Notes under the pieces: generated by a model
Database searches by the model: none
What the model saw: only the letters and a program-made list of their open reading frames with translations
Told to the model about the DNA's origin: nothing
Shown here: piece by piece, positions 1-64,000 of the stretch
Layout of the letters: every line of letters starts with the position of its first letter
How positions within the stretch are numbered: position 1 is the first letter of the stretch
NCBI RefSeq assembly: GCF_019429335.1
Contig: NZ_JAHYJB010000008.1
Coordinates: 1 to 64,000, forward strand
Source: Sulfurimonas sp.
GTDB taxonomy: Bacteria > Campylobacterota > Campylobacteria > Campylobacterales > Sulfurimonadaceae
Length of the DNA: 64,000 bases
Direction of reading: 5' to 3'
Position numbers and translations under genes: made by a program

Positions 1-120
1 TTAAACTTAAGTGTCGGTTTTTACTCCAAAGTGTCCGAATCATTTCCGACACCACTGTCCGATTAGAACCGACATCACTGTCCGAACTCAACCGACATTA
101 GTGTCCGATTTGAACCGTTT
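1..120. repeat. Short direct repeats of about 23-24 bp (TGTCCGA...ACCGACAT); possible IS21-family terminus remnant or iteron-like array
   Basis: Repeated units 'tgtccgaatcatttccgacaccac', 'tgtccgattagaaccgacatcac', 'tgtccgaactcaaccgacattag', 'tgtccgatttgaaccg'; IS21-family ends carry multiple internal repeats of this general style (inference). Confidence 0.5.
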
Positions 121-143
121 TTTGCAAAGGGAGGGGTTTTAAC

Positions 144-401
144 ATGCAAACCATCCAAATTAATAATCCGGAAGTAGAAAGCTTTATAGCTTCAAGATAT
201 GGTAATGACACGCAAAGCTTGGTCAATGATTTTATAAAATTTGTGAAGCTTTCTTTAGATGATGGCTACCCTGCGATTACAAAAGAAGAAGCAAAAAAAA
301 GAGTTGCAAAATCACTCCAAGATATAAAAAGCGACGAAGCTGTACTACTTAGCCAAAAAGAGTATGATAAAGAGATAGATGAATTTATGAAGACTTTGTA
401 G
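144..401 (+). CDS. Antitoxin-like small protein of a type II TA pair
   Basis: 85 aa, ends directly at the start of the ParE-like ORF; acidic/lysine-rich RelB/ParD-like composition. Confidence 0.6.
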   Translation: MQTIQINNPEVESFIASRYGNDTQSLVNDFIKFVKLSLDDGYPAITKEEAKKRVAKSLQDIKSDEAVLLSQKEYDKEIDEFMKTL

Positions 402-592
402 ATGACAATTGTACGAAAAAGAGAATACTTAGATTCACTCAAAAGCATACTCTCTTACATCTCAAAAGATAGTAAAAACAAAGCTTTAACCTTCAAAAGC
501 GAAGTAGATAACAAAATCAACAACTTAGCAAACTTTCCACATAAATTTCGACCATCCGTTCATAATGAAGATGAGAATGTTAGAGATATGAT
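402..592 (+). pseudogene. ParE/RelE-type toxin, truncated by IS insertion
   Basis: MTIVRKREYLDSLKSILSYISKDSKNKALTFKSEVDNKINNLANFPHKFRPS... matches a ParE/RelE N-terminus; the reading frame runs into the IS terminal inverted repeat. Confidence 0.65.
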
Positions 593-1795
593 CTGATGTT
601 ACGATAATCTAAATCATTAAATTTACAAAAAGTAACATTGCAAGATTTTATAGGCATTAATAATGCTTAAAAGAGTGTATGCAACAACTACAAGATATTT
701 ACATAAACTTCACAATAAGTTCATTCGGAAAAATAGAAATGACAAAACTTTCACAACTAACAGGTCGGAGTCATGATATCTTTACAAAGTATTTACTCTT
801 AGATAATTCTCTTGATGATGATAAAAGGCTATGGAAGTCAATAAAACCATTTCTAAGAGAGTATGAGAATGAAGAGAGTGGCTGCATTCTTATAGATGAT
901 ATGCTTATGCATAAGCCATGGACAAAAGCTAATGATGTTGTTTGTTGGCACTATGACCATGTATCTCAAAAAATGGCAAAAGGTATCTTGATGCTAAACT
1001 TTCATTATACAGATGCTACAGGCATATCCATTCCATTAGGATATGAAATTATCACAAAGACAGAAGATGTTTGGAGTGAAGAGTATCAGAAATATATCAA
1101 AAAATCGCTCTTTACTAAAAACGAAATAATGCAAGATAAACTTCATGTTTTACATTTTAACAACGAGGTAAAATACAAATACATTTTATTTGATAAATGG
1201 TTTGCAAGTACCAAGAACTTGCTATTTATCGAAGAAGAACTCCAAAAGAAGTTTGTATGTCCAATAAAAAGTAATAGAAAAATAGCACTTACTTTGGAAG
1301 AAAAAAATAAAGGAAAATATGTTAATATCTCAACTATAGATATAGAGGGTGGTAGTAGTCGTTTGGTATACCTTGAGGGTTATGAAAAACCTTTAAGACT
1401 TATCAAGCAAGTAGTCAAAAACGGCGATGATGGCGAATCTACTTATTTATATCTTGTTACAAATGATATAGACTTATCTTTCGATGAAGTACTCGAAATC
1501 TACAAAAGACGGTGGAAAATAGAGGAATATCACAAATCACTCAAGCAGAATTTAAAAATAGAACACTCCCCTACAAAAGTTGAAACTTCACAAAGAAACC
1601 ATATACACTTAGCCGTACTTGGCTTTATTAAATTAGAAAAACTTCGACTGAGTTACAAAATGAACCATTTTGCTATCAAGGAAAAAATCTATATTGAGGC
1701 TCTTCGGAGTGCTTATCAAAAAGTTCAGGAATTACAGGTTGCTTAGAATTGTAACATTTCTAGGAATTTATAAATTTAGATTATCGTAACATCAG
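593..1795 (+). mobile_element. Insertion sequence, IS4/IS701-like, with 22-bp perfect terminal inverted repeats
   Basis: ctgatgttacgataatctaaat (593-614) and its exact reverse complement atttagattatcgtaacatcag (1774-1795) flank one DDE-type transposase ORF. Confidence 0.85.
679..1746 (+). CDS. DDE transposase (IS4/IS701-like)
   Basis: 355 aa; 'CILIDDMLMHKPW', 'YILFDKWFASTKNL', 'YKRRWKIEEYHKSLKQNL' are DDE transposase-like blocks. Confidence 0.85.
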   Translation: MQQLQDIYINFTISSFGKIEMTKLSQLTGRSHDIFTKYLLLDNSLDDDKRLWKSIKPFLREYENEESGCILIDDMLMHKPWTKANDVVCWHYDHVSQKMAKGILMLNFHYTDATGISIPLGYEIITKTEDVWSEEYQKYIKKSLFTKNEIMQDKLHVLHFNNEVKYKYILFDKWFASTKNLLFIEEELQKKFVCPIKSNRKIALTLEEKNKGKYVNISTIDIEGGSSRLVYLEGYEKPLRLIKQVVKNGDDGESTYLYLVTNDIDLSFDEVLEIYKRRWKIEEYHKSLKQNLKIEHSPTKVETSQRNHIHLAVLGFIKLEKLRLSYKMNHFAIKEKIYIEALRSAYQKVQELQVA

Positions 1796-1927
1796 TAAAT
1801 AATTTATTACCGTGTAGAAAATTCATTCTATTCCAACTACCCTTAATCTATAATAACAAATATAAGTATTCAATCCAATAGAACATTATTTTAGATAAAA
1901 TATAAAAAATATAAAAAAAGCTTTTAA

Positions 1928-3313
1928 ATGAACTCACTTAGCATATTTGGCACAAGCAGCGATGCCGGAAAATCGACACTCAGTTTTGCGATAACCTATC
2001 TTCTGCACCATCGTGGCATCAGCGTAGCTCCCTTTAAAGCCCAAAACGTCTCAAATAATTCACATGTAACGGATGATAGTGGCGAGATAGCAATCCCTCA
2101 GTACTTTGCGGCAGAGGCAATAGGCCTAAAAACAACTACAAATATGAACCCTGTTTTGCTAAAGTCAGGCTCAAAAAACAGCGCTCATCTCATCATTAAC
2201 GGCAAAAGTGTAGGCGAGAGGGACATGCATGCATATTACCGTGACATAAAAACACTACAACCCATCGTAAAAGAGGCATTTTTAAAGCTCAAAGATGAGT
2301 ATGACGTCATTGTCGCCGAGGGGGCTGGAAGTCCTGTTGAGCTTAACCTTATGGATAAAGACCTCTCTAATATCTACGTGGCAGATGAGTTTAACACAAA
2401 GATTATCTTGATTGCGGACATTGAGCGCGGCGGAGTTTTTGCATCCATTTACGGAGTTTATAAACTGCTTCCAAAAAAACTGCGTGAAAATGTTATCGGA
2501 GCAATCGTCAATAAATTTCGAGGCGACATAACTCTTTTTGATGAGGGCAGAGTTATCATAGAGAAGAAGTTTGGCATCAAAGTTTTGGGCGTTGTGCCAT
2601 ACAAACCATTTAACCTCGGTTTTGAAGACAGCCAGTCTATAATGAACTACACTCAGGACAATTTAAAAGCCAAAATCAAGGTAGGCGTTATAAAACTCCC
2701 GCACATCAGCAACTTTACAGACTTTGAGCCGCTTGTTGCGGACCGTGAAGTTGCACTCTCCTTTATCTCAAATCCCGCCGAGGCTTCTGTACGTGACCTG
2801 ATTGTTCTTCCAGGGAGCAAAAGAGTAGTAGAGGATTTGGCGTGGCTTCGTGAGAGAGGCTTTGAAGAGATTTTAACCTCTAAAAAACAAAAAATAGTCG
2901 CCATCTGCGGCGGTTATGAGATGATGTTTGAGCGCATCTTAGACCCAGACGGAGTGGAATCCGAACGTCAAGAGGTCAAAGGTTTAGGACGCATAAAAGG
3001 CGATGTAGTTTTTGGCAAAGAGAAGATTGTGAAAAAGGGGTGTTACTATCTCTTTGGCTACATGATAGATGGCTACGAAATACATAACGGAGTTGCTAAA
3101 AAAAGAGTTGTAAAGAAGAAAAATCTATACGCTACTTTTGTGCACGGCATTTTTGAAAACGACTCATTTAGATACAGACTATTCTCTAAAATAGATAAAA
3201 ACTACGAGGGATATGACTTTAAAGAGTACAAGGCAAAAGCGATAGATGAGTTTGCAGAACATATAAATCTACATGTAGATATGGATTTTATAGAAATGGC
3301 GCTCCATGAGTAA
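1928..3313 (+). CDS. cobQ: Cobyric acid synthase
   Basis: N-terminal 'IFGTSSDAGKSTLSFAITYLLHHRGISVAPFKAQNVSNNSHVT' and glutamine amidotransferase part 'IVAICGGYEMMF'. Confidence 0.95.
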   Translation: MNSLSIFGTSSDAGKSTLSFAITYLLHHRGISVAPFKAQNVSNNSHVTDDSGEIAIPQYFAAEAIGLKTTTNMNPVLLKSGSKNSAHLIINGKSVGERDMHAYYRDIKTLQPIVKEAFLKLKDEYDVIVAEGAGSPVELNLMDKDLSNIYVADEFNTKIILIADIERGGVFASIYGVYKLLPKKLRENVIGAIVNKFRGDITLFDEGRVIIEKKFGIKVLGVVPYKPFNLGFEDSQSIMNYTQDNLKAKIKVGVIKLPHISNFTDFEPLVADREVALSFISNPAEASVRDLIVLPGSKRVVEDLAWLRERGFEEILTSKKQKIVAICGGYEMMFERILDPDGVESERQEVKGLGRIKGDVVFGKEKIVKKGCYYLFGYMIDGYEIHNGVAKKRVVKKKNLYATFVHGIFENDSFRYRLFSKIDKNYEGYDFKEYKAKAIDEFAEHINLHVDMDFIEMALHE

Positions 3314-3806
3314 AAAAGCACTCTTTATCGGCGGCATCAAAAGCGGAAAATCTCTAAATGCAGAGATATACACTCTCAAGAACTCTTCAAAAAAACCAAT
3401 CTATCTGGCAACTACAGAGTTTATAGACGATGAGATGCAAAAACGCATCGACGCTCACAAACTCCAAAGAAGCGCTCAATTTGAAACTATCGAAGAGCCT
3501 CTGCAACTCTATAACGCAATAACAGAGTGTGATAGCTCTGTTTTAATTGAGTGTGTTAGTATCTGGATAAACAACATGCTCTACCACGGATTTGGATTTG
3601 AGGAGATGAAGAGAGAAATAGAGGAAATTTTGGCGCTTGATAAAACGGTCGTCTTTGTTCTAAACGATGTCGGATGCGGGATAATCCCAGAAAACAAGCT
3701 TGGACGTGAATTTATAGATATAAGCGGAAAATTATCTCAGCTTATCGCATCTTCTTGTGACGAGGTTTACCACACGATAGCCGGCATCTCAACGAGGATA
3801 AAATGA
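3306..3806 (+). CDS. cobU: Adenosylcobinamide kinase / adenosylcobinamide-phosphate guanylyltransferase
   Basis: 'FIGGIKSGKSLNAE' P-loop, 'YLATTEFIDDEMQKRIDAH', in cobalamin operon context. Confidence 0.9.
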   Translation: MSKKALFIGGIKSGKSLNAEIYTLKNSSKKPIYLATTEFIDDEMQKRIDAHKLQRSAQFETIEEPLQLYNAITECDSSVLIECVSIWINNMLYHGFGFEEMKREIEEILALDKTVVFVLNDVGCGIIPENKLGREFIDISGKLSQLIASSCDEVYHTIAGISTRIK

Positions 3807-4531
3807 AAAATATTTTTAAAGGTTTCGCCCTCGCAATATCTATGTTAACAACTGTTCCTTTTTTTAAAATTCACGATTTTTACAAGGGAATAAACGGCTA
3901 CGCTGTTATGTTTTACCCGCTTGTAGGCTTCGTGCTGGGCGCTGTGTTATGGGGAGTGCATGAACTTTTAAATCCGTTTGTAACATCAACTCATCTTGGC
4001 ATCATCATCTTTGCTCTTTGGGTTTTGCTTACGGGGGCACTTCATCTTGATGGTTTCAGCGATACAGTGGATGGGCTTTATGCTCCTAAAGAGAGAGCCT
4101 TGGAGGTTATGAAAGACGCTCATATCGGCGGAATGGGGATGATAATAGGTGTCACTTTTCTTATCCTAAAAGCATCCTCTTTGGCGCATTTTGAACTATT
4201 CTATCTTCTGCCGCTTATTCTTATGCTCTCAAGACTAAACGCTGTTTTGGCAATCTACTTCTACCCTTACATCAGCAAAAGCGGGATGGGAACTTTGGCA
4301 AAAGAGGAGCTTACAAAATCGCAGATGCTTATAGCGCTCTTTTACTCATTTTTGATAGTTCTGCTATATAGCAAACTCCTTCTGCTTGTTAGCATTTTGT
4401 TAGTTTTGTTTGTTATTAAAAGCATATTTGTAAAGAGATACGGCGGTTTTACAGGCGATATTTACGGTTTTTGTATCGAAGTCAGCGAGCTTGTTCTTCT
4501 AAATATAGTACTCTTTGGCTTTTTTATATGA
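3803..4531 (+). CDS. cobS: Adenosylcobinamide-GDP ribazoletransferase
   Basis: 'TGALHLDGFSDTVDGL' motif and multiple TM segments. Confidence 0.93.
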   Translation: MKNIFKGFALAISMLTTVPFFKIHDFYKGINGYAVMFYPLVGFVLGAVLWGVHELLNPFVTSTHLGIIIFALWVLLTGALHLDGFSDTVDGLYAPKERALEVMKDAHIGGMGMIIGVTFLILKASSLAHFELFYLLPLILMLSRLNAVLAIYFYPYISKSGMGTLAKEELTKSQMLIALFYSFLIVLLYSKLLLLVSILLVLFVIKSIFVKRYGGFTGDIYGFCIEVSELVLLNIVLFGFFI

Positions 4532-5067
4532 GAGTAACACTTCTTCGCCACGGTGAGGTCGATGAGAGATATAAAAACTGCTACAACGGGCACATAGACA
4601 TAGGCTTATCGGAAAATGGCTCCGCTCAGGCAAAAGAGGTTGCAAAAAAGCTTGATGCAATGGAGTTTGACGCTGTTTATTGTTCTGATTTGAGACGCGC
4701 AAAAGAGACTCTTCAACACTCTCTGCATGTAGAAAATGCAATCTTTACGGATAAGCTCAGAGAGAAGTCGTGGGGAAAACATGAGGGACTTGGTTTTGAT
4801 GAGATTATCGCTCAGGGCGAGGCAGAGTACATAGACTTTTTACAGTGGATAGAAGCACTTGACGGAGAGGCGCACAAAGAGTATGTAAAAAGAGTTGAGA
4901 AGTTTTTTTTCGAGTTTTTACCATCACTCAAAAAAGAGAATATCTTGATCGTTACCCATGCGGGAGTTATCCATGTTTTGCTCTCTCTTATAAACGACAT
5001 AACGCTTGAAGAGGCTTTTGGCATAAAAATTGAGAACAGTTCGATAACAAGGGTTGAAATATGCTAA
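4528..5067 (+). CDS. cobC: Histidine phosphatase, probable alpha-ribazole phosphatase
   Basis: 'TLLRHGEVDERYKNCYNGHIDIGLSENG' RHG motif; start taken at the ATG overlapping the cobS stop (ATGA) rather than the longer 4471 ORF. Confidence 0.85.
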   Translation: MRVTLLRHGEVDERYKNCYNGHIDIGLSENGSAQAKEVAKKLDAMEFDAVYCSDLRRAKETLQHSLHVENAIFTDKLREKSWGKHEGLGFDEIIAQGEAEYIDFLQWIEALDGEAHKEYVKRVEKFFFEFLPSLKKENILIVTHAGVIHVLLSLINDITLEEAFGIKIENSSITRVEIC

Positions 5068-5100
5068 AATAAACCAAGATTTGAGAAACAAGGTCGAAAG

Positions 5101-6312
5101 ATGGGCGATAAAATCAGCAGCATTCTAATCTCTCTAAAAAACAAAATTGATAAATTTAAAAAACGTATAGGCATAGTTGATAAAAAAGCGCTTATCTCTT
5201 TTGAGCTTTCCGAATTTATACAGGAGAGCGAATCTGCACTGCAAAAACTTCCAGAAACCTACAAAAATATCTATGAGTTTACACATGTGCAAGCACAGTT
5301 TTTTGTAAACAGAGAAAAAGAACTCAAAGAGATTGGAAACTCTTTTACAAACTGGACAAAAAACCGTTTTGTCGCTTGTGCAATTATTGGAGAAAAGGGA
5401 TGCGGTATAACATCCATGCTTGATTATTTTTTGACCTCCATTCCGCAAATAGATACTATCAGGGGCGAACTGCACAAAAAAATATTCACTAAAGAGGAGT
5501 ACTTCAGATACTTCAACTCTCTCTTGAAAACAGAGGGAATTGTGTCAAATAAAGAGCTAATCGATTTTCTTAACAATACACAAGGTGCAAAAATAATTAT
5601 TTTAGAAAACATTCACCATATGTTCTTAAAAAAAATTGAAGGATTTGAGAGCATGAAGATGCTATTTGAACTTATCTCATACACTACAAAAAAAGTGTTT
5701 TGGATAGGTGTTTTAACTCCAGAGACATGGACCTACCTCAACAAAACAATCTCTATCTCAAACTACTTTACAAATGAGATATTTATGGAGCCTTTAGATA
5801 GTGATAACATAAAAGAGATAATTTCTAAGCGCAGTGAATTTGAAAATCTAAAAATAGAGTTTATCCCAAAAAATGAGAGACTTAAAAGCACTATGTTTAA
5901 GAAGCTAGGTGACGAAGATAAGCACCGTTTTTTAGAAGAAAAAATTTTTAAACAGCTGCATAAACTATCAAATGGAAACATCTCTCTTGCAATGCTCTAC
6001 TGGGTAAGAGCGATTGAGAAGATTGATGAGCAAACTATCTTTGTCACAGAGATTGACGACATCGACTACTCATTTGTTAAAAATCTCTCCTCAGAAGCCC
6101 TCTTCGCACTTCAGGCGCTTATACTACATGACGGACTTGCGCTCAACGACTTCTCTATCGTGATGAACGAATCCCATGAAGAGTGCCGTAAGATGCTTAT
6201 GCCGATGCTAAAAGAGGGGTTGCTCATACAGCCGCATAAAAAGTACAATATAAATCCTGCCATCTATAAGCAGATACATGACTATCTCTTATCTAAAAAT
6301 TTTATCCACTAA
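5101..6312 (+). CDS. AAA/STAND-like ATP-binding protein
   Basis: 'FVACAIIGEKGCGITSMLDYFL' Walker-A-like segment, 'AKIIILENIHHMF' Walker-B-like segment. Confidence 0.6.
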   Translation: MGDKISSILISLKNKIDKFKKRIGIVDKKALISFELSEFIQESESALQKLPETYKNIYEFTHVQAQFFVNREKELKEIGNSFTNWTKNRFVACAIIGEKGCGITSMLDYFLTSIPQIDTIRGELHKKIFTKEEYFRYFNSLLKTEGIVSNKELIDFLNNTQGAKIIILENIHHMFLKKIEGFESMKMLFELISYTTKKVFWIGVLTPETWTYLNKTISISNYFTNEIFMEPLDSDNIKEIISKRSEFENLKIEFIPKNERLKSTMFKKLGDEDKHRFLEEKIFKQLHKLSNGNISLAMLYWVRAIEKIDEQTIFVTEIDDIDYSFVKNLSSEALFALQALILHDGLALNDFSIVMNESHEECRKMLMPMLKEGLLIQPHKKYNINPAIYKQIHDYLLSKNFIH

Positions 6313-6326
6313 GACGGAGCGCTAGT

Positions 6327-7205
6327 ATGAAATTTATAACTCTCTTATTTTTTACTTTTTTTACGCAGTTACTATTCGCTGCCGATGCCTTGACAGAGGA
6401 TGCCGAACCAGCAGTTGTCCCTATAGATTTTTTTGCAATATTTTCTCTCTCAAAAATTCTTTGGACGCTGCTCTTTTTTGTTATCGCTTATACATTTATA
6501 ACTCTTTTAACAAAAATATTTGAGTTTTTTGCGCAAAAGAGCGCCAGAGTCAGAATCCCTATAAAAGGGTTTATTCCACTCTTTAGAATTGCACTTTGGA
6601 CACTTTTTGTAATTGCAATCATAAAGATAATATACAACCCTCCAAAAGAGATTCTTCTTACTACTTTTGCCTCTGTTGCGATAGCGGTCGGTTTTGCTAC
6701 GCAGGATTTGCTCAAAAATATATTCGGCGGTATTATGCTTCTTTTTGACCGCCCTTTTAAAGTCGGTGACAAGATAAAAGTTGGCGAGGATTACGGCGAG
6801 GTTATAAACATTGGACTTCGTGCAACAAGAATTGCAACTCCTCAAGACTCAGTGGTAGTAATCCCAAATATGGAGCTTATGAACACCTCCGTTTCAAATA
6901 GCAACTCTGGCGAACTATACTGTCAAGTAGTTGCAAAAGTCATGCTACCCATTGATGCGCCGATGGATAAAATCCGCAAAATCGCCATTGAAGCGGCGCA
7001 AGTTTCAAGATATGTCTATCTTAACAAACCTATAGAAGTGCTTTTTACAAACAAAATCTATCAACGCAGCTCTTTTTTAGATATGGAGATAAAGGCATAT
7101 GTCATGGATATTCGTTATGAGTTTGAGTTTAAAAGCGATATGACGGAGATAGTTATAAAAGAGCTTTTTGCTCAAGGCATTATCAGCAAGGAAGATTTAG
7201 ATTGA
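6327..7205 (+). CDS. MscS-family mechanosensitive ion channel
   Basis: 'ASVAIAVGFATQDLLKNIFGGIMLLFDRPFKVGDKIKVGEDYGEVINIGLRATRI'. Confidence 0.92.
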   Translation: MKFITLLFFTFFTQLLFAADALTEDAEPAVVPIDFFAIFSLSKILWTLLFFVIAYTFITLLTKIFEFFAQKSARVRIPIKGFIPLFRIALWTLFVIAIIKIIYNPPKEILLTTFASVAIAVGFATQDLLKNIFGGIMLLFDRPFKVGDKIKVGEDYGEVINIGLRATRIATPQDSVVVIPNMELMNTSVSNSNSGELYCQVVAKVMLPIDAPMDKIRKIAIEAAQVSRYVYLNKPIEVLFTNKIYQRSSFLDMEIKAYVMDIRYEFEFKSDMTEIVIKELFAQGIISKEDLD

Positions 7206-8260
7206 TGAATACGTACAACATTTTTACAAACGAGCCTGACACTCTGCCAAGCGGCAAAGCGGACTTTTTACTAGCAGCTTCCGTTACAAAAACCTGCGAG
7301 ATTGAGGGGATAACTCAAGCGGGCATCCCCGGAATGATACCGCTTACTCCTACGCTTGATGCGGAGTTTATCATAAACGAAAGAGTCTACTCTCTTGGTG
7401 AAGTTGCAGAAACTCCAACAGGCGTACCTACCCCTGCAATCATTACAAGAGCGGTACACAACCTCACACCTTTTAGCGCTATAGAGATTCTTGACTTGGG
7501 ACTGCAAAGAGTGCCGCAAAATTCACCGTGCCAGCACTTTAACATTCTCCCATCTGACTCGATAGCCACGGGTGCAAATATAGACGCAAAAGCTGTTTTT
7601 GAAAAAGGGATGAGAGCGGGAAGAGCTTACGAGCTAAAAGGAAGCTATCTTATCCTCGCAGAGAGCACGCCTAGCGGAACAACAACAGCCGCGGCAACAG
7701 CCTTGGCACTCGGATATGAGTGCAGAGGCGACTTCTCTTCAAGTTTTCTAAATGTGCCGAGCAATATCAGAGACGAGACCATAAACATGGCTCTTTCTTT
7801 GATAAATAACGATATGGGCAATTTTGAAAAGCTCTCCTTTGTGAGTGACAATATGCTTATCTTCTGTGCCGGTTTTTTAATGGAAGCAACGCGGAGATTT
7901 CATGTGGTTTTAGCCGGAGGAACACAGATGGCGGCGTGCCTTTTGGTGGCGGACGCACTTAGAGAAGATGTACTGATGAGAGTAAAACATGAGAATATTA
8001 CTCTTGCAACTACGCAGTGGGTGGCAGGTGATAAAAACTCGAATATTGCGCATATTTTATCACTTCTAAGCTACAAGCCGCATGCGATTTATACGACCTT
8101 TTCATTTAAAGAGGCGACAATTTCTGTTTTGAAAAAATATGACGATGGAGAGGCTAAAGAGGGCGTAGGTGCAGGCGGAGCGCTTGCTTATGCCTATACA
8201 AACGAGAGCGACAACGAAGAGATTTTAAGAGAGATTGAGCGCATTTTATATATAATGTAA
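7205..8260 (+). CDS. cobT: Nicotinate-nucleotide--dimethylbenzimidazole phosphoribosyltransferase family
   Basis: Protein with 'STPSGTTTAAATALALGYE' and 'HVVLAGGTQMAACLLVADAL'; cobalamin cluster context; ATG at 7205 overlaps the upstream stop. Confidence 0.8.
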   Translation: MNTYNIFTNEPDTLPSGKADFLLAASVTKTCEIEGITQAGIPGMIPLTPTLDAEFIINERVYSLGEVAETPTGVPTPAIITRAVHNLTPFSAIEILDLGLQRVPQNSPCQHFNILPSDSIATGANIDAKAVFEKGMRAGRAYELKGSYLILAESTPSGTTTAAATALALGYECRGDFSSSFLNVPSNIRDETINMALSLINNDMGNFEKLSFVSDNMLIFCAGFLMEATRRFHVVLAGGTQMAACLLVADALREDVLMRVKHENITLATTQWVAGDKNSNIAHILSLLSYKPHAIYTTFSFKEATISVLKKYDDGEAKEGVGAGGALAYAYTNESDNEEILREIERILYIM

Positions 8261-8301
8261 ATTTATATGTTAGAATTTCTCTAAAAAAAGGTTTTTTAGT
8301 T

Positions 8302-11300
8302 ATGAAGTTGGATTTAAAATCAAAATTACTAATCTTGCTAATAATTCCCCTAATGTTCGTAATCGCTCTATCATCAACTATCCTCTATAGCCTATATAGC
8401 GAGAAAAAAAATCTAGAATATACAAAACACCATATTCTTCAAGCTGAAACATTATCCAGAGTTACCCACTATATGCAGATAGAGAGAGGTGTCACCACAG
8501 GATTGATTACAAGCTCAAATATTGATGGAAATAGCGAGCAGCTCCTAGATGCAAAGAAAAACACAGACAGGGCAATCGATGATGCGATAGCCAGAGTATC
8601 TTTGTGTGAAATATGCACAAGCAACGGTGAGGCACTAGAGCTTTTAGGAGAGATAAAATCAAGGGAAGAGGCTGATTTACTTCGCACTTCAGCGGTTTAC
8701 GCAAGAGATTACTACACAAAAAAAATATCCTCTCTACACACTCTGATACAAGCAATCCCTTCGCTAATCGATGACAGAGAAAACAGAAACTACATTCAAT
8801 CATACAGCTATCTCTCTTCTGCAAAAGAGGCTCTGGGCCAAAATAGAGCAATTTTAGTGGAAGTGTTTACAAATAAAGAATTTTTAAACAGCACCTTTAT
8901 GGCTTTGAAGCAAAACATAAAAATATATAGTATTGATACTCAAAGTTTTATTACTGTTGCGTCAAAAAAAGTTTTATATTTTTATAATGAAATATTTAAA
9001 GGCGAAGCGGTCGAGGAGACATTTACAATAATAGATGCGGCTGTAAAAAACAGTGATTCTCTTGTAGCTACACCCTCCTATTGGTTTGAAAAATCGACAG
9101 AAACTATAAATCTGCTAAAAAAAGTAGAGGAGAAGCTTTTTAGTGAGGTAAATATTCTTATAAACGAAAAACTTGATGCCACCTCCTATAAACTAACGGC
9201 ACTACTCCTGTTTTTAACTATCTCTGCGGTTGTTGTTACCTTTTTAATAGTGCTTACGGTTAGAAAAATTTTATTCTCTGCCAATGCACTAGAGAGCGAG
9301 TACGATAATTCGCTTCTTCTTTTAGAGCAGTACAAATCAACGGTTGACAGAAGCTTTATTGTCTCAAAGTCAGATGCAAATGGGATTATTACCTATGTAA
9401 ATGACGAATTTTGCAATATTACCGGATATTCAAAAGACGAACTCTTAGGCAAACCGCACAATATAGTAAGACACCCAGATATGTCAAAAGAGACGTTTAA
9501 AGATTTATGGCATACTGTAAAAGATTTAAAACAGCCATGGTTTGGCAATATTAAAAACAGAAAAAAAGATGGCTCTTACTACTGGGTAAAAGCGATTATA
9601 AACCCGATAATGGACAATAACGGAAATATTGTAGAGTACATAGGCATAAGAACAGATATCACACAGCAGCAGAAAATAGCACAACACTTCCAAGAGCAGC
9701 TGATGGTATCTGTGAAAAACTTTGATTCCTCCTTGCATCTCTTAAAAGAGTATGAAAAGGCCATTGATATAAGCGCGATACTCTCAAGAACCGGTAAAGA
9801 GGGCAATATAACCTACGCCAATAACAAGTTTTTGGAAATTACAGAATACTCGCTAAATGAACTTCTTGGCAAAAGCCACAATATTTTAAAAACTGACGAT
9901 ACCGATGAAAAGCTCTATAAAAATCTCTGGACTACTATTACAAAAGGGAAGGTATGGCAGGGGATTCTCAAAAACAGAGCAAAATCTGGAAGAGAGTTTT
10001 GGGTAAATGTAACGATTGTACCCATTAAAGATATAGGCGGCACTATCGTCGAGTATCTCGCAATCAGAACCGATGTGACAAAAATCATGCAGCATAAAAA
10101 GGAGCTTGAAGAGTTTGCAAAAACTGACTCGCTGACTGGACATGGAAACAGATTTCAATTAAATTGCGATATTGAGAATTTGCTCAATCCCTCCATTGCT
10201 GTTTTTAACATCGACAATTTCAGACAAATCAACGATTTTTACGGGCATCAATTCGGAGATCTGGTTATCATATCTATCGCAAACAAGATATACAATCTTA
10301 TTTCCAAAGAGAATAACCTCAGCTTTTACAGACTGCAGGGAGATGAGTTTGTCATATTGGCTACTAACACTCCAAAAGAGGAGTTTATATCAAAAAGCAG
10401 AACGATTTTAAACATTATAACAGAGAAGTTTAGCCTCAACAATGAGGAGATACTCCTCTCATGCAGCTGCGGAATCTCGTTTGAATACATGGAGCACCTT
10501 CTATCTAGCGCAAATATGGCGTTAAATGTGGCAAAAAAGAGTAATGTAGATTTTTTAGTCTATGATGAGTCTCTCTCGCTAAACAGCAAATATGAGAACA
10601 ATATAACTTGGACAAGAAAACTCTCAAATGCACTAAAGACGGATAACATAGTCGCATACTACCAACCGATTGTAAATAACTCAGATATATCTAACAAAAA
10701 GTATGAGTGTCTTGTGAGAATGATTGACGATGGCAAAGTAATCTCTCCATTTTTCTTTCTCGATATCGCCAAGCAGACAAGACAATATTTTGATATTACT
10801 AAAACCGTAATTTATCAGGCGTTTGAGATGTTTAAAGACAAAAATATTGAATTTTCAATCAACCTCTCAATCAACGACATATTAGAAGCTAATATCTCCG
10901 ACTATATACTAATGATGCTAGAAAAATACGACATCGGCTCCAAGGTTGTTTTTGAGATTGTAGAATCCGAGTATATAGAGAACGTTGATGGCGTTCTAAA
11001 TTTTATAGCAGCTGTTAAAAAATATGAGTGCAAAATAGCCATAGACGACTTTGGAACAGGATACAGCAACTTTGAATATCTTATAAAACTAAAAGCCGAT
11101 TATCTAAAGATAGACGGCTCTCTTATAAAAAATATGGACAGTGACCAAAACGCATTTTTAGTTGTTTCTACCATTGTAGATTTCTCAAAAAAGCTTGGCA
11201 TGAAGACTATTGCAGAGTTTGTGGAGAGTGAAGCGATATTTAAAATAGTAAAAGATTTAGGGATAGACTACTCTCAGGGGTACTACTTCTCTGCACCAAA

Positions 11301-11313
11301 AAATATTTTATAA
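8302..11313 (+). CDS. NIT-PAS-PAS-GGDEF-EAL signalling protein
   Basis: N-terminal TM plus NIT-like region (MQIERGVTTGLI), two PAS ('[32 protein letters not shown]'), degenerate GGDEF ('RLQGDEFVI'), EAL signatures ('IDDFGTGYSNFEYL', 'LKIDGSLIKN'). Confidence 0.9.
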   Translation: MKLDLKSKLLILLIIPLMFVIALSSTILYSLYSEKKNLEYTKHHILQAETLSRVTHYMQIERGVTTGLITSSNIDGNSEQLLDAKKNTDRAIDDAIARVSLCEICTSNGEALELLGEIKSREEADLLRTSAVYARDYYTKKISSLHTLIQAIPSLIDDRENRNYIQSYSYLSSAKEALGQNRAILVEVFTNKEFLNSTFMALKQNIKIYSIDTQSFITVASKKVLYFYNEIFKGEAVEETFTIIDAAVKNSDSLVATPSYWFEKSTETINLLKKVEEKLFSEVNILINEKLDATSYKLTALLLFLTISAVVVTFLIVLTVRKILFSANALESEYDNSLLLLEQYKSTVDRSFIVSKSDANGIITYVNDEFCNITGYSKDELLGKPHNIVRHPDMSKETFKDLWHTVKDLKQPWFGNIKNRKKDGSYYWVKAIINPIMDNNGNIVEYIGIRTDITQQQKIAQHFQEQLMVSVKNFDSSLHLLKEYEKAIDISAILSRTGKEGNITYANNKFLEITEYSLNELLGKSHNILKTDDTDEKLYKNLWTTITKGKVWQGILKNRAKSGREFWVNVTIVPIKDIGGTIVEYLAIRTDVTKIMQHKKELEEFAKTDSLTGHGNRFQLNCDIENLLNPSIAVFNIDNFRQINDFYGHQFGDLVIISIANKIYNLISKENNLSFYRLQGDEFVILATNTPKEEFISKSRTILNIITEKFSLNNEEILLSCSCGISFEYMEHLLSSANMALNVAKKSNVDFLVYDESLSLNSKYENNITWTRKLSNALKTDNIVAYYQPIVNNSDISNKKYECLVRMIDDGKVISPFFFLDIAKQTRQYFDITKTVIYQAFEMFKDKNIEFSINLSINDILEANISDYILMMLEKYDIGSKVVFEIVESEYIENVDGVLNFIAAVKKYECKIAIDDFGTGYSNFEYLIKLKADYLKIDGSLIKNMDSDQNAFLVVSTIVDFSKKLGMKTIAEFVESEAIFKIVKDLGIDYSQGYYFSAPKNIL

Positions 11314-11319
11314 AATTTC

Positions 11320-11526
11320 CTAAACTCTATCAAGAAGTTTTTTAAGAATGTAGAGCTTCGCCTTTAAATCCTGCAACTCCTCATCGCTCTTGGCATCTTT
11401 TATCTCTTTTTTTGTCTGTTCTATCTTTTCGTAAAGCTTCTCTCTTAGTTTTTCCTTCTTCTTCTCATCGGTTATCTCACTGAAAAAAAGCTTCTCAATC
11501 CCCTCAAATACTCTATCTATCTTCAT
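11320..11526 (-). CDS. Small coiled-coil hypothetical protein
   Basis: Probable start MKIDRVFEG at 11526, ATGA overlap with the upstream Na/Pi gene stop; highly charged. Confidence 0.6.
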   Translation of the reverse strand: MKIDRVFEGIEKLFFSEITDEKKKEKLREKLYEKIEQTKKEIKDAKSDEELQDLKAKLYILKKLLDRV

Positions 11527-13277
11527 ATTTGGACTCCTAAAGTTCTGATGTCTATATCTTTTATCCACAATATTGTAGCTACTTGTATCAGTTTTTGCGT
11601 CACGTCATAGGCAAATACGCTGTCGTTTATAAGCGATGTTGCCATCTTGGAGTCTATTTTATTCTCTCTTATTAGCGTATCTATTCTGCTGTTTTTAATG
11701 CTCTCAAGCGCCTTTGTATTCTCTTTTAAAAGCTCGATGGCAGAGATAACGTCAAGCTCATCATCATGCTCTTTTAGCTTCTCTATCGTGTCTATGGTTC
11801 TTGCGATGTAGAGCCTTAGGTTGTTATACTCATCTTTTACATAAGGGTTTTTTGATTTTGAGTAGTAGAGAATGTTTTTTTGCAAATCCCTCATATTTTT
11901 TATCGCCTCAATAATCATTCGCGAAGCAAGCTTTAGGTCATATACCTTGTTTTGATACTCTTCATTCATATTATCCTGCGAAAGAGTGGCATAGTGGACA
12001 ATCTCGCCATAGAGTGATTTAATCTTGTTTGTGTAAAACTCGTTTATATCTGTATTTAGGGTTATGTCCGTATCTTTTACCGCGCTCTCCAAGTCGGCAT
12101 TTTTTATAAACTTGTGTCTATGCAAAAACATTGAGTGAGAGATGGCTTCAATCGCGCTGTCGTAAAGACGAATGGTCTCTTTTTTTATCGACTCTATCGC
12201 CGCATCAGGTACATTTATAACCACTTTGTCGAGATAGAGCGGTTTTAGCGCATACATATTTACCTCTATAAAGAGCGTCTCCAAGTACTTCACAAGCCTG
12301 TGCGTAAATGGAGAGACGACCATAACTCCAAGAAGATTGAAAATAGTGTGAAAAAGTGCCAGCTTCATAGCGTAATCGTTATCAGCTATTCCTATTTTTG
12401 AAGCTAACAGTATCGTCAAATCGCTTAGTTGATAGAGAAAAATAACCGCTATCGTCGCGGTTGTAATGTTAAAAATAAAGTGCGCAAGAGCTACTCTTTT
12501 TCCGTTTGAGTTTGAAGATATAGCCCCGAGAACAGCAGTTATGGTCGTTCCTACATTTGCCCCGATTGAAAGTTCAAGCGCATTTATATAGACAATCTGG
12601 TTTGTAGCAAGAGCGGTGATAATAAGCGCCATTGCGGCACTGCTTGACTGCATAACTACTGTCGCAAAAATTCCAAAAGAGATGTAAATCAGAGCGCCCA
12701 AATACCCCTCGACCGCAAACTTTGAGAGTTCAAACCTGCTCTCTAAAACCTCAAATCCGTCTTTCATGTAATCAATACCTAGAAAAATAAATCCCAGTCC
12801 AAGCAGTATTTTTCCTACACCCTGATAGCTTTTGCTCTGCGAAAATCTCAGCACGACCCCAAAAATCACCATTGGCATCGCATATATCGCTATATCTATC
12901 TTTACGCCAAAAGAAGAGACTATCCAAGCAGTCGTAGTCGTTCCCAAATTAGAGCCGAAGATTACGCCGATAGCTCCTGCTAGAGTAATAAGCTCTGCAC
13001 TTAAAAAAGAGATGATTATTACAGAGACCAGAGATGAACTCTGCATAATCGCCGTTGCAACAAATCCGGTTCCTATCGCCTTTGGCAGAGTATCTGTACT
13101 GACTTGCAAAGCCCTCTCAAGCACACCTCCGCTAAATAGTTTAAACCCCTCTTCCATAAAAACCATACCGACTAAAAATATAGCAACACCAGCTATGATA
13201 ATCTTGTAGTCGTCGTTATAAAAGACCACAAATGCAAGGGAAAGTAAAAAAAACTGAAAATAGTACTTTTTTAACAT
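11523..13277 (-). CDS. Na/Pi cotransporter family protein with PhoU-like C-terminus
   Basis: Repeated 'ATAIMQSSSLVSVIIISFL' / 'ATVVMQSSSAAMALIITAL' and 'GANVGTTITAVLGA'. Confidence 0.93.
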   Translation of the reverse strand: MLKKYYFQFFLLSLAFVVFYNDDYKIIIAGVAIFLVGMVFMEEGFKLFSGGVLERALQVSTDTLPKAIGTGFVATAIMQSSSLVSVIIISFLSAELITLAGAIGVIFGSNLGTTTTAWIVSSFGVKIDIAIYAMPMVIFGVVLRFSQSKSYQGVGKILLGLGFIFLGIDYMKDGFEVLESRFELSKFAVEGYLGALIYISFGIFATVVMQSSSAAMALIITALATNQIVYINALELSIGANVGTTITAVLGAISSNSNGKRVALAHFIFNITTATIAVIFLYQLSDLTILLASKIGIADNDYAMKLALFHTIFNLLGVMVVSPFTHRLVKYLETLFIEVNMYALKPLYLDKVVINVPDAAIESIKKETIRLYDSAIEAISHSMFLHRHKFIKNADLESAVKDTDITLNTDINEFYTNKIKSLYGEIVHYATLSQDNMNEEYQNKVYDLKLASRMIIEAIKNMRDLQKNILYYSKSKNPYVKDEYNNLRLYIARTIDTIEKLKEHDDELDVISAIELLKENTKALESIKNSRIDTLIRENKIDSKMATSLINDSVFAYDVTQKLIQVATILWIKDIDIRTLGVQI

Positions 13278-13429
13278 CAGCGACCTTAGATGATATGAGT
13301 GTAATTTAACATACTACTATCTTTTGTTTTAAATTTGCTTTTTTATGTTTTTGTATTTACTAAGGTCTGAAGATATATTTTTTTCCTTCGCTATTTTTTA
13401 CGTTGCAATTCTAAAAGTTGTTTATCCAT

Positions 13430-14431
13430 CTATTCCCCCAAGATATTTACTATCAGATTTATCACGGTTTCTTTTTGTTGCGGGTCGCTTTTGGCAGTCA
13501 TGAGTGAAAGTGCTACAAGAGCGTTATCATTGATTTTTAGCTCGCCGCTATTTTTATAAAGCATATTGTTTTTAGACAAAAAGAGAATAAACATAAAAGC
13601 ACCGATGCGTTTGTTGCCGTCATTAAAAGGATGCCCTTTGATGATGTAGTAGAGCAGATTTGCCGCTTTCTCTTCTACGCTAGGAAGTAAATCAACACCG
13701 CCAAATGTTTGGTAGATGTTTCGCACCATACCGCCAAACTCTCCCGCTTTTTCATGTCCAAAAAGCTCGGTAGCTTCGCCTTTTTGCATAAGCTCACTTT
13801 TTAGTTGTGCGATAGCCTCTTTTGCCTCATCAAAATCCAAAACGAACTTTGCTTCTTTTGGCTCAATGTTTACATGTAAAGAGTCCTCATCATAACCTTG
13901 TAACAGTGACCAAGTACGAGAGTAGTTTAGTATTACATCCAACAGCCCTTTGGCTTCATGAAGTTCAAGCTCGCTTTGTGAGATAGTATTTTGCAGCAGT
14001 GATATAGTCTCGTTTAACTCTTTAAGCCCTTTTTGCTCCAGCCTTTTATGGTTGATAGCATAGCCGTTTACGAGATACTCTTTTAGGACTTTGGTCGCCC
14101 ATACTCTAAAGCTTGTGGCTCTTTTAGAGTTTACTCTGTAACCAAGTGAGATGATCATATCTAGGTTATAAAATTCTACTTCCCGTTTAACTTCTCTTTT
14201 TCCCTCTTTTTGAACTGTTGCATTTTTTGCAACAGTTGAGTTTTTATCTAGTTCGCCCTCTTTAAAAATATTTCTTATATGCCTTGAGATAACAGACTTA
14301 TCTCTATCAAAAAGCACTTCCATCTGCTTCTGACTCAGCCATACGGTATCGTTTTCAAGCGATACATCAAGCTTTATCTCTCCGTTTATATCTTTGTAGA
14401 TGATTATGTCTGACTTGATTTGATTATTCAT
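13430..14431 (-). CDS. RhuM-family protein with C-terminal Fic/DOC domain
   Basis: RhuM N-terminus 'VWLSQKQMEVLFDRDKSVISRHIRNIFKEGEL' and Fic motif 'HPFNDGNKRIGAFMF'. Confidence 0.85.
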   Translation of the reverse strand: MNNQIKSDIIIYKDINGEIKLDVSLENDTVWLSQKQMEVLFDRDKSVISRHIRNIFKEGELDKNSTVAKNATVQKEGKREVKREVEFYNLDMIISLGYRVNSKRATSFRVWATKVLKEYLVNGYAINHKRLEQKGLKELNETISLLQNTISQSELELHEAKGLLDVILNYSRTWSLLQGYDEDSLHVNIEPKEAKFVLDFDEAKEAIAQLKSELMQKGEATELFGHEKAGEFGGMVRNIYQTFGGVDLLPSVEEKAANLLYYIIKGHPFNDGNKRIGAFMFILFLSKNNMLYKNSGELKINDNALVALSLMTAKSDPQQKETVINLIVNILGE

Positions 14432-14446
14432 TGTTTTTTCCTTATT

Positions 14447-14638
14447 TCAAACTATCTTTACTATTCCACGAGAGACGAGCAAGTCTCTTACCGCTTTATT
14501 GTTAGTTACATGTTCACTTGAGATTTGACTTTTACAGCTCATATTTCGAGCTTTTACTTTGTACTTGGTAATTTCCGTTGCAAAATCTTTTGCTTTGAGC
14601 GATAGTATTGCTATGTCTGGGAACTTTTTTTCTATCAT
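14447..14638 (-). pseudogene. DinD-like (DNA damage-inducible protein D) C-terminal fragment
   Basis: 63 aa 'LSLKAKDFATEITKYKVKARNMSCKSQISSEHVTNNKAVRDLLVSRGI' resembles the DinD C-terminus; no N-terminal part seen upstream. Confidence 0.5.
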
Positions 14639-14767
14639 CGATGTACTCCAAAAATCAAATAATTACAAATATATTAGCAAGAAAGATAAAGAGCAAGAAA
14701 AAGTATTGCGATTTGTCATAAATTTTTTTTCATTTCTATATGCCGTACTTTAAATATTGGTATTTGT

Positions 14768-15994
14768 TTATTCAAGATAAAATAGAGCGTCCATAAGAGC
14801 TACTCTTCCATTCCAAGCTTTTAACTCTTCTTTATTAGTTGGTTTATCTGAATTATACCAAGGGGATTGCCTAACTGGTTCAATAATTTCATCCCAATAT
14901 CTTTCATAACTTTTTGCTTTTATAATATCTCTTTTTATTCCGAAATTTTTCATTAAATTAGGTTGATTTGCCCCAGTTAAACAAAAAAACTCATCTGGTC
15001 TTTTCATTGAAAGTAATCTAGTTATAGGGCTTACTCCATAACCCCATCCAGCTTTTTCAAACTTATTATCAATATCTTTAAAAAACTTATCCGCCATTTT
15101 AAAATAGTATAAAAACTCATTATAGTTTTTAAAACTAACTTCTCCATCTAATGGCATAAGTTTAAGACTATCTGAAATATATTGTAATTGTGGATCATTA
15201 GGAGCTAACCTGCCTAAAAATGCTGGTATTGGCATTCTTCCAAATAATCTCCAATCTTTTATTCCATCGCTTATTTTATTCGCACCAGCAATATTCTTTC
15301 TTTGTATTTCTGTCATCTTTTCAAAACTATTCTGATTAAAATATTCACGAACTTTTGTTAAAAGTCTTAACCTCTCATCTAAATGGTTGCCTTTTTCTAG
15401 CAATAGAGAATAATATTCATCCCAACTCAATGATAAAATTGGTGATTTATACAAAGGATTTTGTATTACATTTGGACTAAAATCATCAAGATTTTGCTTT
15501 TGTATATTTTTTTGATTCCAAACATTTTGATAACCTTGTAAATCTTCTTTTTTAAAAATTTCAGCTTTTTTATAATAGTTATCAATTATGTTTTTAATTT
15601 CTGTAAAATTATTGCCATCTTTTGAGTTAAACATTGTCATAACTTCACTATTTTTAGATAAAGCAGATTGTGTAAAATTCGCACTTCCGCTTAAACAAAT
15701 CCAATCGTTGTCATCATTCCAAAATAGATAAATTTTTGGATGAAAAATACCGTTTTCTTGTTTATAAAATCTTACCCTTTCATCATCTAAAAATTCTTTT
15801 ATAAAATCAGGATGTGTCTGATAAAAGTGTAGTCCAACTGTAGAAAATTTAATTTTCTTTTTATTATCTATTAACAATTTAAAAGCCTCGCTACTAGCAG
15901 AAGCCCAAGCAACGGACATACTAATATTCTCAAATTTTGTAATACAATCACAGATATTGCGTGCAATTTCTTTAGCAGAAGATAAAATTTGCAT
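14768..15994 (-). CDS. Phospholipase D-like nuclease-domain protein with uncharacterised C-terminal half
   Basis: 'FHPKIYLFWNDDNDWICLSGSANFTQSALSKNSE' single HKD-type motif. Confidence 0.75.
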   Translation of the reverse strand: MQILSSAKEIARNICDCITKFENISMSVAWASASSEAFKLLIDNKKKIKFSTVGLHFYQTHPDFIKEFLDDERVRFYKQENGIFHPKIYLFWNDDNDWICLSGSANFTQSALSKNSEVMTMFNSKDGNNFTEIKNIIDNYYKKAEIFKKEDLQGYQNVWNQKNIQKQNLDDFSPNVIQNPLYKSPILSLSWDEYYSLLLEKGNHLDERLRLLTKVREYFNQNSFEKMTEIQRKNIAGANKISDGIKDWRLFGRMPIPAFLGRLAPNDPQLQYISDSLKLMPLDGEVSFKNYNEFLYYFKMADKFFKDIDNKFEKAGWGYGVSPITRLLSMKRPDEFFCLTGANQPNLMKNFGIKRDIIKAKSYERYWDEIIEPVRQSPWYNSDKPTNKEELKAWNGRVALMDALFYLE

Positions 15995-16042
15995 TATTTT
16001 TCCTTGTTATTTTTTCATTTCACATACCGATGTTACCAAATA

Positions 16043-16516
16043 TTAATGATGATGTTCCGCCTTAAGCAGCTCTTTTGCAGCCTCGTCCGAGAGCTGTTCT
16101 ATCTCCAAAATCTTGCCGCTTGCTACGAGCGGGATGCCTGCTAGTTCATGATTTGCATTGAGGGTTGCGTGCTTTTTCTCTATGCTCTCAACCACATAAA
16201 CCACTCCTTCCTCTTCGCCGTCAAGTTCTGCACCTACATGAATATCATCAGGCAGATCTTTGAGCAGTTCTTTTAAAACTAAAGTCTCATCATACTCTCC
16301 AAACGCTTCTGCGGGAGTGAGCGTAACATGAAAAGTATCACCTATCTTTTTTCCCTCAAGCTCATCTTCTAGCTTTTGAAAGATTTGATTATAACCGCCG
16401 TGAATATACATAAGCTCCTCACTCTCATCAATTATGTTGCCCTCTTCATCTTCAAGCTTTATAAGCATTGACACAAGTGTATTTTTTTTAATTTTATCCA
16501 TAGAAAATCCTTTCAT
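16043..16516 (-). CDS. slyD: FKBP-type peptidyl-prolyl cis-trans isomerase, SlyD-like
   Basis: 'LVSMLIKLEDEEGNIIDES', 'YIHGGYNQIFQKLEDELEGKKIGDTFHVTLTPAEAFGEYDE'; real start may be the internal Met before DKIKKN. Confidence 0.9.
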   Translation of the reverse strand: MKGFSMDKIKKNTLVSMLIKLEDEEGNIIDESEELMYIHGGYNQIFQKLEDELEGKKIGDTFHVTLTPAEAFGEYDETLVLKELLKDLPDDIHVGAELDGEEEGVVYVVESIEKKHATLNANHELAGIPLVASGKILEIEQLSDEAAKELLKAEHHH

Positions 16517-16650
16517 TACCTAAGTAACTCTTTTTGTTTTTTGGTAAGTTTATCGTAAACAAGCCCATAAGAGTGGTCTATTAGTTCTCTAAGAAGCGCA
16601 TCATCCACATCGCCGCCGAGTGTTATGATGTTCCACTGTTTTTTGCTCTT
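16516..16650 (-). pseudogene. MmcQ/YjbR-family C-terminal remnant
   Basis: Minus-strand frame reads KSKKQWNIITLGGDVDDALLRELIDHSYGLVYDKLTKKQKELLR*; the stop overlaps the SlyD ORF ATG (TAATG); upstream continuation is replaced by the EamA gene. Confidence 0.7.
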
Positions 16651-17522
16651 TTCATATTAAACAAAACAACCGCCGCAAATGCCAACAGACACCCGATAAT
16701 TGTAGAGAGAGCAACAACCTCACCATAGACAAACCAGCTTGAGACTATTGCCCCTATCGGGACTATAAACATAAAAACTCCAGTTCTGTGCGCTCCGACT
16801 TTTCCTGCTGAGACAAAATAGAGCGCGGTGCTGAATGTTCCCGGAATCACTCCGATAAAAATTATAGTCATCCAAAAAACAGCATCATACGCTTCAAAAT
16901 CAAACGGCGCGTACGGCAGAGCAAAAAGCATATTTATAAAAGCCGTAACTCCAAAAACAACAAAAGTGTAAAACATCAAATGCGCTCTTGAAGAGGCCTT
17001 TTGCGAGATAACCGTTACAAGCGACCAGACAAAAGCGCACCCTAAAAAGTATGAGCTTTGAACATCAAAAAACCCAAATCCATCAAAAGGTATGCGAAGA
17101 AGAATCACAGCGCCCAAAACACCAATGAAGAGCGCTGTAACCTGCCTAAGCGAGACTTTTGTGCCCAAGAGGGATATAGACAACATGTAAGTAATGATTG
17201 GAGCAAGAGAGGTAACCATCGTGCCGCCGTATCCAGCTTCTCCATGGCTAAGACCTGCAAAAAAGAGGTAGTTAAAAAGCGAGGTAAGTGCTCCTGCAAG
17301 TAACATGTACAAAAATCCCACTCTATCTGTTTTAAGGGGAGTTTTTAAAAACCACACAACAGGAATTATGCTTATAAATGAGACGGCATATCGCCAAAAA
17401 GCCGCTACTTGCGCGTTTGAGTGTTCAGCCGCGACCTTGCCTGCCGTCCACGCAACACCCCAAAAAAGCATAGCTATAATCATCCACACAAAATATTTGG
17501 TACTGTTTTTTGTCTCTTCCAC
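16623..17522 (-). CDS. DMT-superfamily (EamA) transporter
   Basis: About 10 TM segments, 'MLFWGVAWTAGKVAAEH...AAFWRYAVSF'. Confidence 0.9.
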   Translation of the reverse strand: MEETKNSTKYFVWMIIAMLFWGVAWTAGKVAAEHSNAQVAAFWRYAVSFISIIPVVWFLKTPLKTDRVGFLYMLLAGALTSLFNYLFFAGLSHGEAGYGGTMVTSLAPIITYMLSISLLGTKVSLRQVTALFIGVLGAVILLRIPFDGFGFFDVQSSYFLGCAFVWSLVTVISQKASSRAHLMFYTFVVFGVTAFINMLFALPYAPFDFEAYDAVFWMTIIFIGVIPGTFSTALYFVSAGKVGAHRTGVFMFIVPIGAIVSSWFVYGEVVALSTIIGCLLAFAAVVLFNMKRAKNSGTS

Positions 17523-17553
17523 TATTTTTCCGTTGTGTCTTATAGTTTTTTAG

Positions 17554-20361
17554 CTATCTGTCTCTCGTTTTTCTATAACCTTTATTGCTTATCCCGCGTC
17601 CCGCATAGTTTTTCTTAAAACATGCCTGACAGATTCCGTATGGTGAGTTTGGCGGCAGCGGAGCATTGCACATTCTGCACTTTGTGGCAAGCTGGCTCTG
17701 CTGAAGCGAATTTTCTATAAATTTATTTAAAATCCCTCTTGATGCTCTGGCTCTGTTTGTATCGATAAAGTAGTCGCTAAAGCGGTAACTCAGCCAGAGA
17801 TAGAGTGAAATCTCTTTTACCATATCCTCGGCACGGAGCAGCTCATCAGTCGTCTGCGCATAACTTCCGACAAGTGGTACGATATTGTAATGTATTGGCA
17901 TCCTCTTCTCAAGTGAAGCCAGATAGCTCTCATAAGCCGCAACGATATATGGAGATTTTAGAGTTAATGGCGCACAAGCTAGATGGTACTTTGTAGCAAT
18001 ATCGAGATCGTAACTGTCAACCAAGATAGAGGTCTCCAGCATGTCATCAAGATTTGTTGCCATAAACGGGCCGTCAAACTCCATATTTTTTACAAAAAAC
18101 ATCAAAATCTCATGCAGTGACTTCTCCTCAAGAATATTACCGACAAGTTTGATATGGTCAAGATTTGCCATCACTTTAAAAGGCACTGTTATCTTTTTCG
18201 CCTCTTTATGAAAGTTCTTTTGTATAACACTCAAAACATCACCGCTCAAGGCTCCTACATAACCCTCTTCATGAAGCCCGAATCTTCCCGCGCGACCAGA
18301 TATCTGATGAATTTCGCTCGGCAGAAGGCTTCTGTCATTTACTCCGTCAAACTTCTCGGCTTTTGAGAAAAGAATGGTTTTTATGGGCAGGTTCATCCCC
18401 ATCGCAATAGCATCGGTAGCAACGAGTATCTGCGTCTCGCCTGCACGAAACCTTCTTGCCTCTTCACGTCTGACTTCTGGAGAGAGATTTCCGTAAACAA
18501 CACTAACACTGAAATATTTGGAGAATGTTTGTTTTAACCTCAGCACGTCTTTTCGGCTAAATGCGATGATTGCCGTGCCTTCTTCCACATCTTTTTCACT
18601 AACAGGTGAGTTTAAAAGTGTTAGCGGATTTTTTCTCTCAAACTCTATTATCTCAAGCTCTTCACCCAAATACTTAGCAAGCTCTACTATCGCCTCTTTT
18701 GCGTTTGGCGAACCTGTCATTATGACCTCTTTAGCAGGCGCGCCTATAATTGCATTTGCCCATGCCCAGCCGCGGTCGCGGTCTTCTAGCATCTGTACCT
18801 CATCGATTACGCAGACATCTACATCAACGTCAAAGTTTACCATCTCGATGGTTGAGCTTATATGCGAGGCATCTTCACTGACAATCTGCTCCTCTCCGGT
18901 TATCAAAGAGGACTCAATACCGCTCTCTTTTAAATCCTCAAAACCCTCTAACGCCAAGAGTCTAAGCGGTGCAAGGTAATATCCAGTATCTGCACTCTTT
19001 AACTTCTGCATAGCCTGATATGTCTTTCCGCTGTTGGTAGGACCTATGTGAAGTGTCAATTTTCTTCTCATGTCACGTGCCAGCGGAAAAAGGTTTTTAA
19101 AATCCCTGATTGTGCGTGCGAGCAGTTCGTATCTCTGCTTTTTTGCTATCTCGTCATGGATGGAGTGTGCAAATCTTTTAACTGTCTTTCGCGCGATTTT
19201 CGGCGAGATATTCAGCGATGAGGGCAACAGGTCAAACAGAGCCTCATAAACTTTTGAGTAGAGCACCGCATGAGTCAAATGAAGCAGAGCAGCATAAGAG
19301 TTGCACTCCTTAACCAAAGAGTTTAAGTCACTTAAAAACTGCTCTTCATGCTCTTTTTTGGAGTCGTTTATCACATCGCTAAAATCTAATCCGTTGCCCT
19401 TCCATATATCTTCTAGAAGCGAATTCAGTTCAACATGCAGTTCTAAAACATATGGCTGATTTTTGTCTGAATGCGGCAGTTTTAGGCTCTGCTCAAGACG
19501 TATCAATAGCTCCTCGTCATGAAGTTCTGTCTCAACGTCTCCAAGCTCTCCTGAAATAATGCTAGAGAGAATGCTCTCTTTTATAAGCGGATAGGAAACC
19601 TTGGTTTTAGGAGGCGTTACACGAAGCGAGCTTACTATCTCTTTTTGAGTCAGATACAGATGCGGGTCACTAAGATTTGCTATAAAGTTCTCTATCTCTT
19701 TTTGCTTTAATGCAACTACACGCTCCTTCTCTTCATTTATCTCTTTAACAAGCAGCTCTTCTTCGCTGTTTTGAAGGTAGTCGTAGTCGTAAACTTTGGT
19801 ATTAAGCGTCAAAATTTTGTGAAAACTCTGTCCATATAGAACATAATGGAGCGAGGCGTTGAACTCCAACGAGTCGTCGATGTCAAAAATTCCGTCAACT
19901 TTTTTCTGAACGCGCTCTTTTTTCAGATTATATCTTATGTGTCGTAGCTTTGACTCCATCTTCTCTATGGTAATTTTTTTGCTTCTAACGTCCATAAAAG
20001 CTTCGCGAAGCAGCCTAGCCTCCTCGTGGCTTACATGCAGCTCATCTATCAGTGCGTCTATCTTATCTTCTCTCTCAAGAGTTGGCTCTTTTGAAACGGG
20101 CGATTTATAAATCTTGCCCTCATGTGTAAAGAAGTTTAAAATGTCTGAGCGAAAGTGGCTATCCGCCTCACTCCACAACATTCTTGCCATCTTAATAAGC
20201 ATATCTCTGCTCTGGTCGATGTCGTAGATGCCAAGAAAGCTAAAGAGCTCACTCAGCGTTTGTGTGCTTACTCTTGCAACCCCAATATCAAACGGGTCGT
20301 CGTCAAAATATTTTCTTATTTTTTGGTTTATCTTAGAGTTTTTCTTGTTTTTCTTTGCCAT
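17554..20361 (-). CDS. SUV3-like DExH RNA helicase with C-terminal Zn-ribbon-like segment
   Basis: 'LHIGPTNSGKTYQAMQKL', 'YYLAPLRLLALEG', 'DEVQMLEDRDRGWAW', 'QISGRAGRFG', and 'CRMCNAPLPPNSPYGICQACFKKNY'. Confidence 0.85.
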   Translation of the reverse strand: MAKKNKKNSKINQKIRKYFDDDPFDIGVARVSTQTLSELFSFLGIYDIDQSRDMLIKMARMLWSEADSHFRSDILNFFTHEGKIYKSPVSKEPTLEREDKIDALIDELHVSHEEARLLREAFMDVRSKKITIEKMESKLRHIRYNLKKERVQKKVDGIFDIDDSLEFNASLHYVLYGQSFHKILTLNTKVYDYDYLQNSEEELLVKEINEEKERVVALKQKEIENFIANLSDPHLYLTQKEIVSSLRVTPPKTKVSYPLIKESILSSIISGELGDVETELHDEELLIRLEQSLKLPHSDKNQPYVLELHVELNSLLEDIWKGNGLDFSDVINDSKKEHEEQFLSDLNSLVKECNSYAALLHLTHAVLYSKVYEALFDLLPSSLNISPKIARKTVKRFAHSIHDEIAKKQRYELLARTIRDFKNLFPLARDMRRKLTLHIGPTNSGKTYQAMQKLKSADTGYYLAPLRLLALEGFEDLKESGIESSLITGEEQIVSEDASHISSTIEMVNFDVDVDVCVIDEVQMLEDRDRGWAWANAIIGAPAKEVIMTGSPNAKEAIVELAKYLGEELEIIEFERKNPLTLLNSPVSEKDVEEGTAIIAFSRKDVLRLKQTFSKYFSVSVVYGNLSPEVRREEARRFRAGETQILVATDAIAMGMNLPIKTILFSKAEKFDGVNDRSLLPSEIHQISGRAGRFGLHEEGYVGALSGDVLSVIQKNFHKEAKKITVPFKVMANLDHIKLVGNILEEKSLHEILMFFVKNMEFDGPFMATNLDDMLETSILVDSYDLDIATKYHLACAPLTLKSPYIVAAYESYLASLEKRMPIHYNIVPLVGSYAQTTDELLRAEDMVKEISLYLWLSYRFSDYFIDTNRARASRGILNKFIENSLQQSQLATKCRMCNAPLPPNSPYGICQACFKKNYAGRGISNKGYRKTRDR

Positions 20362-20556
20362 TTATCTTGGTCCATATCACTCAAAAGCTTTTTTTATAAT
20401 CTACAAACTTTATAATGATATATAATAGCAAAATAGTGGTTACAAATGAGACTAAAATATTTGTTGTCTAGCCCAAGGAATGCTTCGCTTATAATCTTCT
20501 GCTAATTTTTTGAGAATTTGTCGTTGAGTTGCTTGAGCCATCATTCAATAAAGCTT

Positions 20557-20780
20557 GTCACTCTGAGTGAGCGCACTTCTCCCGTCACTCTGAGTGAGCG
20601 CACTTCTCCCGTCACTCTGAGTGAGCGCACTTCTCCCGTCACTCTGAGTGAGCGCAGCGAGTGAAGAGTCTCTGCTGAAGTCCAAGAGAGATCCTTCGCT
20701 TCGCTCAGGATGACAAAAAGGGGCACTCAGGATGACAAACACCCGTCACTCTGAGTGAGCGCAGCGAGTGAAGAGTCTCT
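20557..20780. repeat. Array of hairpin repeats: three 27-bp half-hairpin units, a full copy A, inverted copy B, a half-B, and another full A
   Basis: gtcactctgagtgagcgcacttctccc at 20557, 20584, 20611 (exact 27-bp period), then A at 20638; B 'gagagatccttcgcttcgctcaggatgac' 20686-20714; half-B near 20724-20736; A at 20744. Confidence 0.95.
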
Positions 20781-20785
20781 AGCTG

Positions 20786-21076
20786 TTATATCAAATCTTC
20801 ATACAAATCTTGCCAAGTTGCATTTTCTTTCTCAATGAGATTTATTTTTTTGCTTCTTTTCCATCCTTTTAGAACTTTTTCTCTTGTGATTGCTGTTTGC
20901 ATCTCATCGCAAAGCTCAAAATAGACTAACTTTGTTACATTGTATCTTGCAGTAAAACCTTCAACGACATGATTTTTATGCTCATAAATTCTTTTAATCA
21001 AATTAGATGTAACCCCTACATACAAAACATGATTTGACTTATTAGTAAGCATATAGACAGCAGGTTGTTTTTGCAT
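20786..21076 (-). CDS. Small GIY-YIG nuclease domain protein
   Basis: 96 aa 'AVYMLTNKSNHVLYVGVTSNLIKRIYEHKNHVVEGFTARYNVTKLVYFE...AITREKVLKGWKRSKKINLIE'. Confidence 0.92.
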   Translation of the reverse strand: MQKQPAVYMLTNKSNHVLYVGVTSNLIKRIYEHKNHVVEGFTARYNVTKLVYFELCDEMQTAITREKVLKGWKRSKKINLIEKENATWQDLYEDLI

Positions 21077-21130
21077 GTGTTTGCCTTTTTGAGTTTTATA
21101 AATTATAACAAAATTTTGACTTGAGCTTAT

Positions 21131-21343
21131 GAGAGAGATCCTTCGCTTCGCTCAGGATGACAAAAAGGGGCACTCAGGATGACGAAAAGGGGCACTCAGG
21201 ATGACGAAAAGGGGCACTCAGGATGACGAAAAGGGGCACTCAGGATGACGAAAAGGGGCACTCAGGATGACGAAAAGGGGCACTCTGAGTGAGCGCACTT
21301 CTCCCGTCACTCTGAGTGAGCGTAGCGAGTGAAGAGTCTCTGC
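21131..21343. repeat. Array: inverted copy B, five 22-bp half-B units, then half-A and full A
   Basis: B at 21131-21161; units of [ga]aaaaggggcactcaggatgac starting 21162, 21184, 21206, 21228, 21250; then A-type repeat from 21306. Confidence 0.95.
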
Positions 21344-21367
21344 CTGCCCCGTCAAATGCTCTTACAT

Positions 21368-22426
21368 TTAGTTTCCATAAAAACTTTTGTACCAATTCAC
21401 AAACTTCTCAACTCCGACATCTAAAGAAGTATCAGGTTTATATCCAAAGTCATTCATCAAGCCGCTTACATCCGCATAAGTAGAGACCACGTCGCCGTCT
21501 TGCATCTCCATAAAGTTTTTCTTCGCCTCTTTGCCCAGTGACTTTTCAAGTGTTTTTATAAAGTCTAAAAGCTGGACAGGTGCGTTGTTTCCTATGTTGT
21601 AAATTCTGTAAGGTGCAGTTGAGCGGTCGGCTGGGAGGTTTTTAGATTGCCACGCTTCGCTCGCAATGAGAGCAGTTGCCGGATTATCTATAACTTTTAT
21701 AATTCCGTCTACAATGTCGTCTATGTAGGTAAAATCCCTGCTCATATTGCCGTGGTTAAATACCTTTATGGCTCTGTCGTTTAAAATTGCATCGGCAAAG
21801 AGCATGGGTGCCATGTCGGGTCTTCCCCACTCGCCATAAACTGTAAAAAATCTCAGTCCCGTTGCTTGAATGCCGTAAAGATGAGCATAAGAATGCGCCA
21901 TCATCTCATTTGATTTTTTAGTAGCTGCGTAGAGGCTTACCGGGTGGTCCGTATGGTCGCATGTCTTAAAAGGGTGTGATTTGTTAAGTCCATATACTGA
22001 TGAACTGCTTGCATATGCTAAGTTTTTTACACCAAAGTTTCTGCAAGCCTCCAAAATATTTAAAAATCCAACTACATTGCTTTGAATGTACGCATGCGGA
22101 TTTTCTATGGAGTATCTTACACCCGCTTGCGCGGCAAGATTGCAAACTGCGTCGAACTTTTCGGTTTCAAAAAGGTTATTTATGGTTTGTGTATCTTCAA
22201 GACTAGCTTTGATAAATTTATGTTTTGGATACTTTGATGATAAGATTGCCGTGCTACGCTCACAATGACCATTTATCCCAAGTTCTGCTAATCTTGCATA
22301 CTTTAGATTTACATCGTAGTAGTCGTTAATATTGTCTAATCCCACTACCTCATCGCCGCGTTCTAACAATTTTTTTGCCAAGTGGTAGCCAATAAAGCCG
22401 GCTGTTCCTGTTACTAATATCTTCAA
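21368..22426 (-). CDS. NAD-dependent epimerase, UDP-glucuronate 4-epimerase-like
   Basis: 'ILVTGTAGFIGYHLAKKLLERGDEVVGLDNINDYYDVNLKYARL', 'SSSVYG', 'YAATKKSNE', 'RFFTVYGEWGRPDMA'; contains two repeat-derived segments. Confidence 0.93.
   Translation of the reverse strand: MKILVTGTAGFIGYHLAKKLLERGDEVVGLDNINDYYDVNLKYARLAELGINGHCERSTAILSSKYPKHKFIKASLEDTQTINNLFETEKFDAVCNLAAQAGVRYSIENPHAYIQSNVVGFLNILEACRNFGVKNLAYASSSSVYGLNKSHPFKTCDHTDHPVSLYAATKKSNEMMAHSYAHLYGIQATGLRFFTVYGEWGRPDMAPMLFADAILNDRAIKVFNHGNMSRDFTYIDDIVDGIIKVIDNPATALIASEAWQSKNLPADRSTAPYRIYNIGNNAPVQLLDFIKTLEKSLGKEAKKNFMEMQDGDVVSTYADVSGLMNDFGYKPDTSLDVGVEKFVNWYKSFYGN
21644..21670 (-). repeat. Hairpin repeat copy C1 embedded in the epimerase CDS
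   Basis: minus strand CTCATTGCGAGCGAAGCGTGGCAATCT, arms ATTGC/GCAAT; translated as LIASEAWQS. Confidence 0.85.
22243..22269 (-). repeat. Hairpin repeat copy C2 embedded in the epimerase CDS
   Basis: minus strand GTCATTGTGAGCGTAGCACGGCAATCT; translated as GHCERSTAIL. Confidence 0.85.
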
Positions 22427-22438
22427 ATCAAAATCCTC

Positions 22439-23608
22439 TTAACTATCGCTATTAAATATATCTCTAGTATAAATTTTATCTTTTACGTCCATAATGCTAT
22501 CGCTCAACCTGTTTGCCACTATAACATCGCTCATCTTTTTAAACTCATCCAAATCTTTTATGACTCTTGAGTTGAAAAAGTCATCTTCTTGACATGCAGG
22601 TTCATAGATAACAACCTCGATGCCTTTTGCTTTTATGCGCTTCATAATCCCCTGAATAGCACTGCTTCTAAAATTATCCGAGCCTGTTTTCATAACAAGT
22701 CTGTAAACTCCGACAATTTTTGGCTTTTTTGCCAAGATGCTATCTGCTATAAAATCTTTTCTTGTGCTGTTTGATTTTACAATCGCCTCAATCATATTTG
22801 ATGGCACATTTGCATAGTTTGCAAGAAGCTGTTTTGTATCTTTTGGCAGGCAGTACCCGCCGTATCCGAAACTTGGGTTGTTGTAGTGCGTTCCTATGCG
22901 CGGGTCAAGTCCGACACCCTCTATAATCTGCCTTGTATCTAGTCCGTGTGTCTGTGCATAACTATCTAACTCGTTAAAATATGCAACTCTCATGGCAAGA
23001 TATGTATTTGCAAAAAGTTTTATCGCTTCGGCTTCGGTACTGTCCGTAAATAAAATCGCTATATCTTTTTTGATGGCGCCCTCTGCTAAAAGATTTGCAA
23101 ATTTCTCCGCTCTTTTGCTCTTCTCTCCGACAATAATTCGGCTTGGGTAGAGGTTGTCATGAAGAGCCAAACCCTCTCTTAAAAACTCTGGAGAGAAGAT
23201 GATATTGTCCGTTTTAAACTTCTCTTTTAGGCTCTTTACATAGCCTACGGGGATTGTTGATTTTATAACCATCACGGCATCTGGATTTATGCTTAAAATA
23301 TCGGCAATTACGTACTCTATGCTTTTCGTATTGAAATAGTTTGTCTGCGCGTCATAATCTGTAGGAGTTGCAATAATGATATAGTCAGCCCCCATGTAAG
23401 CCTCTTCTTTATCCAGAGTTGCGCGAAAATTGAGGTCGTCTCTTAAAAGATACTCTTCTATCTCTTTGTCTTCGATAGGAGAGATTTTTCTATTTAGCAT
23501 CTCCACTTTCTCTGGGATAATGTCAAGTGCTACCACTTCGTTATGTTGAGACAGAAGTATCCCGTTGCTAAGTCCGACGTACCCTGTTCCCGCTATTGCT
23601 ATTTTCAT
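22439..23608 (-). CDS. Nucleotide sugar dehydrogenase (UDP-glucose 6-dehydrogenase-like)
   Basis: '[30 protein letters not shown]', '[23 protein letters not shown]', '[14 protein letters not shown]'. Confidence 0.92.
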
Positions 23609-23753
23609 CTAGTTTAATCCTGTAATTATTTAATGTTTATATTTTAAAATAGCTGCATTTTATCCAGATTTTACTTTTAATAAAATTCTAACATGTAGAA
23701 AAATTATCATTTTATGCTAAGATATAGACGATTTTCAGCTAAAAGGCAGCCTC

Positions 23754-26141
23754 ATGAAATATATACGATTTTTCAACGAACTAAACATTAATGATGTTCC
23801 AACTGTCGGCGGCAAAAATGCTTCACTCGGAGAGATGTACCAAAAACTCACTCCAAAGGGTGTAAATATTCCAAACGGTTTTGCTACGACAAGCGATGCC
23901 TACTGGCTCCTTTTGCAAGAGAACAACATAAAAGAGAAAATAGCCGACATCTTGCATGATTTAAATATTAGCGACACAAATAACCTTCAAAAGCGCGGCC
24001 TTGAAGTGCGTACACTTATCTTAAACTCACACCTTCCAGAAGCGCTTGTTGATGAGCTGCTTGAGGCATACAAAACTCTATGTGACGAATACAATACAGA
24101 TGCGGTTGACGTAGCGGTGCGCTCTTCAGGAACGGCGGAAGATTTGCCCGATGCCTCTTTTGCGGGACAGCAAGAGACTTTTTTAAATATAAACACTCCG
24201 GAGTCGCTTCTTCTAAGCGTCAAAAAGTGCTTTGCCTCACTCTTTACCGACAGAGCTATCAGCTACCGTACAAGCCGAGGATTTAACCATTTTAAAGTTG
24301 CTCTCTCGGTCGGCGTGCAGAAGATGGTTCGAAGCGACATCTCTTCAAGCGGGATTATATTTACCATAGACACCGAGAGCGGTTCAGAAAATCTAATCCT
24401 TATAAACTCCATCTGGGGTTTGGGTGAAAATGTGGTAAGCGGGCGGGTAAACGCCGATGAATTTTTCATCTTTAAACCGACTCTAAAAAACGGAATCAAC
24501 ACTATTTTGAAACGCTCTTTGGGGAGTAAAAAAGAGAAGATGTTATACAGCGAAAACATCCATACCCTAAATGTCCAGACAAGCCAAGCGGAGCAAAAAA
24601 GTTTCTCCATAAGCGACAGTGAAGCGATGGAACTTGCCAAGCAGGCTCTTATAATAGAGGAGCATTACGGACGTCCGATGGATATTGAGTGGGCAAAAGA
24701 CGGTAACGACTCCAAACTCTACATTGTTCAGGCAAGACCTGAGACAGTTATGAGCAAACTAGACCAGAGTATCTCCATAGAACACTACTCGCTTGAGAGT
24801 GCAAAAGGTGCAAATATTTTAGCATCGGGTCGGGCAGTAGGGGATAAAATCGGCTCCGGCAAAGTAACCATCATAAATGACACAACGGAGTTTGAGAGAT
24901 TTAACGAGGGCGACATCTTGGTGGCGGATACGACAAATCCCGACTGGGAGCCTATCATGAAAAAGGCTTCCGCCGTTGTGACAAACCGCGGAAGCAGAAC
25001 ATGTCATGCCGCAATAGTTGCACGTGAAATAGGCGTTCCTGCTGTTGTTGGATGCGGCGATGCAACTACTGTTTTAAAAGATGGCCAAATGGTAACCGTA
25101 AGCTGTGCACAGGGCGATGAGGGGTATATCTACGAGGGAGAGATTCCATACTTTGTAAAGACCGTAGATATGAAAGAGCTAAGAGCTACAAAAACAAAAC
25201 TCTTTGTAAATGTCGGCAATCCTGCAGAAGCTTTTAACTTTGCAAAGATGCCAAACGACGGCGTGGGGCTTGCCAGAATGGAGTTTATCATGAACAACTC
25301 CATAGTCGCTCATCCGATGGCGCTTGTTGACATGCACAAAGGAAAGAGTGTAAAAGACGAGGAGAAGATACGCTCTTTTATGACGCCTTACACTGACACA
25401 AAAGAGTTCTTTGTCCATAAACTGAGCGAAGGCATAGCGATGATTGCGGCTGCTTTTTACCCAAAGCCAGTCATTATCAGAACAAGCGACTTTAAAAGCA
25501 ACGAGTACCGCAATATGCTCGGCGGACTTCTCTATGAAGCAGAGGAAGAGAACCCGATGATAGGTTTTCGAGGGGCAAGCCGATACTATGATGAGAGCTA
25601 CCGTGAGGCTTTTGAGTGGGAGTGTGCAGCGTTAAAGAGAGTGCGCGAAGAGATGGGGCTTGGCAACATCAAAATAATGATTCCGTTTGTTCGCACGCCT
25701 GATGAGGGAAGAAAAGTCATAGAGATTATGAGCAAACAAGGGCTAGTCCGAGCAAATGATGGACTTGAAATATACGCAATGTGCGAAATTCCCGCGAATG
25801 TGATACTAGCTGAAAAGTTTTTAGATGTTTTTGACGGCTACTCAATCGGCTCAAACGACCTGACACAGCTCACTCTTGGAGTCGACAGAGAGAGTGCGAA
25901 AATCGCCCACATATTTGACGAGAGAAATGAAGCAGTTAAGAGAATGTTACAGATGGCGATAAAAGCGTGCAAAGAGAGAGGAAAATACATTGGCATCTGC
26001 GGTCAGGCACCATCAGACTACCCAGAGATTACGGAGTTTTTAGTTCAAGAGGGGATTGACTCAATCTCGCTAAATCCAGACTCTCTTTTTAAGATGCACA
26101 AAGTCGTAGCAGACCTAGAAGAGAAGCTGGCTTTAGGATAA
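23754..26141 (+). CDS. ppsA: Phosphoenolpyruvate synthase
   Basis: 'VGGKNASLGEM', 'NRGSRTCHAAIVAREIGVPAVVGCG', 'SIGSNDLTQLTLGVDRES'. Confidence 0.95.
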   Translation: MKYIRFFNELNINDVPTVGGKNASLGEMYQKLTPKGVNIPNGFATTSDAYWLLLQENNIKEKIADILHDLNISDTNNLQKRGLEVRTLILNSHLPEALVDELLEAYKTLCDEYNTDAVDVAVRSSGTAEDLPDASFAGQQETFLNINTPESLLLSVKKCFASLFTDRAISYRTSRGFNHFKVALSVGVQKMVRSDISSSGIIFTIDTESGSENLILINSIWGLGENVVSGRVNADEFFIFKPTLKNGINTILKRSLGSKKEKMLYSENIHTLNVQTSQAEQKSFSISDSEAMELAKQALIIEEHYGRPMDIEWAKDGNDSKLYIVQARPETVMSKLDQSISIEHYSLESAKGANILASGRAVGDKIGSGKVTIINDTTEFERFNEGDILVADTTNPDWEPIMKKASAVVTNRGSRTCHAAIVAREIGVPAVVGCGDATTVLKDGQMVTVSCAQGDEGYIYEGEIPYFVKTVDMKELRATKTKLFVNVGNPAEAFNFAKMPNDGVGLARMEFIMNNSIVAHPMALVDMHKGKSVKDEEKIRSFMTPYTDTKEFFVHKLSEGIAMIAAAFYPKPVIIRTSDFKSNEYRNMLGGLLYEAEEENPMIGFRGASRYYDESYREAFEWECAALKRVREEMGLGNIKIMIPFVRTPDEGRKVIEIMSKQGLVRANDGLEIYAMCEIPANVILAEKFLDVFDGYSIGSNDLTQLTLGVDRESAKIAHIFDERNEAVKRMLQMAIKACKERGKYIGICGQAPSDYPEITEFLVQEGIDSISLNPDSLFKMHKVVADLEEKLALG

Positions 26142-26160
26142 GTTGTTAAAAAGAATAAAT

Positions 26161-26182
26161 GTAATACAATACCGTATTACAA
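26161..26182. promoter_or_regulatory. Palindromic operator candidate upstream of the RHH-MazF pair
   Basis: TGTAATAC-aatacc-GTATTACA, perfect 8-bp arms, just upstream of the antitoxin start. Confidence 0.6.
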
Positions 26183-26198
26183 AATAGAGGAGACTAAA

Positions 26199-26426
26199 AT
26201 GACTGCTACAGTTAGGCTTGATGAGGCTCTTGAGAGTAAATTAAACAGATTATCAGATGTATTACATAAAAAGAAAAGTGATGTCATTAGAGATGCTATT
26301 AATTATTACGCGGCAAATATTGAGAAAACTAAAAAATCGCGAATTTTAATGGCTGTTGAAAAGACAAAAAATAGCGATAAAAATGAGTACAAAGATTTTG
26401 AGGGCACTTTAGATGATGGTCTCTAA
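26199..26426 (+). CDS. Ribbon-helix-helix antitoxin
   Basis: 'MTATVRLDEALESKLNRLSDVLHKKKSDVIRDAINYYA' RHH/CopG-like. Confidence 0.85.
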   Translation: MTATVRLDEALESKLNRLSDVLHKKKSDVIRDAINYYAANIEKTKKSRILMAVEKTKNSDKNEYKDFEGTLDDGL

Positions 26427-26754
26427 GGGTGAAATTTGGCTGGTAAACCTCAACCCTGTCAAAAAAAATAATGAAATGGGCAAAATCAGACCTGTAGTTG
26501 TGTATCAAAATAATGAATTAAACCACAGTGATTACCCAACTACAATTGTACTGCCTCTGACAACTTCACTTATAGATGATGCCCAGCCGATACGAATGAG
26601 AATAGAAAAAAGAGATGATTTAAAGCAAAATTCTGACATTGTCATCACTCAAATAAGAGCCATAGACAATGACAGGTTCATTGAAAAACTCGGCACTCTT
26701 ACAGAAAAAGAATTAAAAAAGGTAAAAGAACTTTTTGATGAAATATCTTCATGA
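26413..26754 (+). CDS. MazF/PemK-family toxin
   Basis: 'VSKGEIWLVNLNPVKKNNEMGKIRPVVVYQNNELN', 'DIVITQIRAIDNDRF'. Confidence 0.92.
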   Translation: MMVSKGEIWLVNLNPVKKNNEMGKIRPVVVYQNNELNHSDYPTTIVLPLTTSLIDDAQPIRMRIEKRDDLKQNSDIVITQIRAIDNDRFIEKLGTLTEKELKKVKELFDEISS

Positions 26755-29319
26755 CGATAATTTTTTTCTAAAAAATTTCTCTAGTTCCATAACAACGCCA
26801 AGCACAAGCGCAATTAAAAGCAGTGTTGCCCACATCTTTAAATCCACCGGTTCAATACTAAGCAGCGACTGCATAAAAGGGGTGTACATGGATATCATAT
26901 GAACACCCTGCGCGGCAATTACCGATATCCATAAAAAAATATTTCTGGCATGATTGATTTTAAAAATAGAACTATTTTCACTGCGTGAATTAAACGTATG
27001 CACGTTTACCAAGAGCACCATCAAAAGTAGAGTAATATTCCTTGCACTCTCTTCTTCATAACCAAATTCCAGCATAGTATAAAAGACTATAAATGCGGAA
27101 ATACCCATATACAAGCCGCCTACCGCCACTCTACTAATCATAATTTTATTAAATATAGACTCTTTTGGATTACGCGGTTTGCGTTTTAGCACCTCCGACT
27201 CCGCGCCTTCAACGGCAAGTGCAACATCTTGAAAACCGTTTGCAACCAGATTTAGCCATAAAAGCTGTACGGGAAGGAGAGGGATTGGAAGAAAAAATAT
27301 AATTGAGAGCAGAACAAGCACAATCTCTGCGACTCCCGTAGATATGAGAAGATGAATTACTTTGCGTATATTGTCATACGCCACACGCCCCTCCTCTACA
27401 CCGTTGACTATGGAGCCAAATGAGTCATCGGTCAGAATCAAATCGCTCGATTCACGCGCAACGTCCGTACCGCTTTTTCCCATTGCTATCCCGATATTAG
27501 CAAACTTCAGTGCAGGTGCGTCATTGACGCCATCTCCAGTAACTGCTACATAGTGCCCAAGATTTTGAAATGCTTTTACGATAAGCTGCTTTTGCTCCGG
27601 TGATACACGCGCAAAAACTCGTTTATCTGCAATCTCCTCTTTATGCGCTCCTCTTTGCATCCAACTGGAAATCTCCACTCCGTCAATTATTTCATCCCTG
27701 ATTGTCGCAATTCCTAGCTCTTTTGCTATGAAAAATGCGGTATTTGGATGGTCTCCCGTTACCATTACAACTTTAATTCCCGCTTCCCTAGCAGTTTTTA
27801 CAGCCTCTTTTACTCCCTCGCGGAGCGGGTCGGTTATCGCCGCAAATCCGCTATACGTATAACCCTCCTTTGCGATGCCATCCTCATCGCTCACCTTATA
27901 TGCCAATGCAATATTTCTAAACCCTTTTGCCGCCCACTCATCCACCTGCTTTAAAACGGCTCCAATCTCATCTTCGCCGAGTGTAGACATGCGAAGTATT
28001 ATCTCCGGAGAACCTTTGATAAAATGTACCTTTTGGGACTCAATCTCATAGCTCATTGCCGAATATTTGTTCACAGGCTCGTACGGCATGGCATTTATAG
28101 CCTTTTTCTTTTCATGCTTTTTGAAAAGTTCTTCATCCAAAGCCAGAGCGTATTTAGCAAGTGCAATATCGACCTGGTCACCTATAAAAATCAGCTCGCC
28201 ATCCTCTACGTGATGCGTAGATTCATTGCAAAGCCTTGCGCCAAGAAGCAGATGTTTATTGATATACTCATCAGGGTTATACGCCTTCTCGGGCGTTACA
28301 AAATACTCAACGCTAAGACTGTTTTGGGTCATAGTCCCGGTTTTATCACTTGCTATTAGTGTGCATGAACCTAGTCCCTCAATGGCTGAGAGTCTCCGCA
28401 CTATGACATTTCGTTTGCTCATTTGTGCACTTGCCACGCTGAGTGCCACCGTAATGGCCACCGGAAGCCCCTCTGGTATAGCTGATACGGAGAGTGCAAC
28501 CGTGAGAAAAAATATATCTTTTAGTGGCATATCCTGATAGACGCCTAGAATAATTATAAGCAGTACGACACCGAGAATTATTTTGGAGATATTTATAGAA
28601 AACTTCTCCATTCTGAGCATTAATGGCGGTTTTGCCACACTGTCCGAAGCCAAAAGCGAGGCTATTTTGCCGACCTCAGTCTCACCTGCCACCGCCGTTA
28701 CGACTCCGATTGCCCTCCCTTTTGTAACCATAGAGCCGCCGTAGAGCATATTTTGTCTCTCTCCGATTGGCTCATCACCTGATTTTGACATGTAGTTAAA
28801 ATCTTTACTTACCTCAAGCGACTCTCCCGTAAGAAGAGACTCGTTTATCTGAAGCTCATTCGCCTCAAGGAGCCTTATATCGGCTGGAGCTTTGACGCCC
28901 GATTCAAAAAAAACAATATCCCCCACCGTTATATCTTCGCTTGCTATCTGAGCGCGATGTCCATCTCTTAAAACCTGCACAAAGGTTTTGATTGCTTTTT
29001 TAAGAGCATCAGCTCTCTCACCGGCAATATACTCCTGATATGTCCCTACTACCGCGTTTATTAAAAGTGCCGTCATTATAAAACCGGCATCGCTGTACTC
29101 CCCAATCAAAAGTGAGATAGCTGCCGCAACAAACAAAATATAGATAACAGGGCTTTTGAACTGCTCAATAAATATGCCAAACAGAGTGCGCTTCTTCGCT
29201 TGAGCCAAAATATTTTTGCCGTATTTTGCAGTGCGCATGGAGGCCTCTTTGCTGCTAAGACCCTCTGCACTGCACTCCAAATCACGTAGAGTCTCCTCTA
29301 CGCTTTTAGTATGAAACAT
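26749..29319 (-). CDS. Cation-transporting P-type ATPase (PMCA/SERCA-like)
   Basis: 'ASDKTGTMTQNSL', 'VAVTGDGVNDAPALKFANIGIAMGKSGTDVARE', 'PADIRLLEANELQINESLLTGES'. Confidence 0.93.
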   Translation of the reverse strand: MFHTKSVEETLRDLECSAEGLSSKEASMRTAKYGKNILAQAKKRTLFGIFIEQFKSPVIYILFVAAAISLLIGEYSDAGFIMTALLINAVVGTYQEYIAGERADALKKAIKTFVQVLRDGHRAQIASEDITVGDIVFFESGVKAPADIRLLEANELQINESLLTGESLEVSKDFNYMSKSGDEPIGERQNMLYGGSMVTKGRAIGVVTAVAGETEVGKIASLLASDSVAKPPLMLRMEKFSINISKIILGVVLLIIILGVYQDMPLKDIFFLTVALSVSAIPEGLPVAITVALSVASAQMSKRNVIVRRLSAIEGLGSCTLIASDKTGTMTQNSLSVEYFVTPEKAYNPDEYINKHLLLGARLCNESTHHVEDGELIFIGDQVDIALAKYALALDEELFKKHEKKKAINAMPYEPVNKYSAMSYEIESQKVHFIKGSPEIILRMSTLGEDEIGAVLKQVDEWAAKGFRNIALAYKVSDEDGIAKEGYTYSGFAAITDPLREGVKEAVKTAREAGIKVVMVTGDHPNTAFFIAKELGIATIRDEIIDGVEISSWMQRGAHKEEIADKRVFARVSPEQKQLIVKAFQNLGHYVAVTGDGVNDAPALKFANIGIAMGKSGTDVARESSDLILTDDSFGSIVNGVEEGRVAYDNIRKVIHLLISTGVAEIVLVLLSIIFFLPIPLLPVQLLWLNLVANGFQDVALAVEGAESEVLKRKPRNPKESIFNKIMISRVAVGGLYMGISAFIVFYTMLEFGYEEESARNITLLLMVLLVNVHTFNSRSENSSIFKINHARNIFLWISVIAAQGVHMISMYTPFMQSLLSIEPVDLKMWATLLLIALVLGVVMELEKFFRKKLSS

Positions 29320-29414
29320 AACCTACTCCCAAGCACTATATAGACACTATCATAGTTTGGGCTAGCTTAAAGCAGACTTCAATAATATTATAAATTTGTG
29401 GTAAAATTTCGCCG

Positions 29415-29681
29415 ATGAAATTTAACGTACTGCTTTGCATTCTCTTTGCCATTGTTACAAGCTTTACGGCAATCCATGAAGTAAAGCACATTCAGCACAA
29501 TGACAGCTCAACCTGTCTAATCTGTACCGTTAATAACAATTTAGTCTCAGGCGATGCAGTCAAATTAGTCTCAGATGTTGAGATTTTTCACTTTGAAAAT
29601 ATCGCTCAAAACAACCAAATCACATATCTATATGTAAAAGCAAATTCAAACCAAACACGCGCCCCTCCCTCAATATCCTAA
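29415..29681 (+). CDS. Small exported protein with CxxC, DUF2946-like
   Basis: 88 aa, hydrophobic N-terminus and 'HNDSSTCLICTVNNNL'; sits upstream of the metal uptake genes. Confidence 0.55.
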   Translation: MKFNVLLCILFAIVTSFTAIHEVKHIQHNDSSTCLICTVNNNLVSGDAVKLVSDVEIFHFENIAQNNQITYLYVKANSNQTRAPPSIS

Positions 29682-29696
29682 ATCAATTAAAATAAC

Positions 29697-29772
29697 TCTT
29701 TCATAGCACATTACTCGCTTGCTTAGGCTTCGCTACGCTGCAGAATCGCTCGCTTCGTATCTCTATGAAAGA
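29697..29772. repeat. Intergenic hairpin repeat family D, copy 1
   Basis: Arms tctttcatag / ctatgaaaga (perfect 10 bp) around cacattactcgcttgcttaggcttcgctacgctgcagaatcgctcgcttcgtat. Confidence 0.8.
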
Positions 29773-29829
29773 TATTTAAAAACAATCATTACAAAAATAA
29801 AAAATTATAAATAATTAGGATAGAAAATT

Positions 29830-31098
29830 ATGAAAAAAATATTATTATCAAGCGCACTATGCACGGCTTTAGTTTATGGTGCGGATGTACTTCCTGTTGA
29901 AAAAAGAACTTTTGATCAGTCAAAGTTTATTCCAGACATCTCTTTGGTTATGGATGCCTCTTATGTTGATAGAAATGTAAAAGACGATGAAGTTGGGCAC
30001 TTGGAAGTTCCCGGTGTGGCTCATGGGCTTTTAGGCTCTCATACACACGGGGATAGCAATCATGCGACTTATAACGCAGAGAACGGATTTAATCTAAACT
30101 ATGCAGAGCTTGTGTTATCTAGTTCGGTAGACCCATTTTTTACTATGGACGGTATATTTCACTTCTCAGAGAACGGTGTCGAGATTGAAGAGCTTTTCTT
30201 TACCTCAAATGCTCTTAGATACGACACAAAACTGAAGGGCGGAAAGTTTAACTCAAACTTCGGCTACCTGAACGAACAGCACCACCACGCATGGGATTTT
30301 GCGGATATGCCTCTTGTATATGAGTCGTTTTTAGGAATGCACGGTATAAATGAAGTAGGTGCCCAGCTTCAGTGGACGGCTCCGACTCCGTTTTACCTTA
30401 TGGCTGGTTTTGAGATACTTCAGGGCGAAAATGAACAGATGTTCGGCAAAGAGACTATCGGCGACGTTGAAAACCCGATAGCAGAGGGCGAAGATGGTCC
30501 AACCCTTTATGTAGGTTACATAAAAGCATCTCACGATATAGGCGACACGACAATCCTCGGCGGCATATCCTATGCGCAGGGTGCATCAAGAATTGACCAC
30601 AGCACAGACGAAGAGAATCCGCACGCATTTTCAGGCGATGCGAAACTATACGGTGCAGATCTTGTACTTTTGCACTCTTTGGATTCATACAGCTCTATAA
30701 AATGGCAGAGCGAATACCTGCAAAGAGAGCTTGACGGTACACAGTATACGCTGGATGTGGACGGAAACATAACAGGCTCGCCATTGATGCTTAAAAAACA
30801 GAGCGGTCTCTACTCACAACTTATATATACGCATGACAAAAACTGGAAAATTGGTCTGAGATACGACACAATACTCAAAAATGACGTAATTTCAAACGGT
30901 TTGAATGTAGAACAGCCAAACGGACTTGACAAATATACGGCGATGGCAGAGTATCACACAAGTGAGTTCGCAAGATTTAGACTTCAATACAGCCAAGATA
31001 ATGCAATGTTCAACGAAGCAGGTCAAAGAGAGAAGATAAGCACTATCATTCTTCAAACAAATATCTCTATCGGCGCGCATGGTGCTCATAGTTTTTGA
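29830..31098 (+). CDS. Putative outer-membrane porin-like protein with His-rich segments, metal-uptake associated
   Basis: Signal peptide, beta-rich sequence, 'HGLLGSHTHGDSNHATY', 'NEQHHHAWD'; followed by ZnuA/ZnuB-like genes. Confidence 0.65.
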   Translation: MKKILLSSALCTALVYGADVLPVEKRTFDQSKFIPDISLVMDASYVDRNVKDDEVGHLEVPGVAHGLLGSHTHGDSNHATYNAENGFNLNYAELVLSSSVDPFFTMDGIFHFSENGVEIEELFFTSNALRYDTKLKGGKFNSNFGYLNEQHHHAWDFADMPLVYESFLGMHGINEVGAQLQWTAPTPFYLMAGFEILQGENEQMFGKETIGDVENPIAEGEDGPTLYVGYIKASHDIGDTTILGGISYAQGASRIDHSTDEENPHAFSGDAKLYGADLVLLHSLDSYSSIKWQSEYLQRELDGTQYTLDVDGNITGSPLMLKKQSGLYSQLIYTHDKNWKIGLRYDTILKNDVISNGLNVEQPNGLDKYTAMAEYHTSEFARFRLQYSQDNAMFNEAGQREKISTIILQTNISIGAHGAHSF

Positions 31099-31107
31099 TT
31101 AGAAAAT

Positions 31108-31219
31108 CTTTTATAACACATACTCGCTCATTTAGGCTTCACGGTGGGTACCCCAAATCTTGCACAACAAGATTTGACCCTTCCGTTGCAGAATCATTCG
31201 CTTCGTAAGGTTATATAAG
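31108..31219. repeat. Intergenic hairpin repeat family D, copy 2, with an internal hairpin insert
   Basis: Arms cttttataac / gttatataag (9/10) around cacatactcgctcatttaggcttc ... gttgcagaatcattcgcttcgtaag; inner caaatcttg-cacaa-caagatttg stem. Confidence 0.8.
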
Positions 31220-31236
31220 AAATTTATTAGCCTCAT

Positions 31237-32136
31237 TTGAGGCAGATTGGAGTACATTTGAAAAAACTACTAACACTTATAACACTACTGCCGCTAACAC
31301 TGTTAGCTCATCTAAATATCGCGGTAAGTTACCCATACATTGGGGCGCTTACTAAAACAATAGGCGGCGAGCATATTACGACTACTGTTTTAGCAAAGGG
31401 GAACTGGGACCCGCACTTTATCATCCCACGCCCCTCTCTTATAACAAAAGTTAGAAATGCAGATGCGCTTATCATGAACGGCGGACAGCTTGAGATTGGC
31501 TGGCTTCCTCCGCTCATAAACCGTGCAGGCAACCCGAAAACTTCGCCATCATCTGCAACATTTTTAAACCTCTCTCACCATGTTGAGCTTATAAACAAGC
31601 CTAGCGAGGTCGATAGAAAAGATGGAGACATCCATCCAGACGGCAATCCGCACTTTCATCTTGACCCAAAAAATACTCTGCTCCTTGCAAATACCATCAA
31701 AGAGTTTTTAATCTCAATAGACACTGAGCATAGGGATGTTTATGAGAAAAACTTTGCTGTTTTTTTAGATATGTGGCATAAAAAGATGAGCGAGTGGAGC
31801 CAAAAGATGAGCGATAAAAATGGCTTAAAAGTTATCCAGTTTCATGATAATCTTGCCTACTTTAACAAAGCGTATGGGCTTACAAACATAGGAACGATTG
31901 AGCCTCTTCCCGGAATTCCTACATCTTCAAAACATACTATCAACACGATAGAGCTTATAAAAAGAGAGAATCCTTGCTGTATCTTGCATGATGTTTACCA
32001 CTCAACAAAAACAGCCGATTTTATAAGCCAAAAAACTGGGATAAAGGTTGTTTTAATGCCCCACGACATAGAAGCGCTTGAAAATATCGACAACCTGAGC
32101 GCGCTCTTTGACTATCTCACAGGTGCAATAAAATGA
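31237..32136 (+). CDS. Metal ABC transporter substrate-binding protein (ZnuA-like)
   Basis: 'WDPHFIIPRPSLITKVRNADALIMNGGQLEIGWLPPLI', 'GNPHFHLDPKNTLLLANTI', 'VYHSTKTADFISQKTGIKVV'. Confidence 0.88.
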   Translation: MRQIGVHLKKLLTLITLLPLTLLAHLNIAVSYPYIGALTKTIGGEHITTTVLAKGNWDPHFIIPRPSLITKVRNADALIMNGGQLEIGWLPPLINRAGNPKTSPSSATFLNLSHHVELINKPSEVDRKDGDIHPDGNPHFHLDPKNTLLLANTIKEFLISIDTEHRDVYEKNFAVFLDMWHKKMSEWSQKMSDKNGLKVIQFHDNLAYFNKAYGLTNIGTIEPLPGIPTSSKHTINTIELIKRENPCCILHDVYHSTKTADFISQKTGIKVVLMPHDIEALENIDNLSALFDYLTGAIK

Positions 32137-32882
32137 CAGATATTCTGCTTGTTCCCATCGCACTTGTTATTATCCTTGTTATGCTTCACTCCTACTTTGG
32201 CATGGAGATATTAAAACGCGGTATCATCTTCACAGACCTTGCAATTGCCCAGTTTGCAGCTCTTGGCTCATCTATAAGTCTCGGCTATTTTCATAATGAG
32301 CACTTCTATCTCTTAACACTTAGCTTTGCACTTTTGAGCGCATTTCTTATAGCCTTTGCCTCGACAAGAAAACTCCATCTTGAAGCCTTCATCGGGATAC
32401 TTTATGTTTTAGGCGCAAGCGGCATCATGATGGTTCTCTCTCACTCCGCAGAGGGGATGGATCACTTCAAATCGCTTCTTGCAAGCGATATACTTTTTAC
32501 CCCTCCCATGGAAGTTGCAAAGAGTGCGGTTATATACTCATTTATAGCACTCGCGCTATACTTTGCTTATCCAAAACTCAGCGGTTTTTTAAAAGAGCTT
32601 CTCTTCTTCTCGCTTCTTGCCATTACCGTTACCTCTTCGGTTGCACTTGCTGGAGTTTTTGTGGTCTTTGTGCTTCTTATCGCACCGCCTTTTGTAGCTC
32701 TGTCTCTAAACTTTAAAAAACCTTTGCTGGGCAGTTTCTTTTTTGGATGGTTTTTTAGTATAAGCGCAATTACACTATCATACTTCTATGACTTGCCGAC
32801 TGGCTACAGTATCGTTTTTTTAGGCGCTGCTTTAACCGCGGCTGCGGTTTTGACAACATCAAAAAAGGCACATGAGGGCTGA
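32133..32882 (+). CDS. Metal ABC transporter permease (ZnuB-like)
   Basis: 'GMEILKRGIIFTDLAIAQFAALG' and multi-TM ABC-3 permease pattern. Confidence 0.9.
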   Translation: MTDILLVPIALVIILVMLHSYFGMEILKRGIIFTDLAIAQFAALGSSISLGYFHNEHFYLLTLSFALLSAFLIAFASTRKLHLEAFIGILYVLGASGIMMVLSHSAEGMDHFKSLLASDILFTPPMEVAKSAVIYSFIALALYFAYPKLSGFLKELLFFSLLAITVTSSVALAGVFVVFVLLIAPPFVALSLNFKKPLLGSFFFGWFFSISAITLSYFYDLPTGYSIVFLGAALTAAAVLTTSKKAHEG

Positions 32883-33195
32883 TATGGAATTTCCAAACGA
32901 GTGGACGCAAAAAGAGTTTTTACAAAACAAAAAGAGGCTTGAAGCAGAGGGGATAAAAGTGGTTCTTATAGATACTGTTTTATCGCCGATTGAAAATGCA
33001 AACACTGTTATCTACAACCCTTATGAACTAAAAAATGAGCCAGAGGGAAGCGTTTTCGTATTTTACTGCGACAGCGGAAAAGCAACTCTAAACAGACTTG
33101 ATGAGTATAAAAAGAGGTTTCCAAAGCACCACTGCATATCTCTTAGAGGCGGCAGAGGCTATTGGCGTATCAACATGAGCGTTTTGGATGAGTAG
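32872..33195 (+). CDS. Rhodanese-like domain protein
   Basis: 'GSVFVFYCDSGKATLNRLDEYKKRFPKHHCISLRGGRGYWR'. Confidence 0.6.
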   Translation: MRADMEFPNEWTQKEFLQNKKRLEAEGIKVVLIDTVLSPIENANTVIYNPYELKNEPEGSVFVFYCDSGKATLNRLDEYKKRFPKHHCISLRGGRGYWRINMSVLDE

Positions 33196-33499
33196 GCATG
33201 AGGAGCAGCTTGAACTCTTTATCCAAAATCTCCAGAGCGAAAACTTTTACGATGCACACGAAGATTTGGAAGCCCTCTGGTATGAGAGAAGATTTGAAGA
33301 TAGCGATGAAGTAAAACTTCTAAAAGGATTTATCAACGCTTCTGTCAGTTTTGAACTGCGCAAAAAAGGTAAAACAGAGCAGGCAAAGAAAGTCTGGAAC
33401 AACTACCTTAAATATAGAGATTTAGTCAACGACATAAAATCCCTACATGTAGAAAAATATCATCAGATTATAAAAATAATAGATAAAATATATAAATAA
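33188..33499 (+). CDS. DUF309 domain protein
   Basis: 'FYDAHEDLEALWYERRFEDSDEVKLLKGFINASVSFELRKKG'. Confidence 0.8.
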   Translation: MSRHEEQLELFIQNLQSENFYDAHEDLEALWYERRFEDSDEVKLLKGFINASVSFELRKKGKTEQAKKVWNNYLKYRDLVNDIKSLHVEKYHQIIKIIDKIYK

Positions 33500-33555
33500 A
33501 CAAAAATCTTTAATTCCAATTTTGATATAATTCCGAAAATTTTAGGGAGGACAAA

Positions 33556-34377
33556 ATGGATATATCAAAATACAGTGATTTAATTCTTCTTTACGGCACT
33601 CAATACGGTTTAAAAATTATCGCTGCTCTGGCTATATTTTTTGTCGGCAAGTGGGGAGTGAAAAAAATCACCGCGCTTATCAAAAAAATAATGCTAAAAG
33701 CCGCGTTGGATTTGACTTTAGTCGAGTTTTTGGAAAATGTTATCTATTTCGCGCTCCTAATAGTTGTTATCATAGCTTCTCTTAACGCTCTTGGCATCAA
33801 CACCACATCATTTTTAGCGATATTTGGTGCAGCGTCTTTGGCAATCGGTTTAGCTCTTAAAGACTCTCTTTCAAACATCGGCGCAGCGGTTCTTATAATT
33901 ATATTCAGACCTTTTAGGGTCGGGGATTTTGTAGAAGCTGCGCGGACTTCGGGCAAAGTAGAGGAGATAAATCTCTTCTCAACCATAATGGCTACACCCG
34001 ATAACAAAACCATAATGATTCCAAACTCCGCTGTTATAAACTCCAATATAACAAACTACTCAAACAAGCCTACTCGTCGTGTTGAGCATATCATTGGTGT
34101 AAGCTACAGCGATGATTTAAAGTATGTAAAAGAGGTGTTAAATCAGATTATAAAAGAGGATGAGAGAGTTTTACTCGAACCTGAGCCGCTTGTTGCAGTT
34201 AGCGAACTTGGCGAAAGCAGCGTAAATTTCACGTTTCGCGTATGGGTCAATAACAACGATTACTCGAATGTCTATTTTGACATGTTAGAAAAAATAAAAG
34301 TTACGTTTGATGAAAAAGGGATAACGATTCCGTTTCCGCAGATGGATGTACACGCAAAAAGGATTGAAAATGTTTAA
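33556..34377 (+). CDS. MscS-family mechanosensitive ion channel
   Basis: 'FGAASLAIGLALKDSLSNIGAAVLIIIFRPFRVGDFVEA'. Confidence 0.92.
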   Translation: MDISKYSDLILLYGTQYGLKIIAALAIFFVGKWGVKKITALIKKIMLKAALDLTLVEFLENVIYFALLIVVIIASLNALGINTTSFLAIFGAASLAIGLALKDSLSNIGAAVLIIIFRPFRVGDFVEAARTSGKVEEINLFSTIMATPDNKTIMIPNSAVINSNITNYSNKPTRRVEHIIGVSYSDDLKYVKEVLNQIIKEDERVLLEPEPLVAVSELGESSVNFTFRVWVNNNDYSNVYFDMLEKIKVTFDEKGITIPFPQMDVHAKRIENV

Positions 34378-35242
34378 AACAGTTGTTGCTCTGCTTGTTC
34401 TTGCTACTTTCGTAGTTGCACAAAATCCAGAAGACATTAAAGATGAGATACGGATTACCAAAGAGAAAATCAAGAGATTAAATGAGAATTTAAAATCTCT
34501 TGAAGAGAGCCTCCCGAAAGAGGATTACGCGTTTAAGGCGGTTGCAGAGGTAGGATATACGGCAAACTCTGGAAATACTGACACAGAGGCTTTTAATGTT
34601 GATGCGAAGATTACAAACAGCTGGGACCTTCACTCTCTTGAGGCAATACTGCTAATGCAATACGGAACCGAGGATGGCATAGAGAACAAAAACAGACTTC
34701 TTACAGAACTTTTGTACGACTACAAACTATCCGATAGACTCTCTATGAACTACCTTGCAGGTTATAAAGATGATAAGTTTTCAGGTTTTGCATATCAATT
34801 CTATACAGGTCCCGGCGCTAAATATATAGCAATAAAAGATGAAGTGCAAGATTTGGCGGTTGATGGAAACCTTCTATACTCAAAAGACGAGATAGAAGAT
34901 ACATATACGCTTAACGGCAATGTTGTTAAATACCCATACCCCGCTGGAAGCATAGGCCTAAATGACGGACATGTCAGAAGCTACGCTGCATACAGATTAA
35001 AAGGTGTTTATAACCTGCAGCTTCTTCAAAATCTAAAATTTCACCAGACACTAAGCTACAGATCAGAGTTTTCTGACCTACAAAACTATTTTATCTACTC
35101 AAAGACAGGAGTATATAACAAGCTGACGGATATATTTTCTGCAGGTATTGTTTACCAGATAGACTATACGAACAAACCCGCTCTTCCCGGTAAAACATCA
35201 ACCGATAAGATTTTTACGTTTAACCTGATTGCTAACTACTAG
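34370..35242 (+). CDS. DUF481 (YdiY-like) outer-membrane protein
   Basis: Start MFKTVVALLVLATFVVAQ at 34370; 'AEVGYTANSGNTDTEAFNVDAKIT' typical of DUF481. Confidence 0.8.
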   Translation: MFKTVVALLVLATFVVAQNPEDIKDEIRITKEKIKRLNENLKSLEESLPKEDYAFKAVAEVGYTANSGNTDTEAFNVDAKITNSWDLHSLEAILLMQYGTEDGIENKNRLLTELLYDYKLSDRLSMNYLAGYKDDKFSGFAYQFYTGPGAKYIAIKDEVQDLAVDGNLLYSKDEIEDTYTLNGNVVKYPYPAGSIGLNDGHVRSYAAYRLKGVYNLQLLQNLKFHQTLSYRSEFSDLQNYFIYSKTGVYNKLTDIFSAGIVYQIDYTNKPALPGKTSTDKIFTFNLIANY

Positions 35243-35250
35243 ATGTAACA

Positions 35251-35346
35251 CACTGAAACGAACGCGTCCGTTTCAGTGGGAGGGACTCACCGTCCCTTCC
35301 AACCCCCTAAAGCTACGAAAAAAACAAGTTTTTCGAGAATTACAAG
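35251..35346. repeat. Intergenic three-hairpin repeat family E, copy 1
   Basis: CACTGAAACG-aacgcgtc-CGTTTCAGTG; agggac-tcacc-gtccct; CGAAAAA-aacaag-TTTTTCG then agaat. Confidence 0.9.
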
Positions 35347-36455
35347 CTAATTTTTTTTAAACTATTCCCCCAAATATACAAAAACCAGGTTGCTATAAGC
35401 GCGATAAGAGTCGCGCTTAGAAACAGGTAACTTGGGTAATACTCATAGACGTATCCTGCAATAAGCGCCCCTGTAAACGCTCCAAATCCATATGTTATGC
35501 CTGAGAAAAACTGCTGTGCAAGCGATTTGTGCTTGTAAAGATAAAATAGATAGCTGATTGCTGCCGAGTGAAAGAGTGCAAAACTAAGCGCATGAAGAGC
35601 TTGCGAAAAGAACAGAATAGTAACATTATCAGGAAACAAAAATAACAAAAACCATCTTATTGCGGTTATAAAAGTAGTTGCCTGAAGTATAAAAAGCAGA
35701 TTTCTGCGAAGAAGGGAGCCTTGAAAGTAGAGCATAAAAATCTCCACGACAACCCCAAAACTCCAGAGATAGATTGTAATATCTAAACTGACTCCATGGT
35801 CCGTCGTATAGATGGTAAAAAAGTTGTAAAATGGACCAAAACTTACCTGCATAAACGTAAGCCCTGCCCACAATCTCCAATCTTTTAAGAGGTTAATATC
35901 GTTTGTAGCATCTTCGCTCTTATCCAAAAGTGCATCAGCCTTTTTTGCTATTACAAACCCTATCGCAGATGTAACGATGGTTAAAACAAGAAGATAGACA
36001 AGCGCAACATCCGCCGAGCTTAGAAACTTAACCAGCACAAGAGCCACAATAATAAAGCCGACAGATCCAAACAGCCTTATTTTTCCATAGCGCTCTTTGC
36101 CAAGATATTTAAGTGAAATTAGCTCAACATAGGGCAGTACAATGCTAAGTCCAACACCCAAGCTGATATTTGAAAAAAGGAGTTTATAAAAACTATCAAG
36201 CGAGAAATAAAACGACACGGCGCTTAAACACATTATCAAAAGAGAGATATTAAAACTCTTTACATTGATTTTAAGCCCTTTTATAAATGCAAAAGGAACC
36301 AAAAAACGCACTAAAGGAGCCGCAGCAAATATTATACCTATATCACTGGCACTATATCCCGCCATAGAGAGGACTTTTGGCAAGAATATTATATAAACAC
36401 CGATAATTGAGAAGTAAAAAAAATAAAAAATTGCTAATAAAATTGACATGCGCAA
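35340..36455 (-). CDS. MFS transporter (3-phenylpropionate/nucleoside symporter-like)
   Basis: 12 TM-like profile, 'GYSASDIGIIFAAAPLVRFLVPF'. Confidence 0.82.
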   Translation of the reverse strand: MRMSILLAIFYFFYFSIIGVYIIFLPKVLSMAGYSASDIGIIFAAAPLVRFLVPFAFIKGLKINVKSFNISLLIMCLSAVSFYFSLDSFYKLLFSNISLGVGLSIVLPYVELISLKYLGKERYGKIRLFGSVGFIIVALVLVKFLSSADVALVYLLVLTIVTSAIGFVIAKKADALLDKSEDATNDINLLKDWRLWAGLTFMQVSFGPFYNFFTIYTTDHGVSLDITIYLWSFGVVVEIFMLYFQGSLLRRNLLFILQATTFITAIRWFLLFLFPDNVTILFFSQALHALSFALFHSAAISYLFYLYKHKSLAQQFFSGITYGFGAFTGALIAGYVYEYYPSYLFLSATLIALIATWFLYIWGNSLKKISL

Positions 36456-36538
36456 TTATATCTTAAAGAGCCAAAAGATATTATATGCTTTTCATAAACT
36501 TAAACTAATATATAGTTCTTTACTTTAAGGACATTTTA

Positions 36539-37078
36539 ATGACATTATTTGTGTATAATTTTTTTAGACGCAAAAACAGGAGGTCTACTGTGCTAAAAGT
36601 GATGAACGATGAAGACTTTATAGTATCTAAAACGGACCTAAAAGGTCGCATTACATACTGTAACAAAATATTTATGGATATGGCCGAATATAGTGAAGAC
36701 GAACTTCTGGGCAAACCGCACAGCATCATCAGGCACCCTGATATGCCAAAAGCCATTTTTAGATACGTGTGGGAGACAATACCGACAAAACATGAAGTCT
36801 TTGCATACGTAGTAAACAAGACCAGAAACAACAATGACTACTGGGTATATGCAAATATAACCGCATCTGTTGACTCTAATGGAAAGATTATAGACTACTA
36901 CTCTGTAAGAAGAAAACCAAATCAAAAAGCAATTGATCTCATAATCCCTATTTACAAAAAAATGGTAGAGGTGGAGAAGAGCATCGGTGTAGACGCTTCG
37001 TTTAATGTTTTAGCAAATATCTTAGCAGAAAAGGGGGTCGGTTACAATGAGTTTATTATCTCTCTTCAAAATCAGTAA
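36539..37078 (+). CDS. PAS-domain protein (Aer-like), soluble
   Basis: '[42 protein letters not shown]...[27 protein letters not shown]'; start may be downstream of 36539. Confidence 0.88.
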
Positions 37079-38366
37079 AAACAGAAACAGCCATCAGCAG
37101 ATGAAGGATTTGATGATACATGTGTTAAAAGACGCGGCTGACGGAAAACTCGGCGGCAGAATAACCAACATACCAAATGATAACTCCAAAGAAGCGGCAT
37201 TTGCATGGACTATAAATGATGTACTTGACCAATTTGAAGCTTTTATGAGAGATGTTGAGACCTCCATTGAAAGCGCTTCACGGGGTGAGACATACAGGAT
37301 AACAAATCCAAAAGGACTGCATGGAATATTTCGAAGCACCTCAGAGAAACTAAACATGGCTATATCTTGCATTGCAAGCGATTACGAGACAAAAATAAAA
37401 GGCAATCTCTCATCAAAACTTAGCGAACTAGGCGGAGGAATCGGTGCAGGACTAGAGGTTATACAAAAGGATATCAATGACTCTCAAAACGACTCTATAG
37501 CCATAGCAGATGTATCGCAAAAAACTGCCCACTCATCTGGAGAAAGCTTACAAAGCGTCATAGAGATAGGAAAAAAACTAAACACTCTTGTGGGCTCAAT
37601 CGCATCTTCACATGGCGCTATCATCAACCTTGAACAAAGAAGCAGAGAAATTTCTCACGTTGTGGGAGTAATCAAAGATATTGCCGACCAGACAAATCTT
37701 CTAGCTCTTAACGCCGCAATCGAAGCGGCACGGGCAGGCGAGCATGGAAGAGGATTTGCAGTAGTTGCGGACGAGGTAAGAAAACTTGCAGAGAGGACGC
37801 AAAAAGCGACTCAAGAGATAGAGATAAACATATCTACGCTTCAGCAAGAAGCTAACGAAATAAGAACAAACTCCGACCAAATTTCTGAAATTGCCCAAAG
37901 CTCAAATGAGGTAATAAATGAATTTGAAGCAACCTTTAAAGAGCTCAACTCTTTTGCGAACCAATCTTCAGACGTGTCAATAAAAATTCAAAACAGAATG
38001 TTTGCCACACTTCTAAAGGTTGACCACGTTCTCTTTAAATCAACGGCCTATACAGCCGTCTTAGATGCGGATGCAGAGAAAACATTTGTTGACCATAAAG
38101 AGTGTCGTATGGGCAAATGGTATCTTGGAATCGGCAAAGAGCAGTTTGGACATACAAAAGCATTTGCAGAGATTGATCCGCTTCATGCAGAGCTTCACAA
38201 CGCAGTCTTTAGAAACCAGCTCTTTACAAAAGAGAACAGCATTCTTAAGAAGAACAATCCTGAGATAATCATAAAAAACTTTGTAGATATGGAGAGTGCT
38301 TCAGAGAAGCTTTTCGCAAAACTAGATGAGATGGTAGAGCAGTCTACAAAAAAAATTAGAAATTAG
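37047..38366 (+). CDS. Methyl-accepting chemotaxis protein with C-terminal CZB zinc-binding domain
   Basis: '[45 protein letters not shown]' and '[35 protein letters not shown]'. Confidence 0.93.
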
Positions 38367-38525
38367 AAATAGTTATACTTCATTCCCCGCTTAAAGTCAC
38401 TTTTTTAATGAAAACATTATTAAAAGTGCCTAAAAATATCCAAAATTATGCTAATATTCCGACACTATTTCAGGGATAATTGAAAGACATGCAAACAAAT
38501 ATTAACTTAAACAAGGGGTACTTTT

Positions 38526-39011
38526 ATGCAAAAAGAGATGGCAGAAAACGACTTTATTGTATCTAAAACAGATTTGACGGGTAAAATTACCTACTGCAAC
38601 AAGATATTTATGAATATGGCCGAATATAGCGAAGATGAGCTTCTCGGCAAACCGCACAGCATCATTAGACATCCGGATATGCCAAAAGCGGTTTTCAAAT
38701 TTCTGTGGGATACTATCCCTACAAAGCAGGAAGTATTTGCTTTTGTCGTAAACAAGACTAAAAACAACAACCACTACTGGGTATATACAAACGTAACAGC
38801 TTCGGTTGACAAAAACGGCAAAATTATCGGCTATTACTCAGTAAGAAGAAAACCAAATCCAAAAGCTCTTGAGGTAATAATACCTCTCTACAAAGAGATG
38901 ATTAGGGTTGAAAAAAGCGAAGGGGTTGGCGCCTCATTTAAAGTTTTGATGGACATATTACAAGAAAAAGGCATAGGCTATGATGAACTTATTATCTCTC
39001 TTCAAAAATAG
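38526..39011 (+). CDS. PAS-domain protein (Aer-like), soluble, paralogue of 36539-37078
   Basis: '[42 protein letters not shown]'. Confidence 0.9.
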
Positions 39012-40407
39012 ACAGAGCGCACTTCTATTTGTAGCTCTCTTTTTAGCTGCTCCCTACGCCCTATACAATCAAGAGTATCTATTTGCATCTCTGCTGCTTT
39101 TAGCCTTGGCATCTTCTTTGTTTATCAAGGTGGGCAATGATTACGAGCTTAAATCTCCAACCTATCAGTCAATGATTAAAGTTTTAAACGAGGTTTCAAA
39201 CGGGGAGCTAGAGGGGCGTGTTACACATATACCTGACAATGGCTCAGTAGAGTCGCAATTTGCGTGGAGCTTAAATGACGCGCTCGACCAGCTAGAGGCG
39301 TTTATGAGAGATGTCCATGCTTCGATAGAGTACGCATCTTTGGGTAAAAACTACAGACTTACCTACTCCTCAGGACTACACGGCAGTTTTAAAAATACTT
39401 CCAATGAACTTAACGATATTATGGGCTACATTGCGGATGGTTATACGTCAAAAATAAAAGGCGAACTCTCTCAAAAGTTAAACAATCTAAGCGGAGGAGC
39501 AAGCAACACTTTTGAAACAATTCACAGCGATATTATCCTTACGCAGAACGATTCAACCGCTATTGCCGAAGTATCAAAAACAACTGCTGCGCTCTCATCG
39601 AAAAGTCTGGAAGATGTTAAAGAGATAAGCGAAAACTTCAACTCGCTTGTAGATTTAATCTCATCTTCTCATCATACGATAGTAAATCTAGAGCACAGAT
39701 CAAACGAGATTTCTATAGTTGTAGGGCTAATAAAAGATATAGCCGACCAGACAAACCTTCTAGCCCTTAATGCTGCAATTGAAGCCGCGCGAGCCGGAGA
39801 GCATGGACGCGGATTTGCAGTTGTTGCGGATGAAGTAAGAAAACTTGCCGAAAGAACCCAAAAGGCAACGCAGGAGATAGAGATGACCATCTCAACTCTT
39901 CAGCAAGACTCCAATGATATACGCGCAAATTCCGACGACATATCTGAAATTGCACAAAAATCAAGCGATGTCGTAAACGAGTTTGAACAAACATTCTCTC
40001 AGCTTAATATCTCAGCAGAACAGTCTGCACAAAGATCAAAAAAAATAGAGAGCAGATTGATGGTAACCTCGATGAAGGTGGAACTTGCACTCTTTAAAAC
40101 GGATGCCTACGCCTCTATATTTGACTCAAAAGAGTCTTATGTCTATGAGGATCATTCAAGCTGCAACCTCAGCAAATGGTATGTCGGCGAAAGAGCACGA
40201 TATTTCGGACACACAAATGCATACAGGGCAATCGGCCCCGTACATAAAAAAGTTCATAGCTCTGTTGCCAACAATCTTCCATATATTAAAAACAACTCAA
40301 TCTTTAAGAGCGAAAGTGTAGACAAAATTGTTCAGAACTTTAAAGAGATGGAAGATGCATCAGGAGAGCTCTTTAAACAGCTTGATAATATGGTGAAAGA
40401 ATTTTAA
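38980..40407 (+). CDS. Methyl-accepting chemotaxis protein with N-terminal TM and CZB domain
   Basis: MCP hairpin and '[35 protein letters not shown]'. Confidence 0.93.
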
Positions 40408-40506
40408 CTTATTTATCAATTATTAACTTATAATTAAGTACAATGTTGCATCTCGATTATGTTCAACCCCTTTCATAAAAGAGATAATATTACCTATAAA
40501 TTATTT

Positions 40507-40548
40507 TAATTATCCGGTCATACCCCCCCCCTTTGGCTCGGATAATTA
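40507..40548. promoter_or_regulatory. 10-bp hairpin with a C9 homopolymer in its loop, upstream of the radical SAM gene
   Basis: taattatccg (40507-40516) / cggataatta (40539-40548), loop gtcataccccccccctttggct with C9 at 40523-40531. Confidence 0.75.
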
Positions 40549-40563
40549 TGCTAAACTTACCTT

Positions 40564-42065
40564 ATGAAAAAAATCATCCTGACTACGTTAAACTCAAGAT
40601 TTACTCACACCTCGATTGCACTTAGATATTTATATGCAAATCTGCATGAACTACAAGAGAGTGCCGAGATTTTAGAGTTCAGCATAAATGATGCTCCGCA
40701 AACAATCGCGCAAAAACTGCTTGTTAGCAAGCCGCAAATCATAGGAATAGGCGTCTATATATGGAACGTCTCGGAGGTTTACGAACTTCTGCATGTAATA
40801 AAAAAGTCTCTCCTGATGCGAAGGTTATATTAGGCGGCCCAGAGGTCTCGCATAAACCTTTTAGAGTCAATTTTGATAACGCTGACTATATAATTCAAGG
40901 CGAGGGAGATTTGGCTTTTTACGAGCTGTGCAAAAAAATCATAGCAGGAAACGCTCCTGTGGAAAATATTATTAAAATGAGTATGCCCTCTCTTAAAAAC
41001 GTAGCTCTTCCCTACAGATATTACACGGATGATGATATAAAAAACCGCTACATATACGTTGAAGCCTCGCGCGGATGCCCATTTGCATGTGAGTTTTGTC
41101 TCTCATCTATGGATGAGAAGGTGCGCTCATTTGACCTTGATACACTTTTAGAGGAGTTTGAACTTCTTTGGCAGCGTGGGGCTAGAAACTTCAAATTTAT
41201 AGACAGAACGTTCAACCTCAACATAAAAACTGCAAACCTGTTGCTTGATTTCTTTTTAAAAAAGCCTCCTCCTTATTTCGCCCACTTTGAAGTAGTCCCT
41301 GACCATTTTCCGGACTCGCTAAAGAGTAAGATAGCCCTATTTTCCGAAGGTGCGCTACAGCTTGAAATAGGCATACAGACACTTAATGAGCAAATCGCAA
41401 ACAATATCTCAAGACCGCTAAAACTCGACAAAATCAAAGAGAATATAAAATTTTTAGAGCATGAGACAAAAACGCATATGCATCTTGATTTGATTGTAGG
41501 TCTGCCAGGAGAGTCTCTGGAGAGCTTTGGAGCCAACCTTGATGAACTAGTGCGTCTAAGCAGCTGTGAGATTCAGATAGGGATACTCAAAAAGCTATCA
41601 GGCACATATATAAACCGCCACGATATAGAGCACGGCATGATATACAGCGATATTCCGCCTTATGACGTGCTTCAGACATCCAAACTCTCCTTTCATGAGA
41701 TAGGAGTTATGAAAAGATTCTCAAGATTTTGGGATTTAACCTATAACAGCGGCAACTTCAAAGAGAGTGTCAAACTAATCTGGCAGGATGGGAGCGTCTT
41801 TGAAAACTTTTATAAGTTTAGCCTTTGGATTTATACACAGACGGATTCTACATGGCAAATATCACTCCAAAGACTCGGCGAGCTGCTTTTTAGATATCTT
41901 TGCGAAGTTAAAAACCTCACCCCTGAATTAGTAGCTGAAAGAATGCTCTCAGATATGATGAAATTAAAAGGGCGCGCAATCCCGGAGTATTTAAAAGAGT
42001 ACGCTATTGGTATCTCAACCCGCAACAAAGAAGGAACATCTGGTTTTAATAAAAGACAGCACTAA
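40564..42065 (+). CDS. B12-binding-domain radical SAM protein, encoded in two frames joined by a -1 shift at A_AAA_AAG
   Basis: Frame 1 ORF 40564-40833 (MKKIILTTLNSRFTHTSIALRYLYANL...) and frame 2 ORF to 42065 (KVSPDAKVILGGPEVSHKPF...YVEASRGCPFACEFCLSSMDEKVR); CxxxCxxC present; frames join at 40800-40806. Confidence 0.8.
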
Positions 42066-42718
42066 TGTCAGAAATTTTTCGATATAATCTTCGCATGTTT
42101 AAGTTAAAAATAGTTGTATTGCTATCACTGCTTTTTTCAAGCATCTTGCTTACGGATGAGCCGTACGTGGACAAAGATCTGCTAAATGAGATAGCTGACA
42201 AGTATGGAGTTTTTGCAAAAAAAAGATTCTTCTATCTTCAAGAAACTCTAGACTCGGTAAAAGATAAAAGCGACTTGGAAAAACTAGAAGCGGTAAATAA
42301 CTTTTATAATGAAGTCAGATATGGCTCCGATATTAAAATATACGGCAAAAGCGACTATTGGGCTACTCCGTGGGAATTTTTGGGCAACGATAGAGGCGAT
42401 TGCGAAGATTATGTTATAAGTAAATACTTCGCTCTTAAACACCTTGGGGTTGACTATAAAAAACTTTTTTTTACATATGTCCGCTCTACTAACTTTAAAG
42501 AGCCGCACATGGTACTTACCTATTTTGAAACACCAAAAAGCGAACCGCTGATTTTGGATAACAACAATCGCAAAATATTCCCCGCATCACAAAGAAAAGA
42601 TTTAACACCAATCTATAACTTTAACGGTGATGTGCTTGATAAAGTCGGTAAAAACAATGAAAAATCTCACAAAAAATGGGACGAACTAAAACTCAACATG
42701 CAAAGGAAAAAAATATGA
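42065..42718 (+). CDS. Transglutaminase-like cysteine protease (BTLCP/LapG-like)
   Basis: 'YWATPWEFLGNDRGDCEDYVISKYFALKHLGVDYKKL', 'PHMVLTYF'; start may be 42095 (MFKLKIVVLL). Confidence 0.88.
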   Translation: MSEIFRYNLRMFKLKIVVLLSLLFSSILLTDEPYVDKDLLNEIADKYGVFAKKRFFYLQETLDSVKDKSDLEKLEAVNNFYNEVRYGSDIKIYGKSDYWATPWEFLGNDRGDCEDYVISKYFALKHLGVDYKKLFFTYVRSTNFKEPHMVLTYFETPKSEPLILDNNNRKIFPASQRKDLTPIYNFNGDVLDKVGKNNEKSHKKWDELKLNMQRKKI

Positions 42719-44637
42719 CACTATTTAAACAGATAGCTTTAATGTTATCAATATTTTTACTAATCATATTGGCAACTGTACTCATACTAAACTTTCAAAG
42801 CGCAAACAAAGGGGTTCAAGACAGGCTTTATGATGATGCAAAAAATACTGCTACTTCTCTTAGCCTTTCGCTTGGGAGCGCCAATGGCGACCTCTCCATG
42901 ATGTCAACCATGATAAATGCAAATTTTGACAGCGGGAACTATAGTCTTATATCTCTTGTTGATGTTGAGAACAATTCGCTTTATGACAGAAAGACAGAGA
43001 GCGACATCAAGACAGTTCCAAAATGGTTTATATCCCTTATAGAGCTTCAAGCGCCGATTGCCCATGCTAATGTCTCAGCAGGATGGAGCCAAGTAGGGAT
43101 TTTAAGCGTTCAAAGCGATTCAACATATGCCTACAAGCAGCTTTATTCTATTTTAATTGACCTTCTTATCTATTTTACAATTATCGCGCTTGTCAGTCTT
43201 GTAACGCTTAACCTGCTGCTTCACGCTGTTTTAAGGCCTCTAAAAGAGGTGCAAAAGCAAGCTGGGGCAATTACAAAAAACGAGTTTATCATTCAAAGCA
43301 ATATTCCATACACAAAAGAGCTCGCAGATGTGGTGCTTGGAATGAACAATATGGTTTCAAAAGTAAAAGCTATGTTTGACAAAGGAAATGAGGAGTTAAA
43401 AGCGCATAAGGAGCTTGAGTATGTAGACCAAGATACACAGCTAAGAAACCGCAAGTACCTCATTGACAGGCTTCCTGCTTATCTAAAAGCTGACGCATCT
43501 TATGAGGGCGGGGTAAATATGCTAATCTCTCTGAGCGGAATAATTGAAGCCAATGAAAAACTTGGGAGACAAAACGTAAACAAGATCTTTATAAAAATTG
43601 CCGATATCTTCAGAAATGGCACAAAAAATATTAAAGATTCTATCGTTGCAAGAATCAACGGCACCGAATTCTCGCTTCTTCTTCCAAACTACTCAAACGA
43701 AGAGGCGATAGAACTTGCAAAAAACATACAGCAATCTTGCAAAGATGTTATTGAAGCAGCAGAGCTTGATCCAAATGAGACTTTTGCCTCTGTCGGGTTA
43801 TACAACTATAGACACAGCGACAGCATAACAAAACTGCTCTCAAAATCAGACAATGCGCTTGCGCAGGCAAAATTCAACCATGAAAACATACATCTTGAAA
43901 AAGCAGAAGATGCCATAGAGGTTATGGGCAAAGAGGCTTGGAAACTTCTTATCAACAAAGCTATAGAAAAAGAGAGATTTAGTTTTGTCTCTTGGAGTGT
44001 TATAGATACGAAAGCCAAAAAACTATCTCACAATGTCCTTAGCATCAATCTGACGCTTGATAAAAACAGCTCTTACGGCTATGCTCAATTTATGGCTCCT
44101 GCGATACAATCGGGACTAAGCTGCAACATATACAAAAAAATTGTCGACATGTTATTTAAAAACTCAAGTATGATGCTGAGCGCCTCAACCTACTCCCTTA
44201 GACTTCCTCATGAATATCTGGAGGATAAAGATACATACGGCAACTTAAGCGAGCTTCTTCGCGCAAATGCAGCGCTCCTGACATTTAAAGTAATCATCGA
44301 ACTGCCTGACAGATTAGTCCGTCAAGACTCAAAACTAATAAGAGAGTATATAGAGCTCTTTAGAAAATATGGTATAAGCATCGGTATTTTTGAATTTATC
44401 GGCGAGAGCAAAGACTATGGCTACCTGCAAGAGCTTAGACCGGTATATATAAAGGGTGAGAGTAGCTACTTTTTAACACAAAGCGATCAGTCTCTCTCAG
44501 CACTTAGACTTATAACAGATACTCTTGGCATCTCACTTATAGCCGTTGGTGTTAGCGATACCCTAACGTTAGAAAAACTAAAAGCCAGAGATATACATAT
44601 TGTTCAAGGAAAAGTAACAGAGATGGTTGATATTTAA
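42715..44637 (+). CDS. LapD-like receptor: periplasmic LapD/MoxY-type domain, HAMP, degenerate GGDEF and EAL
   Basis: 'MTLFKQIALMLSIFLLIILATVLILNFQSANKGVQDRLYDDAKNTATSLSLSLG'; GGDEF motif replaced by 'NGTEF'; adjacent to LapG-like gene. Confidence 0.85.
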   Translation: MTLFKQIALMLSIFLLIILATVLILNFQSANKGVQDRLYDDAKNTATSLSLSLGSANGDLSMMSTMINANFDSGNYSLISLVDVENNSLYDRKTESDIKTVPKWFISLIELQAPIAHANVSAGWSQVGILSVQSDSTYAYKQLYSILIDLLIYFTIIALVSLVTLNLLLHAVLRPLKEVQKQAGAITKNEFIIQSNIPYTKELADVVLGMNNMVSKVKAMFDKGNEELKAHKELEYVDQDTQLRNRKYLIDRLPAYLKADASYEGGVNMLISLSGIIEANEKLGRQNVNKIFIKIADIFRNGTKNIKDSIVARINGTEFSLLLPNYSNEEAIELAKNIQQSCKDVIEAAELDPNETFASVGLYNYRHSDSITKLLSKSDNALAQAKFNHENIHLEKAEDAIEVMGKEAWKLLINKAIEKERFSFVSWSVIDTKAKKLSHNVLSINLTLDKNSSYGYAQFMAPAIQSGLSCNIYKKIVDMLFKNSSMMLSASTYSLRLPHEYLEDKDTYGNLSELLRANAALLTFKVIIELPDRLVRQDSKLIREYIELFRKYGISIGIFEFIGESKDYGYLQELRPVYIKGESSYFLTQSDQSLSALRLITDTLGISLIAVGVSDTLTLEKLKARDIHIVQGKVTEMVDI

Positions 44638-44703
44638 AGGAATCTTTACTATTATAGTAGTATCCTTTAGACATAAAAATTAATAAAAGGTTGGACTTAC
44701 TAT

Positions 44704-45822
44704 ATGTTTTTTAAAAACAACAAACTCGCCGGTGCACTTCAAGCTAAAGAGGCAGAGATAGCACTCCTGCAAAATGAGTTGGAATATGCAAATGAAAAAA
44801 TTTCAAATCTTGAAAAAAAAGCTAAAAATGCAAGTAGCGAGCACGCCATAAATCAACTTATCAAGGCTCTTGTTGATGGTTTAAATGAGAGCTGTTTCAG
44901 AGACTTATCAGGTTTACAAGCTGATTTGAGCAATAATTTAAATGAGCTAAAAGATATTGATCAAAGAAGTGAAGATAACAACCGCAGCGCAGATGACGCG
45001 CTCATTGATGTGAATGTTCTTATGCAGACGATGGTCTCTCTGCTTGAGCATATAACCAGCACCTATGATCAAGTCAGTACACTAAACACTAATGTTGAAA
45101 ACATATCAAGTGTTATCAGCCTAATCAAAGATATAAGCGATCAGACAAACCTTCTTGCACTGAATGCGGCTATAGAAGCGGCGCGTGCTGGCGAGCACGG
45201 AAGAGGATTTGCAGTTGTTGCGGATGAAGTAAGAAAACTTGCCGAAAGAACCCAAAAGGCAACAAGTGAAGTCGAGATAACGGTTCAAAGCCTAAAGCAA
45301 AATACGCAAGAGGTGCATGAACACTCAAAATCGATGGAAAAACTCTCAACCGACTCAAATGAGCAGGTAAGCTCACTTCAAGAGAAGATGCACAATCTTC
45401 TTGAGAGCTCTGAGATTATCGTTGAAAAGAACCAAAACATTACTAACGCTGTATTTATGGCTCTAGTTAAGCTTGACCACCTGCTATTTAAATCAAACGG
45501 CTATAAGACTGTATTTAAAAATCAAATTGACGGCCATTTTGCTTCAGACACAGAATGTCGTTTAGGTCAATGGTATCACACCGGAATAGGCAAAGAAAAC
45601 TTCAGTACAACGCCAAGCTATCCAAAGCTTACAGCTCCGCACAAAGAAGTTCATGAAAATATTAAAAAAGCTATAGACTGTGTGGCAAATAATACATGTA
45701 CTGAGCAATCTGCAAACGTAGTAACATATTTTAGAGATGCAGAAAAAGCAAGCAAAAGTGTTACGGAAGTTTTAAATGCTATGCTGGCAGAGGAGAGAGC
45801 CGCAAGGTCTAAAGGAAAATAG
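44704..45822 (+). CDS. Cytoplasmic MCP-like protein with CZB domain
   Basis: No TM; coiled-coil N-terminus, MCP hairpin, '[39 protein letters not shown]'. Confidence 0.9.
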
Positions 45823-45825
45823 GCT

Positions 45826-46302
45826 CTAAATTCCTCTGGAATTTAGCCCTTTTGCTATTGCCTCGTTTATCTCCTGCTTATATTCAGGATTTTGTTTCTC
45901 AAGCTCTCTGTCGAAATTGATTATCAAATCTTTGTTTGCATTAGGGTGTCTGCATAAAGTAAAAAGTATATCTATATAGATATCAAAGTCTGGATGAGCC
46001 CTGAGTCCGAGCTTTTTATGTACTTTTCCGTGGTATTTTATGATTGCGTCAAGTGCATACTGAAGCTTCTTGGAATCTGATTTTTTATTTTTAATTATTC
46101 CTTCCAAATAGTTTAAATCAAGCTCTTTTTTCTGAGCTTCACCACTTGGCTCTTTTTTCTCTTCTTGCTCAGCAGGCTTAATATCTGATAATTTCTCTTG
46201 AGAATTTTTTGTGCCTCTTGGTTCTAAAAATAGCAACAATAGCAACAAGCCCAACAGTGCAACCAATCCCACAATAGACTTGATAATTAATTCTGCTTCC
46301 AT
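45826..46302 (-). CDS. Membrane-anchored hypothetical protein
   Basis: 158 aa, N-terminal TM 'IIKSIVGLVALLGLLLLLLFL' then charged region. Confidence 0.7.
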   Translation of the reverse strand: MEAELIIKSIVGLVALLGLLLLLLFLEPRGTKNSQEKLSDIKPAEQEEKKEPSGEAQKKELDLNYLEGIIKNKKSDSKKLQYALDAIIKYHGKVHKKLGLRAHPDFDIYIDILFTLCRHPNANKDLIINFDRELEKQNPEYKQEINEAIAKGLNSRGI

Positions 46303-46386
46303 TAGCCGCCGTTTTTTGTTTTATTATACCTTAGTGTAAATAAAGATGTCTATATATCGTGGATTTTATAAGAAAAGTTAATTAGG

Positions 46387-46475
46387 TGGTGGACAGTGAG
46401 GGATTCGAACCCTCGGTAAGTTTCCCTACGGCCGCGTTCCAGGCGACTGGATTAAACCAACTCTCCCAACTGTCC
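46387..46475 (-). tRNA. tRNA-Ser (anticodon GGA), CCA encoded
   Basis: Minus strand GGACAGT...CTGGAAC...GGTTCGAATCCCTC ACTGTCC A CCA; 7-bp acceptor stem, long variable arm, anticodon loop CTGGAAC. Confidence 0.9.
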
Positions 46476-46530
46476 ATGTTTAAAGACGGAATTTTATCTA
46501 CAAATCCCTTAAGGGTAGCTCTGCTGAAGC

Positions 46531-47193
46531 TTATATTGAAAAATCGCTATAGTCATACTTCTGCAAATCTATATAGTACTTTTTGCCTATCGTAATAATT
46601 CTAGGATCCTCTTTTGAACTCACTTCAAACTTCTCTTTTATCTTTGAGATTTTTTTCTTTGAGAAATTTTTACTCTTTAGGTACTTGTTTAGTGATATCA
46701 GTCTACGGTTCTCTATGCTCTCTTTTGGTTCTCTTGGTTGGATTTCGGCTTCATATGCCTCATCATCCGCGCCTATGGAAATCTCCTGCGGAGCACTTAG
46801 CATAAACTTTGAGGAGATGGCGTTTATGATGTTTTTAAGCTGCTCATCCTTCTCTTTATATATGTTCTCAATCTTTATTCTCTCTTCTATCAGCATCTGC
46901 TCTTTTTGGTCTCTGAGAGTTCTTGTCTCGCCCTCAAGAGTCTCTACTTTATGCTGAAGTTTTGCGTTTTGCTCTTCTAAAAATTTATAGTATCTGTCAT
47001 CGCTGTTATGAGAATTTTTTTGACTGCTTGCTTTTTTCGCTGCAACCTGAGTGCCGTCCTCTTTACCGAGGATAACAAGTTTTACTCCGTTTTCTACTAC
47101 ACTGTGCAAAGAACCTCTTCTTATACGGTTATGTATTGCCTCTTTGGATACGCCGAGCTTATCAGCCGCATCAGAAATTGTTAACTTTGACAT
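46531..47193 (-). CDS. HTH DNA-binding protein with coiled coil
   Basis: 'LTISDAADKLGVSKEAIHNRIRRGSLHSVVENGVKLVIL' HTH-like start, long coiled coil. Confidence 0.65.
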   Translation of the reverse strand: MSKLTISDAADKLGVSKEAIHNRIRRGSLHSVVENGVKLVILGKEDGTQVAAKKASSQKNSHNSDDRYYKFLEEQNAKLQHKVETLEGETRTLRDQKEQMLIEERIKIENIYKEKDEQLKNIINAISSKFMLSAPQEISIGADDEAYEAEIQPREPKESIENRRLISLNKYLKSKNFSKKKISKIKEKFEVSSKEDPRIITIGKKYYIDLQKYDYSDFSI

Positions 47194-47204
47194 GTAGCCT
47201 CTCC

Positions 47205-47702
47205 CTATCTCATATTTTCAAAAACAAGCGGCGCTTCCCACTCCATAGAACGAATAGTTGCAATAACTTTTTGCAAATCATCCAGCTTCGCCCCCTTGAC
47301 TCTAATGGAATCGCCCTCTATCTGAGCTGTCACTTTTAGTTTTAGGTTTTTTATCTCAGCTACGATTTTTTTAGCCTCTTTGGACTCAATGTAGTCCACC
47401 ACTTTATATGTCGCTTTTCTTGTGTTGCCGCTTGCATTTTCAACTTTTACTTCATCTAAAACCTTTGAAGAGAGATTTTGTTTTAAAAGCTTTGTTACTA
47501 CGACATCTTTAAGCGCTTCTAGTTTGTTATCACTTGAGGCAACTAACACCAACAGTTTGTCTTTCTCTTTAAAGTCAACTTCATAGGTCGTGCCCTTAAA
47601 ATCATAACGGTTTGCAACCTCTTTATCAACCGAATTTACCGCATTTTTAAAACTCTGCATATCTATCTTTGCACTTATATCAAATGAGTACTCTTTTGCC
47701 AT
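47205..47702 (-). CDS. yajQ: YajQ-family (nucleotide-binding) protein
   Basis: 'EYSFDISAKIDMQSFKNAVNSVDKEVANRYDFKGTTYEVDF'. Confidence 0.93.
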   Translation of the reverse strand: MAKEYSFDISAKIDMQSFKNAVNSVDKEVANRYDFKGTTYEVDFKEKDKLLVLVASSDNKLEALKDVVVTKLLKQNLSSKVLDEVKVENASGNTRKATYKVVDYIESKEAKKIVAEIKNLKLKVTAQIEGDSIRVKGAKLDDLQKVIATIRSMEWEAPLVFENMR

Positions 47703-47757
47703 TTTTTTAAACCTTTTGTAAAATAGTTGTAAATTATAACATAAAAAATGGTGTTAG

Positions 47758-48459
47758 TTAAAACTGTGGGCTTCCGTCAAAACCGAACCCGCCGCCAAAA
47801 CTTGCAAAACTCGGATCGCTATAACCTAACATTGCGCTTCTTGCCCTTAGCTTTTCTATATCCGCTTTGCTTGAAATCTCCTGCGGACAAACCAGAGTAC
47901 ACTCGTTGCAGAGCGTGCAGTCCCAAACGCCGTTTGTTTGAATAACATCCATCTTCTCTTTTGGATTTTGCTCTCTTTTGTCGCTAACATACCGCCAAAC
48001 TCTTGTTAGCGCAAACGGTCCTAAAAATTCGCTATTTACTGCATAAACAGGACAGGCGCTATAACATGAGCCACAAAGGATACAGTCACTCTGAAGCTCA
48101 TTTCTCTTCTCATCTTCATGAGAGAGCAACACATTCTCTGTTATAGAACTCTGCCACGCTTTTGCTTTTGCATTAAAACCGTAAGCCTTATCCATATCCA
48201 CAACAAGGTCGCGCATTACCTCGCTGTTTTTAAGCGGCTCTATCAGGTCTCCATCTTTTGCATGGTAAGAGCATGCCAAAACCTCCTTGCCGTTTGCCCT
48301 CACAGCGCAGCTTCCGCAAACACTGCTTCTGCATCCGCTGCTGTACGAAAGGGACGGGTCAAGTTCCGTTTTAATTCTATTTAAAAGCTCTAAAAGCGTG
48401 GAGCCCTCTGCGTCAATATCGTACTCTACAACACTATCTCTTTTGATATTAATTTTCAT
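47758..48459 (-). CDS. Succinate dehydrogenase/fumarate reductase iron-sulfur subunit
   Basis: 'SSGCRSSVCGSCAVRANGKEVLAC', 'CILCGSCYSACPVYAVN', 'CTLCNECTLVCPQ'. Confidence 0.93.
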   Translation of the reverse strand: MKINIKRDSVVEYDIDAEGSTLLELLNRIKTELDPSLSYSSGCRSSVCGSCAVRANGKEVLACSYHAKDGDLIEPLKNSEVMRDLVVDMDKAYGFNAKAKAWQSSITENVLLSHEDEKRNELQSDCILCGSCYSACPVYAVNSEFLGPFALTRVWRYVSDKREQNPKEKMDVIQTNGVWDCTLCNECTLVCPQEISSKADIEKLRARSAMLGYSDPSFASFGGGFGFDGSPQF

Positions 48460-50053
48460 AGCTGAGCGCCCCTTCTTTGTCTATAATTGTATGGGCTTCA
48501 AACTTTTTATCAGCATGTGGCGCATCAACTCTAAAGTGTGCTCCTCTGCTCTCATCTCTGCCGATAGCAGAAATAAGAATAAGCTCGCTGATTTCAAGCA
48601 TATTTTTAAACTCCAAAAACTCTCTTAAGTTTGTGTTATACTCTTTTGTTTTATCACTTACACCCATTTTAGGCAATAAGGCTCTTGTCTCTCTTACTTT
48701 GTCCAAAACACTATAGAGCGATTTCTTCTCTCTTTTTATTCCTACATGTAGATAAAACAGCTCACCCAAATCTCTCTGTTTTTCATAAAAATTTATCTCG
48801 TTTGTATATCTCTTTATCTCGGCAATTTTCTCTTGGAAAATATTTTTATTTTCGCTAATCTCTGTAGTTTTATCAACACTCATGGCATACTTTGCGGCTC
48901 TATCTCCTGAGAGTTTGCCAAAAACAACCAGCTCAAGGAGCGAGTTTCCTCCAAGCCTGTTTGCTCCGTGCACTCTATGGCTTGCGCACTCACCGACTGC
49001 AAAAAGTCCATTTATACATGTAGATGAGTTTTCATCAACCTCTATTCCGCCCATAGTGTAGTGAGCTGATGGCTTGATGGGTATCAGTTCATGAACAGGG
49101 TCAATATTTTCATACAGCTTTGCAAGTTTTGCCTCTTGGGGCAGCTCGTTTTCTATAAACTCTGTACCCAAATGCCTTATATCCAAAAACACATCTCCGC
49201 CCTTTGCTATCTCATCGTTTATTGCCCTTGCGACCTCATCACGCGGTGATAGTTCGTTAGTAAATCTCTCACCCTTTGAGTTTAGCAGATACCCTCCTGC
49301 GCCTCTGGCACTCTCGGAGATTAAAACAGATGAGTTTTTAAGTGCGGTCGGGTGAAACTGTATAAACTCCATATCACTTAGCCTTGCGCCGGCGCGCACT
49401 GCAGCGGCAATCCCATCACCGCTAGATGCAACCGAGTTTGTCGAGTGTTTGTGAAAAACTCTGCTGTATCCTCCCGTAGCGACTATAACACTTTGCGCCT
49501 CGTGGATTTCAACCTCACCGCTTCTTATGTTTAAAACACTAACACCGCTAACATATGGCTTTTGTTTGTCACTACATATAATAAAATCCAAGAGATATCT
49601 CTCATTTAAAATCTCAATTCCCTCCGCCATACATCTGTCATAAAGCGTATGAAGGATTTTAAGACCTGTATAGTCCTGCGCGTAGCAAGCTCTGGCTGCA
49701 TACGCGCCGCCAAGTTTTCTCTGTGCAATTTTATTCTCTTTCGTTCTGCTAAAAGGAACACCGATGCTATCCAGCCATAAAACGACATCTGGAGCGCTTT
49801 GGCATAAAAACCTCACGGCATCCTCGTTTGCAAGCCCATGTGCGGACTTAAGAGTATTCTCTACATGTAACTCTACGCTATCCTCTTCAACATTTGAGAG
49901 TGCCGCATTAATGCCGCCTTGCGCCATACATGTCTGGCTTCTTGTGGGATACTCTTTTGTTATCACAACTACTTCAGCGCCGCTCTCGTGTGCGCTAAGA
50001 GCAGCTACAAGTCCTGCTCCGCCGCCGCCTATAACAATTACTCTATTTTTCAT
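48449..50053 (-). CDS. Succinate dehydrogenase/fumarate reductase flavoprotein subunit
   Basis: 'VIGGGGAGLVAALSAHESGAEVVVITKEYPTRSQTCMAQGGINAAL', 'HRVHGANRLGGNSLLELVVFG'. Confidence 0.94.
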   Translation of the reverse strand: MKNRVIVIGGGGAGLVAALSAHESGAEVVVITKEYPTRSQTCMAQGGINAALSNVEEDSVELHVENTLKSAHGLANEDAVRFLCQSAPDVVLWLDSIGVPFSRTKENKIAQRKLGGAYAARACYAQDYTGLKILHTLYDRCMAEGIEILNERYLLDFIICSDKQKPYVSGVSVLNIRSGEVEIHEAQSVIVATGGYSRVFHKHSTNSVASSGDGIAAAVRAGARLSDMEFIQFHPTALKNSSVLISESARGAGGYLLNSKGERFTNELSPRDEVARAINDEIAKGGDVFLDIRHLGTEFIENELPQEAKLAKLYENIDPVHELIPIKPSAHYTMGGIEVDENSSTCINGLFAVGECASHRVHGANRLGGNSLLELVVFGKLSGDRAAKYAMSVDKTTEISENKNIFQEKIAEIKRYTNEINFYEKQRDLGELFYLHVGIKREKKSLYSVLDKVRETRALLPKMGVSDKTKEYNTNLREFLEFKNMLEISELILISAIGRDESRGAHFRVDAPHADKKFEAHTIIDKEGALSYEN

Positions 50054-52628
50054 GATGACTGCCCACTTCTATTGTAAATTTTGCCCCGTTTTGAATATTT
50101 TGAGCGTATATTCTGCCTCTATAGTGCTGCTCAATAATATTCTTTGACATGTGAAGACCCAGTCCCGTACCGTTTTTATCAAATTTTGTAGAGAAGTATG
50201 GATCAAAGATTTTATCTATAATCTCCTCATCTATACCGCCTGCATTATCGCTTATCTCCATAACCGCCAAATTGCCTCTGTCATAACTTTTTATAACTAT
50301 CTGTGCATCTTTTGTACCATTCTCCACAAACTGCTCTTTTGCGTTATTTATGATATTTAAAACGACCTGAACAAACTCGTTTTTAAAAAGCATAACCCTG
50401 TTCTCAGATGTCAGCTCCAGACAGAGGTCTATGTTTTCCAAAGCAAGGCTCTCTTCTAAAAGCCAATACGCCTGCATGGCTGGATTATTCAGAGTAAACT
50501 CCTCCTGATGCTTATTAGGTCTGTAAAAATCGCTAAAGTCAGAGACGATGCGGCTCAAATTTTGAGTGTAGAGTCCTATTTTTTTGAGCTTCTCATCAAA
50601 AAACTTTAAAAATGCTTCTCTTCCTTTTTTCTCGCATAGATTGTACTCTTCAAGCTCCAAAGCCATTATCATTGATATATGGAGTGTGGATATCGAACTT
50701 AAGGGCTGCTTCCACTGATGCGCTATCATGCTTACCATCTCGCCCATCTGAGCAAGACGCGATTTGTGCAGAAGATAGGTATCTTTTTGCTGCATCTCGC
50801 TGACAGCTTCGGCAATCTTTATTTCAAGTGTGCTGTTTAACTCAAGGAGTTTATTCTTAAGCTCTTCAAGTTCGATATTTTTTTTCCTTAAAATGTTTTG
50901 TTTATAAAAGAATATAAAGATTATCAATAGCGCCGAAAAAATCATCTCGTACAGATATTCAAACTTTACGTTTTTAACATAGTTTATAGAGACGCGCTTG
51001 TTAAAAAATGTATGGATATCCGAATGCTCTACATTTTTTGAAAATTTTTCAAAAATATTGTACAGAATTTCATCGTCATCCCTTACTCCAAAGCTGATAC
51101 CTACCTTCTCATCAAACTGCCCTGAAATTTTGAGATTTGCGTTTGAGATATTTTTAAAAGCGTATGCAGTAAGTGTCAAACTGTCTATGTATCCATAGTA
51201 TTTTCCACTCTTAACACCATTAAATCCATCTTTTATGGAGTCTACATATTTTAGTTTTATTCTGGGATGCTTCTCTTTTAAATTCTCGATAAAAGGGTTT
51301 CCTTTAATAACTGCAAACTCCATCTCCAAAAGACCGTCAATATCCACTATATAGTTTTCTGATTTCTTTGTAACTACTATCAGCGGCTCATGGTGATACG
51401 GAGTTGTTGTTTTTAGCCCTCTCTCCTCTTTGTAGTATTTTGCCGTTGGAAGCAGGTCACACTTTTTATCCCTAAGATTTTGCAGCGACTCTTCCCAGCT
51501 TTTTGTATCAACAAGTCTGTATGATACCTCCATGCTCTCTTTTGTCAAACTTAGTATATCAGCGCCTATTCCGACAAATCTATTATTTTCTACTGCACTA
51601 AGCGGAAGCAAATTCGCAACGGCGCAGATATTAATCTCTCCTCTTTGCCTGAGATACTCCTCCTCTTCTTTGGTTAAAAACTTCTCTTTTACGCTAAATA
51701 TGAGCCTATCCAAATCAACATCATTATCTACAAGTCCCATAACTCTGTATATATCTAGAATTCTCTCTATCTTGTTTTTTCTCACACTCCCCAGCGGCAC
51801 GCCGTTTGTAAAGGAGAGTTTTTTAAGCTCCTTTGCTTCATAAAGCAGTGCATCTTTTGTTTTGCCGGCAGAGTTATACTTTTTGTAGATAATCTCAACT
51901 GTTTCCTCAATATTTTCAAAAGCGTACTCCCACCCCTTTATGGATGCTTTTTTAAAACTATCTACTTTTTTTGGATTTTTGCGAACCTCTTCTTGTGAGG
52001 TAAAGAGTATGTCATCATAAAAGTCAAAACCTCTCTCTTTTGGGGAAAACGTTTTAAACTCTATCCCTCTCTTTGCTAACCCGTAAGGCTCATTTGAGAT
52101 ATATCCGGCGTAAAGGTCAACTCTTTTTTCAACAAGATTTTCAATGTCAAAAGTGTGCTTTTTGTAGTTGACACTCTCTTCGCCCAATTTTGCAGACTTT
52201 ATCATGGTATATATTGATGCCGTCTCAACAGCATCTTCGGTAATCATCGCGGTTTTGCCGATAAAATCTTTTACATCTTCTATGCCTGAGGATTTAAGTG
52301 CTATTAGAACAAGTGGCGAGCTTTGGAATGTCGCACTTAGCAGAGATATCTCTTTGCCCTGCGAGTAGTACCAAATCAGGCTTGAGCGCCCTATTCCATA
52401 AGTAGTTCTACCGTTTACTACATCATCTATAATATCTGTTTCACTGCTGAATTTTTTTATCTCTACATTAAAACCTGCATCTCTGTAAAAACCCTTCTCT
52501 TTTGCCATATAGTATCCGGCAAACTGAAACTGATCAAGCCACTGAAGCTGAAGGGAGACCCTATCTAAAGGTCTCTCTGCTGCATGAATATAAACGAAAA
52601 GGGACAAAAAAATCAGTATAAATCTCAT
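50043..52628 (-). CDS. Sensor histidine kinase with NMT1/THI5-like and SBP_bac_3-like sensor domains
   Basis: 'VSLQLQWLDQFQFAGYYMAKEKGFYRDAGFNVEIKKF', second SBP-like region, 'MVSMIAHQWKQPLSSIS' H-box, 'KNGTGLGLHMSKNIIEQHY' ATP-binding. Confidence 0.9.
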   Translation of the reverse strand: MRFILIFLSLFVYIHAAERPLDRVSLQLQWLDQFQFAGYYMAKEKGFYRDAGFNVEIKKFSSETDIIDDVVNGRTTYGIGRSSLIWYYSQGKEISLLSATFQSSPLVLIALKSSGIEDVKDFIGKTAMITEDAVETASIYTMIKSAKLGEESVNYKKHTFDIENLVEKRVDLYAGYISNEPYGLAKRGIEFKTFSPKERGFDFYDDILFTSQEEVRKNPKKVDSFKKASIKGWEYAFENIEETVEIIYKKYNSAGKTKDALLYEAKELKKLSFTNGVPLGSVRKNKIERILDIYRVMGLVDNDVDLDRLIFSVKEKFLTKEEEEYLRQRGEINICAVANLLPLSAVENNRFVGIGADILSLTKESMEVSYRLVDTKSWEESLQNLRDKKCDLLPTAKYYKEERGLKTTTPYHHEPLIVVTKKSENYIVDIDGLLEMEFAVIKGNPFIENLKEKHPRIKLKYVDSIKDGFNGVKSGKYYGYIDSLTLTAYAFKNISNANLKISGQFDEKVGISFGVRDDDEILYNIFEKFSKNVEHSDIHTFFNKRVSINYVKNVKFEYLYEMIFSALLIIFIFFYKQNILRKKNIELEELKNKLLELNSTLEIKIAEAVSEMQQKDTYLLHKSRLAQMGEMVSMIAHQWKQPLSSISTLHISMIMALELEEYNLCEKKGREAFLKFFDEKLKKIGLYTQNLSRIVSDFSDFYRPNKHQEEFTLNNPAMQAYWLLEESLALENIDLCLELTSENRVMLFKNEFVQVVLNIINNAKEQFVENGTKDAQIVIKSYDRGNLAVMEISDNAGGIDEEIIDKIFDPYFSTKFDKNGTGLGLHMSKNIIEQHYRGRIYAQNIQNGAKFTIEVGSHHEK

Positions 52629-52657
52629 AACACGACCAATTGCTTAAATGTGGTAAA

Positions 52658-53092
52658 TTATACCACAAGAGTCAAAAAGTAGTATCTTGCAACCCTTAAA
52701 GTTCCGGCTATTAAAAGAAACCAAATAAACTTAACCCTGACAAGACCTGCAACAAGTGTCAGCGGGTCGCCTATAATTGGCAGCCATGAGAGCAAAAGTG
52801 CATAGCACCCATATTTGTGTCCATATCTGTACGCTTTTGCTCCCATTTTTGATGAGAGAAGTTTTGTTTTTGTCTTTTCGTAAAGAAGATAGCCTAAAAA
52901 GTAGTTCAGGATTATTGCTAGAACATTGCCGCAAGAGGCATATATAAGCGCATCCGATTTTGACATGTCGTTTGAGATAGCCGCAACAAATGCTACCTCT
53001 GAACTAAATGGAAAGATTGTAGCCGCCAGAAATGCGGATAAAAAAAGTGCTAGTTCTGCGATTGTTGGTGCTTTATAAATGATTTTATATTT
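52658..53092 (-). CDS. YqaA/DedA-like membrane protein; upstream boundary is the maximal in-frame extent
   Basis: 'GCYALLLSWLPIIGDPLTLVAGLVRVKF'; frame continues upstream of the ATG at 52966 as ...AELALFLSAFLAATIFPFSSEVAFVAAISND. Confidence 0.7.
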   Translation of the reverse strand, partial: KYKIIYKAPTIAELALFLSAFLAATIFPFSSEVAFVAAISNDMSKSDALIYASCGNVLAIILNYFLGYLLYEKTKTKLLSSKMGAKAYRYGHKYGCYALLLSWLPIIGDPLTLVAGLVRVKFIWFLLIAGTLRVARYYFLTLVV

Positions 53093-53994
53093 TCAATAAC
53101 GCTCTGTATCAGTCTCTCTCTTGCCTCGACGCTTGTCCAGGCAATGTGCGGAGTTATATAGAGTCTCTCTCTGTTTATAACTGAGAGCAGCGGATGATTG
53201 CGCTCCATCGGCTCTTTTTTCAGCACGTCCAAACCGAAGTAAATCTCTCTCTCATCAACTATGCGTGCAACTGCCTCTTCATTGATAATTCCGCCGCGCC
53301 CGAGGTTTAAAACAATAGCCTCCTCTCTGCACATTAACAACCGTTCATATTCTAAAAGATTGAGAGTTTTATCGTTTAGCGGGGCATGAATGGAGATAAT
53401 ATGTGATGTTTTTAGAAGTTGCTCAAGTTCTACATGTAGAAAATCTTCTGAGTTGTTTTTCCCGCTTGTCGAGTAGTAACAAACCTCCGCTCCAAAAGCT
53501 TTTGCAATATTTGCAACACCTCGCCCGATAGTTCCCAATCCTATGATTCCCCATCTTTTTCCTTTTAGCTCAAAGAACGGCTTGGAGATATCCGTAAATA
53601 TTTCGCTTCTGGAGTATGAGCCGTTTTTAACATACTCATCATAATATCTCGAATGTCCCATAAGATAAAAAAGCATAGAAAATGTGTGCTGTATAACTGA
53701 ATCAGTTGAGTATCCTGATACATTTTTTACCTCGATGCCCATCTTTTTTGCGGCCTCCAAATCAACATTGTTCATGCCGGTTGCCGCAACGCATATAAGT
53801 TTGAGAGATGGAGTGTTTGCCATGTGCTCGGAGGTTACAACAACCTTGTTGGTAACCACAATAGTACTATGCGCAATCCTCTCCTGTGTCTGCTGGGGCG
53901 AAGTTGTTTGAAAAATATCAACGTCGCCAAGTTTGAAAAATCCGCCAAGAAGAGTTTCGCCAAAGGTAAGAGCATCAAGAATAACAATCTTCAA
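53050..53994 (-). CDS. D-2-hydroxyacid dehydrogenase
   Basis: 'WGIIGLGTIGRGVANIAKAFGAEVCYYS', 'VLNLGRGGIINEEAVARIVD', 'ITPHIAWTSVEAR'. Confidence 0.92.
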   Translation of the reverse strand: MKIVILDALTFGETLLGGFFKLGDVDIFQTTSPQQTQERIAHSTIVVTNKVVVTSEHMANTPSLKLICVAATGMNNVDLEAAKKMGIEVKNVSGYSTDSVIQHTFSMLFYLMGHSRYYDEYVKNGSYSRSEIFTDISKPFFELKGKRWGIIGLGTIGRGVANIAKAFGAEVCYYSTSGKNNSEDFLHVELEQLLKTSHIISIHAPLNDKTLNLLEYERLLMCREEAIVLNLGRGGIINEEAVARIVDEREIYFGLDVLKKEPMERNHPLLSVINRERLYITPHIAWTSVEARERLIQSVIENIKSFIKHQQSQN

Positions 53995-53995
53995 T

Positions 53996-55159
53996 TTAGA
54001 TATCCTTGATTTTTGTAATTAACTCTCTTGATTTCTCTAACGCTTTTTCAACCTCGTCAAAAACAAGCGCGACTGCAAGACGTCTCCCTTTGTGTGCCTC
54101 AGGTTTTGAAAATACGCGAACAAAACTGTTATCGCTGAATAGACTCTCATCTACGCTGATTGCCGGAGCGTAATTGTGAACTTCTGATTTAAACGCGGCA
54201 GATGCTCCCGGACCGTAGAATGTAAATCCAAGAGGAAGCCCTAAAACAGCACGCAAGTGGAGAGCAAATTCGCTTTGAGACTGAGTGATAAGCGTAACCA
54301 TTCCAGTATCATGCGGACGAGGTGAGACTTCCGAGAAGTAAACCTCATCGCCTTTTACAAACAGTTCAACCCCAAAAAGACCGCGCCCCCCAAGACCATC
54401 TGTGATAGCTTTAGCCATCTCTTGTGCACTTTTTTTCGCCACTTCGCTCATCTGCATCGGCTGCCATGAAAAAACATAATCGCCATCACGCTGTTCATGC
54501 CCTATCGGTTCGCAAAATAGAGTCTCTTTGCCGTTTCTGGCAGTTAGCATTGTTATCTCGTAGTCAAAGTCTATAAAAGCTTCAACTATCAGCTCGCTTG
54601 CATCACCTCTAGCCTCTTTTGCTATCTCCCATGAAGCGTCGATGTCATCTGCGCTTTTTGCCACGCTTTGACCATGCCCTGAGCTGCTCATAACAGGTTT
54701 TATAACACAAGGAAACCCCATGCGCTCTGCCGCTTCTTTAAGTTCATCTTTTGTCGTAACAAACTCATACTTGCCGGTTTTAAGTCCTAAAACCTCTGCC
54801 GCGAATGTACGGATATTTTTTCTGTTCATGGTCTTGCTAACAGCACTTGCGTTTGGTATAACGTTATACCCCTTATCTTCTGCCGCAAAAAGAGCATCTA
54901 TGCTGATAGCCTCAATCTCAGGCAAGATATAATCAGGTTTTTCGCGGTAAATAATCTCTAAAAGAGCGTTTTTATCCTGCATGTTTACAACATAACTTCT
55001 GTGTGCGACGTGATGGGCAGGAGCGTTTTGGTATCTGTCAACAGCTATAACTTCAAGACCAAGTCTTTGAGCTTCGATAGCCACTTCTTTGCCTAGCTCG
55101 CCTGAACCCAGAAGCATGATTTTTTTTGAATTTGATTTTAATGGAGCGCTAAATTGCAT
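53996..55159 (-). CDS. purT: Formate-dependent phosphoribosylglycinamide formyltransferase
   Basis: '[47 protein letters not shown]', '[19 protein letters not shown]'. Confidence 0.95.
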
Positions 55160-55215
55160 GGGTATTCCTAATGAAAAATATTAGAAATATTATATCGTAA
55201 TGAATTGAATAAAGA

Positions 55216-55260
55216 AAATCTAGCCTACCAAGAAGCTAGATTTCATAGGAGGCTAGATTT
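55216..55260 (-). terminator. Hairpin terminator candidate downstream of flgE, with two mutually exclusive pairings
   Basis: aaatctagcct (55216-55226) pairs with aggctagattt (55250-55260, 11 bp) or its first 9 nt with gctagattt (55235-55243); T-rich on the minus strand afterwards. Confidence 0.6.
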
Positions 55261-55263
55261 AAC

Positions 55264-57441
55264 TTACTGTTTTAAACCTATAAGTGTTTGAAGAAGCTGG
55301 TCAGAAGTGGTAATCGTTTTACCGTTAGCCTGATAACCCCTTTGAATAATGATAAGCTGTGTAAGCGCACGTGACAAGTCAACGTTAGAAGCCTCAAGCG
55401 CAGCCGATTGCATAAATCCGCGTCCTGCAGTTGCAGCCGTTCCTATAATAGGATCTCCTGAGTTTGCAGTCTGAATATATACGTTTCCGCCCTCTGTTGA
55501 GAGCCCCTCGTTGTTCGTAAACTTAGCCATAGCAATCTGAGCTAATCCAAATGAACGGCCATTACTAAATGAACCGACTAAAGTACCGCTCTGGTCAATT
55601 CTGATACCGACCAAATCCCCGCCCGTAAAACCGTCTTGGCTTATTCCGGATGTTGATGAAGGTGAGTCAAAGCTTGTCATGCCGTCAAAACTGTTAGACG
55701 TTCCAAGCTTAATTGCAACCTGCTGATTTGCCGCTGAACCGTTGTTTGCGGTAAAAGAGACGTTTGGCGGATTGTATGTTGCCAGTGAGCCGTCACTGTT
55801 AAATCTAACAAAGCCCGTCTTTTCATTGTATGGCGCTACAGAGTCAATCGTTGCAGGCTCTGGAACACTTATTTTCATATTCCATGTACTTCCCGTTGAA
55901 GCGTCAACCGCAACTTTTCTAAACTGTGTTCTAAGCGTATGCTTTGAACCTAGTGAGTCAAATATATCGATACTTGCAGAGTGCGTTGCAGCGTTAAAGC
56001 TTTGTGAAAATGCTTTTCCCGTGCTTCCGGCAGGCAACGTCGCGTTAAGTGCTTCCATATTTCTAGTAAAGCGTGTATTCTCGCTTATTCCACCACCGAC
56101 AATGCTGTTTGCACTCATGCCGGTAATAGCGAGGTTGATATCGTAGTCGCCGTCTTGTGAACCGCCAGGATTTGAGAGCTCAAATTTACCCTGAGAATTT
56201 ACGATTATCTCTATGTTGTTTTCATTAAAAACCCCATCTAAATCGCCGTCGCCAACCGCTCTTGCCTGGTTTTCCAAAGCTTCACGAAGATCTGCTATAG
56301 AGGTAAACTTCTTATCGCCTCCAGCAACCGTAACCGCACCTGTCGGATCATACTGATATCTATAAGCGGTAGCAGCAGAGTCGCCTACGACAAAGCCACT
56401 GTTCGCATTGCCAACTGCGAATATTCTAACGTTGTGGGAAGCGTTTGTGTCAGAGTTGCCGTTTGTTAGCGTAATTTGCCCTGCTATTGGATCATATGTG
56501 GCAGTTATACCTGTTACCGATGTTTGTGCATTTATAGCAGAAACGTAACGAGCAGCATTCTCAGCCTGAGTTTCTAGCCCCGTACCGCCGCTTGTATTTA
56601 TCTGCTTTTGCGTACCGTTGTCCAACTCAAATGTGATATCAAGCTCAGCCGGCAGACCTGGACCGCCGCCTGCAGCAACTATGCCAGTTGCAGTCGTATT
56701 AGTTGGAATAAATGATGCCCAAATACCCTGTCCCGCCTGAAGATTGAACGCCTCTCCGGAGTCATTGAACATTACACCCATATCGCCGGAATCTATCGGA
56801 TTTCCGTTCTCATCCACAGACTGAAGTATCGGAAGAACCGTTCCTGTCGGATAGCTCTTTACCTCATACTCTGGTGAGTAAGTTTTTACCAATGGACCCG
56901 AGTTTAGGTTTGCCTTGATAACAACATTTTGCGTCGGAGATGCGGGAGTTGTAAGTCCCGGAGGAATGTTTATATTTGTAATGGGCGCCGTTGCGTCAAC
57001 AAAACCGGTCGCTCTGTCTCTTAACCATCCCTGAACAATAAATCCGTTATTGTCAACGAAATTTCCGCCTGCATCAAATTTAAAATCCCCTGAACGGCTA
57101 TACTTATAAGTATTTCCGCCATCAGGAGAGATTATAAAAAAGCCGTCACCTTGAATAGCAACGTCGGTATTTTTATCTGAATTTTGAATAGAACCCTGAG
57201 AGAATATACGCGTCATTGAACTAACAGTAGAACCAAGCCCTACCTGAACAGGGTTTTTACCGCCAAGCTCGCCTTGAGGGGCTGTAGCGATAGCCTGAGT
57301 TTGAGCTAAAAGGTCCGAAAAGTTGGCACGAGAATATTTAAAACCTATTGTATTAACGTTTGCAATATTGTTTGACTCTACGTCCATCGCGATTTGATGC
57401 GACTGAAGCCCGGATACGCCGGCAAAAAGTGATTTTAGCAT
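55264..57441 (-). CDS. flgE: Flagellar hook protein FlgE (long paralogue)
   Basis: 'MLKSLFAGVSGLQSHQIAMDVESNNIANVNTIGFKYSRANF', C-term 'NVDLSRALTQLIIIQRGYQANGKTITTSDQLLQTLIGLKQ'. Confidence 0.93.
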   Translation of the reverse strand: MLKSLFAGVSGLQSHQIAMDVESNNIANVNTIGFKYSRANFSDLLAQTQAIATAPQGELGGKNPVQVGLGSTVSSMTRIFSQGSIQNSDKNTDVAIQGDGFFIISPDGGNTYKYSRSGDFKFDAGGNFVDNNGFIVQGWLRDRATGFVDATAPITNINIPPGLTTPASPTQNVVIKANLNSGPLVKTYSPEYEVKSYPTGTVLPILQSVDENGNPIDSGDMGVMFNDSGEAFNLQAGQGIWASFIPTNTTATGIVAAGGGPGLPAELDITFELDNGTQKQINTSGGTGLETQAENAARYVSAINAQTSVTGITATYDPIAGQITLTNGNSDTNASHNVRIFAVGNANSGFVVGDSAATAYRYQYDPTGAVTVAGGDKKFTSIADLREALENQARAVGDGDLDGVFNENNIEIIVNSQGKFELSNPGGSQDGDYDINLAITGMSANSIVGGGISENTRFTRNMEALNATLPAGSTGKAFSQSFNAATHSASIDIFDSLGSKHTLRTQFRKVAVDASTGSTWNMKISVPEPATIDSVAPYNEKTGFVRFNSDGSLATYNPPNVSFTANNGSAANQQVAIKLGTSNSFDGMTSFDSPSSTSGISQDGFTGGDLVGIRIDQSGTLVGSFSNGRSFGLAQIAMAKFTNNEGLSTEGGNVYIQTANSGDPIIGTAATAGRGFMQSAALEASNVDLSRALTQLIIIQRGYQANGKTITTSDQLLQTLIGLKQ

Positions 57442-57472
57442 GTTAAATCCTTTGTTATTATTTGATAATATG

Positions 57473-57597
57473 CACTAAAACGAACGCGTTCGTTTTAGTG
57501 AGAGGGACTAAAGTCCCTTCTAACCCCCTTGCCATGGAGTATGCCATTGGTTAGCATACCTAAAAGCTACGAAAAAAGTTTTTCGAGAATCGCAAGG
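57473..57597. repeat. Intergenic three-hairpin repeat family E, copy 2 (with an extra internal hairpin)
   Basis: CACTAAAACG-aacgcgtt-CGTTTTAGTG; AGGGACT-aa-AGTCCCT; gtatgc/gcatac insert; CGAAAAA-ag-TTTTTCG. Confidence 0.9.
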
Positions 57598-57656
57598 TGT
57601 TTTATGCCATTGTTTGTAAAAGTGCATAAGCCTAATTATTATAAGTGAAAACATTT

Positions 57657-57673
57657 AGCATTTAATGTTCCAA
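57657..57673 (-). promoter_or_regulatory. Sigma-54-type promoter candidate upstream of flgE
   Basis: Minus strand TTGGAACATTAAATGCT: GG-N10-GC spacing; similar to the candidate upstream of fliK. Confidence 0.4.
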
Positions 57674-57678
57674 CTTTA

Positions 57679-58971
57679 TTATGCGTCCATCTCCAGAGCT
57701 TTTTTGAGCATCTGGTCTGCGGTTGTTATAGACTTTGAGTTGGCGTCATACGCTCTTTGCATTACGATTATCTCGGTCAATCCAACCTCCATTCTCACAT
57801 TTGAACCCTCTAGTTTATAGTTTGTAAGCTCGGTGCCTAGAATATTTTTGCCGTTTTCATCTTGAAAAAACATAGGTCTGCCACTATTGTTTGATTCCGT
57901 AAATCTAGCCCCGTTTACACGTTCAAGACCTCTGTCGTTCTGGAAGTGATAAACTGCAACCATACCTATTGAGCTCTGCATGCCGTTAGAAAAAGTTGCG
58001 ATTATCTGAGCATTTTTATTTATGTCATACCCGACAAGATCTCCAGTTTGCAACCCATCAGACGAGCTTGAACCGCTAAAAGGGTTGTTCATGGCAATTA
58101 GCCCGTCAAAACCAGTGCCTAAATCTAGACGGACTGTCGAGCCGTTATTGTTTATGGAAGAGAGCGTATTTGATGTCAATATACCGGACTCATCAAACGT
58201 TACAACTCCGGTTTGCGTATCATATACCGTTAGAGGAAGATAGGTAGTTTCACCGGTCTCTTTGTTATAAACCGTATCTACACTTGCACTTTGTGCAGTT
58301 GCTACCACATTCCACTGTGTTCCAGGGGAGACCTGCGGGTCAACTTTAGTAAATTCAAGTCTTATGCTGTTTATATTGCTCTGTGCATCAATCGCTTTTG
58401 CACTTATTACCCTTGTCTCATCATTAACGCTCAGGTTTCCGAAAAATCTCGCCTCTGTTGTAGGCTGAACAGGAAAAACCAAATCATCCGGAAAACGCAG
58501 TTTTTGCTGAGTAGTCACTGCGCCCAATTCTACTTCTGCAAGCTGCTGTGTCAATACTCCGTTATTAATATTGGCGCCCATTGTTCCTAAAACATAGTAG
58601 CCGTCATGCGTTACCAGATCTCTGTTTTTATCAAACGTAAAGCTTCCATCACGGGTATACATGGGCTTTCCTTCGCCTTGTACAGCGAACCAGCCGTCTC
58701 CTATAATGGCCAAGTCTGTACTCTTGTCTGCCAACTGATAAACACCCCTGTTTTCATCCATTACAACCGTACCGAGTCGTGTTCCGACACCAATGCCTGA
58801 GTTAAGTGATGACGTGGTGCTAATCATATTCTCAAAAAGAGATGAAAACTCCGTGCTGTAACCGCGAAAACCGATTGTGCTTATGTTTGATAAATTATCA
58901 GAAACTACGTCAATAGCGGTCTGATGCGCTTTTATTCCGTTTATTCCAGTGTAAAAAGCTTGGCTCATCAT
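57679..58971 (-). CDS. flgE: Flagellar hook protein FlgE-like (second paralogue, hook operon)
   Basis: 'MMSQAFYTGINGIKAHQTAIDVVSDNLSNISTIGFRGYSTEF', 'MQRAYDANSKSITTADQMLKKALEM'. Confidence 0.9.
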   Translation of the reverse strand: MMSQAFYTGINGIKAHQTAIDVVSDNLSNISTIGFRGYSTEFSSLFENMISTTSSLNSGIGVGTRLGTVVMDENRGVYQLADKSTDLAIIGDGWFAVQGEGKPMYTRDGSFTFDKNRDLVTHDGYYVLGTMGANINNGVLTQQLAEVELGAVTTQQKLRFPDDLVFPVQPTTEARFFGNLSVNDETRVISAKAIDAQSNINSIRLEFTKVDPQVSPGTQWNVVATAQSASVDTVYNKETGETTYLPLTVYDTQTGVVTFDESGILTSNTLSSINNNGSTVRLDLGTGFDGLIAMNNPFSGSSSSDGLQTGDLVGYDINKNAQIIATFSNGMQSSIGMVAVYHFQNDRGLERVNGARFTESNNSGRPMFFQDENGKNILGTELTNYKLEGSNVRMEVGLTEIIVMQRAYDANSKSITTADQMLKKALEMDA

Positions 58972-58981
58972 TTGATAATCC

Positions 58982-59647
58982 TTAGTAAACTTCTACTATT
59001 TGTGATAGTGGAACATAGTTTGAACCGACTTTGACAAATGTTTCGCCGTTTTCAAATCTTACTGATTCAATCGGATAAGCGCCGACTCTTGTCGTTAGCG
59101 CATCACCGTTTGGATTGGTATATGAAGCTGTTGAATAATATATTCCGCTATTAACTGCATTGCCGCTTGAGTCTGTTCCATCCCATGTAAACTGGTAAAC
59201 ACCCTTAGGGTTTGTTCCGACATCTAATGTTTTTAGAATATTTCCATTTACGTCCAGTATCTCAACATTTCCTCTCTCTATGTCATCTGGGAAATATATC
59301 TCAAAAGTTGTATCTGAACCTTCATCAAGCACTAGCGCATTGCTCCCAATATCAGCAGTTTTGCCGATTGCGGCTATTGTGCTAAACTGCTGCGAATTGC
59401 CAAGCGATGCAGCTAAATCTGAAAGCGCTTTGTTTGTGTTTTCTGATGCCTCTAGGGTTGCAAGCTGTGATGTCTGAGATAAAATCTTCTCGCTGTCCAT
59501 AGGCTCTGTCGGGTCTTGGTGCTGAAGCTCAACCAAAAGAAGCTTCATAAAATCATCTTTTCCGAGTATGTTTTTATTGTCAGTGTCTACCGTTTTAGCA
59601 TAGTCTGCGTTTGTTGCAGCATTTAAGCCTGTTGATGTGATTGCCAT
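58982..59647 (-). CDS. flgD: Flagellar hook assembly (cap) protein FlgD
   Basis: 'LGKDDFMKLLLVELQHQDPTEPMDSEKILSQTSQLATLE' and FlnYxx/Tudor-like C-terminal region. Confidence 0.93.
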   Translation of the reverse strand: MAITSTGLNAATNADYAKTVDTDNKNILGKDDFMKLLLVELQHQDPTEPMDSEKILSQTSQLATLEASENTNKALSDLAASLGNSQQFSTIAAIGKTADIGSNALVLDEGSDTTFEIYFPDDIERGNVEILDVNGNILKTLDVGTNPKGVYQFTWDGTDSSGNAVNSGIYYSTASYTNPNGDALTTRVGAYPIESVRFENGETFVKVGSNYVPLSQIVEVY

Positions 59648-59669
59648 TGTGGTTTTTCCTTTTCCATAT

Positions 59670-61322
59670 TTATATATATCGTGGAACTATAATCTCTAAA
59701 GAGCTTAAAATCTCTTCGTTTGCCTCTTCATGTTCAAAATAGCTATACTCTTCATGAGCTTGTCGCTCATTGTGTCTCTGCTGGTGTCCCCCGCCGGCAT
59801 TGGTATCGCTGTTTTGCTGCCCGTTACTAAAGTTTAATGTAGCATTATTTATTCCATTGTTGCTCAACTGCACTCTGAGCTCATTTGCGTTCATTGATAG
59901 GGTATTTATCGCTGTGTTGTTTGAACTGATACTCACATGTAGATTTTTACCTCTTTGGACTATAGTCAGATCAACCTCGCCCAATCTTTGCGGATTTAAC
60001 TGCAATTTTACTCTTGTAAAAGGAGATTTGTAATCCTCTATCGCACTCTTTACATCGGCTGACAGATACCTAATCATCTGTTTTGCTTCATTCAGTTTAA
60101 CTTCAAAACTATCACTCTTATGGGTTGTCAATGATTCCATTTTAGCTGATGACGAACTCTGCTCCGCGGACGAGGAAGTGCCATGCAGAAGGTGCTCTAG
60201 AGTTTTTGCACTCTCAGTCGTAGCCGTTGGTGCGATTACTTTGGCGGTTGCAACTGAAAAATCAGCCGTTAGCGCAGAGTTGTTTGTTGAGGGTTTTTCG
60301 CCGCGCAACAGAAGCTTGAGAGTCTCATCTGCTCTCTCTTTTGGTCTCTTTTGCTCTGATTTAAAAGAGTGGCTGTTTGCTTTAACCTGAACTATCTGCT
60401 CTGTTGATGTATGCTCAGCCACTGCTTGCGCCTTGAATAGAGGCGTATGTTTTATCTCTTTTTGAATCTCTGCAAATTTCCCATCAAGTTTAATCTCATT
60501 TTGTTCTATCTTTGAAGCCGATAAGTTACTGACAGCTGCATTTTTTTGCTTTTCGTCCGTCTGCACCGTTTGAGCTTTTTTCTCCACAGATACCTCTTTT
60601 GGCGCTTCGGCTTTCGCCTCTTTTTGTGCTTCTGCCGTTAACGCTTTCGACGCCTCACCCTTCGCCTCTTTTTGTGCTTCTGTTCTTAACCCTTTTGGCG
60701 TTTCGGTTTTAAGCTCTTTTTCTGAGACCGTTTTTTTCTCTATAACCGCCTCTTTTGCAATCTCACTCTTCCCATCTTTTGCGACCATAGCTTTGACATC
60801 TTCTTGCCTAACTCCCCTTTGTGCATTCGACTTAACCTCTTCAAAGCTTATTTTAGTTATATCTATGCCGAACTTTTTAGCTGCTTCAACCAGCCCCTTA
60901 AGCGTATTCGGAAGATCTTTTATCTCAGCTTTTTTGTAGCCTTCACTCTCTTGTATTTTTGCTTTGATATAATTTTTTGCTTCACCTACGAGCACTCTTA
61001 TATCTGTTTTTGACAAAGCAGCGGTTAGTTTTGGATTTAGTTCCAACGGCTCCATGGTTTTGTTAGGAGCCAAATTTTCTTCACTTTTTAAAAGAGCGTG
61101 TGGCGAATCTTTCTTTAAAGAGGTGCTTTTTGCTGTTTTTAGGCTTTTTTCTTCATCTCCAAGAGATAATATCAAAGAGCCATTTTGAACAATCTTGGCA
61201 TCCTTTTTATCACTTACGCCTCTTAAAAGGTCTGAAAATGAGAGGGCAGGCTTCTCTTTTGGCACCGATAAATTTAATGGTGAAGATGATGCTTTACTGC
61301 TTTTAGCATTTGCTACTATCAT
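59670..61322 (-). CDS. fliK: Flagellar hook-length control protein FliK
   Basis: C-terminal 'PFTRVKLQLNPQRLGEVDLTIVQRGKNLHVSISSNNTAINTL'; low-complexity N-terminal region; hook operon position. Confidence 0.88.
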   Translation of the reverse strand: MIVANAKSSKASSSPLNLSVPKEKPALSFSDLLRGVSDKKDAKIVQNGSLILSLGDEEKSLKTAKSTSLKKDSPHALLKSEENLAPNKTMEPLELNPKLTAALSKTDIRVLVGEAKNYIKAKIQESEGYKKAEIKDLPNTLKGLVEAAKKFGIDITKISFEEVKSNAQRGVRQEDVKAMVAKDGKSEIAKEAVIEKKTVSEKELKTETPKGLRTEAQKEAKGEASKALTAEAQKEAKAEAPKEVSVEKKAQTVQTDEKQKNAAVSNLSASKIEQNEIKLDGKFAEIQKEIKHTPLFKAQAVAEHTSTEQIVQVKANSHSFKSEQKRPKERADETLKLLLRGEKPSTNNSALTADFSVATAKVIAPTATTESAKTLEHLLHGTSSSAEQSSSSAKMESLTTHKSDSFEVKLNEAKQMIRYLSADVKSAIEDYKSPFTRVKLQLNPQRLGEVDLTIVQRGKNLHVSISSNNTAINTLSMNANELRVQLSNNGINNATLNFSNGQQNSDTNAGGGHQQRHNERQAHEEYSYFEHEEANEEILSSLEIIVPRYI

Positions 61323-61366
61323 TACCCGCTCCTTTGTATTTTTTTATTAAAGATTTTAGGATTATC

Positions 61367-61383
61367 AGCATAAACTATTCCAC
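61367..61383 (-). promoter_or_regulatory. Sigma-54-type promoter candidate upstream of the fliK-flgD-flgE operon
   Basis: Minus strand GTGGAATAGTTTATGCT: GG-N10-GC spacing, about 45-60 bp upstream of fliK. Confidence 0.45.
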
Positions 61384-61404
61384 TCTTAAACCGATATAGT
61401 CCAC

Positions 61405-61656
61405 ATGATTAAATTACTATTTTTATTACCTCCCATACTGTTGGCGGCACAAACTCCATTTGGTGCCGTTACGGCAAAAAATGTTGATACGTCTGCTTAT
61501 GAGGCAAAGAAGAGCCAAGAAGTAGAGCAGGCCTCTAAAAATGTAAAAGTAACATGTAGATTGGTGTGTGATAAAAAAGTGTATAAAGAGCAGAGGATAT
61601 CAGAGGCGATAGAGTTTTATAAAAACTCTAAAGATTATGGGTTTAATAGGGATTAA
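61405..61656 (+). CDS. Small exported hypothetical protein
   Basis: 83 aa with N-terminal signal-like 'MIKLLFLLPPILLAAQTPFG'. Confidence 0.6.
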   Translation: MIKLLFLLPPILLAAQTPFGAVTAKNVDTSAYEAKKSQEVEQASKNVKVTCRLVCDKKVYKEQRISEAIEFYKNSKDYGFNRD

Positions 61657-62059
61657 AGCTATTAAGGCATACTAAGTCGTTGTGGTATGTAGCGCTTAGG
61701 ACATCTCTTAACTCAGAGATTAGTGCCTCAGGCTTCTCCCCATCAACCGGATAACTTACCATAAACGAATTCAAATTTTTGGCAAAAAACTCTTCAAACA
61801 TATTTTTTACGATTTGCGCACCATACTTATCCGTATATGGGAGCACAAAAAAGTAGTCAGCATTATTGTTTACTATTGCGTCAGAATTTCTAAGTATTTG
61901 CTCCAGCGAGCTCTCTATGACCGACTCCTTGACTGCTGAAAAATCGCAATACAGCAGGGTAAAACTCTCGGCACGATTCTCATCGAGCCTCTGCGCCAAA
62001 CCTATGCTTAAATCTAAAAGTTGTCTAAAATTGTCAAATCCAAAGTGTATGCCAGCCAT
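61643..62059 (-). CDS. Hypothetical protein
   Basis: 138 aa, no recognised domain; overlaps the convergent ORF by 14 nt at the 3' ends. Confidence 0.6.
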   Translation of the reverse strand: MAGIHFGFDNFRQLLDLSIGLAQRLDENRAESFTLLYCDFSAVKESVIESSLEQILRNSDAIVNNNADYFFVLPYTDKYGAQIVKNMFEEFFAKNLNSFMVSYPVDGEKPEALISELRDVLSATYHNDLVCLNSFNPY

Positions 62060-62117
62060 GATTTACCTCAAGTTTTAAAGTTTCAAAAAGTATATCCTAA
62101 AAAAATAGAAATAGAAA

Positions 62118-63098
62118 TTACTGCATTATCGCGTATGATTTTATCTCATCTCTAGAAGCAAAAGGAGTGGCTTGAATCTCCTCATCGTCAAGACTAAGCA
62201 TGTAGCTTATGTTCTTGTCACTTTTGCAATATGTGAGAATTATTTTTGCTGCAAGCTCTTTGTCTGAGTCTGTTGCATTTTTGCTAAGAAGTGAGTGCGG
62301 GCCAGGCAGACCGATTGCCTTTACGTGGTAATATTTGTCATTGTTTATATCTTGGAGACGTGCGTTCTCCTCTTGATTTCTTCCCACTACAAGCTTTGAG
62401 CCGTCTTTGAGGCGTAAATGACGACCATATTTCATCACAGGGATATCTTTTACTTCAAACTTATCATACTTGATAAAATCAAACATCTTTTTAGCAAAGT
62501 TCTCATCCGTTAAAAGGCATCCGCCGCCCGGGCTCTCAAAATTTTCCAGGCCTATCTCTTTAGCAAGTTCAAGCTGTCTTTCGCGACTTCTTCCCACAAT
62601 CTCTTCAAGTTTGTCTCTGTTCACCCATCCATTTATCTCGGCAATTGTAGGAGCGAGGGCTTTGGCAGATAGCGGACGAAGGAGCAGTCCGTCACAGTTG
62701 CTCTCGTTTAAAACTGTCTGCATAGCGTCTTTATTTTGGCTCATCGGACGTTGTCCTAAAACCTCGCCGCTAATCAAAAATGAGGCGCCCTCCGCCTCCA
62801 TAACTCTTTTTGCCACCGCAAACATCTTTGTATGACAATCGATGCATGGGTTAAAATTTTTGCCATAACCATGTTTTGGGTCAAAGAGTACATCTTGCAA
62901 AAATTCACTCTCAATATTTATTATTTTTAGCTGGGCACCGACCTGAGCGCACATACTCTGCATATGCCCAAGTCTATCTTTTGTGCTTCCAAAACCGGTG
63001 CTTATATTTACAGCCAAAACTTCTATGCCTTGGTCTATTATAAGTTTCATCGCCAAAGTTGAGTCTAATCCACCGCTAAATAGTGCTATTGCTTTCAT
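62118..63098 (-). CDS. MnmA/ThiI-like PP-loop ATPase (tRNA thiolation-like)
   Basis: 'MKAIALFSGGLDSTLAMKLI' PP-loop; 'FNPCIDCHTKMF'; 'SPGGGCLLTDENFAKKM'. Confidence 0.85.
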   Translation of the reverse strand: MKAIALFSGGLDSTLAMKLIIDQGIEVLAVNISTGFGSTKDRLGHMQSMCAQVGAQLKIINIESEFLQDVLFDPKHGYGKNFNPCIDCHTKMFAVAKRVMEAEGASFLISGEVLGQRPMSQNKDAMQTVLNESNCDGLLLRPLSAKALAPTIAEINGWVNRDKLEEIVGRSRERQLELAKEIGLENFESPGGGCLLTDENFAKKMFDFIKYDKFEVKDIPVMKYGRHLRLKDGSKLVVGRNQEENARLQDINNDKYYHVKAIGLPGPHSLLSKNATDSDKELAAKIILTYCKSDKNISYMLSLDDEEIQATPFASRDEIKSYAIMQ

Positions 63099-63138
63099 CT
63101 TCTTCCTTGTAAAATTGATAGTTTTATCTCATATTACG

Positions 63139-63232
63139 CATTAAAACGAACAAGTCCGTTTTAATGGCATGAACTAAAGTCCCTACAACTCTCCTTATGC
63201 TACGAAAAACTTTGTTTTTCGAGAATTATAAG
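63139..63232. repeat. Intergenic three-hairpin repeat family E, copy 3
   Basis: CATTAAAACG-aacaagtc-CGTTTTAATG; degenerate middle hairpin; CGAAAAA-ctttg-TTTTTCG then agaat. Confidence 0.88.
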
Positions 63233-63260
63233 GTCAGATTTTATTTAATGAAATTATACA

Positions 63261-64000
63261 CTACTTATTTCTTCTTCCGCCAGAGGAGCCTCTTGATGAG
63301 CCTTGAGACGATTTAGCATTTCCTGCTTTGCCGCTCTCTGATTTGCCAGAAGGCCTTTGACCTCTTTGTCCCCTGTTACCGCCTTGGTTTATCGGCTCTG
63401 CTTTTATGCTTGGGTCTGGTTTAAAATCTTTTAGCCATACTTTTGGGATATCGTTTTTAATCAGCTTCTCTATGTTTGCAAGATACTCATGCTCATCTAT
63501 ACAAACAAGCGATATTGCTTCGCCCTCGCTGCCGGCACGTCCTGTTCGCCCAATTCTGTGAACATAATCCTCAGAGACGTTTGGAAGCTCGTAGTTTATT
63601 ACATGTGGAAGCTGGTCTATATCTATCCCTCTAGCTGCGATATCCGTTGCGACCAAAACCTTTACCTCACCGTTTTTAAAGTCGGCTAAGGCTTTTGTTC
63701 TTGCATTCTGGCTCTTGTTTCCGTGTATCGCAACGGCTGTTATACCATCCTTTTCAAGCTGCCCGGTAAGACGGTTGGCCCCATGTTTTGTTCTTGTAAA
63801 GACAAGCACCTGTTTCCATTTGCCCTCGTTTATAAGATGTGTTAAAAGTTCGCGCTTACGCTCTTTATCAACAGGATAAACCACCTGCTTTACACTCTCT
63901 GAAGCTCTGTTTGGACGTGCCACTTCTATTAAAACCGGAGAGTTTAGCAACTTGTCTGAGAGTTTTTTTATCTCATCTGAGTATGTAGCCGAGAAGAGCA
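63261..64000 (-). CDS. DEAD-box RNA helicase (RhlE-like), N-terminal part outside the window
   Basis: Frame stays open to the right edge ([43 protein letters not shown]); '[41 protein letters not shown]', RG/SG-rich tail. Confidence 0.93.

Follow-up and report, generated by a model that had tools for sequence, protein, structure and literature searches.

A probable IS701-mobilized MITE whose covarying hairpin core may be retained at gene 3′ ends in Campylobacterales

Related Repeat Families

ERIC (IRU) of the enterobacteria is a structured MITE of 127 bp with 7-bp inverted ends carrying TA at their termini, and in Yersinia it is reported to alter how stable the transcripts upstream of it are (PMC2229807). 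The Campylobacterales MITE described here, three copies of which lie in the analyzed window (64,000 nt of a Sulfurimonas sp. contig, NZ_JAHYJB010000008.1), resembles ERIC in its size, in being scattered between genes and in having inverted ends and a target duplication; the strong folding of ERIC when transcribed and its co-transcription with neighbors are counted as further likenesses. In contrast to ERIC, it occurs in another bacterial order, has an apparently unrelated sequence, carries IS701-type ends with a 7-bp duplication, and contains three hairpins with a fixed linker, which outlast the ends. RUP, Correia/NEMIS and other bacterial MITEs (PMC2229807) are likewise non-autonomous, with terminal inverted repeats and target duplications, and depend on an insertion sequence with matching ends. 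Unlike RUP and Correia/NEMIS, the Campylobacterales element has an interior that is a multi-hairpin core covarying across several families. REP and REPIN elements, which spread with RAYT, are also short extragenic palindromes in many copies; the MITE differs from them in its DDE-type ends and duplications, and needs no Y1 transposase. A REP survey gives palindrome counts for S. gotlandica only. With the IS701-family insertion sequences (NF049921) the MITE shares 11–14 bp at the outside of each end as well as the duplication of 7 bp, but it has no transposase gene and no common interior beyond the ends.

The Three Copies in the Window

The three window repeats, all on the plus strand, are very probably old copies of a MITE moved by an IS701-type transposase. 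Their features are:

35240–35349, plus strand: MITE copy 1 (right end lost, limit approximate; model match 35241–35339, 96.3 bits)
35251–35278, plus strand: copy 1 hairpin 1
35279–35300, plus strand: copy 1 hairpin 2, GGAGGGAC..GTCCCTTCC (GCA/TGC to GGA/TCC is a compensated pair)
35316–35335, plus strand: copy 1 hairpin 3
57455–57461: copy 2 left target duplication, TTATTAT
57462–57635, plus strand: MITE copy 2 (full length, 174 bp; model match 60.4 bits)
57473–57500, plus strand: copy 2 hairpin 1
57502–57520, plus strand: copy 2 hairpin 2
57539–57559, plus strand: copy 2 inserted hairpin, GTATGC..GCATAC (shared with own-genome copies L179 and L181)
57570–57585, plus strand: copy 2 hairpin 3
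57636–57642: copy 2 right target duplication, TTATTAT
63128–63237, plus strand: MITE copy 3 (110 bp; model match 93.2 bits)
63139–63166, plus strand: copy 3 hairpin 1
63167–63187, plus strand: copy 3 hairpin 2 (partly degraded)
63203–63221, plus strand: copy 3 hairpin 3

The first-pass annotation, made from the sequence of the window, had described hairpins 1 and 3 as a conserved, intergenic repeat with compensatory changes. The hairpin-1 sequences that it gave are correct in all three copies, and the two both-sided changes, at the third and fifth pairs, are real. Its hairpin list holds as far as it goes but leaves out the middle hairpin, GGGAC..GTCCC, and the elements extend beyond the hairpins noted in copies 2 and 3. 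The common orientation applies only inside the window; genome-wide, either strand may carry copies (4 on each for one motif). Copy 1, which lies outside the coordinates given in the first-pass annotation, is not purely intergenic, as each of the flanking ORFs has its stop codon within it; its decayed left end (TAGATGTAACACAC, 4 mismatches) provides the TAG stop of ORF 34346–35242. Copy 2 has the ends TTGATAATATGCAC...GTGCATAAGCCTAA with exact TTATTAT on both flanks, and carries an insertion, a hairpin of about 30 nt, between the linker and hairpin 3. Copy 3 retains the left end CTCATATTACGCAT, a remnant of the right end AAGGTCAG and the near-duplication GTTTTAT/ATTTTAT. A search with up to 3 mismatches found no hairpin-1 sites in the window beyond these three copies, and 100 shuffles gave none.

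The host genome (2.06 Mb) holds about 35–40 clear copies, including these three, and the family is present in 100 of 151 sampled genomes of the same taxonomic family and in 61 of 299 sampled genomes of the order. Complete copies measure about 110–175 bp, contain no transposase ORF and have no recurrent ORF associated with them.

Transposon Ends and the Putative Mobilizer

Complete copies are bounded by the terminal inverted repeats CTGAYSTTACGCAC / GTGCGTAAGGTCAG. Exact 7-bp target duplications flank 15 of 44 full-length copies, against a mean of 0.58 and a maximum of 2 in shuffles (n = 100), and the signal is confined to this length and register, being absent at 8 or 9 bp. The one orthologous site compared with a view to an empty site, in a close relative, is cut short by the start of its contig, which falls within the element. 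A candidate for the associated transposase that the first-pass annotation had suggested looking for is found in the window itself:

593–1795, plus strand: autonomous relative, an IS701-family insertion sequence (1203 bp; ends CTGATGTTACG.../...CGTAACATCAG)
679–1746, plus strand: intact DDE transposase of the proposed mobilizer type (355 aa; NCBIfam NF049921 transpos_IS701_2, 264.8 bits against a cut-off of 250 bits, E 1.2e-78; also matches PF01609 DDE_Tnp_1)

The inverted repeat of this element (593–623/1765–1795) spans 31 nt at 90%, and its outermost 11 bp are identical to the left end of the MITE and recur nowhere else in the window when 1 mismatch is allowed. It has no target duplication (flanks ATATGAT / TAAATAA). 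Other IS701-family elements have the ends CTGATGTTACG/CGTAACATCAG (L299, duplication AAAATCA; L315, TAAATAA; L323, TTTATAA) or CTGACCTTACGCAC/GTGCGTAAGGTCAG (L302, TTAGTAA; L304, 8-bp TTAAGTAA). Because the ends are common to the MITE and to intact IS701-family elements, several of them with 7-bp duplications, a widespread unannotated repeat can now be linked, with high probability, to a definite mobilizer. Remoter transposase homologues, of about 457 aa, do not have these ends. A transposase of the IS701 type is detected in 17 of 200 genomes, and most MITE-bearing genomes have no detectable one, so that many families are now static or have lost their mobilizer. In the proposed mechanism, IS701-type DDE transposases would bind the two MITE ends and excise the element, whose insertion at AT-rich sites would produce the 7-bp duplication.

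The first-pass label "REP/MITE-like" thus survives in its second half. Spread of REP/REPIN elements by a RAYT (Y1 tyrosine) transposase would account for a multicopy family of short palindromes between genes, for the GTAG immediately before the hairpin-2 palindrome on the minus strand, and for the Y1_Tnp genes found in 81 of 151 genomes. This explanation is rejected as extremely improbable, since eight genomes (G081, G101, G115, G067, G078, G098, G120, G126) whose copy numbers range from 10 to at least 27 have no Y1_Tnp (PF01797) among the matches listed, and since inverted ends and a fixed 7-bp duplication in common with a DDE insertion sequence are not REP features. Hairpin ends of the IS200/IS605 type were also considered and were ruled out by the clear 7-bp duplication, as such elements are not known to make a target duplication.

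Covariation of the Hairpin Core

Inside the MITE, an invariant linker (CAACCCCCTAAAGCTAC...GAGA) accompanies the three hairpins. The three window sequences would by themselves be a slender basis for covariation, but larger alignments bear it out. Among 16 aligned own-genome copies, 12 pairs show both-sided changes, a number reached in 0 of 500 shuffles; in the 110 copies taken from other genomes, such changes affect 18 pairs, with 246 both-sided change cells compared with 57.4 +/- 6.3 in shuffles (0/500). The covariation proposed in the first-pass annotation therefore persists genome-wide. Part of it could be due to template switching inside the palindromes rather than to selection. A purely selfish MITE, whose hairpins have no host function, would have its symmetry renewed in this manner during replication (quasi-palindrome correction), its copies being young or derived from few master copies. 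Hairpin 1 in the 16-copy alignment fits such single arm-copying events, as both-sided changes occur without one-sided intermediates.

Template switching does not explain why the unpaired linker and the GAGA foot are conserved in copies with both ends decayed, nor does it account for the presence, in the same frame, of hairpin-3 and hairpin-1 sequences whose origins differ widely. Copies lacking both ends have 93 both-sided Watson-Crick changes vs. 56 broken pairs, of 612 cells. The right end is at background level in 106 of 175 copies, and their pairing quality is the same as that of the 49 intact copies; among own-genome copies, pairing is somewhat worse in those with lost ends (87%, compared with 93% in live ones). 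Differing yet paired hairpins occur at orthologous sites (for example L142/L179, L135/L149, L126/L273) and at a further pair whose orthology is assigned by one flank (L215/L288). Linker conservation is biased in copies L182–L297, which were recovered by exact matching to a motif of 18 nt; in own-genome copies selected without this motif, linker decay is 13% vs. 25% for the left end (p 0.03). Since copies without ends are still compensated, the fold outlives mobility: a folded MITE interior is seen, by sequence alone, to be maintained where the element is immobile. This persistence of pairing across many bacterial families, even in copies with decayed ends, suggests that the folded core is kept for use at gene ends.

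The Folded Strand

Pair statistics lean toward the minus strand as the one that folds. A.C mismatches outnumber G.T mismatches in hairpins 1 and 3 (72 to 41), in 150 of 181 copies the second pair of hairpin 2 is C.A, which reads as U.G on the minus strand, and the minus strand gives the more stable fold in 156 of 173 cores. Readthrough from an upstream gene yields the plus strand, with which a minus-strand fold fits awkwardly. Gene orientation was dropped as a guide to the strand: the apparent sense bias of the copies (105 to 58) is gone in full-length ones (15/15/14/13), and in copies without ends it arises from convergent gene pairs (11 ++ vs. 7 --), so that orientation is uninformative. The lack of bias in full-length copies is also what a purely selfish MITE predicts, being expected absent strand selection.

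Better pairing of the minus strand, by statistics and energy, would also suit a minus-strand gene for a small RNA, trans-acting or processed, that hitch-hikes in the MITE and is amplified because of its use to the transposon or the host. The conserved linker points the same way, as does a remote family (f4, L373–L375) in which the core has different ends. Such a gene is nevertheless improbable: ORF clustering at 145 loci found no recurrent gene beside the MITE, the neighbors being ordinary and varied; inspection of the aligned copies by eye showed no conserved promoter or terminator; and a trans-acting RNA would not usually be present dozens of times in a genome.

Placement at Gene Ends

Full-length copies adjoin stop codons (median 3 and 4 nt), starts being farther away (51 and 29 nt), and the MITE end CTGA itself often supplies the stop codon of the neighboring gene. 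Copies without ends lie at gene 3′ ends; between divergent genes they number 0 of 30, compared with 5 of 26 intact copies (p 0.017), a gap that speaks against a purely selfish MITE. On balance that explanation is possible but rather doubtful. The most likely reading is a selfish MITE whose hairpin core would be kept as a 3′-end RNA structure, and the RNA role, taken alone, has a somewhat less than even to even chance of being correct. After insertion, the core would become the end of the messages of neighboring genes and may be retained as folded RNA that protects or processes message ends, as proposed for structured MITEs such as ERIC. In its widest form the proposal is tentative, and we place it somewhat short of even: an undescribed, covarying RNA fold of three hairpins and a fixed linker, probably on the minus strand, would have spread in several Campylobacterales families as cargo of IS701-type MITEs, reaching up to dozens of copies in a genome, and then been selected at gene 3′ ends after end decay. 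This would amount to the domestication, across the lineage, of a MITE core as an element of message ends. Domestication of bacterial MITE hairpins as 3′-end RNA structures becomes testable in cultivable relatives (Sulfurimonas, Sulfuricurvum).

Database and Literature Matches

The impression that the repeat was undescribed agrees with the searches made. At the gathering score, Rfam 15 (including families of the HEARO/omega-RNA type) gives only a tRNA in the window, and five copies searched permissively (E up to 10) yield no Rfam match to the MITE above chance; annotators gain a family absent from Rfam. In the open-access literature we found no earlier description of a Sulfurimonas MITE or an IS701 MITE, and no published element that fits. 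Phage records contain no match to the MITE. An exact-motif scan returned Campylobacterota throughout among the matches listed, and plasmid records hold a single partial match, in Sulfuricurvum kujiense.

Transposon ends and target duplication

The hairpin MITE, a three-hairpin repeat with three copies in the window, is a transposable element. Its full-length copies start with CTGATGTTACGCAC or CTGACCTTACGCAC and terminate in GTGCGTAAGGTCAG or GTGCGTAACATCAG, and an exact 7-bp duplication lies immediately outside the ends in 15 of 44 copies (mean 0.58, maximum 2 in 100 shuffles of the pairing), with no signal for duplications of 8 or 9 bp. The window features concerned are:

402-596, ParE-like toxin ORF (64 aa, PF05016), interrupted by an IS701-family insertion
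593-1795, IS701-family insertion sequence with an intact 355-aa transposase (NF049921, 264.8 bits)
57462-57635, MITE copy 2, TTATTAT on both flanks
57530-57560, hairpin insert of about 30 nt (ATGGAGTATGCCATTGGTTAGCATACC) between the linker and hairpin 3 of copy 2
63128-63237, MITE copy 3, flanks GTTTTAT and ATTTTAT

The outer 11 bp of the insertion sequence, CTGATGTTACG, are identical to the MITE left end; elsewhere in the window they have no match, even with one mismatch allowed. An IS701-type transposase is the proposed mobilizer of the MITE. Homologues of its transposase are found in 17 of 200 family genomes. MITE-like ends occur on most intact close homologues and are absent from remoter ones (about 457 aa). 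Several of the close homologues carry duplications: TTAGTAA (L302, with ends CTGACCTTACGCAC), the 8-bp TTAAGTAA (L304), AAAATCA (L299), TAAATAA (L315) and TTTATAA (L323). The window element has no target duplication, and supplies the stop TGA (594-596) of the ParE-like ORF. Its right flank holds no obvious continuation of this gene, which makes a neighboring deletion likely. In a remote family, f4 (L373-L375 in genome G237, L389 in G286), the same core of hairpins and linker lies between other flanks (TTATGTTAC.. / ..AACCTAAAACAG in G237, where the hairpins are GC-rich). The core may thus be carried by transposon ends of several kinds.

Hairpin structure and covariation

The three hairpin-1 sequences reported by the first-pass annotation are exact (35251-35278, 57473-57500, 63139-63166), and no further site occurs in the window with up to three mismatches, nor did any in 100 shuffles. 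Hairpin 3 was likewise found in all three copies. So was a hairpin between these two, GGGAC..GTCCC, which has partly decayed in copy 3. The proposed covariation holds in alignments from both the own genome and other genomes. In the own-genome alignment (16 copies), both-sided changes occur at 12 of the 25 pairs, a number reached in 0 of 500 shuffles, and the signal is lost when the pairing is slid by 1-3 columns. In 110 copies from other genomes such changes occupy 246 cells against 57.4 ± 6.3 in shuffles. Related sequences may beat shuffles of this kind even without structure; the number of pairs is the sturdier measure (12 observed vs. 3.0 shuffled in the own genome, 18 vs. 11.7 in the others).

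The arms of hairpins 1 and 3 vary widely (CACTAAAACG, TATAATGAGC, ATAGATAGG, CGCCAAGACG; GAAAAA, CCCTATC, CCCGC). The linker CAACCCCCTAAAGCTAC and the GAGA foot are constant. Hairpin 1 tolerates nested inserts. A second small repeat, CTAAAGAAACTTCGTTTT with its inverse, is nested in hairpin 1 or 3 of several copies (L071, L074, L077, L085, L035, L038, L218, L240), sometimes with further small hairpins; its insertion point is apparently AAAAC/GTTTT. The ATGGAGTATGCCATTGGTTAGCATACC insert is common to three own-genome copies (copy 2, L179, L181). At two sites of the own genome (L027 at C40:20252, L041 at C65:33953) the hairpin-1 palindrome AAACGAACNNGTCCGTTT stands by itself, the rest of the element being absent.

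Persistence of the fold

The right end is at background level in 106 of 175 copies, and 49 are intact. Compensated pairs amount to 10% in the former and 8% in the latter, with the same share of broken pairs. In 27 copies lacking both ends, both-sided Watson-Crick changes account for 93 of 612 cells and broken pairs for 56. Between the same gene pair in different species, arms differ yet still pair (e.g., L142/L179, L135/L149, L126/L273); some of these may reflect reinsertion at the same spot. Among own-genome copies not selected by motif, the linker has decayed less than the left end (13% vs. 25%, p 0.03), and pairing is 87% in copies with lost right ends vs. 93% in others. The fold thus outlasts mobility, and selection on it is likely. 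Template switching within palindromes, which would keep the arms paired without selection, is the serious rival.

If selection does act on an RNA, the better candidate is the minus strand. A.C mismatches outnumber G.T in hairpins 1 and 3 (72 vs. 41; p 0.005 presumes independent cells, which these are not). At the second pair of hairpin 2, 150 of 181 copies have C.A, which reads as U.G on the minus strand, and this strand gives the more stable fold in 156 of 173 cores. Placement does not discriminate between the strands.

Full-length copies adjoin stop codons on both sides (medians 3 and 4 nt). The corresponding distances to start codons are 51 and 29 nt, and neither orientation is favored. The neighboring stop is often a TGA supplied by the end of the element itself, or an adjacent TAA. 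Of 30 copies lacking both ends, 23 are found downstream of a gene and none between divergent genes. This placement is consistent with a 3′-end role, and also fits mere removal of copies from promoters.

Distribution and comparison with other repeats

The own genome (2.06 Mb) contains 46 pieces by BLAST and, with a covariance model trained on 16 copies, 34 strong matches (E < 1e-6) plus a weaker tail. The model matches 100 of 151 genomes of the Sulfurimonadaceae, many with at least 27 copies (27 being the number scored per genome, these counts are lower bounds). Across the order it matches 61 of 299 genomes, in about ten further families. Scanning GTDB genomes for an exact 18-base motif returned 116 stretches; among the matches listed, all are Campylobacterota (Sulfurimonas, Sulfuricurvum, Sulfurovum, Sulfurospirillum and unnamed relatives). 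A further insertion of about 128 bp (C40 near 82990 in the own genome) is absent from the close relative G146 (C101, L372).

In how it works the element resembles other structured MITEs, above all ERIC, which is reported to affect the stability of transcripts (PMC2229807); unlike ERIC, its ends tie it to IS701-type elements. The earlier "REP/MITE-like" reading loses its REP part, as REP/RAYT membership failed in a Y1-transposase comparison across genomes. No Rfam family matches the repeat, and no earlier description was found in the open-access literature searched.

Two neighboring genes elsewhere in the window possibly form a defense or toxin-antitoxin pair:

13430-14431, minus strand, RhuM/Fic-domain protein
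14768-15994, minus strand, PLD-nuclease-like protein matching the NgoFVII restriction endonuclease domain
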